Source: Dasania sp. GY-MA-18 (lineage in GTDB: Bacteria > Pseudomonadota > Gammaproteobacteria > Pseudomonadales > Dasaniaceae). Taken from it: 64,000 nt of DNA. Shown here piece by piece: positions 1 through 64,000 of this stretch; position 1 is the stretch's first letter; each line of letters starts with the position of its first letter. The stretch covers positions 372,001 to 436,000 of the forward strand of contig NZ_JANHAP010000001.1 of assembly GCF_024734385.1 (NCBI RefSeq). The letters are read 5' to 3'. The notes below the pieces were generated by a model that was given only the letters and a program-made list of their open reading frames with translations, was not told the DNA's origin and did no database searches. The position numbers and the translations under genes were made by a program.

Positions 1-974
1 ACCGGCACCCCCATACCATTGAGGGTGGACACCGCTGGAGAAAACATACTCTCTATAACGACTCGTTTACTGGCCATAAAGTCCACCGACTCAGGCACTG
101 AAGTCCAAAAGCCACTAAAGTGGCCCGCTTTTTTCTTCGCGATAAGCAGCTTAAATAACTCGTCTAGCTCCGCGCGCGTTAGCGCACCTATATCCTTAAA
201 CTGTATTAAGCCCTTAGCTTGAGCCGCCAGCGCCAAATCAAACAAACCTATGGTGGGTTCATTAACAATGCCCACCTTACCGGCGTAGGCTTCGTCCAAT
301 AACCAGCCCCAGCTCTCGGTTTCATAGGGTATGCCCTTAGCCACTACTTGGGTGTTGTAGCCAAAAGAATCAACATTATGTACATAGGGCAAAAAACTAA
401 TCTCATCGGTATGGGCTACACCTAGCTTACCATCGGGCTGCACATGTAATAGCTTATAAGGAGCATCGCCCGCACCTAATTTTGCCTGCGGTGTTAATTT
501 ACCGGTTTTACTGAGGTTGTTAATTTCATCCCAATAGCGCAGCCGCTTTTTATCTATTGCCTGTATAGACCCCGAGCGCCATAACACATTGATGCTATTA
601 GACCACTGCTCATATAAATCAAAAGACTGCGGCGCCATAAAGGCCTTTTGTAGTACCGCCGCACTGCCGCCGGGTTCAAACTGTATATCTATGCCCAAAT
701 CCGCCATGGCGCGCTGGCGCAACTCTTCCTGCAAGGTAACATGCGTGCCCAACACCCGCAGGGTGGTTTTGTTGCGGGCGAATACAAAAGGCGCCTTGCC
801 CGCTCCCCAAGCGGTAACACCTAAGCTAGCCAAGGTTTTTAGACTCTGGCGTTTGCTCAGATTAACCGGCTCATCTATGTTACTGGGCTTATTGTTTCTG
901 GATTTATTGTTACTGAGCTTATTGTTACTGGACTCATTATTGACACTAGTCTTGTTATTATTACTGGTAGTCAT
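1..974 (-). CDS. ABC transporter periplasmic substrate-binding protein, PotD-like (3' end beyond window)
   Basis: The reverse strand is open from the ATG at 974-972 to the window edge (324 codons, no stop). After an Asn/Ser-rich leader (residues 4-32) comes a Tat-like signal, LSKRQSLKTLASLG, at about 39-52. The mature part (ATTLRVLGTHV-like start, FEPGGSAAVLQKAF, SFDLYEQWS, WGWLLDEAYAGKVGIVNEP) resembles solute-binding proteins of the polyamine/extracellular type. The product should deliver a ligand to an inner-membrane permease, but no permease gene lies in the window. Oddities are the low-complexity leader, encoded by imperfect 15-nt repeats, and a run of eight G just before the start codon that also serves as a ribosome site. 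The ligand cannot be told from sequence. Confidence 0.72.
   Translation of the reverse strand, partial: MTTSNNNKTSVNNESSNNKLSNNKSRNNKPSNIDEPVNLSKRQSLKTLASLGVTAWGAGKAPFVFARNKTTLRVLGTHVTLQEELRQRAMADLGIDIQFEPGGSAAVLQKAFMAPQSFDLYEQWSNSINVLWRSGSIQAIDKKRLRYWDEINNLSKTGKLTPQAKLGAGDAPYKLLHVQPDGKLGVAHTDEISFLPYVHNVDSFGYNTQVVAKGIPYETESWGWLLDEAYAGKVGIVNEPTIGLFDLALAAQAKGLIQFKDIGALTRAELDELFKLLIAKKKAGHFSGFWTSVPESVDFMASKRVVIESMFSPAVSTLNGMGVP
879..965 (-). repeat. Imperfect 15-nt tandem repeats in the leader of the binding-protein gene
   Basis: Codons 4-32 are built from degenerate copies of AGTAACAATAAG plus one codon, giving S-N-N-K-X peptides (SNNKL, SNNKS, RNNKP). The tract lies upstream of the Tat-like twin-basic motif and is not part of the mature domain. 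Repeat-number change in steps of 15 nt would keep the frame. Confidence 0.6.
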
Positions 975-1136
975 ACCCCCCCCTTGCTACAAAACTGCAG
1001 GATCATTCCTTTTCCGCAACACACATTGGCTTTAATTGTAGACTCTTATAGGCAAAAGCCTCTAAATTTATGCTCCGTATAAATACCTATAGCTCTACTA
1101 GGCTAGGGAATGAGAAACCGATTATCGCCCTAGGGC

Positions 1137-1997
1137 TTAGTGCTCTATAGCTGCAGCAATAGACAGGGTGCGCCGCGCTTCTTCCACATGTAGATTTTCT
1201 ATCAGGCGACCATCTAACAACACCAATGCCTCACCTGCCTGTTCTGCCTGCTGCCAGGCGGCAATCACTTTATGGGCCCACTCCACATCTGTGGCGCTAG
1301 GCGCAAACATCTGGTTGGCATAGGCCAGTTGTTTTGGATGTATCACACTCTTACCATCAAAACCCAAATCGCGGCCCTGCTCACAGCTATGTTGGTAGGC
1401 TTGCTCATTGTTTAAATCCAGCTGTACGCCATCAATAATATCTAAGTTATTGGCCCGCGCCGCCAACACACAAAGATTCAACGAGGCCAATAAGCCCTGG
1501 CGATCATCGCGGTTACGCAGTCGTAACTCTTTAGATAAATCACTGGTGCCCATCATCAACACCGTTACGCGCTCACTGGCGCTACACACCTCTTCAATAT
1601 TTAGCACGCCCCTAGGGGTTTCTGCCATCACCCATAAATACAGACTGGCGGGAGCCTGCGCCCTATCCAAAATAGCCAGTGCCTCAGCCACTTCTGCTGC
1701 GCTTTCGACTTTAGGTAAGCAAATAGCATGAGCACCACTATGCGCCATAGCTTTTAGATCGGCTTCGCCCCATTCAGTATCCAAGGCATTAACCCGCACT
1801 ACAATTTCGCGCCGACCATAATCACCTTGCTGTATCGCGGTTTTAATAATCTCCCTGGCTTGCGCCTTTGCCGCAGGGGCAACGGCGTCTTCCATATCAA
1901 AAATAAGGCAGTCGGCGGCTAATTGCTGGGCTTTTGCTAAGGCTCTGGGATTGGAGCCAGGCATGTATAACACGCTGCGGCGGGGGCGGATTTGCAT
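1137..1997 (-). CDS. HpcH/HpaI aldolase-citrate lyase family protein (CitE-like CoA ester lyase)
   Basis: 286 residues, the normal length for stand-alone CitE-like lyases. Family motifs run in order: RRSVLYMPGSNPRAL at the N terminus, the acidic FDMEDAV near 33-39, VRVNA near 68, LPKVESAAEV near 95, MAETPRGVLN near 124, the metal-site MGTSDLSKEL near 150, and GFDGKSVIHPKQL near 215. Such enzymes cleave or form (3S)-malyl-CoA, citramalyl-CoA or related CoA esters with Mg2+ in the cytoplasm. No citrate lyase alpha or gamma gene is nearby, so a role in citrate fermentation is unlikely. A C-C lyase of acyl-CoA breakdown is more probable, but the exact substrate is unknown. Confidence 0.85.
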   Translation of the reverse strand: MQIRPRRSVLYMPGSNPRALAKAQQLAADCLIFDMEDAVAPAAKAQAREIIKTAIQQGDYGRREIVVRVNALDTEWGEADLKAMAHSGAHAICLPKVESAAEVAEALAILDRAQAPASLYLWVMAETPRGVLNIEEVCSASERVTVLMMGTSDLSKELRLRNRDDRQGLLASLNLCVLAARANNLDIIDGVQLDLNNEQAYQHSCEQGRDLGFDGKSVIHPKQLAYANQMFAPSATDVEWAHKVIAAWQQAEQAGEALVLLDGRLIENLHVEEARRTLSIAAAIEH

Positions 1998-2099
1998 AAC
2001 TACCTCAAACTAAAAAATTGAGGTCGTATTCTAACAGCGGGGCAGCGCCAGCTTCTATAAAGTGGCGCTTATAGTGGCTATTTTAAATTATTTAACTGA

Positions 2100-2915
2100 T
2101 TACGATAACAAACTCAGCACCAGCTGCGAACTGGCATTGGCCTGGGCCTGCAGCGCATTGCCACTATTTTTTAATAGGCTTTGTTTCAGCTGCTCGCTGG
2201 TGGCCAAGGCAAAGTCGGTATCGTTAATGCGGCTGCGGGCGGCTGCGGTATTTTCGGCGCTGTTGCGATTATTACTAATCACAGACTCTATACGCTTACT
2301 CACCGCGCCTAAATCACCACGAAAACTATTGACTGCATCGATAGCCGTATCTATCACCGCTAGCGCATTACTGGCGCCCACCCCAGTAGAAACATCTATG
2401 GCTTGGGCCGGCGTTAGGCTAGCGCCTAGATCGGGTAGCTGCAGGCTTAGTTTGTCGCTCGCTAGGCCACCCACTTGCAGCTCTATAGTCGCATTACTTT
2501 GCAACAGCTTAAGATCATTAAACTGGGTAGTATCTAACACCGTACTGATTTGTTCTTGCAACTGGCCTACCTCAGCCTGTATAGCATCCCGCTGGCTGTT
2601 CCCTAAAGTGCCGTTGCTAGCCTGCAGGGATAACTCCCGTATGCGGCTGAGATTGTCGTTAATCGAAGACAAGCCGCCATCGGCCACCTGCACCAATGAA
2701 ATGCCGTCGCTGGCATTGCGTGCCGTTTGATCCAGGGCATTTAATTCAGTTAGCAATTGCTGAGAAATAATTAACCCTGCCGCATCATCTTTAGCGCTGT
2801 TAATTTTTTTACCCGAGCTTAAGGGCTGCAAGCCTTCTCTCTCTTGTTTGGCGTTTTTTTGCAACTGATTTAATAAACTCTCGTTGCTGGCGATTTCGCC
2901 TATAGTCAGGCCCAT
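2100..2915 (-). CDS. Short, divergent flagellin
   Basis: 271 residues. The N-terminal D0/D1 region (about 1-140) has LSSGKKINSAKDDAAGLIIS and RIRELSLQASNGT. The C-terminal D1/D0 region (about 190-271) has INDTDFALATSEQLKQSLL and ends QANASSQLVLSLLS. There is no room for D2/D3 outer domains, so it should form a thin filament. The N terminus is unlike the usual MALTVNTN start of FliC: it reads MGLTIGEIASNESLLNQ. It stands alone, with no fliD, fliS or hook genes nearby; the motor genes lie 59 kb away. The start is supported by GAGGTGA five bases upstream. A minor filament subunit is as likely as the main one. Confidence 0.88.
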   Translation of the reverse strand: MGLTIGEIASNESLLNQLQKNAKQEREGLQPLSSGKKINSAKDDAAGLIISQQLLTELNALDQTARNASDGISLVQVADGGLSSINDNLSRIRELSLQASNGTLGNSQRDAIQAEVGQLQEQISTVLDTTQFNDLKLLQSNATIELQVGGLASDKLSLQLPDLGASLTPAQAIDVSTGVGASNALAVIDTAIDAVNSFRGDLGAVSKRIESVISNNRNSAENTAAARSRINDTDFALATSEQLKQSLLKNSGNALQAQANASSQLVLSLLS

Positions 2916-3093
2916 TAGTTCACCTCAACCCTATAGTGTTTACTATCACCCTAGCCTAGCAGTTCTGGCACGAACTTCTAATATTCGTTTTTATCAAAGC
3001 TCATACACTTATAACTTTGCTATATATGCCCCTGCGCAGCGTTTATAAAAACTGCTATATTGGCGGGCCAAATAACTGCCTAGGTAACGCAAG

Positions 3094-3489
3094 ATGTCAG
3101 AACAAGATAAACAAAACGGCCTAAAAGTAAGAGCCGAAGTCATGGGCGCGGCCTTTGTGCAGCGGGCCATAGACAACACCACCGAACTCACGGCCCCGCT
3201 GCAGGATTGGATTAACGAGCACGCTTGGGGTTCCACTTGGCAGCGCGATACTTTGCCACGGCAAACGCGATCACTAATCACCATAGCCATGCTGGCGGCA
3301 CTTAAAACCCCCACCGAATTAAAAGGCCATGTGCGCGGCGCGTTAAATAATGGCTGCAGCGTAGCCGAAATACAGGAAGTGCTACTGCACTCTATTGTTT
3401 ACTGCGGTGCACCAGCAGCACAAGAAGCCTTTAGAGCAGCGCAGGAAGTCATTAGCGAGTGGCAGCAAAGCAACCCCGGCAACAGCTAA
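3094..3489 (+). CDS. Carboxymuconolactone decarboxylase family protein (PcaC-like)
   Basis: 131 residues, the size of PcaC. The core RSLITIAMLAALKTPTELKGH (near 66-86) followed by VRGALNNGCSVAEIQEVLLH and YCGAPAAQEAFRAA is the CMD helical fold. It has the Glu/His pair (TELKGHV) seen in decarboxylases rather than the CxxC pair of AhpD peroxidases. True PcaC decarboxylates 4-carboxymuconolactone in the protocatechuate branch of the beta-ketoadipate pathway. No other pca gene is present and the next gene is an SDR, so the pathway is unproved. It is followed 83 bp downstream by the co-directional SDR gene. Confidence 0.82.
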   Translation: MSEQDKQNGLKVRAEVMGAAFVQRAIDNTTELTAPLQDWINEHAWGSTWQRDTLPRQTRSLITIAMLAALKTPTELKGHVRGALNNGCSVAEIQEVLLHSIVYCGAPAAQEAFRAAQEVISEWQQSNPGNS

Positions 3490-3572
3490 CTAACACCTAA
3501 AAGGTATAGCCTTAGCCATAGGCCGGGGCTACTATGCTTGCACTTATAATAATTAACTGACCAAGGGCTAAC

Positions 3573-4358
3573 ATGATGCATCCACTATTTTCTCTGCAGG
3601 GCCAAGTGGCTTTTATTACCGGCGCGGGCAGCGATAGCGGCATAGGCTTTGCCGCGGCAAAAATTTTGGCAGAGCTAGGTGCAGAGATTGCCATTACCGC
3701 TACCTCTGAACGCATACACCAACGCGCTCAAGAGTTATCCGCGATTAGCCCTAAGGTAAAAAGTTATATTTGCGATTTAACCGATCGCCCCGCTACCCGC
3801 GCCATGATTAAAACCATAGAGCAGGACTTTGGCAAAATAGATGTGCTGGTGAATAACGCGGGCATGACTATGGTGGGCTCCAGTGAAGTGTACGAGCTGT
3901 TTCACCAGTGCCGCGATGAAGATTGGGATATGGGCATAGAGCGCAACCTCACCACCTGTTACAACGTCACCCGCGCGGTATTACCCGGCATGGTGGAGAG
4001 GCAGTACGGCCGCATAGTCAACGTATCATCGGTAACCGGCCCCTTGGTGAGCAACGAGGGCGAGGCCGCCTACAGCGCCGCCAAAGCGGCCATGATAGGC
4101 ATGAGCCGCAGCATAGCTATAGATGTAGCCAAGCATAATATTACAATTAATAACGTAGCGCCGGGCTGGGTAGCCACCGCCTCGCAAACCGAAGAAGAAG
4201 CCATAGCGGCAAAGTATACGCCAGTAGGGCGTGGCGGCAGCGCCATGGAAATGGCCACCATGATTGCTTATTTGGCATCACCGGGCTCCAGCTATGTCAC
4301 GGGGCAGATGATGGTAGTCGATGGTGGCAATTGCCTGCAGGAAAGCAAGGGGCCGTAA
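3573..4358 (+). CDS. Short-chain dehydrogenase/reductase
   Basis: 261 residues, a classical SDR. The dinucleotide motif TGAGSDSGIGFAAA lies near 15-28, NNAG near 92, the catalytic Ser in NVSSVTG near 150 and YSAAKAA near 165. The C-terminal MVVDGGN is as in FabG-type reductases. It should catalyse NAD(P)H-dependent oxidation or reduction of a hydroxy/keto group in the cytoplasm. Compared with FabG, residues 98-115 carry an insertion (SSEVYELFHQCRDEDW). Either of two adjacent ATG codons (3573, 3576) could start it. It probably shares a transcript with the CMD gene upstream; the substrate is unknown. Confidence 0.87.
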   Translation: MMHPLFSLQGQVAFITGAGSDSGIGFAAAKILAELGAEIAITATSERIHQRAQELSAISPKVKSYICDLTDRPATRAMIKTIEQDFGKIDVLVNNAGMTMVGSSEVYELFHQCRDEDWDMGIERNLTTCYNVTRAVLPGMVERQYGRIVNVSSVTGPLVSNEGEAAYSAAKAAMIGMSRSIAIDVAKHNITINNVAPGWVATASQTEEEAIAAKYTPVGRGGSAMEMATMIAYLASPGSSYVTGQMMVVDGGNCLQESKGP

Positions 4359-4431
4359 GCAAAGCCTGCCAATGTTTAGCCAGCGCGCTAAGCTGTAAAT
4401 CAAAGTTTTAAACTAAAACTCTAAACCAAGG

Positions 4432-5115
4432 CTATAAATCGCATTCGTAAATCCAGGCCCCGTTGTTTTCCCACAAACGGTGCCTGGGGCCGCGAGCGTA
4501 GGCATTATTCTCTTCATAGCCCGCGTCACCAGCGTATAGCATGCAACGATCCTGCTCGGTGCTAAGCCAGTTTTTGGCAGCATAGCGCAAGGGCCCGCGG
4601 GCTTGGTAAAACGCTATGGCCTGCTCGCTGCTTTGATGCTGCGCCAACTCTAACAGGCTGACATAGGTAGGCGGCATCATTGCCATTTGCTTATTATCAA
4701 AATACGCCAGCGCCTGTTGCGGGCTGCACCAACGGTGGTGATCTATCTCTTGCTGATCAACCTGCACGCTGGCCTCGCCTTGATAGCGCGTCACAAAAAA
4801 CCAGGTATTAAAACGCTTGCTGGTTTCCTTGGGGGCCAACCACTGTGAGACGGGAATAAGCTGCTGTGGGCACAGTTTAAGCTGTGCCTCCTCATAGCTT
4901 TCACGCACTGCCGCCTGTTTAGCGACCAAGGTCATATCAGGCTGCTCGCTGGCTGCTCGTTTACCATAATCACCCGCGTCTATGCGGCCACCGGGAAACA
5001 CCCAATAGCCAGCAGCAAAAGCCAAAGCTTGCGAGCGGCGTAGCAATAAAACCTCTAACCCCTGCTTACCATCGCGCAATACTATAGCAGTAGCGGCAGG
5101 GATTAATTCAGCCAT
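4432..5115 (-). CDS. Nudix hydrolase
   Basis: 227 residues. The Nudix box is split: GYWVFPGGRIDAGDY near 37-51, an insertion of about 15 residues, then AAVRESYEEAQLKL near 68-81, which supplies the REx2EE metal ligands. The N terminus (AATAIVLRDGKQGLEVLLLRRS) is the usual first strand. The insertion and the long C-terminal part resemble NUDT19/CoA-pyrophosphatase-like relatives rather than MutT. Such enzymes hydrolyse nucleoside diphosphates linked to another group; the substrate is not visible. The upstream gene ends 4 bp before its ATG, so the two are almost certainly co-transcribed. Confidence 0.82.
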   Translation of the reverse strand: MAELIPAATAIVLRDGKQGLEVLLLRRSQALAFAAGYWVFPGGRIDAGDYGKRAASEQPDMTLVAKQAAVRESYEEAQLKLCPQQLIPVSQWLAPKETSKRFNTWFFVTRYQGEASVQVDQQEIDHHRWCSPQQALAYFDNKQMAMMPPTYVSLLELAQHQSSEQAIAFYQARGPLRYAAKNWLSTEQDRCMLYAGDAGYEENNAYARGPRHRLWENNGAWIYECDL

Positions 5116-5119
5116 CGTG

Positions 5120-5632
5120 TTAGTCGTCGCGCTCTTCGGTATGCTCGGCAGTTTGCTCAGCAGCCGCTTTAAATTGCTCGGGGTCCATAAACATCATATG
5201 GGCAATAATAGAGGCGTCTTTGGCAAACTCTAGGGCTATCATTAATACATTATCTTGCTCATGGGCGCGCACTACACCGGGTATACCTACCAGCTGTAAA
5301 CCCTCTTCGCTGTGCATAATGCGTATATCTTTTTTCGCCTTCATGTCTACGGCTATGCGATTAAGTAAACCACCTAAGGCCACGCGAAATATATCGTAGT
5401 TAAAGCCGGGGCCTTTAAATTCGCTGTGATCTAATTTAAGTTTGCAATCTAGTTTAAGCTGATCACCTTGGTTAATCGCACCTACACTTAACACCTTACC
5501 CGATTTTAAATCTTTAAAAGCTGCCTTGGCTTTTTCTTTAGGGGCTGACACTAATATGCGGCCCATCACACCGCCCATTACATCTAACACCTGAAAAAAA
5601 TTAATTTCTATATCTTTAACTTGCTCAGTCAT
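5120..5632 (-). CDS. Conserved-looking hypothetical protein
   Basis: 170 residues; I do not recognise the family. The protein is soluble, with no signal peptide or membrane segment. It alternates strands and helices, including GGVMGRILVSAPKEKAKAAF and IFRVALGGLLNRIAVDMKAK, and ends in an acidic tail (EQTAEHTEERDD). Codon use matches its neighbours and it lies 4 bp upstream of the Nudix gene, so it is probably real and functionally linked to it. An SD-like GAGGTTGTT precedes the ATG. Confidence 0.7.
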   Translation of the reverse strand: MTEQVKDIEINFFQVLDVMGGVMGRILVSAPKEKAKAAFKDLKSGKVLSVGAINQGDQLKLDCKLKLDHSEFKGPGFNYDIFRVALGGLLNRIAVDMKAKKDIRIMHSEEGLQLVGIPGVVRAHEQDNVLMIALEFAKDASIIAHMMFMDPEQFKAAAEQTAEHTEERDD

Positions 5633-5682
5633 AACAACCTCAATCTTATCGATAACGTAGTTTTTATTGTTAACTTGTTGCG

Positions 5683-7197
5683 CTACACAGCTTTAGCATA
5701 CTGCGCGCGCAATTGATTTTTTTGCACTTTAGCCATGGTGTTTCTAGGCAAAGCGGCAACAAAAAATATTTGTTTAGGCACTTTATAAGCCGCCAACTTC
5801 TGCTTGGCTTGGGCTATTAATGCCGCCTCACTAAGCTCGGTTTCGGCCACCACTATAGCGGTAACCGCCTCACCTAAGTCGCTATGAGGCAGGCCTATTA
5901 CCGCACTCTCTTTCACCCCTGCGATGGCATCTAAGACCAGCTCTACCTCTTTGGGGTAAACATTGTAGCCACCGCTAATCACCATATCCTTAGCGCGGCC
6001 CACTATGCTGATATAGCCATCGTCAGTGATGCTGCCCTGATCGCCGGTAATAAAAAAACCGTCGGCAGTAAAATCCTGTGCGGTTTTTTCAGGCTTGCGC
6101 CAATAGCCCTTAAATACATTAGGGCCCTGCACTTGAATGCTGCCTATCTCGCCGAGGGCCAAGGGCTGGTTTTGCTCGTTCACTATACGCACTAACACCT
6201 GCGGTAAGGGCTGGCCCACTGTGCCGGCACGGCGCTCACCCTGCAAGGGGTTAGAGACTAGCATACCTGTTTCAGTCATGCCGTAACGTTCTAAAATTTT
6301 ATGGCCGGTAAGTGTGGCAAACTGCTGGTGAGTACTGGCCAATAAAGGGGCCGAGCCTGAAATAAATAAGCGCATATTAGCGCAATGCTGGGCACTGAAC
6401 TGTGGCGCAGCTAATAAACGCGTATAAAAAGTAGGCACTCCCATCATCACCGTAGCCTGGGGCAAGGCCGCCATAACGGCGGGCAGCTCAAAACTGGGCA
6501 AAAATTGCATACTCGCCCCGGCGGCTAATACGCAATGGCAGGCCACAAATAAGCCATGCACATGAAATATAGGTAGGGCATGCAGCAACACATCATCGCC
6601 TGTAAAGCCCCACAGGCTTGTTAGGGTATAGGCATTGGCCGCCAAATTGCCATGGCTGAGCATAGCGCCCTTGGGCTGGCCAGTGGTGCCAGAGGTGTAG
6701 AGTATGGCGGCAATATCATCACTCTCACGGCTGACATCCTCAAACTCGGCTGCATATTTTGACAATTGCGCCAACCAATCGGCCTGCCCATGCTCATCTA
6801 ATACTCTGACCAACGGCGCAGCAGCCGCCTCGCCATCCAGCTTGGCTAATAGGTTTTGCAAGGCCGCCTGCCGCTGAGGCTCACACACTAATAAGCTAGG
6901 CTGGGCATCGGCCATAAAATAAGCCATTTCAGCATCGGTATAGGCGGTATTTAGCGGTAAATAGATCAAACCCGCCCGCAGCGCGGCCAGGTATAGCATC
7001 AAGGCCATAGGGGATTTGGCCACCTGTACCGCAATGCGGTCACCGGGCTGCAAACCTAGGCTGGTAAAATACTGCGCCAGCTGGCCGCTGAGGCTACGCA
7101 CATCGCCATAGCTAAGCACAGTGCCATCAGGGCTATGGATAAAGGCCTGTTGGTCGGCGGGAAAGCCTCGCTGAAATAAGGTGAATAAATTGCTCAT
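5683..7197 (-). CDS. Acyl-CoA synthetase, probable malonyl-CoA synthetase (MatB-like)
   Basis: 504 residues, an ANL-superfamily adenylate-forming enzyme. Visible are the P-loop-like LYTSGTTGQPKGAMLSH near 165, LHALPIFHVHGLF near 203 (the HVHGL form typical of MatB), YGMTETGM near 300, GERRAGTVGQPLP, the ATP-ribose Asp in FITGDQG near 383, and the C-terminal lysine region RNTMAKVQKNQL. MatB makes malonyl-CoA from malonate, ATP and CoA. A medium-chain acyl-CoA ligase is the alternative. The ATG at 7197 is preferred to a TTG two codons earlier. The gene is divergent from deaD, with about 185 bp between them. Confidence 0.78.
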   Translation of the reverse strand: MSNLFTLFQRGFPADQQAFIHSPDGTVLSYGDVRSLSGQLAQYFTSLGLQPGDRIAVQVAKSPMALMLYLAALRAGLIYLPLNTAYTDAEMAYFMADAQPSLLVCEPQRQAALQNLLAKLDGEAAAAPLVRVLDEHGQADWLAQLSKYAAEFEDVSRESDDIAAILYTSGTTGQPKGAMLSHGNLAANAYTLTSLWGFTGDDVLLHALPIFHVHGLFVACHCVLAAGASMQFLPSFELPAVMAALPQATVMMGVPTFYTRLLAAPQFSAQHCANMRLFISGSAPLLASTHQQFATLTGHKILERYGMTETGMLVSNPLQGERRAGTVGQPLPQVLVRIVNEQNQPLALGEIGSIQVQGPNVFKGYWRKPEKTAQDFTADGFFITGDQGSITDDGYISIVGRAKDMVISGGYNVYPKEVELVLDAIAGVKESAVIGLPHSDLGEAVTAIVVAETELSEAALIAQAKQKLAAYKVPKQIFFVAALPRNTMAKVQKNQLRAQYAKAV

Positions 7198-7382
7198 AGA
7201 CAAAAACGACGATACGCCAAGCCGATTTTAAGAAAATATTAGTGGTTTTATACGCTTATTCGACCAGTGTACCCCATCAATGGGGATAATCCGATAGCGC
7301 CCAAGCAGTATAGCGCCTATAATAGGCGGTTATCCCTTGGCCTTGCGCCAACTGCTTTACCGTCCCTATTAGAGATTATTGA

Positions 7383-9116
7383 ATGTCATCCCCTGAAACA
7401 ACCAGTTTTTCTGACCTGGCGCTTTCTGCGCCCGTGTTAAAAGCCATACAAAGCGTAGGCTATGAACAACCCTCCCCTATACAAGCCGCCAGCATCCCCC
7501 ATCTATTAAACGGTGAAGACCTATTAGGCGTGGCACAAACCGGCACCGGCAAAACCGCCGCTTTTGCCTTACCGCTATTAAGCAACATCGATGTCAAAAC
7601 CAAAGCACCACAGGTTTTAGTATTAGCCCCCACCCGTGAACTAGCCATACAGGTAGCCGAGGCTTTCAAAAGCTACGCCAGCCAAATGAAAGGTTTCCAA
7701 GTATTGCCCATATACGGCGGCCAAGATATGCGCGGCCAACTAAAACAGTTAGAGCGCGGCCCACAAGTAGTCGTTGGCACCCCAGGGCGCGTAATGGACC
7801 ACCTGCGTCGCGGCAGCCTAAAACTAGACGCCTTGAAATGCGTAGTGTTGGACGAAGCCGACGAAATGTTACGCATGGGCTTTATAGACGACGTGGAGTG
7901 GATACTAGAGCACACCCCCGAGCAACGCCAAGTAGCGCTATTTTCCGCCACCATGCCCGGCCCCATCAAAAAAGTGGCCGACACCTATTTGCGTAACCCC
8001 AAAGAAGTACGCATAGCCAGCGCCACCCAAACTGGCTCGCATATCAAACAAAGCTACTTAATTGTTAACGGCTTTGAGCGCAAACTGGATGCCATCACCC
8101 GCATCCTAGAAGCACAAGACTTTGATGCCATGATTATTTTTGTGCGCACCAAAACCGCCACTGCAGAGTTGGCCGAAAAACTAGAAGCCCGCGGCTACTC
8201 AGCCTCGGCCCTAAACGGCGACATGAACCAACAACTGCGCGAGCGCACCATCAACCGCCTTAAAAACAAGCAGCTTGATATAGTCGTCGCTACCGACGTG
8301 GCCGCACGCGGCATAGACGTTGAACGCGTCAGCCACGTACTCAACTTCGACATACCCTACGACAGCGAAGCCTACGTACACCGCATAGGCCGCACCGGCC
8401 GCGCTGGCCGTGATGGCAGCGCGATTTTATTTGTAGCGCCCAGAGAAAAGCGTTTGTTATTTTCTATAGAAAAAAACACCCGCCAAAAAATCGAGCCTAT
8501 GGAACTACCCAGCGGCAAAGAAGTATCCAGCCGCCGCGTAGAGCAATTTAAACAATTGCTAACCGACACCCTAGAGTCGCAACCTAACCTAGATTACTTT
8601 TTTGAAATACTCAGCGAATACAGCGCCGAGCACGACCGCTCAGCCGAAGATATCGCCTGCGCCCTGGCTTACCTACACCAGCTAGAACGCCCTCTAGAAG
8701 TAAAAGACTCACCCAAAGGCCGTAAAGAAAAAGGCTTTACCGTAGTTGAAGAAAACCGCCAGTCACGCTCAGGCGATAGCGACCAAATGATGCGCTACCG
8801 CATAGAGCTGGGCCGCGATCAACAAGTAGGCCCCGGCGACATCGTAGGCGCCATCATGAATGAAACCGACCTACACAAAAACGACATAGGCCATATCAAA
8901 TTACACGGTGACCACAGCACAGTAGATTTGCCTTTAAACCTACCTAAAGAACTTATCAGCAAGCTAAAAACCCTAACCGTGCGCAACCTGCCGATTAACA
9001 TCAGCGAAGTAGGCCCCGCCAAGCGCGAGCAACGCCAACCGGGTAAGCGTAAGAGTGCGCCGGGGGCGCATAATAAAGCACCGCGTAAGAAGCCTAGAAA
9101 AGCTAAAAAGGATTAG
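7383..9116 (+). CDS. deaD: ATP-dependent RNA helicase DeaD/CsdA
   Basis: 577 residues. DEAD-box motifs run in order: Q motif [31 protein letters not shown] (near 157), SAT, RGIDVERV and [10 protein letters not shown]. After the helicase core comes an RNA-binding region (about 460-540; YRIELGRDQQVGPGDIVGAI) of the DbpA/DeaD type, then a lysine/arginine-rich tail. It is slightly shorter than E. coli DeaD (629). It should unwind structured RNA during ribosome assembly and cold adaptation. A strong hairpin terminator follows directly. It is notable that this helicase sits beside the structured repeats of 9.4-10.7 kb, but nothing shows a link. Confidence 0.93.
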   Translation: MSSPETTSFSDLALSAPVLKAIQSVGYEQPSPIQAASIPHLLNGEDLLGVAQTGTGKTAAFALPLLSNIDVKTKAPQVLVLAPTRELAIQVAEAFKSYASQMKGFQVLPIYGGQDMRGQLKQLERGPQVVVGTPGRVMDHLRRGSLKLDALKCVVLDEADEMLRMGFIDDVEWILEHTPEQRQVALFSATMPGPIKKVADTYLRNPKEVRIASATQTGSHIKQSYLIVNGFERKLDAITRILEAQDFDAMIIFVRTKTATAELAEKLEARGYSASALNGDMNQQLRERTINRLKNKQLDIVVATDVAARGIDVERVSHVLNFDIPYDSEAYVHRIGRTGRAGRDGSAILFVAPREKRLLFSIEKNTRQKIEPMELPSGKEVSSRRVEQFKQLLTDTLESQPNLDYFFEILSEYSAEHDRSAEDIACALAYLHQLERPLEVKDSPKGRKEKGFTVVEENRQSRSGDSDQMMRYRIELGRDQQVGPGDIVGAIMNETDLHKNDIGHIKLHGDHSTVDLPLNLPKELISKLKTLTVRNLPINISEVGPAKREQRQPGKRKSAPGAHNKAPRKKPRKAKKD

Positions 9117-9144
9117 CTTTTAGTTGAGTTTGGTTTGTTAAACA

Positions 9145-9169
9145 ATGCCCGCTGATGCGGGCATTTTTG
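9145..9169 (+). terminator. Rho-independent terminator of deaD
   Basis: A perfect 8-bp stem ATGCCCGC/GCGGGCAT with loop TGAT is followed by five T, 28 bp after the deaD stop. The T tract continues as TGTATGTGGGG, which is repeated in inverted orientation at 10776-10790. Confidence 0.9.
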
Positions 9170-9237
9170 TATGTGGGGTGTGGGGGTAGTTTATTGTTAA
9201 GGCTGCGGACTATGGTACTTGCTTAACCTCGCCATCA

Positions 9238-9262
9238 GTCATGCCGGGCTGAGACCCTGCAT
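9238..9262 (+). repeat. GTCATGCCGG-type palindromic repeat, left copy
   Basis: GTCATGCCGGG followed by CCCTGCATC forms an imperfect hairpin. A cleaner copy of the same repeat (stem ATGCCGGC/GCCGGCAT) lies in opposite orientation at 10744-10765. Similar GTCATGCC palindromes are common intergenic repeats in proteobacteria. A second GTCATGCC half-site is at 9283. Confidence 0.5.
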
Positions 9263-9391
9263 CTATTATCTTTGAATTTATTCGTCATGCCTGCGTACAA
9301 GGTGAATTGCGCAGCAAGAGAGGGCACCCTGGGACGGGCCGGTATCTATGATTTTGTTTTTTTATTAGTAATTATTTGATACTTGCCATTT

Positions 9392-9633
9392 GTTTCGCCT
9401 TGCCGGGCGATAAGGGGCCTTTGCATGCCCAAAGGCCCCTTAACCCCAAAGGGCACCCCTAGTCCGTCGTCGGCTGCGCCGATGCCCTGCGCTACTCGAA
9501 AAACTAACGGCCGCTGCGCAACTCACAAAAAACGATACTCAATCGTTTTTTGCTCGGACAGTGCTCGCTGCTTCGCGCCGTTATTTTCCTCCGTTGCTCG
9601 GCGACTCCCAAGGGGAATCTGGGTGCTTCGTAG
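9392..9633 (+). repeat. Structured repeat element, left copy (inverted relative to 10451-10694)
   Basis: About 242 bp matches the reverse complement of 10451-10694 in conserved blocks (AAAGGGCACCC at 9448, GTCCGTCGTCGGCT, CTCCGTTGCTCGGCGACTCC, AAGGGGAAT, GCTTCGTAG). Between the blocks lie perfect hairpins. The first is TCGCC/GGCGA (9395-9410). The second is a 12-bp stem AAGGGGCCTTTG/CAAAGGCCCCTT with loop CATGCC (9412-9441). The third is an 11-bp stem CAAAAAACGAT/ATCGTTTTTTG with loop ACTCA (9526-9552). Stem sequences differ between copies but pairing and loops are kept. An 89-codon reading frame across it is not credible as a gene. Confidence 0.8.
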
Positions 9634-9781
9634 CGAGATTGGCTGGGCATAGAGATTAAAGGCTGCAATCGTGAATAATTTACAGAATAATGACTAGTTC
9701 TAAACGTTTAAAAGTGTGTATATTGAGGCATAAGATCTAGGCATGGACATTCTAATTAATACAATTGTTAAACGGTAAAGC

Positions 9782-10378
9782 ATGGAAATCAGAGCTCGCA
9801 GAGAATATGCTTCGATGATGCGGGAGTGTCGCTATCGGGTCGAAACACTGCGTGACTTCACGTCCGGAAAAACGCATTGCACCTATCTACAAACAACGAT
9901 TGAATCGGAAGCTCTTCAATTGCGAAAATTGCTTGAGCTAATTGCGTTCTCATCGCTTGTGTCATACCAAAATGCCTACCGCACTGTGAGAAGCGATATT
10001 GCGAAGGATTGGCACGCAGCAAGGATCTTACGCAAGATTGAGGACATCAACCCTGAATTCTATCCAGTTCCAGTAGATGGCTTCAATAAGCAAAGCTGGA
10101 CTAAAGTACAAAGCGGGTACCTCACTAGAAAGCAGTTCGAACGGTTATATGATAAATGTGGGGCAATGCTTCACTCTCAAAATCCCTTTTCAAAAGGGAA
10201 AAGTTCATTAGCCTTCCATAAAAAAGTACCTGAATATTTAGATAGGATTGAAACCCTATTGTCAGAGCATTTGGTGGAACTTGCGGAATCACAAGATCTC
10301 ATTCACGTGATCGCTCCGATGGAAGAAAATGCACCAATTCAAGTCCGATACTTAGTGCGGAAAACGAGGCACGCTTAA
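9782..10378 (+). CDS. Unknown protein carried between inverted structured repeats
   Basis: 198 residues; I do not recognise the family with confidence. It is soluble, mostly helical and rich in Arg, Lys and His, with no signal or membrane segment. A conspicuous segment is FERLYDKCGAMLHSQNPF (near 119-136). The Cys-x(4)-His-x(3)-Pro-Phe pattern looks like a conserved motif, and a HEPN-like fold is possible but unproved. Codon choice is more AT-rich and less biased to C-ending codons than in deaD or the VWA gene, which suggests transfer. It is the only gene between two inverted repeat copies (left ends 9633, right starts 10451). The ATG at 9782 has only a weak ribosome site. Confidence 0.72.
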   Translation: MEIRARREYASMMRECRYRVETLRDFTSGKTHCTYLQTTIESEALQLRKLLELIAFSSLVSYQNAYRTVRSDIAKDWHAARILRKIEDINPEFYPVPVDGFNKQSWTKVQSGYLTRKQFERLYDKCGAMLHSQNPFSKGKSSLAFHKKVPEYLDRIETLLSEHLVELAESQDLIHVIAPMEENAPIQVRYLVRKTRHA

Positions 10379-10450
10379 GACCAAGGGCTCAGAGTCGTTG
10401 AAAAACACCCAACAGCAATAACACCTCCACACTATCCCACCACAAATCAA

Positions 10451-10694
10451 CTACGAAGCCCCCGAATTCCCCTTGGGAGTCGCCGAGCAACGGAGATTTT
10501 TAACGGGACGAAGTAGTGACGGATGTCTGAGTATTTTTTGATTAAGTATCAAAAAATGCGAGTTCCGGAACGACCGTTAAAAATTGAGTAGCACAGGGAA
10601 TCGGCGTAGCCGACGACGGACTAGGGTGCCCTTTCTTTTGGTTCTGTTTTCTTTGGGCAAACAAAGAAAATGAACCCGCCCAGCGAGGCGGAAC
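10451..10694 (-). repeat. Structured repeat element, right copy
   Basis: Reverse-complement copy of 9392-9633. On the minus strand it carries hairpin CCGCC/GGCGG (10676-10691). The second stem is TTTTCTTTG/CAAAGAAAA with loop TTTGCC (10647-10670), extended by GTTC/GAAC. The third is a 10-bp stem ATTTTTTGAT/ATCAAAAAAT with loop ACTTA (10533-10557). All three occupy the same places as in the left copy but with different, still complementary stem bases. The block around TTCTTTGGGCAAACAAAGAA resembles a repeat I have seen beside many gammaproteobacterial genes. That recollection is not checked here. Confidence 0.8.
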
Positions 10695-10743
10695 GGCAGC
10701 GCATAACAACAATCAAACCTCAAACCTAAAACCTAAAACATGG

Positions 10744-10765
10744 ATGCCGGCGTGTGCCGGCATGA
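10744..10765 (-). repeat. GTCATGCCGG-type palindromic repeat, right copy
   Basis: An 8-bp stem ATGCCGGC/GCCGGCAT with loop GTGT, next to GTC, read on the minus strand. It is the inverted counterpart of 9238-9262 and lies between the structured element and the VWA-gene terminator. Confidence 0.55.
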
Positions 10766-10786
10766 CAAAATACACTCCCCACATAC

Positions 10787-10813
10787 AAAAACGGCCCCAA
10801 ATCAGGAGCCGTT
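10787..10813 (-). terminator. Rho-independent terminator of the VWA-protein gene
   Basis: On the minus strand ACGGCTCC pairs with GGGGCCGT (one G-U) around a short loop, followed by TTTTT. The tract runs on as TTTTTGTATGTGGGG, identical to the sequence after the deaD terminator on the other strand. Confidence 0.85.
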
Positions 10814-10842
10814 ACAAACACCAAAATAATCAAACCATCAAA

Positions 10843-13728
10843 CTACCCCCGCTTGCGATAACAACACCACAAACCCAACAGCAACAAAGCAATCACCACT
10901 GCCCATAACCATTTTAAAATATGGCAGGGTATGCAATCTTCTTCGCGCTCTGGTGGTTTAGGTGGCAACAAACTCACATAGCGGGTTGCCTCCCTGGGGG
11001 CAAGTTCACCGCGCTCGTTATAACCCTGGCCTTTATAAAAAATCTTATAACTACCGGCCTCGGCGGTTTGAGTAAAGCTGGTGGTGAAGGTGGCATCACC
11101 GGCTTCGCTATCAGTGTGAGTGCCATCATCATAAAGATTTAACGGGCCATACACTGTACCTGAAGGTGAGGTGATGGTAACCCTAGCTTGCGCATTGGGG
11201 GCCGGCCAAGCTCTATCGCTAAAGCTAGCGCTTAAGTTAAGAGTGGCACCGGGTTGGCTGCTAGAGGCTACCGCGCTAACGGCCATGCGATAGTCGGATG
11301 ATACCGCTGCAGCAAAACCTATGGGCACTATGCCCGCACCGGGGTTGTACACGCCATCGCTAGTGCCTTGCGAATAACCATGGCTAGTTGTACCCGGTAC
11401 TTTTTTAGGTAGGCCTTTGGCGGTTAAGCGCAGCTGCCACACGCCTACATAGTCGCTGGCTTGAGCCAAGCTGGGGAATACCACTCGCACTAACCTATAG
11501 GTATCTCTAGTTAGCTCATGCACGGCTACGCCGCCTATGGATACTCCCGGGGTGATGATTTGGCCGGTGGGGCTAATCAACTCCAAGGCATAGTAGGGCC
11601 GCAACGCAGGCACATCTAACACTAAGAATGTGGCGCTTTTATCAGAGCTGGTAATCGCCGCCTGTTGCACCACTATGGGCGCGGTGTTGTTAAGGTTAAC
11701 TGGCACGGTGGGGTCTACCACTAATTCCATGCCGGTGGCGTTGGCAAAAATTTTGAAGTAGAAAGCTTCTAAATCAAAAATACTGGTGCCGCTTAAATCA
11801 TCCGCCACTTGATGGTAGCCGTTGGTGATATTGGTAATGGCCTGCAATTTGTCGGGCTCTATATTGCTGCCCAAACCTATGCTGTACATTTTAATATCGG
11901 GGTCATTGGTTTTAACGATTTCCACCGAAGGCACTATGCGTGGGTCGACGTTTTCTTTGCCGTCGGTCATCACCACCATTACATGCTTACGACTACTGGG
12001 TGAGCCTGCCAGCATGGTACCGGCGCGCTGTATGGCACCACCTATGCCGGTGTTGCCTCCTGCGGTGAGACCATCAATAGCGTTATGTGCATCGGTGACT
12101 TGCATCCCTTGCAGGGTATCCAAGGCTAGCAATTGGCTATTGTTTTCGTTGTATTCCACCAAGCCTAATTTATCGGCATCGGCTGCGGGCAAACCATCAG
12201 AGCGCTGGGCAATTAAATCGGTAAACAAATTAGCTGCACGCTTCATAGCCGAGAGTTTAGTGCCGGCAGTACCGGCGGCATCATTCATGCTGCCACTGCG
12301 GTCTAACACCGGCACGGCATCTATGGGTATGGGCGGTATGCCCTCGCCCATCAAGGTGACTATATCTTCGGGGTTGGTGGGGTCGTCACCACTCACCCGC
12401 ATTTGCATGTTGTAGTTGCCTGTGGCCAAAGGCTCAAACACCTGCCTAAATACTGCCTCGCCACCGGGGGCGACTACAGTGGCACCCACTTCGCGGTTGG
12501 ACCACTGCGGCGCATCGGCAGCCAAGGGTAAGATATCAGCCACTGTTAGGTTGAGGTTAGCATCACCGGCGTTGCGCACAATAATGGCCTTGGTAAAGGC
12601 AAAACCCAGTTCCACCTGATGGTAATCCAACACCGTGTCATCCAATAACATACGAGGTTCGGGATGGTGTGCCACTGCGGTAAAGGGGCATAGTTTAACT
12701 GGCTCGTCGGGGTCGTTGGAGTCTATGCGCAGCTGGCCGCTATAAGTTGCTTCGCCACCGGCATTGGGCGCGGTAAAGGTCATCGCCACACTGCGCGAGC
12801 CACTGTTTAAAGGCGCTAAACTGGGCGCACCGTTAAGCGCAAAAGGTGCTAGGGGAGAGAGGTTAACCACCTGCACGTTGCTAATCACCAACGGCGCGGT
12901 GCCAGTATTGGAATAGCTACGGCTGATATTAATCGTTTCCGAAGTCGTCCAATCAGCGGTGCCTAAATTGGGATTACCGGTACAGCTAATATTAGGCACC
13001 GGCAACTCTACGGTGCAATTGACGGTTGCCGTAGGCGAAGCCACCGCAACGGAAGGATTACTACCAGTCACGGTAATAGTAGAGCCAAATACACCTGCGG
13101 CTGGCCCCGCATTACAACGCACGTTAAAACTAGCTGGCGCAGTGCCACTGGGGGCCGCGCCAACTATAGAAAAATGCGCGGGGTCAGAAAATGTCACACC
13201 AGTAATGGTCACCGGCAAATCGCCGGTAGAGACTATGCTAAACAGTTGATTAGCTGAGTTATTACCTGCCAGCACGGTACCAAAATTATGGCTGCCAGGG
13301 CTAAGACTAATCGAAGCCGTGCGGTTGTACTCTATGGTATAGCTGCCTACCCCCATACCAAAATAGGTGGTACTAATAATATAAGTACCCGCATTCAAAA
13401 ACATTTCACCCGAGTTAAAACCACTGTTTAAACTTGTTGAAAGTGCAATTTGATTAAGCGACTGCCCCGATTGGTGCAAGTAAAAATCATTGCCCTCGGT
13501 GGGCATAGAGGGGTTGTAGTTTGCCGTCCACCGTATTGTTTGATTAGTGGCTATGGTAAAAGTATCGGTGCCACCCACCGAGTAGGTATTGTCTGGATTT
13601 TTAGATTTAGTTGCCGTAATACTATCAGCGGCAAAAAGAGTACTGGAGCCTAGCAGCACCAGCATGGCTAGCAAGGCAAAACATAAGCCCCCCAGCCGTT
13701 TTATTGTTATACCACTATGAAAGTCCAT
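10843..13728 (-). CDS. Large exported VWA-domain protein with choice-of-anchor-D/ASH-like repeats and a C-terminal membrane anchor
   Basis: 961 residues. A signal peptide (LCFALLAMLVLLGSSTLFA, about 15-33) leads into a pre-peptidase-like beta domain. Then come two or three ASH-like beta-sandwich repeats (about 130-460; SPGSHNFGTVLAGN, IDSNDPDEPVKLCPF, VSGDDPTNPEDIV). A VWA domain (about 470-660) has the MIDAS DRSGSM and MVVMTDGKENVDP. Further beta domains follow, including a YDDGTHTDSEAGD segment near 880. The end is a transmembrane helix (about 938-956) with CCYRKRG on the cytoplasmic side. It should sit on the inner membrane facing the periplasm, or be surface-exposed, and bind a partner through a metal ion. 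It appears monocistronic. The ligand is unknown. Confidence 0.85.
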   Translation of the reverse strand: MDFHSGITIKRLGGLCFALLAMLVLLGSSTLFAADSITATKSKNPDNTYSVGGTDTFTIATNQTIRWTANYNPSMPTEGNDFYLHQSGQSLNQIALSTSLNSGFNSGEMFLNAGTYIISTTYFGMGVGSYTIEYNRTASISLSPGSHNFGTVLAGNNSANQLFSIVSTGDLPVTITGVTFSDPAHFSIVGAAPSGTAPASFNVRCNAGPAAGVFGSTITVTGSNPSVAVASPTATVNCTVELPVPNISCTGNPNLGTADWTTSETINISRSYSNTGTAPLVISNVQVVNLSPLAPFALNGAPSLAPLNSGSRSVAMTFTAPNAGGEATYSGQLRIDSNDPDEPVKLCPFTAVAHHPEPRMLLDDTVLDYHQVELGFAFTKAIIVRNAGDANLNLTVADILPLAADAPQWSNREVGATVVAPGGEAVFRQVFEPLATGNYNMQMRVSGDDPTNPEDIVTLMGEGIPPIPIDAVPVLDRSGSMNDAAGTAGTKLSAMKRAANLFTDLIAQRSDGLPAADADKLGLVEYNENNSQLLALDTLQGMQVTDAHNAIDGLTAGGNTGIGGAIQRAGTMLAGSPSSRKHVMVVMTDGKENVDPRIVPSVEIVKTNDPDIKMYSIGLGSNIEPDKLQAITNITNGYHQVADDLSGTSIFDLEAFYFKIFANATGMELVVDPTVPVNLNNTAPIVVQQAAITSSDKSATFLVLDVPALRPYYALELISPTGQIITPGVSIGGVAVHELTRDTYRLVRVVFPSLAQASDYVGVWQLRLTAKGLPKKVPGTTSHGYSQGTSDGVYNPGAGIVPIGFAAAVSSDYRMAVSAVASSSQPGATLNLSASFSDRAWPAPNAQARVTITSPSGTVYGPLNLYDDGTHTDSEAGDATFTTSFTQTAEAGSYKIFYKGQGYNERGELAPREATRYVSLLPPKPPEREEDCIPCHILKWLWAVVIALLLLGLWCCYRKRG

Positions 13729-14037
13729 GACCTTCTCCCTGTAAATTCGTCATTGAAACCATTCTCGGTAGCCCTATGACTATCGAGCCTATAGAACCTG
13801 ACACTGCGCTGCTTCAGTGAGCACAACATTACCCGGCATTAGTTAGCTGCCGAGCAAACAACAAGTGGCATTTAGCCTAATTAATATACCAGCGTCAATA
13901 ACGGAAAGGATTAGCGGCGACGGTAAAACAAGCAAGCAAAGGCTAGTGGGTATAAGGATTCGATAAACTAAAATATAGCGCGCCAAAGATAGCTACCATG
14001 GCTTTACAGCTACAGCCTTAGCCCTATTAGTGTGCAG
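13729..14037. other. Intergenic region, no gene seen
   Basis: 309 bp between the VWA gene and the dnaJ-related gene, both on the minus strand. It should hold the VWA promoter. I see no convincing reading frame, RNA gene, strong hairpin or repeat. Confidence 0.5.
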
Positions 14038-14643
14038 TTAATTAAGCACTTGCGCCAACACTTCAAAGGCGGACCTAAGGGCAATAAACTGCTCATGGTC
14101 GCCGCCATGATCGGGGTGATATTGCTTGGCCAAACGCCTGTACGCTAGCTTTACCTCTTGCCAGCTGGCGTCTACCGGTAAACCCAACTGCTGGTAAGCC
14201 TCCACCTGTTTATCCTCTGCCAAATAGCGCTGCCAAAAGCCGGTAAGCAATTGCTGCACATCGCCCTCATCGGTATCAGCCAAATTAGACAAATCCCCGT
14301 AGTACTCCGCCAGCGCCGGTGACTCCAACACATCCGCTAAGCTGCTGCCATGGCTGGCGGCCAAGGGGGCTAACTGTATACACAAAGGGGATATCTGCAG
14401 ATGCAGGCCATCGGCTAGTAACTGCTGCTGCAGCTGGTATAAAGCGTTCATAATCAAAAAATGGCGGCGAAACAAAGCCAAGTCGTTAGAAGCCGCTGTA
14501 GCCCCTAGCCCCGCCACCTGCAGCCCATCAAACTCGCCCTGCTGCTGTAAAGCAGTCAGCAGCTCATGCTCAGTCACCGCGGCGCGCTGCTGTTTTATAA
14601 AATGCAAAATAGGGATGATTAGGGGGTTGTGCACTATAGCCAT
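14038..14643 (-). CDS. DnaJ-related protein with C-terminal J domain
   Basis: 201 residues. The N-terminal two thirds match the DNA-J-related family (NPLIIPILHFIKQQ, LFRRHFLIMNALYQLQQ, ISPLCIQLAPL). The C-terminal 55 residues are a J domain with YRRLAKQYHPDHGGDHEQF, in which the HPD triad is intact near 177. It should stimulate a DnaK-type chaperone; there is no G/F or zinc region, so it is not a general DnaJ. No membrane segment is present. It is a single gene with its own upstream space. The client is unknown. Confidence 0.85.
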   Translation of the reverse strand: MAIVHNPLIIPILHFIKQQRAAVTEHELLTALQQQGEFDGLQVAGLGATAASNDLALFRRHFLIMNALYQLQQQLLADGLHLQISPLCIQLAPLAASHGSSLADVLESPALAEYYGDLSNLADTDEGDVQQLLTGFWQRYLAEDKQVEAYQQLGLPVDASWQEVKLAYRRLAKQYHPDHGGDHEQFIALRSAFEVLAQVLN

Positions 14644-14794
14644 TCAAGCCTGCTTACTGTAGTAAGAGTTACCATTAAAGGGTGAGTTGGGATAGGCAAA
14701 AAAAGATAACACAAAGCCACACTATAAATTGCTTTATTTCAGCTTTTGCTAAAAAATAGCGGCCCTTAAAAAGCACTAAGTAATTGGAACTGAG

Positions 14795-15244
14795 ATGCAT
14801 ATTTGGGTTGATGCCGATGCCTGCCCCAAGGCCATTAAAGAGATACTCTATAAAGCCGCCAACCGCAGCCAGCTAGCACTAACCCTAGTGGCTAATCACG
14901 CCCTGAGCACACCGCCCTCGCCTTATATAAAGAGCATACAGGTGGCCTCGGGTTTTGATGTAGCCGACAATTATATAGCGCAACAGGCGCAGCCGGGCGA
15001 CATAGTGATTACCGCCGACATACCGCTGGCCGCCGATGTGGTGGCCAAGGGAGCCTACGGCATAAACCCGCGGGGTGAGCTATACACCGAGCAAAATATA
15101 CAACAGCGGCTAACTATGCGTAATTTTATGGAGGAAATGCGCAGCACTGGCCAAGCCAGCGGCGGGCCGCCGCCACTAGATAACCGCGACAAGCAAAGCT
15201 TTGCCAACAGCTTAGACAGGCTGTTAAGCAAAGCCCAAAAATAA
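14795..15244 (+). CDS. YaiI/YqxD family (UPF0178) protein
   Basis: 149 residues, very close to E. coli YaiI. The motifs are [18 protein letters not shown] at the N terminus, [11 protein letters not shown] near 70, and the C-terminal [20 protein letters not shown]. The DADACP and TADIPLA acidic clusters suggest a PIN-like metal-binding fold, but no activity is established for the family. It is followed 24 bp later by ppnP on the same strand. The intact length and conserved motifs make the assignment secure. Confidence 0.93.
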
Positions 15245-15268
15245 CCTCTACTGGAGTTAACTAAGCTC

Positions 15269-15550
15269 ATGTTTAAAATTAACGAATACTTTGAAGGCAA
15301 AGTTGCCTCTATAGCCTTTCAAACCTCTAACCTGCCTGCAACTGTGGGCGTTATGGCTATAGGCAGCTATAAGTTTGGCACTACCCAAAAAGAAGTGATG
15401 ACGGTAGTGAGCGGCGACTTAACCGTAAAGTTAGAGGGCGATAGTGAGTGGGTTAACTACCAAGCTGGTGAAAGCTTTACCATTACCGCCAACTCATCCT
15501 TTGAAGTCAAAGTGATGGTAGAAACCGCCTACCTATGTACCTATGAATAA
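15269..15550 (+). CDS. ppnP: Pyrimidine/purine nucleoside phosphorylase PpnP
   Basis: 93 residues, as in E. coli YaiE/PpnP (94). A single cupin barrel is visible through [20 protein letters not shown] and [20 protein letters not shown]. The family catalyses phosphorolysis of several nucleosides to the base and ribose 1-phosphate, feeding nucleoside salvage. It directly follows the yaiI-like gene and probably shares its promoter. Confidence 0.9.
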
Positions 15551-15616
15551 GGGCCAGCGCTAAATGACACAGGTTGAACTAAGCTATCAAGCAACTCAGC
15601 TAAGAGCTAGCATGTA

Positions 15617-16108
15617 ATGACTACAGCCACAGCCTTATGCCCTTGCGGCAGCAACAAAAACTTTGCCGACTGCTGCCAGCCTTTACTCGCCGGCGAACAA
15701 CAAGCCGAAACCGCCGAGCAGCTGATGCGCTCGCGCTACAGTGCTTTTTGCCAGCACGATGTAGACTACCTGATTGCCACCCATCACCCCTCTAAACATG
15801 AGCACGATGACAAAGAGCAACTCAGGCAAACCCTAGCCAGCTGCCGCTGGCTACAATTAAAAATAGTGCAAGCACTGCAAGGCCAAGCCGATGATGATAG
15901 CGGCACGGTAGAGTTTATTGCCGTATACGAAGAGAATAAGCAACTTTTTCAGCTCTGCGAAAAATCCAGCTTTATTAAAGAAGATGGCCGCTGGTATTAC
16001 TTAGACGGTATTATTTCTAATAGCCACCAGGCTCACGCGGCCAAACTGGGGCGCAACGATCCCTGCTGGTGTGGCAGTGGCAAAAAATTTAAAAAATGTC
16101 ATGGTTAA
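15617..16108 (+). CDS. YchJ-like protein with two SEC-C motifs
   Basis: 163 residues (UPF0225 family). There is a SEC-C zinc motif at each end: [13 protein letters not shown] near 8-20 and [17 protein letters not shown] at the C terminus. Between them lies the YchJ core ([29 protein letters not shown]). SEC-C motifs bind zinc as in the SecA tail and are thought to mediate protein contacts; the function of YchJ is unknown. It is the third of three small co-directional genes. The sco gene after it is convergent. Confidence 0.92.
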
Positions 16109-16143
16109 TCAGTCGTTAGTAAGCAGTCGCTAGAAACTATGAA

Positions 16144-16824
16144 CTAGCGACTGCCCGCCAAAAACGCTCTTATTTTTTTATAGTCCTGATACAGTATTTC
16201 GCTATCAAAATTCTGCACCCCGCTGCGGCTTTGTTGCGGTTTAAATATAGCTTGCAGCCTGCCCTGGGGGTTTATTAAATACATATACACACTATGGCTG
16301 ACGCTATAGGCTTTGGGGTTAGCCACAGCTTGCGATTTAATTTCTTTAGCTATGCCTAAGCTTTGTTCAAAAGCCTGAGCTGCTTCATCGGGCCTAGGTG
16401 CCAGGCCTTTAATAGCCAAGGGGAAGTAAGCTAAGTATTGCTGCAATTGCTGTGGCGTATCGCGCTGGGGGTCTAGGGTATAAAACGCGAAGTTCAGTTC
16501 TTCAGGCTCACTGTCTTGGGCTAATTGCTGCTCAAACTTTACCAGGCTGGCCAGGGTGGTGGGGCATATATCGGGGCAATAGGTATAACCTACTGACAGC
16601 ATTAACCAGCCTCCCTTTAGTTGCGCGGGGGTAAACGCCGCCCCCTGCTCATCCACTAAATTAAAATTGGCCAACTTTTTAGGCTGAGGCAAGTACACCG
16701 CCGATTGCAATTCAGGCGCTGCACTAGGTTTTAACAACAGGCCAAAAGCCAACAATAGGCTCAGCACCAGTGTTATTAGCAAACCTATAGCCAGTTTAAT
16801 TTTAAGCCTATTGCGGGCTAACAT
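16144..16824 (-). CDS. SCO1/SenC family copper chaperone for cytochrome oxidase
   Basis: 226 residues. One N-terminal membrane anchor (about 8-32) is followed by a thioredoxin-fold domain with the copper-binding CxxxC in YTYCPDICPTTL (near 87-97) and the third ligand His in YSVSHSVYMY (near 173). These proteins deliver copper to the CuA site of subunit II. It is the last gene of the oxidase operon, 3 bp after the haem O synthase gene, which fits this role. No CtaG (Cox11) gene is present. Confidence 0.92.
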   Translation of the reverse strand: MLARNRLKIKLAIGLLITLVLSLLLAFGLLLKPSAAPELQSAVYLPQPKKLANFNLVDEQGAAFTPAQLKGGWLMLSVGYTYCPDICPTTLASLVKFEQQLAQDSEPEELNFAFYTLDPQRDTPQQLQQYLAYFPLAIKGLAPRPDEAAQAFEQSLGIAKEIKSQAVANPKAYSVSHSVYMYLINPQGRLQAIFKPQQSRSGVQNFDSEILYQDYKKIRAFLAGSR

Positions 16825-16827
16825 AAG

Positions 16828-17739
16828 CTACCACTGCCAATTAAGCGGCAAGTAGTGATCCACTAACAAAGCGATAAACAAATAAAAAAGATAGGCTATG
16901 GAAACATAAAAGGTTTTTAAGGCAGACCCCGGCTTAGCAAAAAACTTCAGCTCTAAAGCATAATATAAAAACCACGACCCCAAACCCAAAGCCGCCAACA
17001 CATACAGCAGGCCGCTCATAGCAATAAAATAAGGGATTAAACTCACTAAGACTAAAGCGAGGGTGTAAAACACTACATTCGATTTAGTAAACTCTATGCC
17101 ATGGGTCACCGGCAGCATGGGTATATTGGCACGTTTATAATCCTCTACCCTATCTATGGCTAGGGCCCAAAAATGAGCGGGCGTCCACACAAAAATAATC
17201 AGCACTAACAACAGCGCCTCTCTATCTATGCTATTGCTCACACTCACCCAACCCAATAAAGGCGGCAAAGCCCCCGACAAACCGCCTATTACAATATTTT
17301 GTGGCGTGGCATGTTTTAAATACAGGGTATAAATAAAAGCGTAACCGATAAGCCCAGCCAGAGTTAACAGCGCGGTTAGCGCATTCACCCAATATAATAA
17401 AATGGCCATGGACAGCACAGCCAACACTAGGGAAAACAACAACGCCTGGCGATTATTAATCGCACCACTGGGCATAGGCCGCCGCTGCGTTCTGCGCATT
17501 AGGGCATCAATATTTTGATCTACCACATGGTTAACAATGGCAGCCGAGCAAGCCGCCAACCCTATCCCCGTGGTAGCGGCAATAAAAATAATAGGGTTAA
17601 GCAAGCCAGGGCTGGCTAAATGCATACCCACTACTGCGGTAAGCAATAGCAGCAACACCACCTTAGGTTTACACAGTTCAACATACTGGGCGATTAAAGT
17701 AGCATTAATAAGGTGCTTAGAACTGGCCTGTAATTTCAT
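16828..17739 (-). CDS. ctaB: Protohaem IX farnesyltransferase (haem O synthase)
   Basis: 303 residues with about nine hydrophobic segments. The prenyl-diphosphate-binding motif is NHVVDQNIDALMRRTQRRP (near 68-86). The second polar loop is AIDRVEDYKRANIPML (near 192-207). It adds a farnesyl group to haem b, giving haem O for the oxidase encoded just upstream. No ctaA (haem A synthase) gene is in the window. It is tightly packed between the subunit IV gene (14 bp) and sco (3 bp). cyoE is the name for the same function. Confidence 0.94.
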   Translation of the reverse strand: MKLQASSKHLINATLIAQYVELCKPKVVLLLLLTAVVGMHLASPGLLNPIIFIAATTGIGLAACSAAIVNHVVDQNIDALMRRTQRRPMPSGAINNRQALLFSLVLAVLSMAILLYWVNALTALLTLAGLIGYAFIYTLYLKHATPQNIVIGGLSGALPPLLGWVSVSNSIDREALLLVLIIFVWTPAHFWALAIDRVEDYKRANIPMLPVTHGIEFTKSNVVFYTLALVLVSLIPYFIAMSGLLYVLAALGLGSWFLYYALELKFFAKPGSALKTFYVSIAYLFYLFIALLVDHYLPLNWQW

Positions 17740-17753
17740 AACGCTGGCCTTGA

Positions 17754-18086
17754 TTAGTTAAAAAAAGTGATGCGCGATAAAAACACATAATTAGCTTCCG
17801 AGGCCATCAGTGCAATCAGCACCAATATGGCACCGGGCGGTAGCAGTATCAGCAATATCATAGCCAAACGCTCCCAGGCCAAGTGCATAAATATGCTCAT
17901 GATAAAACCGGCTTTTAACAACATAAAAATTAAGATTAATGACCAGCGCAAATAGCCCTCCAGATGGTAATAATCAACCATATAAGAGAAGGTGCTTAGC
18001 ACAAACAATAGCAGCCAAACTTTTAAGTAAATGCCTATGGGGTGCTGCTGGCCTACGGCATGCTGTTGCGTTGCGGCAGTACTCAT
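17754..18086 (-). CDS. Cytochrome c oxidase subunit IV (prokaryotic type)
   Basis: 110 residues with three membrane segments (about 22-42, 49-68 and 80-100), the size and topology of the small bacterial subunit IV/CyoD family. It contributes no cofactor and stabilises the subunit I-III assembly. It lies 8 bp after subunit III and before ctaB. Confidence 0.85.
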   Translation of the reverse strand: MSTAATQQHAVGQQHPIGIYLKVWLLLFVLSTFSYMVDYYHLEGYLRWSLILIFMLLKAGFIMSIFMHLAWERLAMILLILLPPGAILVLIALMASEANYVFLSRITFFN

Positions 18087-18094
18087 AAATCACC

Positions 18095-18778
18095 TCACCA
18101 TAAATAGAAAAATGCAAAAATAAAAACCCAAACTAAATCAACAAAGTGCCAATACAGACCGGCAATTTCTACAATATCGTAACCCTTGCCCTCGTAATCA
18201 CCACGCCGTACTTTGTTTGCCACCACCAGCAAATAAATAACCCCAGCACTAACATGCAGGCCGTGAAAACCCGTAATCATAAAAAAGGATGAGCCAAATT
18301 GCGCCGCCCCCATGGGGTTAGCCCAGGGCCTTACCCCTTCATCAACAATAAGCTTGGTCCACTCAAAAGCCTGCATACCCACAAAGCTAGCCCCCAATAA
18401 AGCCGTGGCCAGCATTAGCTTAAAGGCTAACTGCCTATTGCCGTTGTAACCGGCATTAACCGCCATCGCCATAGTGCCGCTACTGGTGATTAACACAAAG
18501 GTCATAATGGCTATTAATAGCAAGGGGAAATGGGTACCCGCCACCTCTAGGGCAAATACTTCACTGGGATTGGGCCAGGCGACGGTGGTGCTCATGCGCA
18601 CGTTCATATAACCCGTTAAAAAAATACTGAATACAAAGGTGTCGCTTAATAAAAACAGCCACATCATTAACTTGCCCCAAGGCACATCAAAGGTCTGCTT
18701 ATCGGCGCTCCAATCACTCACCAGGCCAGGCATACCTGGCTCTACATATTCTGCTTTTTCTTCACCGCTGTTGGCCAT
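18095..18778 (-). CDS. Cytochrome c oxidase subunit III
   Basis: 227 residues with five to seven membrane segments. Typical subunit III motifs are MWLFLLSDTFVFSIFLTGY (near 38-56), GASFVGMQAFEWTKLI (near 128-143), FFMITGFHGLHVSAGVIYLL (near 167-186) and YWHFVDLVWVFIFAFFYLW at the end. It supports proton pumping and the stability of subunit I. It is preceded by a second, more divergent subunit-III-like gene with a 42 bp gap. Confidence 0.92.
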   Translation of the reverse strand: MANSGEEKAEYVEPGMPGLVSDWSADKQTFDVPWGKLMMWLFLLSDTFVFSIFLTGYMNVRMSTTVAWPNPSEVFALEVAGTHFPLLLIAIMTFVLITSSGTMAMAVNAGYNGNRQLAFKLMLATALLGASFVGMQAFEWTKLIVDEGVRPWANPMGAAQFGSSFFMITGFHGLHVSAGVIYLLVVANKVRRGDYEGKGYDIVEIAGLYWHFVDLVWVFIFAFFYLW

Positions 18779-18820
18779 AGGCTCACCTGCTGCTGTTACT
18801 AAAGCGTTTTAATACAAGGT

Positions 18821-19492
18821 TTAAAAACCGCACAGGGCGGCTATTGCCGCATAGGTTTCTGAGCGGCTGGTTAACAATAAAAAAAGTATCATCCACAACA
18901 CTAATAGGTAATGCCAATAGCTGGCACACAAAGCTAAGCTATTATGCAATCGCGGCAATGCTGCGCTGCGAAAAAAACGATAAATTACAGCCAGCAACAC
19001 CAGCAAACCACCGAATAGGTGCAGGGCATGTATGGCTGTTAATAAATAGTAAAAACTATTGGCGGGGTTGCTACCCACGTAATAGCCCAAGGCCATTAAC
19101 TGTTGCCAGACCATAAACTGAGCCAACATAAAAGCCACAGTAAATAGCAAGGCCAATATCAATGCCACTAGACTCGCGTTAAGCTGGCCACGCGCACTGC
19201 TATATACACCCCACTGCATTGCCAAACTGGCCAATAATAAAATAGCGCTATTGATCCAAAGCTGACCGCTGTCGGTAAAGGGCTGCCAAGGCTGCCCCGC
19301 TAAGGGAACAAAATCGGGGTACTGCGATCGCGATAAAAAAGTAATAATAAATAAAAAAAACAATACACTCACCGCAGCTAAAAAAAACCGTAAGGCTATG
19401 CGCTGCGGCATAAGGCCAGAAGTTTGTGGCATAACAGCCTCGCCAGCCTGTGCCAGCCAAGGTTTTTCAAATAAGCTCTGTAGTATTTTCAT
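18821..19492 (-). CDS. Second, divergent cytochrome oxidase subunit III-like protein
   Basis: 223 residues with about five membrane segments. The subunit III signature is recognisable in FYYLLTAIHALHLFGGLLVL (near 146-165) and ASYWHYLLVLWMILFLL (near 191-207). The N-terminal Glu-containing helices of the normal protein are replaced by unrelated hydrophobic sequence. Its ATG overlaps the subunit I stop (ATGA), so it is translationally coupled to subunit I. It probably occupies a subunit-III-like position in the complex. Two tandem subunit III genes also occur in some other bacterial oxidase operons. Confidence 0.78.
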   Translation of the reverse strand: MKILQSLFEKPWLAQAGEAVMPQTSGLMPQRIALRFFLAAVSVLFFLFIITFLSRSQYPDFVPLAGQPWQPFTDSGQLWINSAILLLASLAMQWGVYSSARGQLNASLVALILALLFTVAFMLAQFMVWQQLMALGYYVGSNPANSFYYLLTAIHALHLFGGLLVLLAVIYRFFRSAALPRLHNSLALCASYWHYLLVLWMILFLLLTSRSETYAAIAALCGF

Positions 19493-21258
19493 TCGCCTAT
19501 ACCTTTATGCCTGCCGCTTTCGTCCAGCCATTCAACCTCATCCTGGCTAAAATTTTGGGGAATAAAATCATGCTTGGCATTGGGCACACTAAAGTCATAA
19601 GCCCAGCGATAAACGCGCGGCAGCTGCGCCCCCCAGTTGCCGTGTTTGGGCGGCAAATCCGGTGTTTGCCATTCTAAGGAAGTGGCACACCAAGGGTTTT
19701 TATGGGCTTTGCGGCCATAGCGCAGGCTCCAAATCACATTGATAATAAATAAAATTTGCACCACTCCCACGATAATAGCCGACACCGTAATACTGGCATT
19801 TAACGCCTGTGCCGAATCGGGGATAAAGTCGGTGCCCGACATGGCATAGTAACGCCTAGGCACGCCTAAAAACCCTAGGTAGTGCATAGGTAAATAAATG
19901 GCATAGGTGCCTAAAAACGTTAACCAAAAATGCCATTGCCCCAAGGTTTTATTAAACATGCGGCCAGTCATTAAGGGGTACCAATGATAGATGGCGGCAA
20001 ACAACACCATCACTGGCGACACCCCCATTACCATATGAAAATGCGCCACCACAAAATACGTATCCGATAAGGGTAGGTCTACCACCACATTCCCCAAAAA
20101 CAAGCCGGTCAAACCGCCGTGGGTAAAGGTAAAAATAAAACCTATAGCAAATAACATGGGCACCGTTAGATGTATATTGCCGCGCCATAGCGTAAGCACC
20201 CAGTTGTAAACTTTAATCGCCGTAGGCACAGCAATAATTAAAGTGGTGGTAGCAAAGAAAAAACCAAAGGCGGGGTTCATGCCGCTTACATACATATGGT
20301 GCGCCCATACAATAAAGCTTAGCCCCCCTATGGCCACTATGGCCCACACCATCATGCGATAACCAAAAATATTTTTTCTCGCATGTACCGCCAACACATC
20401 AGACACCATGCCAAAGGCAGGCAAGGCTACGATATAGACTTCGGGGTGACCAAAAAACCAAAATAAATGTTGAAATAAAATTGGGCTGCCACCGCTGTAA
20501 TCTAATTGCTCGCCCATAGATAGTATGGCGGGCATAAAAAAACTGGTGCCTATGGTTTTATCTAACAACATCATAATGGCGCTAACCAATAAAGCGGGAA
20601 AGGCCAACAAGCCCAGCACAGTTGCGGTAAAAATACCCCATATGGTTAGCGGCATACGCATCAAGGTCATGCCATGGGTACGCGCCTGCAATACCGTGGT
20701 CACGTAATTTAACCCGCCCATAGTAAAAGCGACGATAAATATGGCCAGCGACACCAACATTAAAATTATGCCCCAGTCATAGCCGGGGGTGCCCTGCAGT
20801 ATTGCCTGCGGTGGGTATAGCGTCCAGCCGGCACCGGTACTACCACCGGGCACAAAAAAACTGGCCAACAACACCAATACCGCCAATAAATACGTCCAAT
20901 AGCTGAGCATATTGAGATAGGGAAATACCATGTCTCTGGCGCCTATCATCAGGGGAATTAAGTAATTACCAAAACCGCCCAGTAATAAAGCGGTCAATAA
21001 ATAAATCACCATAATCATGCCGTGCATGGTGACAAACTGCAGATAGGCGCTGGGGTTAATAAAATCAAAGGCATCGGGAAAGCCCAATTGCAAACGCATC
21101 ATGCCCGATAACACCAAGGCCACCAGCCCCACAAAAATTGCCGTGCAACCATATTGTATGGCAATCACTTTGTGATCCTGGCTCCAGATATATTTGGTAA
21201 TAAACGTATCGGGGTCGTGTAAGTCGCTGACTTGATCGGCAATTGCTATATGTGCCAT
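19489..21258 (-). CDS. ctaD: Cytochrome c oxidase subunit I
   Basis: 589 residues with twelve or more membrane segments, soluble at the C terminus (about 530-589). It carries the haem-copper centre. The GHPEVYIVALPAFGMVS region (near 265) has the His-Tyr crosslink pair and the Glu of type A1 oxidases. The CuB histidines are in VWAHHMYVSGM (near 312). The haem ligands lie in YFVVAHFHMVMG (near 400). It reduces O2 to water and pumps protons in the inner membrane. It follows the subunit II gene by about 110 bp and overlaps the next gene by 4 bp. Confidence 0.96.
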   Translation of the reverse strand: MAHIAIADQVSDLHDPDTFITKYIWSQDHKVIAIQYGCTAIFVGLVALVLSGMMRLQLGFPDAFDFINPSAYLQFVTMHGMIMVIYLLTALLLGGFGNYLIPLMIGARDMVFPYLNMLSYWTYLLAVLVLLASFFVPGGSTGAGWTLYPPQAILQGTPGYDWGIILMLVSLAIFIVAFTMGGLNYVTTVLQARTHGMTLMRMPLTIWGIFTATVLGLLAFPALLVSAIMMLLDKTIGTSFFMPAILSMGEQLDYSGGSPILFQHLFWFFGHPEVYIVALPAFGMVSDVLAVHARKNIFGYRMMVWAIVAIGGLSFIVWAHHMYVSGMNPAFGFFFATTTLIIAVPTAIKVYNWVLTLWRGNIHLTVPMLFAIGFIFTFTHGGLTGLFLGNVVVDLPLSDTYFVVAHFHMVMGVSPVMVLFAAIYHWYPLMTGRMFNKTLGQWHFWLTFLGTYAIYLPMHYLGFLGVPRRYYAMSGTDFIPDSAQALNASITVSAIIVGVVQILFIINVIWSLRYGRKAHKNPWCATSLEWQTPDLPPKHGNWGAQLPRVYRWAYDFSVPNAKHDFIPQNFSQDEVEWLDESGRHKGIGE

Positions 21259-21367
21259 GCAGTTTCTCTCTATATGTTATCTATATTTGATCTATGTCTT
21301 ACTAATGATTTTTAATCGATTTCCCTAAAATTTTTAGCAAATTTCTTCACCGGCCCAGCAGTAAAAA

Positions 21368-22723
21368 CTAGAGACTATTAATATAAGTTAAGAGGTCATC
21401 TATGGCCTGTTCATCATTTAATAAGCGCGCCATTAACATCATCTGGCGGCCATGGGTATCTTTGTTATGAGTGCCGCGTATGCCCTGTTTAAAATTGAGC
21501 AGCTGGCGTTTGATATACCAATCATCTAGGCCCACTAAGGCTGGGGCATTCAACGCGCTATTACCTTCACCCTGGCTGCCGTGACAGGCACCACAGTTAA
21601 CAAAATAGCCGTGGCCACTTTGTCTATCGCCATTGCTAATAGTGGCTGTTAGCTGTGGTTTAGGAAGACTTTGTATATAGGCCACCACATGATCAATGGC
21701 ACTTTGGTCGGCGAGCAAATTCGCCATCGCAGCCATTTGCTGGCCGTAGCTGTCTTTGGGGTGCTGGCCTCTAATGCCCTGTTTAAAATTAACTAGCTGG
21801 CGCGCCATATAGCTAGCACTTTGGCCGCTAAGCGCGGGGGCATTCATAGCCCTATTGCCCTCACCCTGCTGGCCATGGCAGCCGCCACAAGTGGCATATA
21901 ATGCTTTACCTAATTGCGCATCACCCACTACCCGCTGCTGGCTACTGGCAAAGGTAGCTTGGCTGTTTACCCAGCGTTGATAATCGGCTTCGCTCTCTAC
22001 TACTACATTGCCGCGCATGGCGTAATGAGCCAAACCGCACAACTCCATACATAAAATATCGTAGCGACCCAGCTTGGTGGGTGTTAGCCATAAGTAGCTG
22101 ACTAGGCCGGGGACTAAATCCATTTTTACTCTAAATTCAGACACCGCAAAATTATGCAGCACATCCTTAGAGCGCAGCTCAATTTTTACTGGCTTATCTA
22201 TAGGCAGGTGTAGCTCGCTATCAAACACCAGCACATCATCTAGGCCTGCGCTGTCGTTGGGGTTAATACCAAAGGGGTTGCTGGCGCTAATATGCCGCGT
22301 ATCTACTGTGCCTAATTTGCCATCCTTACCCGGCAGCCTAAAACTCCACTGCCACTGCTGCCCCACCGCCTCAATTACATGGGCCTCGGCGGGAACCTCA
22401 ACAAACTTGGCCCATACAATCAGGCCAGGGGCTAACATGGCAGCCACCCCAACGGTGGTAATAGCCATTAGCCAAGTCTCTAGTTTTTTATTTTCAGGTT
22501 CGTAGTGGGAGCGACGATGATGCTGGTGCCTATAACGGTACACGCAATAGGCCAAAAAAATATTCACCGCTATAAAAACGGCGCCGGTGACCCAAAAGGT
22601 AATATTAATGGTGCTATCTATAGAGCCCCAATTAGAGGCTAGCGGGGTAAACCACCACGGGCTCATAAAATGAAACACTAAAGAGCCGACCACCAGTAAT
22701 ACTAAAACAATCGCTAATAACAT
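21368..22723 (-). CDS. Cytochrome c oxidase subunit II with two fused cytochrome c domains
   Basis: 451 residues. Two N-terminal membrane helices (about 1-22 and 38-62) and a third hydrophobic stretch precede the cupredoxin domain with CuA ligands in LCMELCGLAHYAMRG (near 221-235). Two cytochrome c domains follow, each with CxxCH: CGGCHGQQGEGN (near 278) and CGACHGSQGEGN (near 373). They are near-repeats, sharing NAPAL, RQL(V/L)NFKQGIRG and QMM/QMAAMA. Electrons should pass through two covalent haems to CuA. This is a caa3-type enzyme with one extra haem domain and is the first gene of the operon. Confidence 0.94.
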   Translation of the reverse strand: MLLAIVLVLLVVGSLVFHFMSPWWFTPLASNWGSIDSTINITFWVTGAVFIAVNIFLAYCVYRYRHQHHRRSHYEPENKKLETWLMAITTVGVAAMLAPGLIVWAKFVEVPAEAHVIEAVGQQWQWSFRLPGKDGKLGTVDTRHISASNPFGINPNDSAGLDDVLVFDSELHLPIDKPVKIELRSKDVLHNFAVSEFRVKMDLVPGLVSYLWLTPTKLGRYDILCMELCGLAHYAMRGNVVVESEADYQRWVNSQATFASSQQRVVGDAQLGKALYATCGGCHGQQGEGNRAMNAPALSGQSASYMARQLVNFKQGIRGQHPKDSYGQQMAAMANLLADQSAIDHVVAYIQSLPKPQLTATISNGDRQSGHGYFVNCGACHGSQGEGNSALNAPALVGLDDWYIKRQLLNFKQGIRGTHNKDTHGRQMMLMARLLNDEQAIDDLLTYINSL

Positions 22724-23289
22724 AAGCGGAATAATCCTTTTATTCTTATCAGACGAAGGTTGTTTTTAACGTGCTGGAGCTTAAATACAGGCTACAAAAT
22801 ACTGACCGACTTTTTATTGCACTGCATCTACGTTACAGCCGCTAATCAACGAGTCTTGATGGTTTTAATGAAAAATACTGACGCCACCTGTGTATATGAA
22901 ATTTAAAATCAGTATAGCAGCCGATCATTAGGGCAAGCTTTTTGAAAACATGATGACATTAGGGATTATGTTATTGAAATACACACATGACATATCAGCT
23001 TATGCGCTTATAAGGCTTACTGCTTAAAACCGCTTTAAATACGGTATTTATGGTTTTTTTAGCGTATTAACGCATACCACAAGTATTCAATATGAAGCTT
23101 TAATCTATTGCTTTTTTAACCCCTGCTATAAGCCACCAACTTGGAGCCAGACCTGATATCTGCTACTATCGCGCCCTTTTTGATGGCTAGTGGCAGGCCA
23201 CTCTCTCCTAACTCGGCAGCTAAGGTCAGGCTTAGGTAGGGCACTGCTATAGTGCTAGCTAAGCAACTCACTCTGCACATGGGGCATGC
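22724..23289. other. Divergent intergenic region between oxidase operon and SulP gene
   Basis: 566 bp without a credible gene. It must hold the promoters of both flanking transcripts. The only clear symmetric site is a 15-bp palindrome TAAATAC-G-GTATTTA at 23036-23050, followed by a T-rich tract. It could be an operator, but I cannot assign a regulator. Confidence 0.45.
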
Positions 23290-24855
23290 ATGTTTAACTT
23301 AATCACCTCGAATACCAGCAATGTCAAAAATGACTTGCTATCGGGCTTTACCGTAGCCTTGGCTTTGGTGCCTGAAGCAGTGGCCTTTGCCTTTGTAGCG
23401 GGCCTAGAACCCATGGTGGGTTTATACGCAGCCTTTATGATGGGTTTACTCACCGCGGTTTTTGGCGGCCGCCCGGGAATGATTTCCGGTGCTACAGGTG
23501 CCACCGCGGTGGTCATGGTCTCGCTGGTGGCGGTACACGGCGTGCAATACTTATTCGCCGCAGTAGCCTTAGCGGGGGTATTGCAAATCACCGCCGGTAT
23601 TTTAAAGCTGGGCAAGTTTATCCGCCTAGTGCCTCACCCGGTAATGCTGGGTTTTGTTAACGGCTTGGCGATAGTGATCTTTTTGGCTCAGCTGGGCCAG
23701 TTTATGGTTAAGGACGAGTCCGGTGCGCTGGTCGCCATGCAGGGCGAAATGCTATACACCATGGGCGCACTTATCGCTATTACCATGCTGATTATGCATT
23801 TTCTGCCTAAATTCACTTCGGCAGTGCCCAGCGGCCTAGTCGCCATATTGGTGGTGACTTTAGCGGTAATTGGCTTGGATTTAGAAGCCCGCACGGTTAT
23901 CGACTATGTGCGCGACATGCTACCGGCCGAGCAAGCAGCCACCGCCACCTTAAAAGGTGAGCTACCCAGCTTTGCTATCCCCATGGTGCCCTTTAACTTA
24001 GAAACACTGCGCATTATTTTCCCTTACGCATTGATAATCGCCGCCATAGGCTTGATAGAGTCGCTACTGACCTTAACCCTGATTGATGAAATCACTAACA
24101 CCCGCGGCCACGGCAACAGAGAGTGTGTAGGCCAAGGCATAGGTAACACCGTTAATGGTTTCTTTGGCGGCATGGGCGGTTGCGCCATGATAGGCCAGAG
24201 CATGATTAATATTAACTCCGGCGGCCGCGGCCGTTTATCGGGCATTACCGCAGCACTGGTATTACTGGGCTTTATTTTGTTCGGTGCCAAGATCATAGAA
24301 ATCATTCCGCTGGCAGCACTGGTAGGGGTAATGTTTATGGTGGTACTGGGCACTTTTGAATGGTCGTCCTTCCGCATTATCAAAAAGATCCCAAGGTCAG
24401 ATGCCTTTATTATTATTTTAGTTTCGGGTGTTACCGTGGCCTATGATCTGGCCATAGCGGTTATTGTGGGTGTTATTGTCTCGGCGCTTATTTTTGCTTG
24501 GAAACACGCCAAGCACATACAAGCCGATACTTACATAGACGAGCAAGGCCAAAAAGTTTACGACCTGCGCGGCCCCGTATTTTTTGGCTCTATTAGCTAT
24601 TTCAAAGAGTTGTTTGATATAGAAAACGACCCCGAGCATGTAGTGATAGAGTTTAAACGCTCCAGAGTAAGCGATCACTCCGGTATAGAGGCCCTGGACG
24701 GCTTAGCGCTAAAATACAAAGCCGCCGGTAAAAAATTACACCTGCGCCATCTTAGCCCCGAGTGCCGCCAGCTGCTAAAAAACGCGGGCAATATGTGTGA
24801 AGTCAACGTAATGGAAGATCCCGACTACCACGTGGCTACCGACGCCTTAGGCTAA
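23290..24855 (+). CDS. SulP family anion transporter with STAS domain
   Basis: 521 residues. About ten to twelve membrane segments (25-395) begin with the family start [20 protein letters not shown], then [28 protein letters not shown] and [21 protein letters not shown] (near 290). The C-terminal STAS domain (about 420-510) has [19 protein letters not shown] and [19 protein letters not shown]. SulP proteins carry sulfate, bicarbonate or dicarboxylates, often with Na+. The sequence resembles the bicarbonate-type marine members, but the substrate is not decided. It is a single gene ending in a strong terminator. Confidence 0.93.
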
Positions 24856-24870
24856 GCCCTGCTAATACTA

Positions 24871-24898
24871 AAGCCCTGCCTGCGCAGGGCTTTTTTTT
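24871..24898 (+). terminator. Terminator of the SulP gene
   Basis: A 9-bp perfect stem AAGCCCTGC/GCAGGGCTT with loop CTGC is followed by eight T, 15 bp after the stop codon. Confidence 0.92.
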
Positions 24899-24942
24899 GC
24901 CTGTAAACCTTAGCCGCCAGCTAGACCAAAAATCGCAGGCAT

Positions 24943-24973
24943 AAAAAAAGGCCACCTTGCGGCAGCCTTTTTT
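24943..24973 (-). terminator. Terminator of the cold-shock gene
   Basis: On the minus strand AAAAAAGGCTGCC and GGTGGCCTTTTTT pair around GCAA (two G-U pairs) and end in a T run, 14 bp after the csp stop. Confidence 0.85.
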
Positions 24974-24987
24974 AACAACGTTACTAT

Positions 24988-25191
24988 TTAGATAGCAACG
25001 ATGTTTTCAGCTTGTGGGCCTTTTTGGCCTTGAGTTACATCAAACTGAACTTTTTGGCCTTCGGCCAAAGTTTTGAAACCATCGCCTTGAATCGCGCTGA
25101 AGTGTGCGAATACGTCTGGGCCGTTCTCTTGCTCAATAAAACCAAAACCTTTGCTTTCGTTGAACCACTTTACTGTACCTGTTGTTGCCAT
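24988..25191 (-). CDS. Cold-shock protein, CspA family
   Basis: 67 residues, one cold-shock domain. RNP1 is KGFGFIEQ and RNP2 is VFAHFSAI; the start [12 protein letters not shown] and the end [10 protein letters not shown] are standard. It binds single-stranded RNA/DNA and melts RNA structure. The gene is monocistronic and codon use is strongly biased (AAC, GTT, GGT, CAA), which suggests high expression. AGGA lies ten bases before the ATG. Confidence 0.96.
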
Positions 25192-25330
25192 GATCTAATC
25201 CTAAATTTATCAATGTTACTTTATTTATAATGACGCTTTAAAATCAGCATTGAATTATGGAACTCAGGACGGTACAACAAAAAAGAACGTCTTAAAGGTT
25301 GAACATAAAAACACGCTATCATTTACAAGC
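25192..25330 (-). promoter_or_regulatory. Probable long untranslated leader of the csp gene
   Basis: About 140 bp of AT-rich sequence between the csp start and the divergent CoA-transferase gene has no reading frame. Long 5' leaders are usual for cspA-type genes and act in cold induction. No exact cold-box match was found, so this rests mainly on position. Confidence 0.35.
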
Positions 25331-25432
25331 TGTTGAAATTATATGCCATTTTGGTGAAGCGTCAACATACAGCAGCGAATAATAAAACAGGCCTACCGCT
25401 AGGCTTTGCCACTATCGACTACAGGAAACAGC

Positions 25433-26632
25433 ATGAACCAGCCCACAGCACCACGACCACTGCACGGACTCAGGGTAATAGAAATGGGGCAATTGCTCGC
25501 AGGCCCCTTTACTGGCTGCATCTTAGGCTACTTTGGTGCCGAGATAATTAAAATTGAGCCTCCCGCTGGCGGCGACCCGATTAGAGGTTGGCGGGTGGTA
25601 GAAGACGGCACCTCGCTGTGGTGGCACTCGCTAGGGCGCAATAAAAAATCTGTCACCTTAAACCTAAAAGAGCAAAAAGGCCGCGATATAGCCAAACAAT
25701 TGATCAACAGCGCTGATGTACTAATAGAAAACTTCAGGCCTGGCACCATGGAAAAGTGGGGCTTGGGGCCAGAACAATTTAGCGATGCTAACCCGCAATT
25801 AGTCTACGCCCGCATCTCTGGCTTTGGTCAAACCGGCCCCTATGCCCAAAAAGCGGGCTATGCCTCAGTCACCGAAGGCATTAGCGGCTTTCGCTATGTT
25901 AACGGCCACCCCGGTCAGGCACCGGTACGCCCCAATTTGAGCATAGGCGATAGCATAGCGGGGCTGCACACCGCCCTAGGCATTACCATGGCCTTATTAG
26001 AGCGCCACAACAGCGGCAGCGGGCAAGTGGTGGACGTAGCCTTGTATGAAGCCATGTTTAACCTTATGGAAGCAGTAGTGCCCGAATACGATGGCGCGGG
26101 GGTCATACGCGAGCCTAGTGGCAGCACCGTTACCGGCATAGTACCCACCAACACCTACCGCTGCCGAGATAAAAAGTATGTGGTTATAGGCGGCAATGGC
26201 GACTCTATTTTTAAACGCCTAATGCTAGCCGCTGGCCACCCCGAAATGGCCAATAACCCCGCCATGGCCAATAACGAAGGCCGCGTCGCCCACGAGGTAG
26301 AAATAGACGCCGCCCTAGCCGCGTGGTGTGTGCGCCACCCTGCCAGCTTTATTATTGCAACCTTGGAAGAAGCTAGAGTACCAGTAGGCCCTATTTATAA
26401 TGTTGCCGATATGATGGCCGACCCCCACTTTCAAGCGCGTGGTTTATTCGAACAGGTAGAAATCAATGGCAAAGCCTTGAAGATACCCGCTATTATCCCC
26501 AAGCTTAATAAAACCCCTGGCAAAACCGATTGGCCAGGGCCCCGCTTGGGCAGCCACACCGAAGAGGTGTTAGGCCAGCTAGGGCTGGATGCCGAGGCCA
26601 TCGCCCAGTTACAGGCACAAGAGATTATATAA
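25433..26632 (+). CDS. CaiB/BaiF family CoA-transferase (class III)
   Basis: 399 residues from the ATG at 25433, preceded by ACAGGAAACAGC; a TTG at 25406 gives a longer but less likely start. Family motifs are LRVIEMGQLLAGPFTGCIL at the N terminus, LGRNKKSVTLNLK, the catalytic-Asp region NPQLVYARISGFGQTGPYA, GDSIAGLHTALGITMAL, and DPHFQARGLFEQV near the end. These enzymes move CoA between carboxylic acids, such as formyl, succinyl, oxalate or carnitine-type substrates. The CitE-like lyase and MatB-like gene also act on CoA esters but are far away. The substrate is unknown. Confidence 0.92.
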   Translation: MNQPTAPRPLHGLRVIEMGQLLAGPFTGCILGYFGAEIIKIEPPAGGDPIRGWRVVEDGTSLWWHSLGRNKKSVTLNLKEQKGRDIAKQLINSADVLIENFRPGTMEKWGLGPEQFSDANPQLVYARISGFGQTGPYAQKAGYASVTEGISGFRYVNGHPGQAPVRPNLSIGDSIAGLHTALGITMALLERHNSGSGQVVDVALYEAMFNLMEAVVPEYDGAGVIREPSGSTVTGIVPTNTYRCRDKKYVVIGGNGDSIFKRLMLAAGHPEMANNPAMANNEGRVAHEVEIDAALAAWCVRHPASFIIATLEEARVPVGPIYNVADMMADPHFQARGLFEQVEINGKALKIPAIIPKLNKTPGKTDWPGPRLGSHTEEVLGQLGLDAEAIAQLQAQEII

Positions 26633-26836
26633 ATGGATAAAGACCGCTGCCCGCTGTGTGGCAATGCCAATCTTTGCGCCGTTAACCAAGGCGGCAGCAT
26701 AACGCAGTGCTGGTGCAGCAAGGCCACTATTAACCCCGCAGCCTTGGCCGCTGTCAGTGCCGACGACCAGGGCCAGCGCTGCATCTGCCAGCAATGCGCC
26801 AGCCGCGTTGACCAGCTCAGTAAACCCGCCCAGTAA
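26633..26836 (+). CDS. Small cysteine-rich CWC protein
   Basis: 67 residues with eight or so cysteines: DRCPLCGNANLCA, CWCSK, and CICQQCASRVDQL. This is the Cys-rich CWC family, a likely zinc-binding protein of unknown function. The ATG immediately follows the CoA-transferase stop codon, so the two are co-translated. The spacing matches a real small gene, not a chance frame. Confidence 0.85.
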   Translation: MDKDRCPLCGNANLCAVNQGGSITQCWCSKATINPAALAAVSADDQGQRCICQQCASRVDQLSKPAQ

Positions 26837-26860
26837 ACGCAAACACCACTAAGGAACAGC

Positions 26861-27613
26861 ATGAGAGGCAATCTTATACACGGCGCAGAATATCTCGCCA
26901 AAGGCTTTCAACTTATTACCCAGCCCGGTTTACGGCTCTTTGTCATTATCCCCTTATTAATTAACATAGCTATTTTTGCTCTGTTGCTCACCCTCACCTT
27001 TCAGCAATTTGCCCAATGGATAGATGACTTAATGGCTTGGCTGCCCAGCTGGCTAGAGTTTTTACGCTGGGTGGTATGGCCCCTAACGGTAATTTTTGTA
27101 TTGGCTATTAGCAGTTATTTATTTAGCACTATCGCCAACTTAATCGCCTCGCCTTTTAATGGCCTGCTGGCAGAAAAAGTAGAAGAGCGCTTAACCGGTG
27201 AACCTGTTAACGGGCCGGAAACCTTGGCCCAGTTGCTAATAATGGTGCCTAAAAGTTTTGCCCGCGAGCTGCAAAAAATACTTTATTACTTACCTTGGGC
27301 CTTATTGGCCTTGGTGATTACTTTTATCCCGGTGGTCAATATTATCTCGCCAGTACTATGGTTTTTATTAGGCAGCTGGATGATGAGCATACAGTATTGC
27401 GACCTGCCCATGGATAATAACCAACACTCCTTTAAAGCAATGAAAACCGTATTAGGGCAGCATAGGCTTACTTCCAGTGGCTTTGGCATGATAGTCATGG
27501 CAGGCACTATGATACCGCTGGTAAACTTTGTGATCATGCCCGCTGCGGTATGTGGCGCAACGGTTTACTGGGTAGAAAAACTAAAACAATCCCCCAGCTT
27601 ACAACAACACTAA
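26861..27613 (+). CDS. cysZ: Sulfate transporter CysZ
   Basis: 250 residues with four long hydrophobic segments (about 25-50, 63-90, 140-175 and 200-235). CysZ hallmarks are GAEYLAKGFQLITQPGLRLFVIIPLLIN, LIASPFNGLLAEKVEERLTG and YCDLPMDNNQHSF. It moves sulfate across the inner membrane for cysteine synthesis. AAGGAA lies about six bases before the ATG. It follows the CWC gene by 24 bp and is followed 33 bp later by the peroxidase gene. Confidence 0.92.
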   Translation: MRGNLIHGAEYLAKGFQLITQPGLRLFVIIPLLINIAIFALLLTLTFQQFAQWIDDLMAWLPSWLEFLRWVVWPLTVIFVLAISSYLFSTIANLIASPFNGLLAEKVEERLTGEPVNGPETLAQLLIMVPKSFARELQKILYYLPWALLALVITFIPVVNIISPVLWFLLGSWMMSIQYCDLPMDNNQHSFKAMKTVLGQHRLTSSGFGMIVMAGTMIPLVNFVIMPAAVCGATVYWVEKLKQSPSLQQH

Positions 27614-27646
27614 CAAAGTTTAGGAACTAAAAGTTTAGGAACTATA

Positions 27647-28153
27647 ATGAAAACCAGCCCCCTCTATGACCTAAGCGTAAGCGATATACAAGGCAAGCCC
27701 GTGACGCTGGCCGATTACCGCGGCCAAGTGTTATTAATCGTTAACAGCGCTAGCGAATGTGATTACACGCCACAGTATCAAGAGCTGGAGTTACTACAGC
27801 AGCAACTGCAACAGCGCTTTGGCCCTAATAAATTTTCAGTATTGGCTTTCCCCTGTGACCAGTTTGGGCAACAAGAACCCGGCAGCGATAGTGAGATACT
27901 ACAGTTTTGCCAAAGCCGCTACGGCGTAAGCTTTCCGCTGTTTAGCAAGATAGAAGTTAACGGCCCGCAGGCCAGCCCGCTATACCGTCATTTAAAACAG
28001 GCAATCCCCACAGCCAGTGGCCACAGCAATATACGCTGGAACTTTGAAAAATTTATCGTGGATAAAAAAGGCCGCGTGGTTAAACGTGCACCGCCAGCGC
28101 GCTCACCACTGGCGCTACAAAAACATTTGGCAGGCTTAATTCAACAACGCTAA
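27647..28153 (+). CDS. Glutathione peroxidase family protein (Cys type)
   Basis: 168 residues. The peroxidatic Cys is in VNSASECDYTPQYQELE (near 33-49), the Gln in FPCDQFGQQEPG (near 73-84) and the Trp in NIRWNFEKFIVD (near 124-135), so the Cys-Gln-Trp set is complete. The Cys context is ASECDYT rather than the usual ASKCGxT. It should reduce hydroperoxides with thioredoxin or glutathione in the cytoplasm. AAAGTTTAGGAACTA occurs twice just before the ATG, a small direct repeat covering the ribosome site. Confidence 0.93.
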   Translation: MKTSPLYDLSVSDIQGKPVTLADYRGQVLLIVNSASECDYTPQYQELELLQQQLQQRFGPNKFSVLAFPCDQFGQQEPGSDSEILQFCQSRYGVSFPLFSKIEVNGPQASPLYRHLKQAIPTASGHSNIRWNFEKFIVDKKGRVVKRAPPARSPLALQKHLAGLIQQR

Positions 28154-28168
28154 CAAGGTGTTATAGCC

Positions 28169-28711
28169 ATGACCACCGCAGCAGATATTATTGATTTTTG
28201 GTTTCATGAATTACAGCCACAGCAATGGTGGCTAAAAGATGAAAAACTAGATCATATGATAAGCCAGCGCTTTTTACCCTGTCTACAACAGGCCAGCCAG
28301 TGCGAGTTATTTGGCTGGCGCAATAGTGCCCAGGGTCGTTTAGCAGAAATCATCGTATTGGATCAATTCTCCCGCAATATTTATCGCGATAAACCCCAAG
28401 CTTTTGCCAGCGACCCATTAGCCTTAGCCTTAGCGCAAGAGGCTGTAGCGCTGGGCTACGATCTAGAGCTTAACCCCACACAGCGCAGCTTTTTATACCT
28501 GCCCTATATGCACAGCGAGTCGGCCGCCATACATAAAACCGCAGTGACTTTGTATCAAGCGCCGGGGCTAGAGGATAATTATGCCTTTGAACTCAAACAC
28601 AAAGCGATTATCGACCGCTTTGGCCGCTACCCACATCGCAATAAAATATTAGGGCGGCAGTCCACCGCAGCAGAAATTGAATTTTTGGCACAGCCCGGCT
28701 CTAGCTTTTAA
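28169..28711 (+). CDS. DUF924 family protein
   Basis: 180 residues. DUF924 signatures are DIIDFWFHELQPQQWW, EIIVLDQFSRNIYRDKPQAFASDPLAL, FLYLPYMHSES and GRYPHRNKILGR. It is an all-helical soluble protein of unknown function, normal in length. It follows the peroxidase gene by 15 bp and probably shares its transcript. Confidence 0.92.
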   Translation: MTTAADIIDFWFHELQPQQWWLKDEKLDHMISQRFLPCLQQASQCELFGWRNSAQGRLAEIIVLDQFSRNIYRDKPQAFASDPLALALAQEAVALGYDLELNPTQRSFLYLPYMHSESAAIHKTAVTLYQAPGLEDNYAFELKHKAIIDRFGRYPHRNKILGRQSTAAEIEFLAQPGSSF

Positions 28712-28784
28712 GCCCTCTCTTTTTTAATCCCTCTCTTTTTTAACCCCTAAGTCTGTCGCCTTGAGGGCCCACAACGGAATCAAC

Positions 28785-29378
28785 ATGTTTAAAAAATACC
28801 ATCGCCTGATAGGCTTAATTATGCTCATCCCCCTATGTCTATGGGCGGCCACCGGCATATTTTTCAGCATTAAGCCTGGCTACCAAGAGGCTTACCAAAA
28901 ACTCTTTGTAAAAACTTACCCCTTGGCAACATCCTTAAACCTAGTTACTCAGCCAGAATGGCAAGAGGTAAGACAGCTAAAAACCATACTGGGCGAGCAC
29001 CTATTAGTAAAAACCAACAATACATGGCAGCAACTGCACCCCCATAACTACCAAACACGCCCTATAGCCCAACCCGAACAAATACGCCTGCTTATAGCGG
29101 ACGCCATACGCAGTGACCCAAAACGCTACGGCAATATAGCTAGCATTAACGGCGATCAGGCCAGCACCAGCACTGGCGTTAGCATTAGCTTAGATTGGGG
29201 TAGCCTTGCGCTAAAGCAACGCGGCCAAGATACCGAACTCATCGCCAGCCTTTACAAGCTACATTATTTGCAATGGACCAATAGTGAAATACTCAATAGG
29301 TTTTTTGAGATTATTGGCCTAAGCTTACTGGTAATATTAACGTTACTAGGTGGCTGGATGAGTGTTAGAAAATCTTAA
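28785..29378 (+). CDS. PepSY-type membrane protein
   Basis: 197 residues from the ATG at 28785; a TTG at 28761 is a weaker alternative. There is one N-terminal membrane helix (KYHRLIGLIMLIPLCLWAATGIFF, about 3-27), a periplasmic part of about 150 residues, and one C-terminal helix (IIGLSLLVILTLLGGWMSV). The start HRLIGLIMLIPLCLWAATG and end WTNSEILNRFFE resemble PepSY-associated and iron-uptake reductase-like proteins. Function is unknown. Its 3' end overlaps or abuts the kinase gene, so it may supply a sensory or redox input to it. Confidence 0.62.
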   Translation: MFKKYHRLIGLIMLIPLCLWAATGIFFSIKPGYQEAYQKLFVKTYPLATSLNLVTQPEWQEVRQLKTILGEHLLVKTNNTWQQLHPHNYQTRPIAQPEQIRLLIADAIRSDPKRYGNIASINGDQASTSTGVSISLDWGSLALKQRGQDTELIASLYKLHYLQWTNSEILNRFFEIIGLSLLVILTLLGGWMSVRKS

Positions 29379-29436
29379 GGATGAATCTGTTAGCTATGCG
29401 GAGCATAGCGCCAATTCAGCAAATAAAGGCCTGCCT

Positions 29437-31698
29437 ATGCTGAAAGCCTTCACAAACAATAAGCTTTTACTGTGTATGAGTATGGGCAATTGTTTGTTAG
29501 GCAGCACGGTAATCATAGGCTGGCTGTTACATATTCCAGCCTTAATTCAAATCAACCCCAACTGGGTACCCATGCAATTTAATACTGCATTGGGCCTACT
29601 ATTATGCGGCTTGGGACTATTACCGTTTAAACAAGCAAACAAAATTATAAAAAATACTATAGGCCTGTTTTTAATCGCACTAGGTCTGGCCACACTTTAC
29701 CAATATTCATTTAATGTAAACTTGGGTATAGATGAGTTTTTCATCACCCATAGCATCACCACCTTAAGCAGCCACCCAGGCCGCATGGCACCGAATACCG
29801 CCATAGGCTTTGTTATTATGGGCCTAGCCTTTAGCTACACACTGTTTATTAAAAATAAGAAAATACGCCGCTTTATTCATCCTTTAGGTGGTGCCTTACT
29901 GCTAGGCATGAGCAGCTCCGCGCTAATGGGCTATTTGGGCGATCTAAACACCTCTATTGTATGGACCAACCTCACCGCAATGGCAGCGCATACCGCTATA
30001 GGCTTTATGCTTTGTGCTATTGCGCTGCTCACACCTTATTTTAACCAGCAAACCTTTGAAGGTCGCTGGGGCTTAGTACAACTGGGATTGCCGATATCGG
30101 TTATGCTATTAGTGTTTGCTATCGTACTCGCCGTATCCACGTATAAAAATGAAACGCAAAGTATCAACTGGCAATTAACAAACACCGCCACTCTTATTTT
30201 CTCGTTACTGGAAGCTGAACATGAACACAGTAAACAGCTAACTCCGTTAACAGACCTTCCTATTACAGCTCTATCGTTACAACACCTAAAGAATAAAACT
30301 TTAGATAACGAAATTGCTATAAACCTAGCTAATAGCCAGGGTACGCTTTATCAATCTGAGGTTAACCATCTAGATCATAGTTTCCCAGCACTACAATTCC
30401 AGCACCACTATGCAGGCAACACCTACACCCTAACATTACAACCCAGCAAGGAATTAGTAGACAGCCACAGAACTCGCCTGCCCTATGTTACTTTTTTAGA
30501 AAGCTGCTTATTGGGTGTTTTGTTAATGGCTTGCTTTTACTTTTTGCAAAAATCACGCATTAGAGAAACCGCTTTTAAAAATGAAGCCATAAAAAACCAG
30601 ATTCTTGCCAATGAAGTGAAGTCTATCTTTGATGGTTCACCAGTAGGCATGCTAATGACTAACGAACAGGGCGTTATTCGCGCCGTCAACCAGGAAACCC
30701 TAGCCATATTCAACTATGCCAGCCATGAAATACTGGGCCAAACCATAGAAAACCTAATCCCCCATGAAAAAAGAGAGCATCACATAAAGTTGCGCAATGA
30801 TTTTTCCAAGCAGGCCAGCAAAAGACGCATGGGGGAGGATGTAGAAATTTACGGGCTGAGAAAAGACGGTAGTAAAGTCCCCTTAGAAATCGGCTTAAAC
30901 CCAGTAAAAACAGCCAGCGGCAACATGATGATAGCCTCCCTCATTGACATCAGCGAGAAAAACGAGAAAGAACAAGAACTATCGGCCTATATGCACGCCT
31001 TAGAGCGCAGCAATGAAGAGCTAAACGAATTTGCCTACATAGCCTCCCACGACTTAAAGTCACCTTTGCGCGGCATAAAGCAACTAGCGGGTTGGATTAG
31101 AGAGGACTTGCAAGGCAAGCTCAGCGACAAAACTGAAAATTATTTCAACCTGTTAGAAGCCCGTGTAAGCCGTATGCAAAACCTGCAAAATGACTTACTT
31201 GATTACTCGCAAGCCACAAAAAACACCGAAACTATAAGCCTGGTCGACAGCCGCCAACTTATTAGCAGTTGCTTTGAACTATACGCCTCTGACGCTGCCC
31301 AATTACAATTATCACCGGGTGAGTACCCGGTAATTAATACCGCCAAAACGCCATTAGAGCTTATTTTTAGGAATCTGTTCTCCAATGCCATCAAACACTG
31401 CGAGCAAGCAACAGCCAAGATCCATGTATCCCATGAAGAAACTGAGCATGGCTACTGGTTTCATATCACTGACAATGGCCCCGGTATTTCAGCCAAAAAC
31501 CAAGAAATTATTTTTTCTATGTTTAAAACACTCAAACCCCGAGATGAAGTTGAAGGTAGCGGCATGGGGCTAGCCATGGTAAAGAAAATATTAGCCACCT
31601 ACGGTGGTGAGATCAAGGTGGCATCCGATGGCAGCAATGGTTCCACCTTTAGCTTTTTTTGGCCTAAGGAATTATTTATAACCAACAAAGTACGCTAA
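29437..31698 (+). CDS. Multi-pass membrane PAS sensor histidine kinase
   Basis: 753 residues from the ATG at 29437 (AAAGG upstream); an in-frame GTG at 29362 would overlap the previous gene. Six or seven N-terminal membrane helices (about 10-240) lead into an extracytoplasmic segment, then another helix near 350-370. The PAS domain has SIFDGSPVGMLMTNEQGVIRA and ends MIASLIDISEK. A coil follows, then HisKA with AYIASHDLKSPLRGIKQL and HATPase_c with NLFSNAIKHC, ITDNGPGIS and GSGMGLAMVKKI. The catalytic part resembles phytochrome-type and cyanobacterial kinases. The signal is unknown. Two response regulators follow. Confidence 0.88.
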   Translation: MLKAFTNNKLLLCMSMGNCLLGSTVIIGWLLHIPALIQINPNWVPMQFNTALGLLLCGLGLLPFKQANKIIKNTIGLFLIALGLATLYQYSFNVNLGIDEFFITHSITTLSSHPGRMAPNTAIGFVIMGLAFSYTLFIKNKKIRRFIHPLGGALLLGMSSSALMGYLGDLNTSIVWTNLTAMAAHTAIGFMLCAIALLTPYFNQQTFEGRWGLVQLGLPISVMLLVFAIVLAVSTYKNETQSINWQLTNTATLIFSLLEAEHEHSKQLTPLTDLPITALSLQHLKNKTLDNEIAINLANSQGTLYQSEVNHLDHSFPALQFQHHYAGNTYTLTLQPSKELVDSHRTRLPYVTFLESCLLGVLLMACFYFLQKSRIRETAFKNEAIKNQILANEVKSIFDGSPVGMLMTNEQGVIRAVNQETLAIFNYASHEILGQTIENLIPHEKREHHIKLRNDFSKQASKRRMGEDVEIYGLRKDGSKVPLEIGLNPVKTASGNMMIASLIDISEKNEKEQELSAYMHALERSNEELNEFAYIASHDLKSPLRGIKQLAGWIREDLQGKLSDKTENYFNLLEARVSRMQNLQNDLLDYSQATKNTETISLVDSRQLISSCFELYASDAAQLQLSPGEYPVINTAKTPLELIFRNLFSNAIKHCEQATAKIHVSHEETEHGYWFHITDNGPGISAKNQEIIFSMFKTLKPRDEVEGSGMGLAMVKKILATYGGEIKVASDGSNGSTFSFFWPKELFITNKVR

Positions 31699-31726
31699 GC
31701 TTAACTTAACCGCCACGAGAACAATA

Positions 31727-32158
31727 ATGCCTAATAAAAAGATATCAATATTACAAATAGAAGATGATCTTATAGACACCATGGAGATGGACAGGGCTGC
31801 AGAAAAAATACAGGTCCCCTGTGAGATTTACCATGCTAAAAACGGGGCCGAGGCCTTAACCATGCTGCGCAGCCAAATCACGCCGCCGCACTTTATTTTT
31901 CTAGACATCAACTTGCCGCAAATGAATGGCTTTGAATTTTTACAGGCCCTAAGGGCCGATGAAAGACTAAGTAAGGCCGTAGTTTTTATTTTATCCACAT
32001 CCAGCAGAGAGCAAGATATCGTACTAGCCTACCAACATCATGTAGCAGGCTATATTAACAAGGACCAGTTAGAGAATGGATTCGCTGACGTTATCACTAT
32101 GCTAAACGCCTATTTTTCAGTTGTTAGCTTTCCCAATCAGGAACCCATATCATGCTAA
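31727..32158 (+). CDS. Single-domain response regulator (Rcp1-like)
   Basis: 143 residues, a receiver domain only. The acidic pair is in LQIEDDLIDTMEM, the phosphoryl Asp in IFLDINLPQMNGFEF (near 65), Ser/Thr in ILSTSSREQDI, and Lys in GYINKDQLENG. The layout ILxIEDDxxD...FLDINLPxMNGxEFL is that of receivers paired with phytochrome-type kinases. There is no DNA-binding output. It lies 28 bp after the kinase. Confidence 0.92.
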   Translation: MPNKKISILQIEDDLIDTMEMDRAAEKIQVPCEIYHAKNGAEALTMLRSQITPPHFIFLDINLPQMNGFEFLQALRADERLSKAVVFILSTSSREQDIVLAYQHHVAGYINKDQLENGFADVITMLNAYFSVVSFPNQEPISC

Positions 32159-32562
32159 AAAATCTCACCATCGCAGTCATTGATGACGATTTAGTTGACC
32201 TAGAAGATATAGATAGAAAAATAAAAACCATAGCGGCTAAGCACCCTGCTATAGCCTTTACTGTATTACTGTACAACTCATCCGAACAGGCTATGCGTGA
32301 TATAAAAGTAAAAAATGATATCGCCTTGCTAATACTGGATATTCATATGCCAGAAATGGACGGTATAGAATTTATTAACCATATGGCTAAAGAGAACATT
32401 CATATACCGGTGTTATTAACCACCGGCATAAACCCAGAAATTATGCATGTCGCTGATAAGATCGGCCGCATGTCGGGTGTTAGTGTTATTGAAGAGGCTG
32501 TTAAGCCCATAAGCGAGAGCGCGCTCACTAAAACATTGCTTAAGCTGGAACTTATTTATTAA
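32152..32562 (+). CDS. Second single-domain response regulator
   Basis: 136 residues, a receiver with AVIDDDLVDLEDIDRKI, phosphoryl Asp in ALLILDIHMPEMDGIEF (near 65), Thr in LLTTGINPE and the Lys in EAVKPISES. Its ATG overlaps the end of the first regulator (ATGCTAA, 7 bp), so translation is coupled. The kinase and both receivers form one phosphotransfer unit. Output must be by protein contact, since neither has an effector domain. Confidence 0.9.
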   Translation: MLKNLTIAVIDDDLVDLEDIDRKIKTIAAKHPAIAFTVLLYNSSEQAMRDIKVKNDIALLILDIHMPEMDGIEFINHMAKENIHIPVLLTTGINPEIMHVADKIGRMSGVSVIEEAVKPISESALTKTLLKLELIY

Positions 32563-32605
32563 AACCGCTAACGATAAGCACTATTATTGCCACTATATAG
32601 CTACT

Positions 32606-32634
32606 AAAAAAAACGCCTCTTGGGAGGCGTTTTA
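32606..32634. terminator. Bidirectional terminator between regulator pair and rhlB
   Basis: An AAAACGCCTC/GAGGCGTTTT stem with loop TTGG has an A tract on one side and a T tract on the other. It lies between two convergent genes, so it can serve both. Confidence 0.88.
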
Positions 32635-32637
32635 TTG

Positions 32638-33972
32638 TTAGCGTAGCAGTTCTTCAGGCGGCTGCTCACAACTTAGCTTATCACCCAATAATTCTTCTAT
32701 GGTGGGCAATAAAAAAGCGTCGTCTTCACAGGCAAAGCTAATAGAGGTACCTTTAGCTCCGGCCCTGCCAGTGCGGCCTATACGATGCACATAATCTTCT
32801 GGGTCTTCCGGCAAGGTGTAGTTCACCACATGACTAATGCCTTTAACATGTATGCCACGGCCAGCCACATCGGTAGCTATTAACACTTTCAACTTGCCAT
32901 CTTTAAAACGCTGTAAGGTAGAAGTGCGTTTATTTTGTGGTACCTCACCCGACAACATACCGCATTCCACCCCGGCTCTGGTTAAGCGCTCAGTCAATTT
33001 GCGCACTTGGTCGCGGCGGTTGGCGAACACTATTACGCTTTCAACTTGTTCATCGGTAACAATGTTTTTTAACAATTTATATTTACTATCGGCCGCCACG
33101 ATATAGACTTTTTGATCCACGCTATCGGTGGCAACACTCTCGGGCTCTATCTCTACGGTGATGGGATTATACGTCCACTGCTCGGTGAGGTTGAGTATGT
33201 CAGGGGTAAAGGTGGCGCTAAATAATAGGGTCTGCCTATCTTCTTTGCGCGGGGTAGAGCGCACAATACGACGTACTTGTGGAATAAAACCCATATCCAA
33301 CATGCGGTCGGCTTCATCTATGACTAATACTTCTACCTGATCTAAATACAGGTCGCCGCGCTGCATAAAGTCTATTAAGCGGCCTGGCGAGGCTACAACT
33401 ATATCAACCAGGTCGCTGTGCAGACGCTGTTGCTGCTTTTGATAATCCGCACCGCCAATCAAAGTAACCACCTTAACATCGGTGTGTTTAAGCAAGCCTC
33501 TGGCATCATCGGCAATTTGCACAACCAACTCGCGGGTAGGCGCTATGATCACCGCCCTGGGCTCACCCGCAAAGCGTTCACCCTCTATAGGATTATTAAG
33601 CAGGTCATTAATAATAGTAATTAAAAAAGCAGCTGTTTTACCGGTGCCGGTTTGGGCCTTGCCAATAACATCATGGCCCTGCAAGGTGTGGGGTAAAGCC
33701 GCCGCCTGTATGGGCGAAGCATATTGAAAGCCCAGGTCGGCAATACCGCGCATTAAGCGATCATCTATGCCCAGATCGTGAAAGCGGGTTTTGCCCTCCT
33801 GTGCGGGAACCTGGAACTGCTCAACTGTCCACGCTGGCTGCGTAGCTTTGGGCTTTTGCTGTTGGTGCTTACCGCGACCGCGGGGCTTTTTCTCGGTTTT
33901 TTTAGCCTGGGGAGCTGAAGCAGGCGCCTCAGCTTTATTTTTTTTACCAAATAACTTACCTAACAAGGGCAA
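32638..33972 (-). CDS. rhlB: ATP-dependent RNA helicase RhlB-like
   Basis: 444 residues. A lysine-rich N-terminal extension (about 1-45; [23 protein letters not shown]) precedes the DEAD-box core: [36 protein letters not shown] in [36 protein letters not shown] and [10 protein letters not shown]. The RGIHV form is characteristic of RhlB, a partner of RNase E in mRNA decay. No ATG fits. The start is a TTG at 33972 preceded by AAGAGAG; a second TTG two codons later is possible. Confidence 0.88.
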
Positions 33973-34070
33973 CTCTCTTTTTTAACCATATCATTGCGGC
34001 GCATTCTAGCACTTATATGGTTATTTTACGCCCACTTATTATCGGCAAAGCCACGGCTTTTAGCTTCAAG

Positions 34071-35327
34071 CTACTCAGCCAAGCTAAGCCTTTCAACATC
34101 TGCCCGTTCGGCGTCCATGCTGGCAGGCCATAACAGTGCCGCCACTTTATTTAAGGCATCTAACACTAAGGGGCTAAACTGGCTGCCTCGGCCTTTATTC
34201 AGTTCCAAAGTCGCACGCACTATGGACTTATGGTACTGCCGATCAGCACGCTGATGGGTAATAGCAAAAAAAGCGTCAGACAACGCTATGATTTGCGCAC
34301 CTATATGTATTTCATCCCCTTTTATCCCTAGGGGGTAACCCCTGCCGTCATAGCGCTCGTGATGCTGGTGCGCCATGTCAGCAGCCTGTTGCCAGCCGGG
34401 CATTAGGCGCAGCATTTCATAAGCCTGTATGGGGTGCTGCTGCAACAGCATAATATCTGTAGGCCCGTAGCGATCTTGTTTAAATAAGATATTGTCCGGC
34501 AATAAAGACATATACACATCGTGCATATAGCTGGCGGCTCTTAATTGCAGCTCGTCTACTTGCAGGGCCGCAGGTAGCTGCCTATTGATTAACAAACAAC
34601 CGTAAAGCACCTTGGCGGTACGCCCCCGCCACAACTCTGAGCGCAGCTCTACCGCCCCGGCTAAGCCTTCAAATACAGCTAATGCTTGCCGCTGCTCATC
34701 AGTGATGTCACGCATAGCGTCATCCATATTGACTGACTCACCCTTTTCTAAAAACTGTAGGATTTCACGGCTAATCTGGCGAGGCTGATCATCACCTTTT
34801 TCGGTAACAGTAGTACTAACTGGCAGCTCTGAAACACAATAGGTTAAGTCAGGATGGACTTTGCTGGCAAAAAGCTGCATAGACTCCACAATTAATTGCG
34901 GCGCTTTACTTTTGCTCACCGCTGTAAGCTTGTTGAGCTGATTGCTGAGCTGCTGCATGATCTGATGATCAAAATGATCTTGGTAAAGCAGGCTATCGCA
35001 GGCCACTCTTACTTGATCAAGGGCCAGCAATAGCAATTCTGACAAATGCTCAGTAATGGGCAGCCGACCTAGGCTAACAGTCGTTAGTAAATCTTCAACG
35101 GTATGTATATAGGCTACATAGGGCTCAATAAAGGTTTGCTGAACGGCAGCCTCTATACTTTTTAAAAATTGTAATACCTGGCTAAGGCTAGCCTGGGGGT
35201 CCTGATCTTGATGCAGTGCCATCAAACTCATTTCCACGCCGGAAAACTCATTACCAATAGATTCTTGTAGATCGACTAAAATTTCTTTATCTACATCCTC
35301 AATAGAACACGCTATTAAGTCCCTCAC
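34071..35327 (-). CDS. HD-GYP domain protein, probable c-di-GMP phosphodiesterase
   Basis: 418 residues. The N-terminal about 200 residues are helical and unassigned. The HD-GYP domain (about 240-400) shows the HD pair in AASYMHDVYMSLLPDN, HHERYDGRGYPLGIKGDEI (near 340-358), IIALSDAFFAITHQR, and the end SQFSPLVLDAL. It should hydrolyse cyclic di-GMP. The start is GTG, chosen because GGAGGT lies six bases upstream. There are no membrane segments and no receiver. With the PilZ protein near 61 kb it points to c-di-GMP control in this cell. Confidence 0.85.
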   Translation of the reverse strand: MRDLIACSIEDVDKEILVDLQESIGNEFSGVEMSLMALHQDQDPQASLSQVLQFLKSIEAAVQQTFIEPYVAYIHTVEDLLTTVSLGRLPITEHLSELLLLALDQVRVACDSLLYQDHFDHQIMQQLSNQLNKLTAVSKSKAPQLIVESMQLFASKVHPDLTYCVSELPVSTTVTEKGDDQPRQISREILQFLEKGESVNMDDAMRDITDEQRQALAVFEGLAGAVELRSELWRGRTAKVLYGCLLINRQLPAALQVDELQLRAASYMHDVYMSLLPDNILFKQDRYGPTDIMLLQQHPIQAYEMLRLMPGWQQAADMAHQHHERYDGRGYPLGIKGDEIHIGAQIIALSDAFFAITHQRADRQYHKSIVRATLELNKGRGSQFSPLVLDALNKVAALLWPASMDAERADVERLSLAE

Positions 35328-35434
35328 ACCGCTACCTCCATATACTTATCACCCATCCCATCACGCTAATTGCAGATCAGACTAGACTAGAATTAAAGGC
35401 TGTGCAGTAGGTATATATGCTTAGCTTGGCAGCT

Positions 35435-35466
35435 AAAAAAAATGCCGAAGTCAATTCGGCATTTTT
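35435..35466 (-). terminator. Terminator after doxX-like gene
   Basis: A 12-bp symmetric stem AAAAATGCCGAA/TTCGGCATTTTT with loop GTCAA is flanked by A and T tracts. It lies 55 bp after the DoxX-family stop on the minus strand. Confidence 0.85.
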
Positions 35467-35520
35467 GCAACAGTTTTTTGGCTAGACCTTATATTAATAA
35501 GGCCTAAAACACAGGGCTGT

Positions 35521-36135
35521 TTATGGCTTTGGAAAGCAACGACTCAACCAATAATCCATACTTACATAGCGGCCACCACCAGTAAAAAACAAAGATAACA
35601 ACATCACAAAATAAGTAATGGCAAACTCTATACCGTTATTGAGTATTACTAGCGAGCCCCTGCCGGTAAGCCACTCATAATTACCGTGCTCGGTGAGTAT
35701 TTCTTTTGCTCGCTCTAAGCGTATCGCAGCTTCGGCCACCCGTTCATTGGCAAAGGGGGCACTCACATCAGCAATAGCCTGCCAACCATTAGGCCAATGC
35801 ACCACAAATGCAGCGACTAACATAGTCACCATTAATGGCACACTAATCCAGCGCACGGCAAAACCCGCAGCTAAAAAGATTGCACCTAACACCTCGGTCC
35901 AGCCTGCTAAAAAAGCCATTAAGGTAGGCAGCGGCATGCCTAAATAGCCACCAAACCACTGCACGGTACCCTCGTAGGGCATCAACGTGGTGAAGTCGAT
36001 TTTACTGGCACCAGCCATCCAAAATACAGGGATTAAATACAGCCGTAATAACAACGGAGCCAAACCACTAAGGCAGGCGGTTTTATCCAATAGGTGATTT
36101 TGCAAATAATAATACTTACCGATTAAGTTATTCAT
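35521..36135 (-). CDS. DoxX family membrane protein
   Basis: 204 residues with four membrane segments. DoxX-like features are LRLYLIPVFWMAGASKIDF (near 30-48), MPLPTLMAFLAGWTEVLGAIFLAAGFAVRW (near 67-96) and the C-terminal SLFFTGGGRYVSMDYWLSR. A 30-residue charged insertion (about 125-160) lies between helices 3 and 4. The family is linked to redox processes; no enzymatic function can be assigned. It is monocistronic with its own terminator. Confidence 0.85.
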   Translation of the reverse strand: MNNLIGKYYYLQNHLLDKTACLSGLAPLLLRLYLIPVFWMAGASKIDFTTLMPYEGTVQWFGGYLGMPLPTLMAFLAGWTEVLGAIFLAAGFAVRWISVPLMVTMLVAAFVVHWPNGWQAIADVSAPFANERVAEAAIRLERAKEILTEHGNYEWLTGRGSLVILNNGIEFAITYFVMLLSLFFTGGGRYVSMDYWLSRCFPKP

Positions 36136-36293
36136 ACAGGGATTCCACGTTGATAGCGTAAACAGCCAAATTGAGACTAAAGATTATTATTTTAGTTCAT
36201 CCCCAGCTTAGGGCCGCAAAGTACAGCGGTTATTACTATGCCCACTGCGCTGAACTAGTTATTTTTGCACAGCGGACTCGCAGCCTTAAGCTG

Positions 36294-37040
36294 TTAACTC
36301 GTGCATACGGGACAATGTTTATTCTTAGGTAAGCTAAGCTTGCGCCACTCCATGACCTTGGCATCAAAAATCATTAGCTGGCCACTTAAGGTCTGGCCAA
36401 AACCACTGATCACTTTTATGGCCTCCATGGCCTGCATAGCACCTATCACCCCCACTAAGGGAGCCAGCACGCCACTTTCAGAACAGCTGAGCTGGCTATC
36501 TTGGGCATTATCATCATACAGACAGCGGTAGCAGGGGCTGGTTTTAGCGCGGTTATCAAACACCGCCACCTGGCCTTCGCTGCGTATAGCCGCTCCTGAT
36601 ACCAAGGGCTTTTTTGCCGCCACACAGGCGCGGTTAATTTCAAATCGGGTGGCAAAGTTATCGCTGGCATCCACCACCACATCGACATGCTTTAGGGCAT
36701 CATCTAATAACTGGCCATCTAAGTGCTCATTGATTGTTTCTACCCGCACATCGCTATTCATAGCCGCTATACGCTCGGCCACGGAAATCACTTTAGGACG
36801 ACCCACATCGGCTTGTTCATGGCCAATTTGGCGCTGCAGATTGCTCAGCTCTACCTCATCAAAATCCGCCAACCATAACTCGCCCACTCCGGCAGCCGCC
36901 AAGTACAGTGCTACTGGGCAGCCTAAGCCGCCCATGCCCACAATCAGCACCTTGGCACTAAGCAAGGCCTGCTGCCCGGCCACATCAAAGTCGGGCATCA
37001 TTATATGGCGGCTATATCGCAGTAACTGCTGGTCGTTCAT
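36294..37040 (-). CDS. moeB: Molybdopterin-synthase adenylyltransferase MoeB/ThiF-type
   Basis: 248 residues. The ATP-binding GMGGLGCPVALYLAAAGVG lies near 35-53, the Arg of the adenylation site in LQRQIGHEQADVG near 68, DASDNFATRFEIN near 125, and the zinc cysteines in CYRCLY and the final CPVC. It activates the C-terminal Gly-Gly of a ubiquitin-like sulfur carrier (MoaD or ThiS). No moaD or thiS gene is nearby. It follows prmC directly: the ATG at 37040 has GAGGT upstream, and a GTG one codon earlier is possible. This prfA-prmC-moeB order is common in gammaproteobacteria. Confidence 0.9.
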   Translation of the reverse strand: MNDQQLLRYSRHIMMPDFDVAGQQALLSAKVLIVGMGGLGCPVALYLAAAGVGELWLADFDEVELSNLQRQIGHEQADVGRPKVISVAERIAAMNSDVRVETINEHLDGQLLDDALKHVDVVVDASDNFATRFEINRACVAAKKPLVSGAAIRSEGQVAVFDNRAKTSPCYRCLYDDNAQDSQLSCSESGVLAPLVGVIGAMQAMEAIKVISGFGQTLSGQLMIFDAKVMEWRKLSLPKNKHCPVCTS

Positions 37041-37043
37041 CAC

Positions 37044-37895
37044 TTATACCTCATTGGCTGCAGCGTATTGCCCTAGCGTCACCCTATCCATGCCGGCTAT
37101 ATCTTTTAGTGTAGCAACAGCCACATAGCCATGCGCTTTGAGCAAGGCACGTACTGCCTCAGCCTGCTCATAGCCATGCTCAAACAGCAGCCAAGCGCCG
37201 GGTTTTAAATACGCAGGCGCCTGCACACTGATATGCTCTATATCAGCCAAACCTTGTTTGCCTGCTACCAGCGCACTGCGCGGTTCAAAGCGTACATCAC
37301 CCTCGGATAAGTGTGGATCATTGGCATCTATATAAGGCGGGTTGCTAACTATAAGATCAAACTGTTGCTTAGGAATATCTGTAAACCAATCAGACTGTAA
37401 AAATTTAGCGTTGTTAATTTTATTAAGCCGGCCATTGCGCTCAGCTAACGCCACAGCCTCACGTTGTAGATCACAGCCCAGCACCTGCCATAGACTATTT
37501 TCTGAAGCAATAGCTAAGGCTATAGCACCGGTGCCAGTGCCCAAGTCCAGCACTAGCGCGTTCGGTTTAGCTGCTAGTTTCTCTAGGGCTATTTCAACCA
37601 GTAACTCAGTTTCAGGGCGAGGGATTAACGTAGAGGGATTGACCTGTAAATCCAAGGTCCAAAAACCGCGGCTGCCTAGCAAATGGGCTATGGGCTCACC
37701 GGCCTGCCTGCGCTGCAACAGCGTTTGAAATTGCTGCTGTTGCGCTGCACTCACTTCACGCTCTGGCCAGGTTTTTAAATAAGTACGGTTTTGTTCCAGG
37801 GAGTGTGCTAATAGCAGCTCAACATCTAAACCTGGTGTATCACTCACCGCCGCCAAGCTGCTGCGGCTAGCTAACAGCTCAGCGATACTACTCAT
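37044..37895 (-). CDS. prmC: Release factor glutamine N5-methyltransferase
   Basis: 283 residues. The N-terminal helical domain recognises release factors. The SAM site is [16 protein letters not shown] (near 114-129), and the catalytic NPPY lies in [13 protein letters not shown] (near 180). It methylates the Gln of the GGQ motif in RF1 and RF2. Its start overlaps the prfA stop by 4 bp, so it is coupled to its own substrate's gene. Confidence 0.95.
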
Positions 37896-38977
37896 TCGTC
37901 GCCCATAGAGGCCAATAGGTCTGCCTGATATTCATTGCGCAGCGGCTCTATGACTTCGTGTAAAGACCCTTCCATAATTTCGTTTAACTTATATAAAGTT
38001 AAGTTTATGCGGTGGTCACTCACGCGGCCCTGCGGATAATTATAGGTGCGTATGCGCTCAGAGCGATCGCCACTGCCCACCAAGTTACGGCGCTCACTGG
38101 CCTGCTCTTGCTGCTGTTTCTCTTGCATGCCAGTTAATATACGCGACTGCAATAGCGACATAGCGCGGGCTTTGTTTTTATGCTGCGAGCGCTCGTCCTG
38201 ACACTCCACCACTATGCCGGTGGGTATATGGGTAATACGTATAGCCGAGTCGGTTTTGTTAACGTGCTGGCCACCTGCGCCCGAAGCTCTAAAGGTATCC
38301 ACTCGTATATCGGCTTTGTTAATGTCTATGGCATCAACCTCATCGATTTCAGGCATCACCGCTACGGTGCAAGCTGAGGTATGCACGCGCCCCTGCGATT
38401 CGGTTTCGGGTACGCGCTGCACTCGGTGAGCGCCCGATTCAAATTTTAAATGAGCGTATACGTCTTGGCCGCTAATGCTGGCAATAATTTCTTTATAGCC
38501 GCCGTGTTCACCTTCTCGCTCGCTGACCACCGATAACTTCCAGCCTTGGTTTTCGGCATAGCGCGAATACATGCGGTATAGGTCACCGGCAAAAATCGCT
38601 GCTTCATCACCGCCGGTGCCAGCGCGAACTTCTAAAAACACATTATTGGAGTCGTTGGGGTCGCGGGGCAGCAATAATTTTTGTAGCTCTTGTTCTAGCT
38701 CATCTCTTTGCGCTTGGCTGCTTTTTAATTCTTCCTTGCCCATTTCGCGCATATCGGGGTCGCTATCGTCCAGCAATACTTGCGCCTCTTCTATATTGTC
38801 TAAGGCCACCCGGTATTGCTCGTAACATTTCACTACCGGCTCTACTTCGGCATATTCTTTAGACAGTGCGCGAAACTTATCTTGATTAGAAATAACTTCA
38901 CTATCACTTAATAAGGCACCTAATTCTTCGTGCCTGTCGATCAAGTTTTCTAACTTATTTACTAGGGACTGTTTCAT
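37892..38977 (-). CDS. prfA: Peptide chain release factor 1
   Basis: 361 residues, the standard RF1 length (E. coli 360). The stop-codon-recognition tripeptide region is [14 protein letters not shown] (PxT as PET). The catalytic [13 protein letters not shown] carries the GGQ loop near 233. It reads UAA and UAG and releases the peptide on the ribosome. It is the second gene of hemA-prfA-prmC-moeB, 48 bp after hemA. Confidence 0.97.
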
Positions 38978-39025
38978 ATCATATCTTTTAATAAGGGTGT
39001 GATTGGCTGGCTAAGTTAGCAATGG

Positions 39026-40312
39026 CTAGTCGTTGTCTGAAGCCGCCGTTGAGGCTTTACTTTTTAAACCAAATAATTGTTGGGTCAAACTAATTAAATC
39101 TTTGCGGCCATGGGCGCTGGCTTTTTTCATTTCTATGCTGGGGCTGTGGATTAATTTATTGGTTAGGCTGCGGGCCATTTGTTCCAGCACTCGTTCGGGC
39201 TGGGCGCCTTTTTCTAACTGTTTTAAGGCTCTAGCCAACTCAGCATCGCGTATTTGTTCCGACTGCGAGCGAAACGCTTTTAAGGTGTCTACCGCATCCA
39301 GCGAGCGCATTTTTTGTAAATAATCGCCCACCCCTTCGTTAATAATTTCATCCGCTTTACGCACTTCTTGCTGTCGACTTTGGCGATTGGCATCGACTAT
39401 TTCGGTGAGGTCATCAACGCTATATAAATACACATCCTCCAGTTCGCCCACCTGCTCTTCTATATCTCGCGGCACCGCTATATCAACCATTAACATAGGT
39501 TTGTGCTTGCGGATTTTTAGCGCGTGTTCCACCGCCCCCTTGCCCAAAATAGGTAATTGGCTGGCGGTGGATGAAATCACTATATCGGCTTTTACTAATT
39601 GCTCGGGGATTTCCGATAGCAGCACCGCCTCGGCAGCAAACTGCTGCGCCAACTCCTTGGCCCGCCCCAAGGTACGATTGGCCACCACTATATTGCCCAC
39701 ACCATTTTCTGAGAGATGCTTGGCCACCAGCTCTATGGTTTCACCGGCACCAATTAACAATGCCGAGGTATTGCTAAGATCAGAAAAAATATGCCGCGAT
39801 AAAGTCACCGCCGCAAAGGCCACCGACACCGGGTTTTCACCTATGGCGGTATCGGTACGCACTTTTTTCGCCAGCGAAAACACATGGGGGAAAACATTAT
39901 AAAGTTGCGAATCTACCGCACCGGCCTCCTGCGCCACCGCATAGGCGGATTTCATTTGCCCAAAAATCTGCGGCTCACCCAAGACCAGCGAATCCAAACC
40001 ACTGGACACCTCTACCATATGGCGCAGGGCTCGTTCTTCATGATGCTCGTAATAACAGGCTTGTAAATCGGCCAAGGATAATTGATGGTAGGCTGCCAGC
40101 CACTGCAAAATACGCTGGCTGGCATTATCGCCCCCGGCCACCGCAAAAATTTCGGTACGGTTACAGGTGGATAAAATCGCCGCCTCATCCACCGCCGCCA
40201 CTGCCAGTAAATCCTGCAGGGCCTCGGTCATTTGCTCAGGCGCAAAGGCCACGCGCTCGCGCAGAGACACATGTGCCGACTTATGATTTATACCCAGTGC
40301 TAATAAAGCCAT
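39026..40312 (-). CDS. hemA: Glutamyl-tRNA reductase
   Basis: 428 residues. The catalytic Cys lies in [13 protein letters not shown] (near 50), [20 protein letters not shown] near 105, the NADPH fold [17 protein letters not shown] near 188, and a C-terminal dimerisation helix. It reduces Glu-tRNA(Glu) to glutamate-1-semialdehyde, the first step of haem synthesis by the C5 route. It is divergent from the TPR-lipoprotein gene, with 283 bp between them, as is usual beside lolB in gammaproteobacteria. Confidence 0.97.
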
Positions 40313-40595
40313 TTTGCTGTTGGCGAACCCTACAAAGTCATCTCAGTTTGCCCAACCCACCATGGCTGCTTTGGCCAAACCCTAAAAAAGCGCCCAATTC
40401 TATCAAGTTAGCGAGCAAATGTGGATTGATCTTCACCTTACTGGGTCTAAGTCTTGGCCTAATGCTAAGTTTAAACTAGGCAAGAGCACTTAAAAATCGA
40501 CTTTTTTAGCCCTAACCCAGACTTAGCCACCGGCCAGCTGGTTTTCTGGCTGGGCTTTGTGTCATTATGAGAGCAACTGAAGGAACACTGTATTT

Positions 40596-42371
40596 ATGAA
40601 GAATTACCTGTGGCTTATTGCCTTGCTCACCCTACAGCTAGGCGCCTGTACTGTCGCTAATCACCCCACAGACAGGGCCCCCAGCGACAACGCCCAGCCC
40701 AAACAAGCCGAAGCTGAAAAACCCGCCATACCCAGCCGCCCTTTCTCAGCGGACAGCTTCCACGACTTACTGGTCGCCGAGTTTGCCGTGCGCCGCAATC
40801 AATTTGATGTCGCCCTAGGTCACTATGTGCATCAGGCCCACCAAACCCGCGACCCTGGGGTAACCGCCAGAGCTACTCGGCTAGCGCAGTATATTAAAGC
40901 CCAAAACGCCGCCTTAGATATGGCACAGCTATGGGCCGAGCTGGAACCCGACAGCGCTGAAGCCCAATACACCACCGCCACCCTGCTGGCCCAAAACAAA
41001 CAACCCTTACAAGCACTGGAACACATGGAGCGAGTGCTTAATGCCGGCGGCGCTACCAACTTTACCGCCATTGTCGCCTCCAGCCTCAACATGCCCAAAC
41101 TCAGCCAACAACTGGTGGCCTCAGCCATTGATGGCCTGATTAGCCGCCACCCCCAATACGGCCAGCTTTATGTTAGCCGCGCCATTATGGAGCAGAGCCA
41201 TAACAAACCCAGCCAGGCCCTAGCCTCGGTGCGCAAGGGCATAGCGCTGGACAACACCGACTTACAGGCAGTGATTATAGAAACCCGGCTACTACAGCAA
41301 ATGGGCCGGGACGATGAAGCCTTTGTTAGGCTAGAGGCCATACAACAACAATACCCCGACAACCGACGCCTGCGCCTACAATACGCCCGCCTACTACTAA
41401 AAAAAGACCTCAACAAGGCCCGCGAACAATTCGAATACCTGCTAGCCAGCACCCCCAACGAGGCTGACCTGCTAATGTCGCTGGCCCTAATCAACACCGA
41501 GCTCAACGACTACCCGCAAGCGAAGCAATATTTTAAACGCGCCCTGGCCACCAATACGCGCAACAACGAAGCGCTGTATTACCTAGCCCAAATAGCCGAG
41601 CGCGAAGATTTATTAGATGAAGCTATCGCCCGCTACCAAGCCATATCCCTAGGCGATGACTATATCGCCGCCAGCAACCGCATGGCCGAGCTCTACAGCC
41701 AACAAGGCGATGACGACGCGGCCCTAGCCATGCTGCAACAACGCCGCCAGCAGCACCCCGAGCTGGCGCTGCGCTTTTATTTGCTAGAGGCCGAACTACT
41801 GTTTAACAGCCAACACTATGAACAATGCCACGCACTACTGACAGAGGCCCTGAACCTGCACCCAGAGCAAGGCAACTTGCTTTATATGCGCTCACTGGTT
41901 AGCGAAAGGCGCAACGACTTTGCGCTTATGGAACAAGACCTGCGCAGCATCATCACCCAGGACCCACAAAATGTGACGGCCCTTAACGCCCTAGGCTATG
42001 TACTAGCCAATCGCGGCGTGCGCCTGGAAGAAGCCTTTGAACTCATCAACCAAGCCCTAAGCTTAAAACCCAATGACCCCGCTATACTCGACAGCCTGGG
42101 CTGGGTAGAATTCAAACGCGGTAATTACGCACGGGCTGTGACCTTATTAGAAAAAGCCTACGCCGCCTTCCCCGACCCCGAAGTAGCCTCACACCTGGGA
42201 GAGGTGCTATGGACGCTTAATAAGCAAGAACAAGCCCAACAGATCTGGCAGCAGGGGCTAGAAAAAAACCCCGGCAACCCCATTATTGAAAGCACCATGC
42301 AACGCCTATTAAATAACAGCGGCAACAGCGAACTTACCACTGCCGCACCACCTGCCAACAGCAGCCCTTAA
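40596..42371 (+). CDS. TPR-repeat lipoprotein
   Basis: 591 residues. The lipobox LQLGAC places the lipidated Cys at 18. Many tetratricopeptide repeats follow (about 60-575), for example PNEADLLMSLALINTELNDYPQAKQYFKRAL and NDPAILDSLGWVEFKRGNYARAVTLLEKAYAAFP. There is a Pro/Ala-rich linker near 25-50. It should be a protein-protein scaffold anchored to the outer membrane, facing the periplasm. It precedes lolB by 2 bp in the conserved hemA/lolB arrangement, so lipoprotein trafficking or envelope assembly is a reasonable context. The partner is unknown. Confidence 0.9.
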   Translation: MKNYLWLIALLTLQLGACTVANHPTDRAPSDNAQPKQAEAEKPAIPSRPFSADSFHDLLVAEFAVRRNQFDVALGHYVHQAHQTRDPGVTARATRLAQYIKAQNAALDMAQLWAELEPDSAEAQYTTATLLAQNKQPLQALEHMERVLNAGGATNFTAIVASSLNMPKLSQQLVASAIDGLISRHPQYGQLYVSRAIMEQSHNKPSQALASVRKGIALDNTDLQAVIIETRLLQQMGRDDEAFVRLEAIQQQYPDNRRLRLQYARLLLKKDLNKAREQFEYLLASTPNEADLLMSLALINTELNDYPQAKQYFKRALATNTRNNEALYYLAQIAEREDLLDEAIARYQAISLGDDYIAASNRMAELYSQQGDDDAALAMLQQRRQQHPELALRFYLLEAELLFNSQHYEQCHALLTEALNLHPEQGNLLYMRSLVSERRNDFALMEQDLRSIITQDPQNVTALNALGYVLANRGVRLEEAFELINQALSLKPNDPAILDSLGWVEFKRGNYARAVTLLEKAYAAFPDPEVASHLGEVLWTLNKQEQAQQIWQQGLEKNPGNPIIESTMQRLLNNSGNSELTTAAPPANSSP

Positions 42372-42373
42372 GC

Positions 42374-43030
42374 ATGCCCAAAACCTATACCAATCGACAG
42401 TTCTCTTTAGTACCACTGACCGTAGCACTAACACTACTGGCAGGCTGTAGCCACCAGCCCCAGCCTGAAGACCAGCTGTGGCTAAGCAGCAGCCAACAAC
42501 AGGCCAACCACGGCATACAGCAATGGCAAATAGGTGGCAAAATTGGCATACGCAGCCCCTCCGACTCCAATACCGCTTATTTAAATTGGCAGCAGTGCGG
42601 CGATGCCTTTGATATACGCCTTAGCGGCCCTCTGGGGCAGGGCGCAGCCCATTTATGGGGCGACAGTCTACAAGTACAATTGCAAACCAATGAGCAGCTA
42701 TACAGCGCCGACCAACCCGAGCAGCTGCTAGCCGAACAGGGCTGGCAACTGCCGGTCTCGCAACTTTTATACTGGGTGCGCGGCCTACCCGCCCCCGGCC
42801 ACGCCATTAGCCAAGCCGATAACAGCGGCTTTAGCCAAATGGGCTGGCAAATCGATTACCGACAATGGCTAAGCCTGGACGGCCACAGCCTGCCCAAGAA
42901 AGCTGTAGCCAGCCACCCGCAACTGAAAGTAACGCTATTGTTAAAAAAATGGGCACTGGACGCTGACTGCAGCCCCGAACAACTCAGCAAGCGCCTACCC
43001 ACAAACGCCCACAACTCCCTATCACAGTAA
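42374..43030 (+). CDS. lolB: Outer-membrane lipoprotein LolB
   Basis: 218 residues. The signal peptide ends in the lipobox LLAGC (Cys 25). The LolB core has [52 protein letters not shown] and GWQIDYRQW. It accepts lipoproteins from LolA and inserts them in the outer membrane. It lies between the TPR lipoprotein gene and ispE, 14 bp before the latter, which is the standard gammaproteobacterial order. Confidence 0.94.
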
Positions 43031-43044
43031 GAATACCTCCACAC

Positions 43045-43884
43045 ATGAGTACACTTTCACTGCTAGCCCCGGCCAAGCTCAACCTGTTTTTACATATTAC
43101 CGGCCAACGTGCCGACGGCTATCACGAGCTACAAACCTTATTTCAGCTGTTAGATTACGGTGACACCCTGCACTTTAATCTGCGCCAAGATGCACAACTT
43201 AGCATCAGCCCCGCAATCGCCGGGGTAGCTGCAGAAGATAATTTAATCCTGCGCGCCGCTAAACTTTTACAGCAATACAGCGGCTGTAATTTGGGCGCCG
43301 ACATACAGATTGATAAAATTTTACCCTTGGGCGGCGGTTTGGGCGGCGGCAGCTCCAATGCAGCAACCACCTTAGTTGGCCTTAATCATTTATGGCAATT
43401 ACAACTCCCCCTACACGAATTAGCACAATTAGGTTTGCAATTAGGCGCGGATGTACCGCTGTTTGTTGAGGGCAAAAGTGCATGGGCCGAAGGGGTGGGA
43501 GAGCGCCTAACTGCTCTAAAAATACCCGATTGTTGGTATCTTGTACTAAAACCTGATTGCGAAGTGTCCACTTTGCAAATTTTTTCAAACAAACAATTGA
43601 CACGTAACACCTCACCCATCACAATAGCCGCCGTTTTCGAGGAGGGCCACACGAACGATTGTGAGCCTGTAGTGAGAGCACTTTACCCCGAAGTGGATAA
43701 CGCACTTAAGTGGTTGAGTCTAAAGACTAATTCTCGATTAACCGGCACCGGCGCTTGTGTATTTGGCCAGTTTGCTGATCAAGCATCAGCACTACAGGTT
43801 TTAAATGAGTTGCCCGCCGAGTTAACAGGCTTTGTGGCCAAAGGGGTAAACCAATCACCCTGTCACAGCAAGCTGGGCTTATAG
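43045..43884 (+). CDS. ispE: 4-diphosphocytidyl-2-C-methyl-D-erythritol kinase
   Basis: 279 residues, a GHMP kinase. The substrate motif is [24 protein letters not shown], the ATP loop [18 protein letters not shown] (near 92-109) and the third motif [13 protein letters not shown] (near 235). It phosphorylates CDP-methylerythritol in the MEP isoprenoid pathway. A tRNA-Gln gene starts 17 bp after the stop, so the two are probably on one transcript. Confidence 0.96.
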
Positions 43885-43901
43885 AGCCAACAAAAGTTTA
43901 T

Positions 43902-43976
43902 TGGGGCGTCGCCAAGCGGCAAGGCACTGGGTTTTGATCTCAGCATTCGAAGGTTCGAATCCTTCCGCCCCAGCCA
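43902..43976 (+). tRNA. tRNA-Gln (UUG)
   Basis: 75 nt including encoded CCA. The acceptor stem is TGGGGCG/CGCCCCA with discriminator G. The anticodon stem CTGGG/CTCAG encloses TTTTGAT with anticodon TTG at 34-36. The T stem GAAGG/CCTTC encloses TTCGAAT. It lies between ispE and prs and is followed at once by tandem repeats that copy its 3' end. Confidence 0.97.
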
Positions 43977-44361
43977 TTTTAGAACACTCATAGCCTTTGG
44001 CATGAGCCGCTGGAAAAGAAGCATGGCTTCTAGCCAGAAGGAGTCGAACCGGGTTCGACAAACGCAACAGCGTTTGGACATCATCGCAGATGATGGGGCT
44101 TTAGCCCTGAAAGCCGTAAGGCTTGAATCCATCCTTCCGCCCCAGCCATTTTAGAACACTCATAGCCTTTGGCATGAGATGCTGGAAAAGAAGCATAGCT
44201 TCTAGCCAGAAGGAGTCGAACCAGGTTCGACAAACGCAACAGCGTTTGGACATCATCGCAGATGATGGGGCTTTAGCCCTGAAAGCCGCAAGGCTTGAAT
44301 CCATCCTTCCGCCCCAGCCATTTTAGAAAGCTCATAGCCTTTGGCATGAGCTGCTGGAAAA
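43960..44361 (+). repeat. Tandem hairpin repeats derived from the 3' end of tRNA-Gln (172 bp units)
   Basis: Two full 172-bp units (43960-44131 and 44132-44303) and a 58-bp third copy. Each begins TCCTTCCGCCCCAGCCA, the last 17 nt of the tRNA. Within unit 1 the hairpins run one after another: CTCATAGCC/GGCATGAG, AGAAGC/GCTTCT, GTCGAACC/GGTTCGAC (44043-44059), CAAACGC/GCGTTTG (44059-44076), CATCATC/GATGATG (44079-44095), GGGCT/AGCCC (44096-44107) and AAGCC/GGCTT (44111-44124). Differences between units fall mostly in loops (ATG/ATA, G/A, GTAA/GCAA). A GAAGG...CCTTC pair equivalent to the tRNA T stem brackets the array. Confidence 0.93.
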
Positions 44362-44547
44362 GGATTTTTAGCTAGCAGGGTTTTAAACCAGCCCTGACGC
44401 TGTAGTAACAGCATGTTTTAAGTTCGTCGCACTAACTGGAGCGGCACACCGACCAAAAGCTTATACAACTAAGCTATCGGTTTCGGTGCATAGCACTGAA
44501 GCTACACAGACCCACAGCCCACAACAGCCACAAGCAGGATACCCATC
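44362..44547 (+). other. Spacer between the repeat array and prs
   Basis: It holds further short hairpins (CAGGG/CCCTG near 44377-44396; GCTG/CAGC near 44399-44412) and the prs ribosome site AGGA. No reading frame is credible. It may contain the prs promoter, but no good -35/-10 pair stands out. Confidence 0.5.
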
Positions 44548-45492
44548 GTGTCTACGTTAATGATTTTTACCGGTAACGCTAACCCCGAACTGGCTCAAAA
44601 AGTTAGCGATCAGCTACACATCCCGCTGGGTGACGCCGACGTTAGTCAATTCAGCGATGGTGAAATCGCCGTAGAAATTAACGAGAACGTGCGTGGTGCT
44701 GATGTCTTTATCATTCAATCTACCTGCGCTCCCACCAATGATAACTTGATGGAATTGATCGTTATGATCGATGCCCTACGCCGCGCTTCTGCTGGCCGAG
44801 TTACTGCGGTAGTGCCTTACTTCGGCTATGCCCGCCAAGATCGCCGCGTACGCTCTTCACGTGTACCCATTAGCGCCAAAGTCGTTGCCGACATGATGAC
44901 AGGCGTAGGTGTAGACCGCGTATTAACCGTCGATTTACACGCCGAGCAAATTCAGGGCTTTTTTGATGTACCCGTAGATAACGTTTACGGCTCACCAGTA
45001 CTGTTAGACGATATCACTAAACAAAACTACGAAAACATTGTAGTTGTTTCACCCGATATAGGCGGCGTAGTTCGTGCCCGCGCCGTGGCCAAGCAATTAG
45101 ATGATTGCGACCTAGCCATCATAGACAAGCGCCGCCCACAAGCTAACGAAGCGCAAGTCATGCACATCATCGGTGAAGTAGAAGGCCGCACCTGCATACT
45201 AGTCGACGATATGGTCGATACCGCTGGCACACTATGTAAAGCTGCCGAAGCACTTAAAGAGCACGGCGCTAAAAAGGTTGTAGCCTACTGTACCCACCCT
45301 GTACTTTCAGGCAACGCCCTAAACAACTTAAAAAACTCAGCACTGGATGAGCTAGTCGTTACCGACACCATTCCGCTGAGCGAAGAAGCCAAAAACCTAG
45401 GCAATATACGCCAGTTATCTATGGCTTACTTACTCGCTGAGTCGGTACGCCGAGTCAGCAACGAAGAGTCGATTAGCGCACTCTTCCGCTAA
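44548..45492 (+). CDS. prs: Ribose-phosphate pyrophosphokinase
   Basis: 314 residues (E. coli Prs 315). The start is GTG with AGGA about nine bases upstream; the protein begins [16 protein letters not shown]. Motifs are [32 protein letters not shown] (near 90-105), the catalytic-His region [14 protein letters not shown], and the PRPP loop [13 protein letters not shown] (near 215). It makes PRPP from ribose 5-phosphate and ATP for nucleotide, His and Trp synthesis. Codon use suggests strong expression. Confidence 0.97.
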
Positions 45493-45523
45493 ATACTGCT
45501 TAGCCACAGCAATAAGGCTAAAC

Positions 45524-45555
45524 AAAAGGGACAGTTTTTATACACTGTCCCTTTT
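45524..45555 (+). terminator. Terminator of prs
   Basis: A 12-bp perfect stem AAAAGGGACAGT/ACTGTCCCTTTT encloses an 8-nt loop and ends in T4, 31 bp after the prs stop. Confidence 0.85.
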
Positions 45556-45671
45556 GCCGTTTTAAGTTAAAGCCTAAAACGGCGTAACAAATACCGTTTG
45601 CCAGCAGACATAAAGCTACTGGCAAACACTAAAAGAGGCGACTTAACCCCAGTGTTAACACCCTCGCAACC

Positions 45672-45703
45672 CTCACCAAACGCCGGTCGCAGGCCTTGGT
45701 GAG
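45672..45703 (+). promoter_or_regulatory. Leader hairpin before rplY
   Basis: CTCACCAA pairs with TTGGTGAG, with an inner GCC/GGC pair around GGTCGCA. It ends 24 bases before the rplY ATG and just before the TAGGAG ribosome site. L25 binds 5S rRNA loop E, so a leader structure could mimic its target, but this is only a guess. Confidence 0.4.
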
Positions 45704-45727
45704 CTTCGCTACTATAGGAGACATATT

Positions 45728-46384
45728 ATGTCTGGCGAATTTACTTTAGACGCACAAACCAGAACAGACTTAGGGAAAGGTGCGAGCCGCCGCCTACGTC
45801 GTCTGGACAACAAAGTATTAGGCATCATTTACGGTGGTGGCAAAAAGAAGCCTGCCCCTATCATGGTTGCTGAAAACGAAATCGTTAAGCTTGCTAACAA
45901 CGAAGCGTTTTTCACTAGCTTAATCACTTTAAACCTTGATGGTAAAGCTGAGCAGGTAGTTGTTAAAGACGTACAACGTCACCCCGCTAAAGAAACCTTC
46001 ATGCACGTTGATTTTATGCGCGTAAGTGCTAAAACCAAAATCACCATGCACGTACCTTTACACTTCATCAATGAAGAAAGCTGCCCAGGCGTTAAGCTAC
46101 AAGGCGGTAAAGCCAACCACGCATTGAACGACATCGAAGTTTCTTGCTTACCTAAAGACCTACCCGAGTTTATCGAAGTAGACCTAGGTGCATTAAACGC
46201 TGGCGAAAACATCCACCTTTCTGACCTTAAGCTACCTAAAGGCGTAGAAAGCGTTGCATTAAGCCACGGTGAAGATCACGACCTGTTAGTTTGTGCTGTA
46301 AACGTACCTCGCGGCGCTGCCGGCGATGACGAAGCAGAAGCTGAAGGCGATGCAGAAGCCAAAGCAGAAGGCGGCGAAGAGTAA
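45728..46384 (+). CDS. rplY: 50S ribosomal protein L25, long CTC form
   Basis: 218 residues. An N-terminal L25 domain (about 5-92; RTDLGKGASRRLRR, QRHPAKETFMHVDFMRVS) is followed by the CTC-type beta domain (about 97-185) and an acidic Glu/Ala-rich tail (190-218). It binds 5S rRNA in the large subunit. It is placed before pth as in most gammaproteobacteria. Codon use is strongly biased, as expected for a ribosomal protein. Confidence 0.96.
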   Translation: MSGEFTLDAQTRTDLGKGASRRLRRLDNKVLGIIYGGGKKKPAPIMVAENEIVKLANNEAFFTSLITLNLDGKAEQVVVKDVQRHPAKETFMHVDFMRVSAKTKITMHVPLHFINEESCPGVKLQGGKANHALNDIEVSCLPKDLPEFIEVDLGALNAGENIHLSDLKLPKGVESVALSHGEDHDLLVCAVNVPRGAAGDDEAEAEGDAEAKAEGGEE

Positions 46385-46430
46385 TCTCGCCCCTTTAGCT
46401 CACGCTAAGTAACACAATAAGGCCCCGACA

Positions 46431-47030
46431 TTGAGTGCAATTGAACTTATCGTTGGCCTGGGTAACCCAGGCCGTGAATACGAAGAGACGCGCCACAATG
46501 CCGGGGCCTTATTTGTTAGCGAGCTGGCTAGGCAATATAACGCCACGCTCAAATCCGAAGCCAAGTTTTTTGGCGACACCGCCCGCATCAACTTAGTTGA
46601 TAGCCTAGGCAAGAGCCACGATGTGCGCTTATTAATTCCCAGCACCTTTATGAACCGCAGCGGGCTAGCCATCGCAGCCATGGCCAGCTTTTATAAAGTT
46701 GCTCCCGAAAAAATTCTTGTTGCCCACGACGAACTAGATATAGACGCAGGCACCGCACGCTTTAAACAAGGCTGCGGCCACGGCGGCCACAATGGCCTGC
46801 GCGACACCATTGCCAAACTGGGTAACAACAAAAATTTTCACCGCCTGCGTATAGGCATAGGTCACCCCGGCTCGGCCGACAAAGTGACCGGCTACGTGCT
46901 CAACAAAGCACCCGCCAAAGAACATCAAATGATGATGGATATTATTGACGATAGTATTCGCGCGCTACCCCACGCCTTAGCTGGCGACTGGGCTAAAGCC
47001 ATGCACCACTTACACAGCATAAAAGCCTAA
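46431..47030 (+). CDS. pth: Peptidyl-tRNA hydrolase
   Basis: 199 residues with an unusual TTG start at 46431, chosen because it yields the standard N terminus [25 protein letters not shown] and has AAGG seven bases before it; no ATG fits. The catalytic His is in [11 protein letters not shown], with [12 protein letters not shown] and [10 protein letters not shown] further on. It releases peptides from prematurely dropped peptidyl-tRNA. It is 46 bp after rplY and 42 bp before ychF. Confidence 0.96.
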
Positions 47031-47072
47031 GGCTTTTACTCGATAGCGTTACACAGACAACAGGAACAGACC

Positions 47073-48164
47073 ATGGGTTTTAATTGCGGCATAGTTGGCC
47101 TACCCAACGTAGGTAAATCAACCTTATTTAACGCCTTAACCAAGGCCGGCATAGGTGCAGAAAACTTTCCCTTTTGCACCATAGAACCCAATGCCGGCAT
47201 AGTACCCATCCCCGACCCACGTCAGGACGCCTTAGCTGCCATCGTCAAACCCGAAAAAACCATCGCCACTACCATGGAATTTGTGGATATTGCAGGGCTA
47301 GTTGAAGGTGCCTCCAAAGGCGAGGGCCTGGGCAATAAATTTTTAGCCAATATACGCGAAACCGACGCCATCGCCCACGTAGTGCGCTGTTTTGAAGACG
47401 ACAACGTCATCCATGTCGCCAACAAAATCGACCCCGCTGACGACATAGGCATAATCAACATAGAGCTGGCCATGGCCGACCTAGAAAGCTGCCAAAAACA
47501 ACTGCAGCGTGTCACCCGTGTCGCCAAAGGCGGCGATAAAGAAGCCAGCGCCCAAAAAGCGCTATTAGAGAAACTTATCCCTCATTTAGAAGAAGGCCAC
47601 CCCGCCCGCGCTATGAGCTTTAGCGAAGCTGAGCAAGAAACCCTGCCCAGCCTGCACCTATTGACCATCAAGCCCACCATGTACATCGCCAACGTCGATG
47701 AAGAGGGCTTTGACAACAATCCCCACCTAGACACGGTAAAAGCCATAGCCGCCGAAGAAAACGCCATCGTGGTGGTTATTTGCAACAAACTAGAAGCCGA
47801 AATTGCCGAACTGGATGACGAAGAAAAAGCCGAGTTCCTAGCCGACCTAGGCATGGAAGAACCTGGGCTAGATCGCGTTATACGCGCCGGCTACGAACTA
47901 CTAGGCCTACATACCTACTTCACCGCCGGTGTTAAAGAAGTACGTGCTTGGACCATACCCAAAGGCGCCACTGCCCCAGAAGCCGCAGGCGTAATACACA
48001 CCGACTTTCAGCGCGGCTTTATCAAAGCCGAAGTAATGTCCTACGACGACTTTATCACCTACAACGGCGAACAGGGCGCAAAAGAAGCCGGCAAGCTACG
48101 CCTAGAAGGCAAAGAGTACATCGTCAAAGACGGCGACGTCATACACTTTAAATTTAACGTTTAA
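47073..48164 (+). CDS. ychF: Ribosome-binding ATPase YchF
   Basis: 363 residues, the E. coli length. P loop [14 protein letters not shown] (near 8-21), switch region [35 protein letters not shown] and NKLE base site. The C-terminal TGS domain runs from about 278 ([32 protein letters not shown]). It is an Obg-like ATPase that binds the 70S ribosome. It is the last gene of the prs-rplY-pth-ychF run. A nested hairpin (GGCGATCT/AGATCGCC, 48176-48213) follows but has no T run. Confidence 0.97.
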
Positions 48165-48189
48165 AAGCGCAGAAAGGCGATCTAACGGC

Positions 48190-48218
48190 TTGACAACAAG
48201 CGAGCAGATCGCCAGAAT
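48190..48218 (+). promoter_or_regulatory. Candidate sigma-70 promoter for tRNA-Met
   Basis: A perfect -35 TTGACA (48190-48195), a 17-bp spacer and a -10 CAGAAT (4 of 6 matches). It lies 125 bp upstream of tRNA-Met and would include the tRNA-like remnant in the transcript. It overlaps the inverted repeat that follows ychF. Confidence 0.4.
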
Positions 48219-48264
48219 ACGCGCCTCTTGAATGAGCTGCTTGCAGACTTATTCACAAAGTTTT

Positions 48265-48321
48265 AGCAAGGTCGCTGAACTTAAGGGATAGTGTTAGAGC
48301 ACATCACCCGCGTTGATAGGG
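48265..48321 (+). pseudogene. Degenerate 5' half of tRNA-Met
   Basis: AGCAAGGTCGCT matches the acceptor/D-stem start of the intact tRNA (GGCAAGGTAGCT). GTTAGAGCACATCAC is identical, followed by an altered anticodon loop and TTGATAGGG in place of TGATGGGG. The preceding CACAAAGTTTT also matches the flank of the intact gene. There is no T arm or acceptor 3' strand, so it cannot be a working tRNA. The copy lies 78 bp upstream of the real one. Confidence 0.7.
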
Positions 48322-48342
48322 AATAATCAAAAAACAAGTTTT

Positions 48343-48419
48343 GGCAAGGTAGCTCAGTTGGTTAGAGCACATCACTCATAATGATGGGGTCGGCGGTTCG
48401 AATCCGCCCCTTGCTACCA
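48343..48419 (+). tRNA. tRNA-Met (CAU), elongator type
   Basis: 77 nt with encoded CCA. Acceptor GGCAAGG/CCTTGCT (G-U at 1-72), D arm GCTCAGTTGGTTAGAGC, anticodon loop CTCATAA in stem CATCA/TGATG, variable GGGTC, T arm GGCGG-TTCGAAT-CCGCC. The anticodon arm is that of E. coli elongator tRNA-Met. CAU can also mean Ile2 after lysidine modification, but this arm argues for Met. Confidence 0.95.
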
Positions 48420-49500
48420 TTACAAAAAAGGCTCACCCAAAGGGTGGGCCTTTTTTGTAATGGTCAGCCAGAGACAGAATCGAGTTTAAGCCCCGGTTCG
48501 ACCAATTTCGCTTACAGCGGAATTGGAACAAGCCGCTAAAGCGGCACAGCCCCGCAGGGGTGATAAAAGCCTAAAGCTTTTATCATTCATCCGCCCCGAA
48601 TTAATATACCCAAACCAACAGCAGGCTCACACTCTTTATAGGGTGGGCCTTTTTTGTAATGGCCGCCAGAGGCGGAAACGAGTTTAATGCCCCGGTTCGA
48701 CAAACTGTGTCTACGACACAGTTTGAACGCCAGCTTTCCATGGCGCCCCGCAGGGGTGATAAAAGCCTAAAGCTTTTATCATTCATCCGCCCCGAATTAA
48801 TATGCCCAAACCAACAGCAGGCTCACACTCCTTATAGGGTGGGCCTTTTTTGTAATGGTCAGCCAGAGACAGAATCGAGTTTAAGCCCCGGTTCGACAAA
48901 CTGTGTCTACGACACAGTTTGAACGCCAGCTTTCCATGGCGCCCCGCAGGGGTGATAAAAGCCTAAAGCTTTTATCATTCATCCGCCCCGAATTAATATA
49001 CCCAAACCAACAGCAGCCTCACACTCCTTATAGGATGGGCCTTTTTTGTAATGGTCAGTCAGAGACAGAATCGAGTTTAAGCCCCGGTTCGACCAATTTC
49101 GCTTACAGCGGAATTGGAACAAGCCGCTAAAGCGGCGCAGCCCCGCAGGGGTGATAAAAGCCTAAAGCTTTTATCATTCATCCGCCCCGAATTAATATAC
49201 CCAAACCAACAGCAGGCTCACACTCCTTATAGGGTGGGCCTTTTTTGTAATGGTAGCCAGAGGCGGAAACGAGTTTAAGCCCCGGTTCGACAAACTGTGT
49301 CTACGACACAGTTTGATACCCAATGCACTTCGTGGGGCATGCTAACGCCAGCTTTCCATGGCGCCCCGAAGGGGTGATAAAAGCCTCAAGCTTTTATCAT
49401 TCATCCGCCCCGAATTAATATACCCAAACCAACAGCAGCCTCACACTCCTTATGGATGGCCCTTTTTTGTAATGGCCGCCAGAGACAGAATGGAGTTTAA
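48404..49500 (+). repeat. Tandem mosaic hairpin repeats after tRNA-Met
   Basis: CCGCCCC of the tRNA T-stem/acceptor recurs at 48591, 48787, 48983, 49182 and 49404, giving intervals of 187, 196, 196, 199 and 222 bp and a decayed last unit. Each unit holds a terminator-like hairpin with T6, then CCCCGGTTCGAC, then hairpins. Two interchangeable cassettes occur. Type A (units 1 and 4) has CCAATTTCGC/GCGGAATTGG and GCCGCT/AGCGGC. Type B (units 2, 3, 5) has CAAACTGTGTC/GACACAGTTTG and CGCCA/TGGCG. All end CCCC/GGGG and GATAAAAGC/GCTTTTATC. Unit 5 has an extra 23-27 bp insert. Short frames here encode repeated peptides and are not credible genes. Confidence 0.93.
48419..48461 (+). terminator. Terminator hairpin abutting tRNA-Met
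   Basis: A 20-bp stem starts at the terminal A of the tRNA CCA (48419-48438 with 48442-48461, loop AAA; core GGCTCACCC/GGGTGGGCC, flanked by A6/T6). Copies of its right arm (GGGTGGGCCTTTTTTG) recur in each downstream repeat unit with a different left arm. Confidence 0.88.
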
Positions 49501-49585
49501 GCACCAGCTCACAAAATCACCAACAGGCCAAATATTACCAATATTAACCCATGCACCCACCCGCAGAGTTTGCTAACGTAAGCTC

Positions 49586-49774
49586 ATGCACCCCATACCC
49601 TCACCCTGCGTTAGAAACTGCTGCCTAAACAGCCAAGATATATGTTTGGGCTGCCTGCGCAGCTTGGATGAAATATTACTATGGGGCAAAGCCAGCGAGT
49701 TGCAAAAAGCTGAAATCATAAAAAACGTAGCTGCCCGCAAACGCCTAGCCCAGCAAAGCCACTCTAATCGCTGA
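49586..49774 (+). CDS. DUF1289 small cysteine-rich protein
   Basis: 62 residues. The family pattern SPCVRNCCLNSQDICLGCLRSLDEI shows four or five cysteines in the first 30 residues (C-x3-C, C-x2-C), with the helical tail AEIIKNVAARKRLAQQ. The cysteines probably bind zinc or an Fe-S cluster; the function is unknown. It is 13 bp before the pseudopilin-like gene. Confidence 0.88.
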   Translation: MHPIPSPCVRNCCLNSQDICLGCLRSLDEILLWGKASELQKAEIIKNVAARKRLAQQSHSNR

Positions 49775-49787
49775 GATCACCAACGCC

Positions 49788-50273
49788 ATGCCCACTATTA
49801 AACGCTTATCTGGCTTTACCCTTATAGAAATCATTGTGGTCTTAGCCGTGATAGCCATATTGATGACCATGGCCATGCCCAACACCACTAACCGCGTTGC
49901 TCAAATGCACGTTAAAGAAAGCGTAGAGCTAATAGAGCCCTTTAAAAAACAGCTTAGCGATTACCACCGTTTCAACGGCAAGTTTCCAAGCAATAATAAA
50001 GCCGCGGGTATACCCGAGCCCGACAAAATTATGGGCAACTATGTCACCAGCGTAGAGCTAATAGACGGCGCTCTGCATTTAACCCTAGGGCATAAAGCGC
50101 ATAAGCAATTACAGGGCAAGCTATTAAGTATTAGGCCAATCTATGTAGCAGGCTCACCCGGCAGCCCCATCTCTTGGGTATGTGGCTTTGATGAAGTACC
50201 CAAGGCCATGCAAGTGAGTGGCGATAATCTAACGGATGTAGAAATATTACAACTGCCCATCAGCTGCCGCTAA
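49788..50273 (+). CDS. Type IV pilin/pseudopilin-like protein
   Basis: 161 residues. The prepilin peptidase site is GFTLIEIIVVLAVIAIL (near 9-25), with Glu +5 present, followed by the hydrophobic helix. The C-terminal part is a small soluble domain with two cysteines (WVCGFDEV and the final ISCR) that could form a disulfide. The TLIEIIVVLAVIAIL form is that of PilE-like or GspG/H-like minor pilins. No other pilus or type II secretion gene is nearby, so it is an orphan, assembled by machinery encoded elsewhere. Confidence 0.85.
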   Translation: MPTIKRLSGFTLIEIIVVLAVIAILMTMAMPNTTNRVAQMHVKESVELIEPFKKQLSDYHRFNGKFPSNNKAAGIPEPDKIMGNYVTSVELIDGALHLTLGHKAHKQLQGKLLSIRPIYVAGSPGSPISWVCGFDEVPKAMQVSGDNLTDVEILQLPISCR

Positions 50274-50287
50274 ACAAAATCGCAGGC

Positions 50288-50321
50288 AAAAAAAACCGGC
50301 AATAGTTTTGCCGGTTTTTTT
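50288..50321. terminator. Bidirectional terminator between pseudopilin and mqo
   Basis: An AAAAAAACCGGCAA/TTGCCGGTTTTTTT stem around TAGTT, between two convergent genes. Confidence 0.9.
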
Positions 50322-50343
50322 GATTTAAAGGCTGGGATACGGG

Positions 50344-51828
50344 TTAGTCGACAGCATCCAACTTTAAAGTGCTGAGGTTTTTCGCTCTAATCTCAGCCAA
50401 TAACTCTGGGCTCTCTCTTAAGCTCTCGCCATAAGAGGGGATCATAGTTTTTAGCTTTTCCTTCCAACCCTGATTTTCCATTTGCTCGGCAAAGCAGCGT
50501 TCCAACACACTAATCATGGTTTGGGTGGAAGTAGAAGCACCCGGTGAGGCACCTAACAAGGCGGCTAATGAGCCATCCGCGCTGGCGACTATCTCAGTAC
50601 CAAACTCCAGCTTACCTTTACCCTTTTCATCTTTCTTGATGATTTGCACACGCTTGCCGGCGTTGAGCAAAGTCCAATCCTCATCGCGAGCTTCGGGGTA
50701 GTATTGGCGTAGCGACTTCATACGTGAGCGCTGCGACTGCATGGCTTCACTAATCAAGTATTTGGTCAGCGACATATTATTTAGCCCCACCGACAACATA
50801 GGCTTTATGTTGTCGCCTTTAATGGATTTGGGTAAATCCATGTTGGAGCCTTCTTTTAAAAACTTGGTGGTAAAGCCCGCAAAGGGGCCAAACAACAATG
50901 CGGTTTCGCCACCTATATTACGGGTGTCCAAGTGCGGCACCGACATAGGCGGCGCACCGATGGCAGCCTTGCCATACACCTTGGCATTATGTTGTTTAAC
51001 CACCTCAGGATTGGTACAGACCAACCACTGACCACTGACGGGGAATCCACCGTAGCCGCGGCCCTCTTTAATTTTGGATTTTTGCAGCAATCGTACTGCG
51101 CCACCGCCCGCACCCAAAAATAAAAATTTGGTACGCACAAAGCGACGCTTACCCGTGATGTTATTTTTTAATAGCACCGTCCAGCCGCCGGTGGGTATGG
51201 GTTTCATATTCACCGCCGAGTGACCCAGCATTAAGTCAAAACTATCCTGCGATTGCAGGTGGCGTATCATGGTTCTGGCCAAGGCGCCAAAATCAACATC
51301 GGCACCGCGCTCTACCTTGGTAGCCGCTACTGGCTCGCCGTCTTTACGTCCATTCATCACCAAGGGCATCCACTGCTGGATTAACTCCGGGTCTTCGCTG
51401 TACTGCATACCGGCAAACTGGTGATCCTTGCTCATCAGTTCATAGCGCTGGCGCAAAAACTCTACGTTTTTTTGCCCCCAAACAAAGCTGAGGTGCGGCG
51501 TGCGATTGATGAATTTTTTGGGATCGGGCATAACGCCACTATTGACCAAATACGTCCAAAACTGCTGGCTGATTTCAAAGGCCGCGTTAATTTCTTTGGC
51601 CTTAGTAATATCCACCTTACCGTCGGTTTCAGGTGTGTAGTTCAGCTCGCAGTAAGCAGCGTGACCAGTACCGGCGTTATTCCAGCCATAAGTACTTTCT
51701 ACCGCCACATCGGCTAAGCGCTCGACTACAGCCACCTTCAACGTGGGATCTAATTGGTTTAACAGGGTGGCCAACGTGGAGCTCATCGCTCCGGCCCCCA
51801 CTAATAATGCATCGACTATTTTTGCCAT
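50344..51828 (-). CDS. mqo: Malate:quinone oxidoreductase
   Basis: 494 residues, the standard length. The N-terminal FAD site is VDALLVGAGAMSSTLATLL, then ESTYGWNNAGTGHAAYCELNYTP (near 43-65), FLGAGGGAVRLLQKSKI (near 236) and the end GASPGASTSTQTMISVLERCF. It oxidises malate to oxaloacetate and reduces quinone at the inner membrane, replacing or adding to malate dehydrogenase in the TCA cycle. It is monocistronic. The AT-rich upstream region (51829-52063) should hold its promoter. Confidence 0.96.
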   Translation of the reverse strand: MAKIVDALLVGAGAMSSTLATLLNQLDPTLKVAVVERLADVAVESTYGWNNAGTGHAAYCELNYTPETDGKVDITKAKEINAAFEISQQFWTYLVNSGVMPDPKKFINRTPHLSFVWGQKNVEFLRQRYELMSKDHQFAGMQYSEDPELIQQWMPLVMNGRKDGEPVAATKVERGADVDFGALARTMIRHLQSQDSFDLMLGHSAVNMKPIPTGGWTVLLKNNITGKRRFVRTKFLFLGAGGGAVRLLQKSKIKEGRGYGGFPVSGQWLVCTNPEVVKQHNAKVYGKAAIGAPPMSVPHLDTRNIGGETALLFGPFAGFTTKFLKEGSNMDLPKSIKGDNIKPMLSVGLNNMSLTKYLISEAMQSQRSRMKSLRQYYPEARDEDWTLLNAGKRVQIIKKDEKGKGKLEFGTEIVASADGSLAALLGASPGASTSTQTMISVLERCFAEQMENQGWKEKLKTMIPSYGESLRESPELLAEIRAKNLSTLKLDAVD

Positions 51829-52063
51829 AATGAATTCTAGGCGTTTCCGCCCACCTATAAGTTTTTGGGGGGCGAATTATACGTTTTTTGCAGCTATAAA
51901 TCTCAGCTAATCTTCAAGCAATAAGCCATAAAACAGCGTTTTTATGTCCGATTTTAACCAGTTATAGCGGCTCCCCATGGCGATTAAACAAAGCTCAGAC
52001 TAAAATCACTTTTTAAGCATATTTTCGCTATACTGGGCCGCCGTAATAAACACAGCACCGACC

Positions 52064-52573
52064 ATGACGCTCACCGCTCAACAACAGCAAATCATTCATC
52101 AGCAACTAGGCCGCACACCACGAGGCATAGTCAAGATTGCTGCCGAAACTGCTAACGGCATCCCTTTAGTATTACAAATGCGCTCGCTGGTTGATGACCA
52201 ACCATTCCCCACGCTGTACTGGCTAAGCTCCAAAACCCTAGCCAAGGCCATAGGCACTATAGAAACCCAGGGCTGGGTTAAAACCATAGAGCAACGCCTA
52301 CAAGAGGATGAGCTGCTGCGTGAACAATTTTTACAAAACCAGCGCGACTACGTTAACAGCCGCTGGCAAAAAATGGATAACGAGGATAAAGCGCGTATAG
52401 AGCAACTAGGTTTTAGCCCCTTGTATGAGCAATACGGTATAGGGGGAATAACCCAATGGGATAAGGTGCGCTGCCTGCATATGCAGTACGCCCACCATTT
52501 AGCCGAGCACAATGTGATAGGGGCGTTAATGGATGAAGAGTTTCAACTCAATGAATTGGCAATAGAAATCTAG
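52064..52573 (+). CDS. DUF501 family protein
   Basis: 169 residues. The family features are LGRTPRGIVKIAAETANGIPLVLQ, FPTLYWLSSKTLAKAIGTIETQGW and the C-terminal KVRCLHMQYAHHLAEHNVIGALMDEE. It is a soluble protein of unknown function. It lies alone between mqo (divergent) and ubiX (convergent). Confidence 0.9.
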   Translation: MTLTAQQQQIIHQQLGRTPRGIVKIAAETANGIPLVLQMRSLVDDQPFPTLYWLSSKTLAKAIGTIETQGWVKTIEQRLQEDELLREQFLQNQRDYVNSRWQKMDNEDKARIEQLGFSPLYEQYGIGGITQWDKVRCLHMQYAHHLAEHNVIGALMDEEFQLNELAIEI

Positions 52574-52662
52574 CCTCTAGCCTCTAGCCTCTAAAAAGTT
52601 TCATGCAAACTTATTACAACTTGTAGCTTGCCACTGCTCTAATAGCCCTAGCTATTAGAGCT

Positions 52663-53229
52663 TCAGCCCTCCCCCCAACGATTAACCACACCTACATCGA
52701 TATCAAATAAATCCAAGGTGCGGCCCACGCTGTGATCGACTATATCAGCCACTGTTTTGGGCTCGGCATAAAAGCCCGGTAAAGGGGGTGCAATTATCGC
52801 CCCCATTTCCGACAGTGCCGTCATGGTACGCAGATGGCCGGTATGAAAAGGCGTTTCCCTTACCATTAGCACCAATTTGCGCCGCTCTTTTAACATCACA
52901 TCGGCAGCGCGGGTCAGCAAGTTAGAAGTAACCCCGGTGGCTATCTCCGACATGCTGCGCACCGAGCAGGGCGCCACCACCATGCCCATGTTTTTAAAGG
53001 AGCCACTGGCTATAGCCGCCCCTACATTTTTTACCGCATGCACTTCATCAGCCAAGGCCTGTACATCGGCTACTTTTAACTCGCTCTCATAACTCAGCGT
53101 TAGCTCGGCAGATTTTGTCATCACTAAATGGGTTTCTATAGCAGTAGGTTTTAGCAGCTCCAATAAACGAATACCGTAAACCACGCCTGAGGCGCCTGAA
53201 ATCCCTACTATTAACCGCTGTTTTGCCAT
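52663..53229 (-). CDS. ubiX: Flavin prenyltransferase UbiX
   Basis: 188 residues. FMN-binding GISGASGVVYGIRLLELL at the N terminus, SGSFKNMGMVVAPCSVRSMSEIATG (near 76-100), LKERRKLVLMVRETPFHTGHLRTM (near 113-136), and PPLPGFYAEPKTVADIVDHSVGRTLDLFDI. It makes prenylated FMN for UbiD, the decarboxylase in ubiquinone synthesis. It appears monocistronic. ubiD is not in the window. Confidence 0.95.
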   Translation of the reverse strand: MAKQRLIVGISGASGVVYGIRLLELLKPTAIETHLVMTKSAELTLSYESELKVADVQALADEVHAVKNVGAAIASGSFKNMGMVVAPCSVRSMSEIATGVTSNLLTRAADVMLKERRKLVLMVRETPFHTGHLRTMTALSEMGAIIAPPLPGFYAEPKTVADIVDHSVGRTLDLFDIDVGVVNRWGEG

Positions 53230-53398
53230 GAGCTTAACCTTTATACCGCCACATTCACTGAAACGCCTTTATAACAGGATCACAGCATAGTTCAATGGCT
53301 GCCTTAACGCTTGTTTCAGCCTAGCGCTTACCATAAGCTTAGCCCCTGATAGTTATGCACTGCCCCCCTGTATTTTTTGCTTTGGAAATCACAATTGA

Positions 53399-53893
53399 AT
53401 GGAAAGCCCAGAAACCTATAACCGCGTCAGTCAAATTGAAAGCACCTTCACTCACAACAGCTTAAAATGGCTGAAAACCTTATCACTGTTAAGCCTAGTT
53501 GTTGTTGCCGGATTGACCTATACCCAACAACTGGATTTAAGCCTGGGGCTATTACTGGGCACAGGAGCACTACTCATAGCCCTGTTGCTATGGCGTATTA
53601 TTATTAGCCGCAGCCGGCGCTGTCGTTTTTGCGGTGGTGAGCTGCACTATATTAATCGCGAGATGATACTCAATAGTCACTACCTAGCTATGCAAGGGGT
53701 TAAACAAGGCGACTATTACTACGCCAGAAGTGATTGGGCCAAAAAACATTCGCCTACAGGCTGGGCCAAAATTTCACACCGCGCGCAAGCCTGCCACTAT
53801 TGCCGCATCTCCAAAGAGGGCTATAGCGCTCATCAACAAGCGGCTAGCGAACAAGAGCTACAAGCCTTAAAACTCACTGCTAAATCGCGCTGA
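53399..53893 (+). CDS. Membrane protein with a split CxxC zinc-ribbon-like motif
   Basis: 164 residues; family not recognised. Two hydrophobic segments (about 25-41 and 46-63) are followed by a basic cytoplasmic domain with SRRCRFCGGELHYINRE (CxxC near 76) and QACHYCRISKEGYSAH (CxxC near 136). The two pairs are about 58 residues apart and could form one zinc site. It is a single gene with ordinary codon use. The function is unknown. Confidence 0.7.
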   Translation: MESPETYNRVSQIESTFTHNSLKWLKTLSLLSLVVVAGLTYTQQLDLSLGLLLGTGALLIALLLWRIIISRSRRCRFCGGELHYINREMILNSHYLAMQGVKQGDYYYARSDWAKKHSPTGWAKISHRAQACHYCRISKEGYSAHQQAASEQELQALKLTAKSR

Positions 53894-54056
53894 AACCAGC
53901 AAAACCGCGCTGCAGGCACAAAAATAGATGCAGTTCACAACAGCGCTAGCCACAAGCACGCTAACAGCCTCTATACTTACATTCTCAATACTTATAGCCC
54001 TGTACTTAGCAGCATAATAACAACGCTAACAATAATGGTATTTCCAGCCCCACCCC

Positions 54057-55523
54057 ATGGTGAGCAATAAGCGAATGAAAAACCCTTTTTTAAAGCAACT
54101 GCCCCTAGCAGTGAAATTATCTATGATGATTTCACTGCTAGTGATAGCTGGGGTTTCTATATTGAGCACCATAACGCTCAATAAACAACATACAATTCAA
54201 AGCCAACAAATTAATGATTTCAGCATAGCCATGGCCAAACAATTAGCCAGCGCCATGCGCGAACCGCTGTTTACCGACGACAGCCTGTCTATGCAGCTAA
54301 TGATTAATAACTTTGCCCAACTGCCTCGTGTGGTTGCGGCTGCCGCGGTAGACAACCAGCAACAACTTTTGGCGCAAAGTGAAGGCAGCTCTATCAGCCG
54401 CGAAACCATTGCTTACTTCACTCAAACCATTGAGCTATCCCTCAACAGTATTAGCCAAGCGCAAGATAACGGCATAGTCCATGCCGCCAGCCCTATAGAG
54501 TTTAATAATAAAACCGGCGGCTACGTGGTTATAGCCTTAGAAACTCACATGCTCTCCAGCATATACCAACACACCTTAAAACTACTGCTGTGGGTTAGCG
54601 GCGGTATTATTTTATTGGGACTGTTGGCGGCCTATTTTATTAGCCAGCATATATCCAACCCCATCAAGCAAATTATCAATGCTGCCCAAAGAATGTCACA
54701 CGGCAGCTTAGAGCGCATAGAAGAACGCCGCAATGACGAGCTGGGCCAGCTTATAGGCACTATTAATAAAATGAGCGACGGCCTGATTAGAAAGCAACAA
54801 GTGGAATCTTTGTTAGATCGCTTTTTAGCCAAAGATGTAGCCAGCCAGTTATTGCAACAACTAGACACCGTAGAGGTCAAAGGCGAGCGAGTTGATGCCA
54901 CGGTGCTATTTGCTGATATTGTGGGTTTTACCAGCCTGTCAGAGCAGCTTAGCCCCGAAAAAGTCGCCGAGCTGCTTAATGAATATTTCTCCTATTTTAC
55001 CCTGTGCGCCAATATGTACTTTGGCAGCATCGATAAATTTATCGGCGACTGTGCCATGGTGGTATTTGGCGCACCTAAGAAAAATGCACAACACCAATTT
55101 CACGCCATCGCCTGTGCCATATTAATGCAAAAGCTCACAGCAGCCCTCAACCAGCGCCGCCGCAGGCAACAACTACCAGAGATTAAGCTCAGCATAGGCA
55201 TTAATAGCGGCCCTATGCTGGCGGGGGTACTGGGCAATCAAAAGCGTATGGAATATACCGTAGTCGGTGATAGTGTTAACCTAGCCTCCAGGCTGTGCAG
55301 CGAGGCTGGCTCTGGCGAAATACTCACCACCTATGCCGCTTGCCAGCAAGCCCTAGAGAGCAATAAAATTTCCGCGAGCAAATACAAAGCACTGCGTGTG
55401 CGCGGCAAAGAGAAGCAGGTAAAAACCTATCTTATTAATGATATTGCTCGCGAATACCAACTCAGTATGGATAGCCTGATTGAAGATATACTCTCTCAAA
55501 GCACTCACCACAGCGAGCACTAG
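54057..55523 (+). CDS. Membrane class III adenylate/guanylate cyclase with HAMP domain
   Basis: 488 residues. One membrane helix (about 17-38), a periplasmic sensor of about 130 residues, a second helix (about 177-197), HAMP (about 198-250), then the cyclase domain (about 275-455). The catalytic pieces are VLFADIVGFTSLSEQL (first metal Asp), SIDKFIGDCAMVVFGAP (second Asp), GINSGPMLAGVLG and MEYTVVGDSVNLASRL. It should make cAMP in response to a periplasmic signal. ATG at 54057 is used; a later ATG six codons on would also work. A lipoprotein gene overlaps its 3' end. Confidence 0.92.
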   Translation: MVSNKRMKNPFLKQLPLAVKLSMMISLLVIAGVSILSTITLNKQHTIQSQQINDFSIAMAKQLASAMREPLFTDDSLSMQLMINNFAQLPRVVAAAAVDNQQQLLAQSEGSSISRETIAYFTQTIELSLNSISQAQDNGIVHAASPIEFNNKTGGYVVIALETHMLSSIYQHTLKLLLWVSGGIILLGLLAAYFISQHISNPIKQIINAAQRMSHGSLERIEERRNDELGQLIGTINKMSDGLIRKQQVESLLDRFLAKDVASQLLQQLDTVEVKGERVDATVLFADIVGFTSLSEQLSPEKVAELLNEYFSYFTLCANMYFGSIDKFIGDCAMVVFGAPKKNAQHQFHAIACAILMQKLTAALNQRRRRQQLPEIKLSIGINSGPMLAGVLGNQKRMEYTVVGDSVNLASRLCSEAGSGEILTTYAACQQALESNKISASKYKALRVRGKEKQVKTYLINDIAREYQLSMDSLIEDILSQSTHHSEH

Positions 55524-56562
55524 CGCTAAAATCCTACTGCTGGTTATTTACCTGCTGCTAATCAGCGCCTGTAGCTCGGTGCAATATTGGGGGCTAAACC
55601 CGCCGCAAAAACTGTCGGCACTGCTGGCCGAGCACAAATACCAACTTGCCCTACAGCTCATAGATCAAAGCCCCAGCGATACCGATCATTACCACTACCT
55701 GCAACAACAGCGCGACGCCGTGGTAAAACAGCAGCAACAATATATCAACCAAACCCTTAGCAACAGCCAGCAGCTGCAACAGCGCTATCTCTGGCCCCAA
55801 GCCTTGGACCTTATTCAGCAGGCCCTAGCCAACAACCCCGAATCCAGTGCCTTAACAGCCGCCCTGCAACAAGCTCAAAGCCAGCAGCAGCATTTTATCC
55901 AGCAGCAAAAAATTCAGCTCGCTAAGCTGGAAGCCCCGGCCCTGCAACAAGCGCAAGCAATTATAGAGCCCTTGCTATTAGCTGACCCCAAGCAAGCAGA
56001 CTATGTCACCATACAACAGCTCAACCGCCTGCGCTCCCTGCACCACCTGCCCATTTTGAGTGCTGCCGCGGAAGCGGCCATCGCCCAGCAGCAATGGCAG
56101 GAGGCGCAAAGCCTATTGACCGCCGCGCAACAACTGCCGCTGCAGACCGACCTGAAAGAACTAAGCAATACAGTTAATAAAAAATTAAACCTGGCCGCAC
56201 AACAACAAAGGCAATCGGCCTTAGCGCAACAACGGCAAATAGCTGCTGAACTGGCCCAAAGCCTGGATCAACTCATACAAGAGCAGCAGTGGCCGGAAAT
56301 TAAAACCATAGCAACCGCCCTAGCACAGCAGGATACGCTTACTGAGCACGAGCTCAGCCTGCTCAATAAAGCCCAGCAATCACTGAGCCAGCACCTAGCG
56401 CGCATCATCAACCAAGGCCAACTGCACTACACCAAAGGCGAGCTGCAGGAAGCCATCAACTACTGGCTGGAGGCCTTGCAGCTCTCCCCGGAAGACAATA
56501 ATCTCAAGCAGCGCTTAGAGCGTGCCCTGCGCTTTAAGCAAAATATCGATAATTTACCCTAG
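55480..56562 (+). CDS. Gln-rich helical-repeat lipoprotein
   Basis: 360 residues from a TTG at 55480, the only start upstream of the lipobox LLISAC (Cys near 31). The start overlaps the cyclase gene by 44 bp, and GGATAG lies before it. The mature protein is helical, very rich in Gln (QQQ runs), and looks like degenerate tetratricopeptide repeats: YTKGELQEAINYWLEALQLSPEDNNLKQRLERA near the end is a clear TPR unit. It is lipid-anchored, facing the periplasm. Overlap with the cyclase gene suggests it supplies or modifies the signal that the cyclase senses. Confidence 0.8.
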   Translation: MKIYSLKALTTASTSAKILLLVIYLLLISACSSVQYWGLNPPQKLSALLAEHKYQLALQLIDQSPSDTDHYHYLQQQRDAVVKQQQQYINQTLSNSQQLQQRYLWPQALDLIQQALANNPESSALTAALQQAQSQQQHFIQQQKIQLAKLEAPALQQAQAIIEPLLLADPKQADYVTIQQLNRLRSLHHLPILSAAAEAAIAQQQWQEAQSLLTAAQQLPLQTDLKELSNTVNKKLNLAAQQQRQSALAQQRQIAAELAQSLDQLIQEQQWPEIKTIATALAQQDTLTEHELSLLNKAQQSLSQHLARIINQGQLHYTKGELQEAINYWLEALQLSPEDNNLKQRLERALRFKQNIDNLP

Positions 56563-56709
56563 CCAGAAAAAACACTAAAAAATTTCACAGTTCTCAAGCT
56601 AATTAACAAGCTGCCGCTATACTATGTAGTCATCGTTATATTCTTAGACACGATGGACAAATAACATTCAGCCCTCATAGCTGTAGATAACTCGCATAGG
56701 CCCTAAATC

Positions 56710-57882
56710 ATGACTGGATCATCCATCTCCGCCCGCATAGCAGTACCTGTCGCTCTGGTTGGCGTAGTATTACTTATACTAGGCTGGCTACTATTGCCGG
56801 AAACACTGAGCGCAGCGACGGTATTAATATTAATGGCAGCTGTCGTCATCGTGCTGTGTATAGCCACTTGGCTATTTACTCAGCAATGCTTAGCTAGGCG
56901 CCTAGCCCAGTTGCATAACTATATAGAGCTACTCGCCAGTAGCGAGCGCGCCCCTAGCGCCAACCCTGAAGATGACGGTAGCGACGAGTTAAGCCGCCTG
57001 ACTCACTCCTTGGTGGGCTTTGTACAACAGCTGCGTGAGGTTATGAGCCACCTCAACGATAACGCCAAGTTAGTACACGACAGCTATACCGAGCAAACAC
57101 ATAAAATGACCCATTCGGTCAACCAGCTGCAACACAGCACCAGCGAGTTAGATGATGTCTCTAGCTCTATACAGCAAGTAGCCTCAACCTCTATCTCACT
57201 ATCGGAAAATGCCGGTGAAATAGCCTCCACCGTGCGCGAAGTCGCCGATATGATAGAGCACGGTAGCCAGGCCTCCAGTAGCAATCAAAACTCTATGAGC
57301 ACGCTAGCGAATACGGTAGAAAGCATGACCGAAAACGTTGCCCAGCTGCAGGAAGAGAGTGCCCAGATAGGCTCAGTACTGGATGTTATAGGCAGCATCG
57401 CCGAGCAAACCAACCTATTAGCACTTAACGCAGCCATAGAAGCCGCCAGAGCGGGCGAGCAGGGCCGCGGCTTTGCCGTGGTAGCCGACGAGGTGCGCGC
57501 CCTGGCACACCGTACCCAAGAGGCCACGGTAGAAATTCAAAATATGGTAGAAGGCTTACAAGGCAAAGCTCAAGCAGCTGTAAAAGCCATGGAGCAAGGC
57601 CGCGAGCTTAGCAACAACAGCCTAGAGCAAAGCCGTAACATCGAGCAGCTACTGCAAAAAATCCACGACGTAATTAGCACGGTAACTCAGCTGACCAACC
57701 AAATTGCCGATGGCACCAATACCCAAACCACTGCCACCGATCAAATTAATCAACGCATGCACGCCATTGCTGACCAGGGCCGCGAAGTCAGTGCCAACCT
57801 CAGCGCCATTGCTGAAAAAACACTGGATCAACAAGATTCATCTCTTAAAACCGATGAGCTACTAAAGCGCATCTGCATCTAA
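56710..57882 (+). CDS. Methyl-accepting chemotaxis protein with minimal membrane hairpin
   Basis: 390 residues. Two membrane helices (about 9-28 and 34-55) are joined by a loop of only a few residues, so there is no periplasmic sensor domain. A HAMP-like linker follows, then the signalling coiled coil (about 110-385). The conserved tip [34 protein letters not shown] lies near 237-270. It couples to CheA/CheW at the inner membrane. It probably senses something in the membrane or cytoplasm. A strong terminator follows. Confidence 0.92.
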
Positions 57883-57904
57883 ATTTATCGCGCTAGCACA
57901 GTGC

Positions 57905-57938
57905 AAAGGCGAGCTTAGTAACAGGCTCGCCTTTTTTT
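57905..57938 (+). terminator. Terminator of the MCP gene
   Basis: An AAGGCGAGC/GCTCGCCTT stem with a 10-nt loop is followed by T7, 23 bp after the stop. Confidence 0.9.
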
Positions 57939-58038
57939 ATGCCCCCACGCTACACCCAGCCAGGGGCAAATAAGTAAATATTGTGCAACCAGCCAGCTGG
58001 CCGTAGCCATAGCTGGCAATTGTTATTACCCTTAAGTC

Positions 58039-59439
58039 ATGCGCATACAACAAAAATTATTTTTAACCCTGCTAAGCACCTGCATCTGCCTGGTGATTTT
58101 GATGTTTGCCTTTATGCGCTGGAGCGTCGATAGGGGTATGCTGGAATATGTGAATACCCGCGAAGCCAATCAATTAGCACCAATACTGCAACAACTGGCT
58201 AACAGCTACGAGCACTATCAAGGCTGGGAAAACATCCCGCAGCCACGACACTTTTTTCGCCAGCTGCTACACCAACAGCGGCAACTACACGGCCGGGATC
58301 ATGACAACAAGCCGCCCAAAGAACCGTACGACAGCCCCAAATCCAGGCCGCCTAATATTGCGATTTTAAACGCGCAGCAACAGCTTGTTTTTGGCCGCTA
58401 TCACAACAGTAAAGATTACCAATTATTGCCTATACGCTCGCAGCAGCAAATCGTTGGCTGGCTGGCCAGGCCGCAAAAAAAGTTTATTAGCAAAGGCTTC
58501 GAACTCGCCTTTGTAGAAAAGCAAACCGAAACCCTGGCCTTAATTAGTCTGTTAGTTTGCGCGCTGGCCATGCTGATTAGCTTTCCTCTGGCTCGCCATT
58601 TTGTCAATCCCATACGCCAACTCACCCATGCCCTGCATCGCTTAACGCAAGGCGATTATCAAAACCAACAAGATACACAACACCTGCAACAACGTCGCGA
58701 CGAACTAGGTGGCCTAGCCCAAGATATACATAGCCTGGCGGCCACCCTGAATAAAAATGAGCAATTGCGTAAGCAATGGCTGGCCGATACCTCCCACGAA
58801 CTGCGCACCCCGGTAAGTATTTTATTAGCCGAAATTGAAGCCATGCTAGATGAAATCAGGCCAATTACTAAAAACAATTTGCAATCACTGCAGCAGGAAA
58901 CCCTGCAATTAAAAAAACTAATCGACGACCTGCACACCTTAAACAGCGCTAACTTAGGCAGCCTGCACTATCACAAACAAAACACAGACCTATGCGCCCT
59001 CATCCAACAGCAATGCGACTTACATCAGCAATCTCTCAAGCAAAAATCGATAGGCATTAGCTGCAAGCTGCCCAGCCAGGCCATACACTGCTATATCGAT
59101 CGCAGCCGTATAGCCCAGCTATTGGATAATATCTTGGCCAACTGTAAGCACTACTGCCCCGCCAACAGTGAAGTATTGATAACAGTACGCAGCGAACAGC
59201 AGCAGGCGATCATTGACATCGCCGACAATGGCCCCGGCGTACCCGACGAGGCTCTAGCTCATTTATTTGACTCACTCTATAGAGTAGAGCACTCGCGCAA
59301 TCGCAGCACCGGCGGCTCGGGTTTAGGTTTGGCCATATGCCAGCGCATAGTCGCAGCCCACGACGGCCATATAGTGGCCAAGCATGCCGCACAGGGCGGG
59401 CTATTAATAGAAATTACCTTACCCTTAAGCAGCACGTAA
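58039..59439 (+). CDS. Sensor histidine kinase, BaeS/CpxA-like
   Basis: 466 residues. Membrane helix 1 (about 7-27), a periplasmic domain (28-165) with the basic/proline-rich stretch HGRDHDNKPPKEPYDSPKSR, helix 2 (about 168-188), HAMP (about 190-242), HisKA with WLADTSHELRTPVSIL (near 250) and HATPase with IDIADNGPGVPDEALAHLF and GGSGLGLAICQRI. The next two genes are its regulator and a Spy-like protein, so it probably senses envelope damage. The regulator gene starts 7 bp after its stop. Confidence 0.92.
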   Translation: MRIQQKLFLTLLSTCICLVILMFAFMRWSVDRGMLEYVNTREANQLAPILQQLANSYEHYQGWENIPQPRHFFRQLLHQQRQLHGRDHDNKPPKEPYDSPKSRPPNIAILNAQQQLVFGRYHNSKDYQLLPIRSQQQIVGWLARPQKKFISKGFELAFVEKQTETLALISLLVCALAMLISFPLARHFVNPIRQLTHALHRLTQGDYQNQQDTQHLQQRRDELGGLAQDIHSLAATLNKNEQLRKQWLADTSHELRTPVSILLAEIEAMLDEIRPITKNNLQSLQQETLQLKKLIDDLHTLNSANLGSLHYHKQNTDLCALIQQQCDLHQQSLKQKSIGISCKLPSQAIHCYIDRSRIAQLLDNILANCKHYCPANSEVLITVRSEQQQAIIDIADNGPGVPDEALAHLFDSLYRVEHSRNRSTGGSGLGLAICQRIVAAHDGHIVAKHAAQGGLLIEITLPLSST

Positions 59440-59446
59440 ACAGGCC

Positions 59447-60127
59447 ATGAGCACAGCACATATTTTAATTGTTGAAGACGAACCCAAACTCTCACAACTA
59501 TTATCAGAGTATTTTCAGCAAAGCGGTTTTAGCTGCCACTGCCTAGGCCATGGCGATGCGGTATTGCCCTGGTTGCAACAACAGCATGCCGACGCCATTA
59601 TTTTAGATTTAATGCTACCCGGCATGGATGGCTTAAGCCTATGCAAAGCCATACGCCAGTTTTCAAATACACCTATTTTAATTACCACCGCCAAGGTAGA
59701 AGAGATAGACCGTTTATTGGGCTTGGAGCTAGGCGCTGATGATTATATTTGTAAGCCCTATAGCATGCGCGAGGTGGTGGCCCGCGTAAAAGCCGTGTTA
59801 CGCAGGCTTTACCCGCAAGAACAAGCCAGTTTGGAATTTGAGCTGAACCCACAACAACAATGTCTAAACTTCCAGCAACAGAGCCTGCATTTCACCACCG
59901 TAGAATTTCAATTGCTCAAGCAGCTGGCTGAGCAGCCAGGACGTATTTTTAGCCGCAGCCAACTCATGGATGGCATGTACCAAGATCACCGCGTAGTCAG
60001 CGATAGAACCATAGATAGCCATATTAAAAAATTGCGTAAAAAACTACACCGGCACTACCCACAGTATCAATTTATACACGCTATATACGGCGCTGGTTAC
60101 CGCTTTGAGCTAACTCCTACCGAATAG
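59447..60127 (+). CDS. OmpR/PhoB-type response regulator, BaeR/CpxR-like
   Basis: 226 residues. The receiver (1-120) has LIVEDEPKLSQLL, phosphoryl Asp in ADAIILDLMLPGMDGLSL (near 58), Thr in LITTAKVEE and Lys in DYICKPYSMREVVAR. The winged-helix domain (about 130-225) has FTTVEFQLLKQLAEQPGRIFSR, VSDRTIDSHIKKLRKKL and IYGAGYRFEL. It binds DNA when phosphorylated by the neighbouring kinase. The Spy-like gene downstream is a likely target. Confidence 0.94.
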   Translation: MSTAHILIVEDEPKLSQLLSEYFQQSGFSCHCLGHGDAVLPWLQQQHADAIILDLMLPGMDGLSLCKAIRQFSNTPILITTAKVEEIDRLLGLELGADDYICKPYSMREVVARVKAVLRRLYPQEQASLEFELNPQQQCLNFQQQSLHFTTVEFQLLKQLAEQPGRIFSRSQLMDGMYQDHRVVSDRTIDSHIKKLRKKLHRHYPQYQFIHAIYGAGYRFELTPTE

Positions 60128-60217
60128 ATAGCTAGTCTCACAATACTTAATTCAGCCATTTTTCTTGCACAGTTGCTTTTTACACTAGCCCCTCAACCCC
60201 AAGCATTAGGAGCTAAC

Positions 60218-60508
60218 ATGAAACAACTTATTACCTTTATCGCCATCGCTGTACTTAGCCTACCCAGCTACGCCCATAGCGACAGAAATCCCGAGCAACA
60301 CATGGATAAACTAGCCAAAAGGCTAGAGCTCAATGAGCAGCAACAACAGCAGGTAGCAGCCATACTGAAACAAAGCCATGAACAACATAAAGCCTTAAAG
60401 GAAAGCACTCACGAGCAACTCAGCAACGTGCTCAGCGCGGAGCAATTGGAAAAAATGGAAAAGATGCACGACAAGCGTCGCCATAAGCATAAGCGCGATA
60501 AAGACTAA
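60218..60508 (+). CDS. Small periplasmic Spy/CpxP-like protein
   Basis: 96 residues from the ATG at 60218 (TTAGGAGCT upstream); an upstream TTG would spoil the signal peptide. The signal peptide is LITFIAIAVLSLPSYA. The mature helical protein is rich in Gln, Lys and His: LAKRLELNEQQQQQVAAIL is the LTxxQ-type segment and VLSAEQLEKMEKM the second. The tail HDKRRHKHKRDKD is His/Lys rich and could bind metal. Spy and CpxP act as periplasmic chaperones or feedback inhibitors of CpxA/BaeS. Its place after the two-component genes fits that. Confidence 0.82.
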   Translation: MKQLITFIAIAVLSLPSYAHSDRNPEQHMDKLAKRLELNEQQQQQVAAILKQSHEQHKALKESTHEQLSNVLSAEQLEKMEKMHDKRRHKHKRDKD

Positions 60509-60517
60509 GCCTTATCA

Positions 60518-60561
60518 CTGCAACCCGGTGCCCACCATAGACAGCGGGTTGCAGTATTTTG
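60518..60561 (+). terminator. Probable terminator of the two-component/Spy operon
   Basis: An 11-bp stem ACTGCAACCCG/CGGGTTGCAGT with a 15-nt loop is followed by a short T tract (ATTTTG), 9 bp after the Spy-like stop. Confidence 0.65.
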
Positions 60562-60584
60562 TTAACAGGCTAGCGCTATAGCAA

Positions 60585-61175
60585 TTATTCTTTGTCTAAG
60601 GCCTGCTCCGACTCTAAACGCTGGCGCTTTAATTGATTACTCTGGCCTTTAACTATGTGCTGGATTAGCAACTCTTGGTCATTATCACTAATATTGGCAA
60701 AATTAACCCGCACAAAATAAGCACTCTCAGCCTCTTCCGCAGGGCTGCAGGCTACCACTTCGGCTAATGCCACTATATGCAGCTCACCTGGGCTTAGCAG
60801 TAAATCTAATTGTATATGCCTACCTACCGGCAGCGATTCATCACAGGGAAAAGCCATGCCACAGGCACTAACATTTACCTGCTTCAGGGTGTAGGCCACT
60901 CGCTGCATTAGGCCTGCATCTATATCCATTTGTTGAATCACAAAGTTCAGCTTTTTATTCACTAGATCTATTAATTCCGCCGCCAAGGGTGCCTGTATAC
61001 GGCAGGCATCTAATAAGGTTTGGATACGATTATCAAAGTTGGCTGCATAGTTAATGCCGCCATGATCCTTACTGGCCTGCTCGGAAAAAGCTGCGGCCTC
61101 GGCCTCGCCCAATAGGCGGTAAGAAACTCTTAGGTTTTCGTCAATGCGAAAGTAACGGCGACGCTCATCGTTCAT
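60585..61175 (-). CDS. PilZ domain protein
   Basis: 196 residues. The c-di-GMP signature is split across the protein: RRRYFRIDENLRVSY at the N terminus (RxxxR) and VNVSACGMAFPCDESLPVG near 100-118 (the D/NxSxxG loop). The end has AESAYFVRVNFANISDNDQELLIQHI. It probably binds cyclic di-GMP. It follows pomB by 51 bp on the same strand, so it may act as a brake or modulator of the flagellar motor, in the manner of YcgR. Confidence 0.85.
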   Translation of the reverse strand: MNDERRRYFRIDENLRVSYRLLGEAEAAAFSEQASKDHGGINYAANFDNRIQTLLDACRIQAPLAAELIDLVNKKLNFVIQQMDIDAGLMQRVAYTLKQVNVSACGMAFPCDESLPVGRHIQLDLLLSPGELHIVALAEVVACSPAEEAESAYFVRVNFANISDNDQELLIQHIVKGQSNQLKRQRLESEQALDKE

Positions 61176-61226
61176 AATTATTCTCTATGCTGGTCTGCTG
61201 TACGCTATGATCTTAGTAAAAACGGC

Positions 61227-62213
61227 TTAAAAAATCTCATCGGGCCTGAGGTCAAATAACACTTCGTCATCTAACTGCAAAGAGTCATATAACTCTTTGT
61301 CTTCATGCTTTAACACTTCTATTTCTTCTTTTAAATCTTCGTCTATGCCCTGCTGCACGACAATTTCAACCCGGCGGTTTTTAGCTCGACCTTCGGGCGT
61401 ATCATTGCTATCCACTGGCCGCACGTCACCAAAGCCGGCAATACGAAAGCGTTCAGGTTTTAAAATTCCGCCAGAAAATAATTCGTGAGCTACCGACACC
61501 GCTCGGCTGGTAGATAACTCCCAGTTAGAGCGAAACCGTGATGACTGTATAGGAATATTATCGGTATGCCCCTCAACTGTAATAGTGCCTTTTTTTGTGG
61601 CCAATACATTACGTACTTCTTGCAGCAGCGGAATATAATCATCAGCTAAACGCGCCGAACCCGAAATAAACGAACCGTGCTCGCGTATGCGCAATACAAT
61701 TTTACGCCCAACCGTTTCTATCTCTACTTCGCCTTCAGCAATTTGCTTGCTCAGCGCCTTGGCTAAATCCAGCGCGTCATTTTCAGTTTCCTGAATTAGC
61801 TGCTGGATTTTTTCAGCGACTACCACCGGCATTTGCACGCCGGCCTGTTTGTCATCGCTGCCGGCTTCTACTTCGTACTGCTCAGCACATTCCACCTCTA
61901 GGGACAGCTCAGTCATATCATCAGTGCGCTGGTAGATTTCATTAATAGGGGTAGGTTCGGGGCGACCGGGGCTAAACTCCTGGGCGATTACACTGGTGCC
62001 TTTGGGCGGGTCTTTAACATCCAGTTTATTTTGCACACCAAAGGCCTGTGCCATAGACCCCGCCAAACGCTTAAACTTCATCGCATCCATCTCAGCAAAA
62101 GACAGCAGCAATACAAAGAAACACATTAATAGCGACATCAAATCCGCAAAGGTGCCCATCCACCCGGGGGCACCGGGGGGCGGGCATTTGGGGCAATCCT
62201 GCTCATCACTCAT
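61227..62213 (-). CDS. pomB: Flagellar motor stator protein PomB/MotB-type
   Basis: 328 residues. The single membrane helix with the ion-binding Asp is in GWMGTFADLMSLLMCFFVLLL (near 17-37). The plug/linker region (FAEMDAMKFKRLAGSMAQAFGVQ) follows. The C-terminal OmpA-like peptidoglycan-binding domain (about 175-300) has ITVEGHTDNIPIQ and GRAKNRRVEIVV. It anchors the stator and conducts ions. The sequence around the Asp is of the Vibrio PomB/Pseudomonas MotD class, so Na+ coupling is plausible but not certain. It lies 19 bp after pomA. Confidence 0.93.
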   Translation of the reverse strand: MSDEQDCPKCPPPGAPGWMGTFADLMSLLMCFFVLLLSFAEMDAMKFKRLAGSMAQAFGVQNKLDVKDPPKGTSVIAQEFSPGRPEPTPINEIYQRTDDMTELSLEVECAEQYEVEAGSDDKQAGVQMPVVVAEKIQQLIQETENDALDLAKALSKQIAEGEVEIETVGRKIVLRIREHGSFISGSARLADDYIPLLQEVRNVLATKKGTITVEGHTDNIPIQSSRFRSNWELSTSRAVSVAHELFSGGILKPERFRIAGFGDVRPVDSNDTPEGRAKNRRVEIVVQQGIDEDLKEEIEVLKHEDKELYDSLQLDDEVLFDLRPDEIF

Positions 62214-62232
62214 GTTATTACCCGCGCCTTAT

Positions 62233-62994
62233 TTATTCGTCATCAGCGCTGCCGCGCTTAGATGCTGGTAAATAATTGCGCAACATGGAATCTATTACTC
62301 TAGGGTTTTGGCCGCCTTGTATGGCCAGTAAGGCATCGATCACCAAGCTTTTAACCATGCTCTCTTCACCGCGGCGCAGGCTCAACTTATCAGCAATAGG
62401 TATGGCCACCATATTCGCCAACATCGCACCGTACAGCGTGGTTAATAGGGCTACCGCCATGGCTGGACCTATGGACTTGGGGTCATCCATATTAGAAAGC
62501 ATGGCTACCAGACCTACCAGCGTACCTATCATACCCATGGCGGGGGCAACATCGCCTAGCGCCGAAAAAATAGTCGCGCCGGTTTCGTGCCGCTCTACTG
62601 CCTTGTTCATATCTTTGCCTAATAGGTCTTTCACCACCTCTGGGTCGTGGCCATCTACCAATAGCTGTATGCCGTCTTGCAAAAAGTCATTACTCACCTC
62701 CTTGCCCTCCAGCGACAGCAAACCGCCTTTACGCGCCACATCCGCCAGTTCGACAATCTCATCGATTAACTCAGCAGGATCAGAGGTTTTAAACATAAAG
62801 GCTTTGGCCGCAACTTTACCCGCGCCTAAAAAAGTCGACAGACCAAACTTCGCCATCACCACAAAAATACTGCCGACGATAACAATCAGCACCGATGGAA
62901 TATCGACAAACATCAAGACGCCGCCACTCAGCGCCATCGCGGTGATAATAATCACCATGGCACCTAGCATCCCTATAATCGTTGCTAAATCCAC
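62233..62994 (-). CDS. pomA: Flagellar motor stator protein PomA/MotA-type
   Basis: 253 residues with four membrane segments (about 5-22, 30-50, 150-172 and 182-203). Motifs are GMLGAMVIIITAMALSGG, FVDIPSVLIVIVGSIFVVMAKF, the cytoplasmic loop, and PAMGMIGTLVGLVAMLSNMDDP with GPAMAVALLTTLYGAMLANM. The start is GTG with GGGGAG about seven bases upstream. With PomB it forms the stator ion channel. Order pomA-pomB-pilZ on one transcript. Confidence 0.94.
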   Translation of the reverse strand: MDLATIIGMLGAMVIIITAMALSGGVLMFVDIPSVLIVIVGSIFVVMAKFGLSTFLGAGKVAAKAFMFKTSDPAELIDEIVELADVARKGGLLSLEGKEVSNDFLQDGIQLLVDGHDPEVVKDLLGKDMNKAVERHETGATIFSALGDVAPAMGMIGTLVGLVAMLSNMDDPKSIGPAMAVALLTTLYGAMLANMVAIPIADKLSLRRGEESMVKSLVIDALLAIQGGQNPRVIDSMLRNYLPASKRGSADDE

Positions 62995-63346
62995 TCTCTA
63001 CTCCCCATTATTGATCTAACCATGGCCAGCCATTTAGCCACTGCCATTAATACCTTAATACAGCCATCTTATGCGGCCAGTTAAACCTCAGCTTTTAACC
63101 CTTGGCCCCAAGCTGATTATCCCCCGAGTATAGCGAGAGATAAACTGCCGCGCCCTAAAAGATGTCGCTAACAAACTTAATTTATCGCCTAAAAACCCTA
63201 AAACCTCTACAGAATAGCGGCGTAATGACCGCAAGCTTTAATTTTTATGCTTTCTGCGCTTAGGGATACCTCTATGCTTAATCAAGCTTTATAATCACAG
63301 CCCACACTATTATAAACAGCAATCAGCATACCCGCGGGGGCTCAAC
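62995..63346. other. Divergent intergenic region pomA / xseB
   Basis: 352 bp with no gene. A perfect -10 TATAAT lies at 63290-63295 facing xseB, but its -35 is poor. The pomA promoter should be in the other half. No repeat or strong hairpin seen. Confidence 0.45.
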
Positions 63347-63586
63347 ATGGCGAAAGCCAAAAAAACCATTAACTTTGAGAAAACCCTGGATCAACTGGAA
63401 GAACTGGTTGAAGACATGGAGCACGGCGACCTAAGCCTGGAAGAATCTTTAAAAGCCTTTGAAAAAGGTATAAAGCTCACCCGCGATTGCCAATCGGCGC
63501 TCAACGAAGCCGAACAAAAAGTACAAATATTAATCGAAGAAAACAACGAGCTCAGCGCCCACGACTTTGACGACGACCTCGAATGA
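63347..63586 (+). CDS. xseB: Exodeoxyribonuclease VII small subunit
   Basis: 79 residues (E. coli 80). Two helices with [33 protein letters not shown] and [19 protein letters not shown], then an acidic tail. It binds XseA to form exonuclease VII, which degrades single-stranded DNA. Its stop overlaps the ispA start by 4 bp (ATGA), the usual xseB-ispA coupling. Confidence 0.95.
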
Positions 63587-64000
63587 GCGACACCTTTAAG
63601 CTTTTTTTACAAAACAGCCAGCAGCGGGTAGAGGCTGCCCTGAGCGCACAACTCAGCCACTCCTTAAGCAACAGCCAACAACAACCCTTGTTGCAACGGC
63701 TGCACGATGCCATGCACTACAGCCTGTTTAATGGTGGCAAACGGGTGCGCCCCATGCTGGTATACGCGGCTGCACAAGCCATTAACAGCCATAGTGATGC
63801 GCAAGATTTAGACAAGGCCGCCAGTGCCATAGAAATGATACACAGCTACTCGCTGGTGCACGACGACCTGCCCGCCATGGACGACGACGACCTCAGGCGC
63901 GGCAAGCCCACCTGCCATATCGCCTATGATGAGGCCACCGCCATACTCGCGGGCGATGCCCTGCAGGCTTTAGCCTTTGAGCAACTAGCCAGCCTTAACA
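63583..64000 (+). CDS. ispA: Farnesyl (geranyl) diphosphate synthase, 5' part
   Basis: 139 codons are visible before the window ends. The start is ATGAGCGACACC. Conserved parts: [25 protein letters not shown] (near 41-65) and the first aspartate-rich motif in [26 protein letters not shown] (near 85-110), then [11 protein letters not shown]. The enzyme condenses isopentenyl and allylic diphosphates. It uses products of the MEP pathway to which ispE also belongs. dxs usually follows it, but is outside. Confidence 0.95.

Follow-up and report, generated by a model that had tools for sequence, protein, structure and literature searches.

An apparently undescribed self-folding repeat, usually in inverted pairs, that brackets swappable gene cassettes in Dasania

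A kind of repeat that folds on itself, usually arranged as inverted pairs, is widespread in many bacteria and has apparently not been described; in the genome of Dasania sp. GY-MA-18, integron gene cassettes that can be swapped, along with other accessory genes, lie between the two members of such pairs. The pair considered here lies in a stretch of 64,000 nucleotides (the window, whose positions are used below unless a locus is named), and its two copies, or halves, are inverted, inward-facing and diverged (9395–9633, + strand; 10451–10691, − strand). A repeat search of the window gave two sets of inverted arms, 9505–9633/10451–10579 (129 nt, 72% complementary) and 9457–9497/10586–10626 (41 nt, 93% complementary). 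The three stem pairs quoted in a sequence-only reading of this DNA are all present in the sequence of both copies, and the feature is larger than that reading stated: it has further helices and a pseudoknot, and the copies enclose cargo. The attI-like segment and cassette gene inside the pair went unnoticed in that reading, as did the fact that copies usually come in inward-facing pairs. Each half is about 240 nt long and has eight or more helices. The parts of the pair are:

9395–9633, + strand: half a, running inwards from P1 to GTAG; its outer limit is unresolved
9395–9410, + strand: half a, P1 hairpin TCGCC/GGCGA
9411–9442, + strand: half a, P2 hairpin, loop CATGCC
9451–9455, + strand: half a, GGGCA, which forms the pseudoknot with TGCCC (9426–9430) in the P2 loop region
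9470–9482, + strand: half a, P4 hairpin TCGGC-TGC-GCCGA (loop GCA on the other strand)
9500–9587, + strand: half a, P5 stem, arms at about 9500–9511 and 9577–9587, enclosing P6, P7 and P8
9526–9552, + strand: half a, P6 hairpin, loop ACTCA
9570–9576, − strand: half a, P8 mini-hairpin GCGAAGC, on the inner-to-outer strand
9670–9779, + strand: head, an attI-like segment common to eight loci, with a GTTAAAC end (GTTRRRY) at 9767–9773
9782–10378, + strand: cargo ORF of 198 aa, without Pfam, NCBIfam or PADLOC family
10451–10691, − strand: half b, inverted; outer boundary not resolved
10533–10557, − strand: half b, P6 hairpin, loop ACTTA
10628–10632, − strand: half b, segment of the pseudoknot (TGCCC on +); its partner is GGGCA at 10655–10659 in the P2 loop region
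10647–10670, − strand: half b, P2 hairpin, loop TTTGCC
10677–10691, − strand: half b, P1 hairpin CCGCC/GGCGG

An 89-aa ORF (window 9383–9652) lies entirely inside half a. Repeat-internal ORFs recur, with one cluster formed from 7 of the 122 loci compared, and genome annotations probably list them as hypothetical proteins.

Compensatory change in the stems had been taken as evidence of selection on folded RNA or single-stranded DNA. Two copies alone would be weak evidence, but 30 BLAST matches and 22 covariance-model matches were obtained in this genome. The alignment comprises 28 chosen copies, most of them without nested insertions, taken from this genome, a congener (G001) and two genomes (G004 and G009) of a second Dasaniaceae genus. 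RNAalifold predicted 46 pairs for these copies, with two-sided change in 29, and in a hand-set structure of 44 pairs, 93.2% of the cells were paired and 29 of the 44 pairs showed two-sided change. The covariation score reached 0.369, against 0.110 ± 0.009 for shuffled alignments (0 of 500 as high) and no more than 0.168 for slid versions of the structure. The claim is thus supported far above both types of control, although formal R-scape was not used, and the stems still covary in the larger alignment that had been named beforehand as a possible refutation. A measure based on further pair types was matched by 32 of 500 shuffles of the same alignment. Tests against such shuffles are inflated by kinship among the copies, and the hand-set structure beats its slid versions partly because it was drawn from the consensus; independent support for the covariation is provided by distant taxa. 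Both window halves fold as DNA with low z-scores (−4.35 and −3.66; 0 of 200 shuffles as low).

The pseudoknot is formed by pairing of the P2 loop with a segment downstream of P2. Among 178 copies examined, 121 could be scored, and complementarity of at least 4 nt was found in 102 of these (shuffles: mean 35.4, maximum 49). With one copy kept per distinct loop, 39 of 50 met this threshold (shuffles: 11.5, maximum 19) and 23 of 50 had at least 5 nt (shuffles: 2.4, maximum 7); a looser criterion gave 105 of 139 against 53. Several halves (e.g. L015, L017, L018, L053, L056 and L058) carry a smaller MITE-like palindrome of the TTGATTCAAA ... GCAATTTG type, within P2 or next to P5 and in both orientations, and in L251, from a Stenotrophomonas-type genome, a REP-like palindrome stands in place of the apical P6 hairpin.

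Covariance-model searches detect the family in other Gammaproteobacteria as well as in Betaproteobacteria and Desulfobacterota. Matches at the DNA level were obtained in 6 of 57 genomes and model matches in 10 of 398 genomes drawn from the phylum, all of the same class, both counts including the genome itself. The conserved pattern occurs in at least 119 stretches of named contigs (Zoogloea, Variovorax, Rubrivivax, Luteimonas, Stenotrophomonas, Methylophaga and Desulfosarcina are among the matches listed), and 95 of 100 loci tested from this set gave aligned model matches, which include five loci from Desulfobacterota (L132, L136, L142, L178 and L189). Viral contigs gave three matches to the pattern; two repeat queries had no match in phage records. 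No description of the repeat was found in the literature, a search restricted to open-access PMC that included motif strings. Records from Aeromonas, Pasteurella, Ilyobacter and Pseudoalteromonas (L098, L099, L100 and L101) contain a P2-like module with other cores or long stems and have no covariance-model match; since the module sits atop different long stems, the superfamily may be wider than model R1 shows.

The usual arrangement is an inward-facing pair. Of 49 cases of neighbouring copies no more than 1 kb apart, 41 face inward (spacers of 40–285 nt), seven outward and one the same way; in this genome, six of the seven pairs of neighbours lying up to 2.5 kb apart are inward-facing (counted by eye). 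The two halves of a pair are 50–81% identical (mean 70%) in 40 distant pairs, and the best between-pair match of seven Zoogloea pairs averages 92%. In the genus of the window, within-pair identities are 71, 98, 83 and 85%, the 98% being that of L009.

Wobble pairs and hairpin loops in distant copies favour the inner-to-outer strand as the folding strand. Mismatches were counted with a strand-neutral helix finder, an A.C mismatch on one strand being equivalent to G.T or G.U on the other. Read on the outer-to-inner strand, P5 has 47 A.C against 6 G.T in 147 distant copies (p 6e-9; 44:6 for distinct helices) and P2 has 25 against 5 in 107 (p 3e-4; 18:5 for distinct helices, p 0.01). The preference is not significant in the 28 close copies (P5 3:1, P2 5:1). 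RNase P, used as a control of known strand, gave 32 G.T against 2 A.C over 28 loci with exact stems, and 23 against 25 with off-register stems. Structure-bound counts on the + strand (G.T against A.C) were 10:27 for A1, 36:14 for A2 and 152:133 for A3. RNAalifold structures lean towards the wobble of the strand used for prediction (36:14 on + and 97:5 on − for A2; distant copies gave 14:58 read on + with the + structure and 73:13 with the − structure), and it is because of this bias that the strand-neutral test carries the weight. The possibility that both strands fold equally was dropped, as the underlying alignment had been fitted to a + strand model.

The hairpin tips also differ between strands. 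P4 triloops are TNC on the + strand (GNA on the − strand) in 23 of 25 close copies and in 57 of 82 distant ones, with three the opposite way; P6 triloops are GNA on the minus strand in 43 of 116 distant copies and never on the other; GNA-type tips of P8 occur in 16 of 23 close copies and only 13 of 68 distant ones. Of 178 cores, 142 have GCGNAGC on the minus strand and five have it on the plus strand. GNA mini-hairpins are described, in the available part of the source, as extraordinarily stable in DNA (PMC4686876), and a partial view of another source places GCGAAGC within the P1 promoter sequence of phage N4 (PMC12633501). The one-strand tips, combined with the reported stability of GNA, favour folded single-stranded DNA over RNA; this is a leaning towards one DNA strand and no proof, and RNA is not excluded.

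Each half could instead encode a structured non-coding RNA transcribed from its inner towards its outer end, the pair then corresponding to divergent RNA genes or to the ends of an RNA-fold unit. Covariation together with a pseudoknot is typical of RNA, the wobble on one strand is of G.U type, as in the RNase P control, and the minus strand has a good RNA folding energy. This possibility remains in play but seems unlikely. No Rfam family covers the repeat when the whole window is searched at the gathering threshold, and the best overlaps in six loci searched at E up to 5 are chance-like and below gathering. The copies form inverted pairs at a repeat-like copy number, and 5 of 41 inward pairs leave no more than 60 nt between their cores. 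Outward promoters are not in excess in the 41 spacers (14 of 82 readings with four or fewer mismatches, against 14 of 82 after shuffling), and GNA triloops are, as far as the part of PMC4686876 available goes, a stability motif of DNA. Elsewhere in the window, a cspA thermoregulator RNA (24942–25333, minus strand) scores barely above Rfam gathering.

The inward pair of the window holds an ORF of unknown function that has distant matches on four plasmids and no Pfam, NCBIfam or PADLOC family; its single-sequence structure prediction has a mean pLDDT of 38. Other pairs contain 177-aa and 163-aa proteins with a GNAT-like remnant (L009), a GFA-like protein with UzuA (E 2.6e-93; L010), a 200-aa protein (L011), 70-aa and 142-aa proteins (L013), a 148-aa protein (L053), or a weak LmuA match (9.7e-7) with a 199-aa and a GNAT-like protein (L054). 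In the second Dasaniaceae genus, inward halves at L061 (7732–12813) enclose a retron III-A reverse transcriptase, a PRTase, DUF2971/PDC-S31 and two unknown genes; L062 holds a hydrolase-like protein, and L063 a lone reverse transcriptase between two halves (1816–3009, minus strand), nearest to group II maturases but below the curated cut-off (202.7 of 300 bits). In the viral contig L229, PDC-S31 (E 6.4e-48) lies between inward halves. GNAT-, GFA- and hydrolase-like are labels given by inspection of translations, and family names are annotations, no function having been shown by test. Most inward pairs in other taxa have no cargo-sized spacer.

Several features connect the pairs of this genus with integrons. 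The genome encodes an IntI (TIGR02249, 399 bits, above cut-off, 327-aa ORF), and the attI-like head adjoins one half in each of its eight loci, with an exact GTTRRRY end in four. Upstream of intI, a region can be aligned with the head profile as far as TTAATAA..CTGTT, but with an E value of only 0.56 over 475 kb; when this region was compared with individual heads, three of the eight beat all 30 shuffles and five did not. Some sister cassettes have attC-type self-complements, which are clear in L054 (9 nt) and L015 (8 nt); that of L009 has 6 nt (chance 0.26) and a hairpin. No exact attC-type self-complement was found in the window cassette or in L011, and the finder picked wrong starts for L010 and L053. 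A weak match to the head profile at L020 (2836–2935, E 0.057) is unexplained.

The cargo changes at orthologous sites (flanking genes being named by inspection of translations): an orthologous dock in the congener keeps its halves and holds another gene. At the rlmL-ygiQ site, halves are present in both species with different cassettes (L011 against L053). At the mdh site, both species have a pair with a GNAT gene or remnant, but the two loci (L009, L054) differ in orientation and in their other flank. A Stenotrophomonas-type slot followed in 13 genomes contains the element in four, lacks it in five and could not be evaluated in four. The window site itself allows no clean comparison with G001, in which the left flank is followed by another gene and the right flank joins an outer end of type a in reverse orientation, after which the contig ends.

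Passive repeats would be a simpler explanation, in which template switching at quasi-palindromes maintains the stems, ordinary recombination spreads and pairs the copies, and cargo is enclosed by chance. The near-identity of the two halves of one pair (L009) suggests exchange between copies, as do the orthologous single halves at the purD-purH site, which have a similar outer flank and a different core in the two species (L012, L056). Such a process is nevertheless improbable, given that it is not expected to make a loop complementary to a separate segment, or to yield one-strand wobble and loop preferences, and that the bias towards inward orientation is strong. The earlier view that the pair is more than a passive repeat is upheld by covariation beyond controls and by recurrence of the structure in other classes.

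The mover of the halves was not identified: they have no Y1 neighbour, and no target duplication could be resolved, the flanks of filled and empty Stenotrophomonas-type slots being too diverged. The largest clusters of neighbouring proteins over 122 loci are ABC-type ATPases (11 loci) and a transporter-receptor-like family (7 loci), and none of the 14 clusters listed is a recurrent transposase-like neighbour that would indicate an autonomous copy. Mobilisation of REP-like elements in trans by a RAYT/Y1 transposase, suggested by Y1_Tnp matches in 9 of 10 element-bearing genomes tested, by REP-type hairpins seen by eye beside many outer ends and by the inverted REPs that flank RAYT genes (PMC2817692, from the part available), is very improbable in view of the absence of model matches in 16 Y1 loci from nine genomes, taken with flanks of about 1.5 kb, of the many copies in G004, which has no Y1_Tnp match, and of a size and fold unlike those of 20–40 bp REPs. 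An IS200/IS605-type element would rely on a Y1 enzyme cutting one strand at ends marked by hairpins, and the Y1 genes present in nine of the ten genomes do not adjoin the repeats.

The reading retained, tentatively and at a little short of an even chance, takes the pair as a single copy of a dispersed, two-part structured element, whose folded single-stranded DNA ends are recognised in trans and which serves as a dock filled by IntI. Each half of about 240 nt would fold on its inner-to-outer strand into a shape with many helices, a pseudoknot and small C-GNA-G hairpins, and because the halves are inverted, opposite strands would present this shape at the two ends. The identification of the folded form as single-stranded DNA and not RNA is an inference, as is the enzyme acting in trans that would recognise the halves as ends. 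In other taxa the halves mostly stand face to face with a short spacer, and in Dasaniaceae some pairs bracket cargo and would act as a dock. The attI-like segment just inside one half, in this genus, means that IntI could insert or replace cassettes there in trans; its service to dispersed heads is inferred, and so is the recombination between halves that would flip or exchange the inside.

A broader proposal, of an undescribed mobile or docking class in which paired, pseudoknotted halves folding as single-stranded DNA are recognised in trans in Pseudomonadota and Desulfobacterota and capture and swap cargo (cassettes, retrons and other anti-phage genes), is possible but rather doubtful. If the interpretation is right, many proteobacterial intergenic repeats belong to a single old family of folded elements, which mark accessory genes, phage-defence candidates among them, and may also move them, and one integron integrase could serve many chromosomal places. 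With this family, selection on folded DNA could also be tested at genome scale.

The repeat is placed here among the bacterial interspersed structured repeats, as an apparently unreported variant, and a categorically separate class is not excluded. Like REP/BIME repeats with RAYT, which the accessible portion of PMC2817692 presents as intergenic, dispersed, hairpin-forming and often in inverted pairs, it combines these properties, but its halves of about 240 nt have many helices, a pseudoknot and no adjoining Y1 gene, and do not meet the REP definition (20–40 bp palindrome with a GTAG or CGTC tag) as given in the available text. The head with its GTTRRRY-like end, attC-type sites in some cassettes and IntI in the genome recall integrons, from which the dock differs in that several heads lie scattered at a distance from intI, with structured halves on either side; CALINs, as far as PMC9024848 could be consulted, are attC clusters without such brackets. 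Inverted ends, a variable inside and the lack of a transposase are shared with MITE-like elements, whereas the ends here are folded multi-helix structures and no target duplication has been shown. The GCGAAGC mini-hairpin on one strand resembles the promoters of the phage N4 virion RNA polymerase (PMC12633501, seen in part); these are single small hairpins, whereas the mini-hairpins of the repeat cap a larger composite fold.
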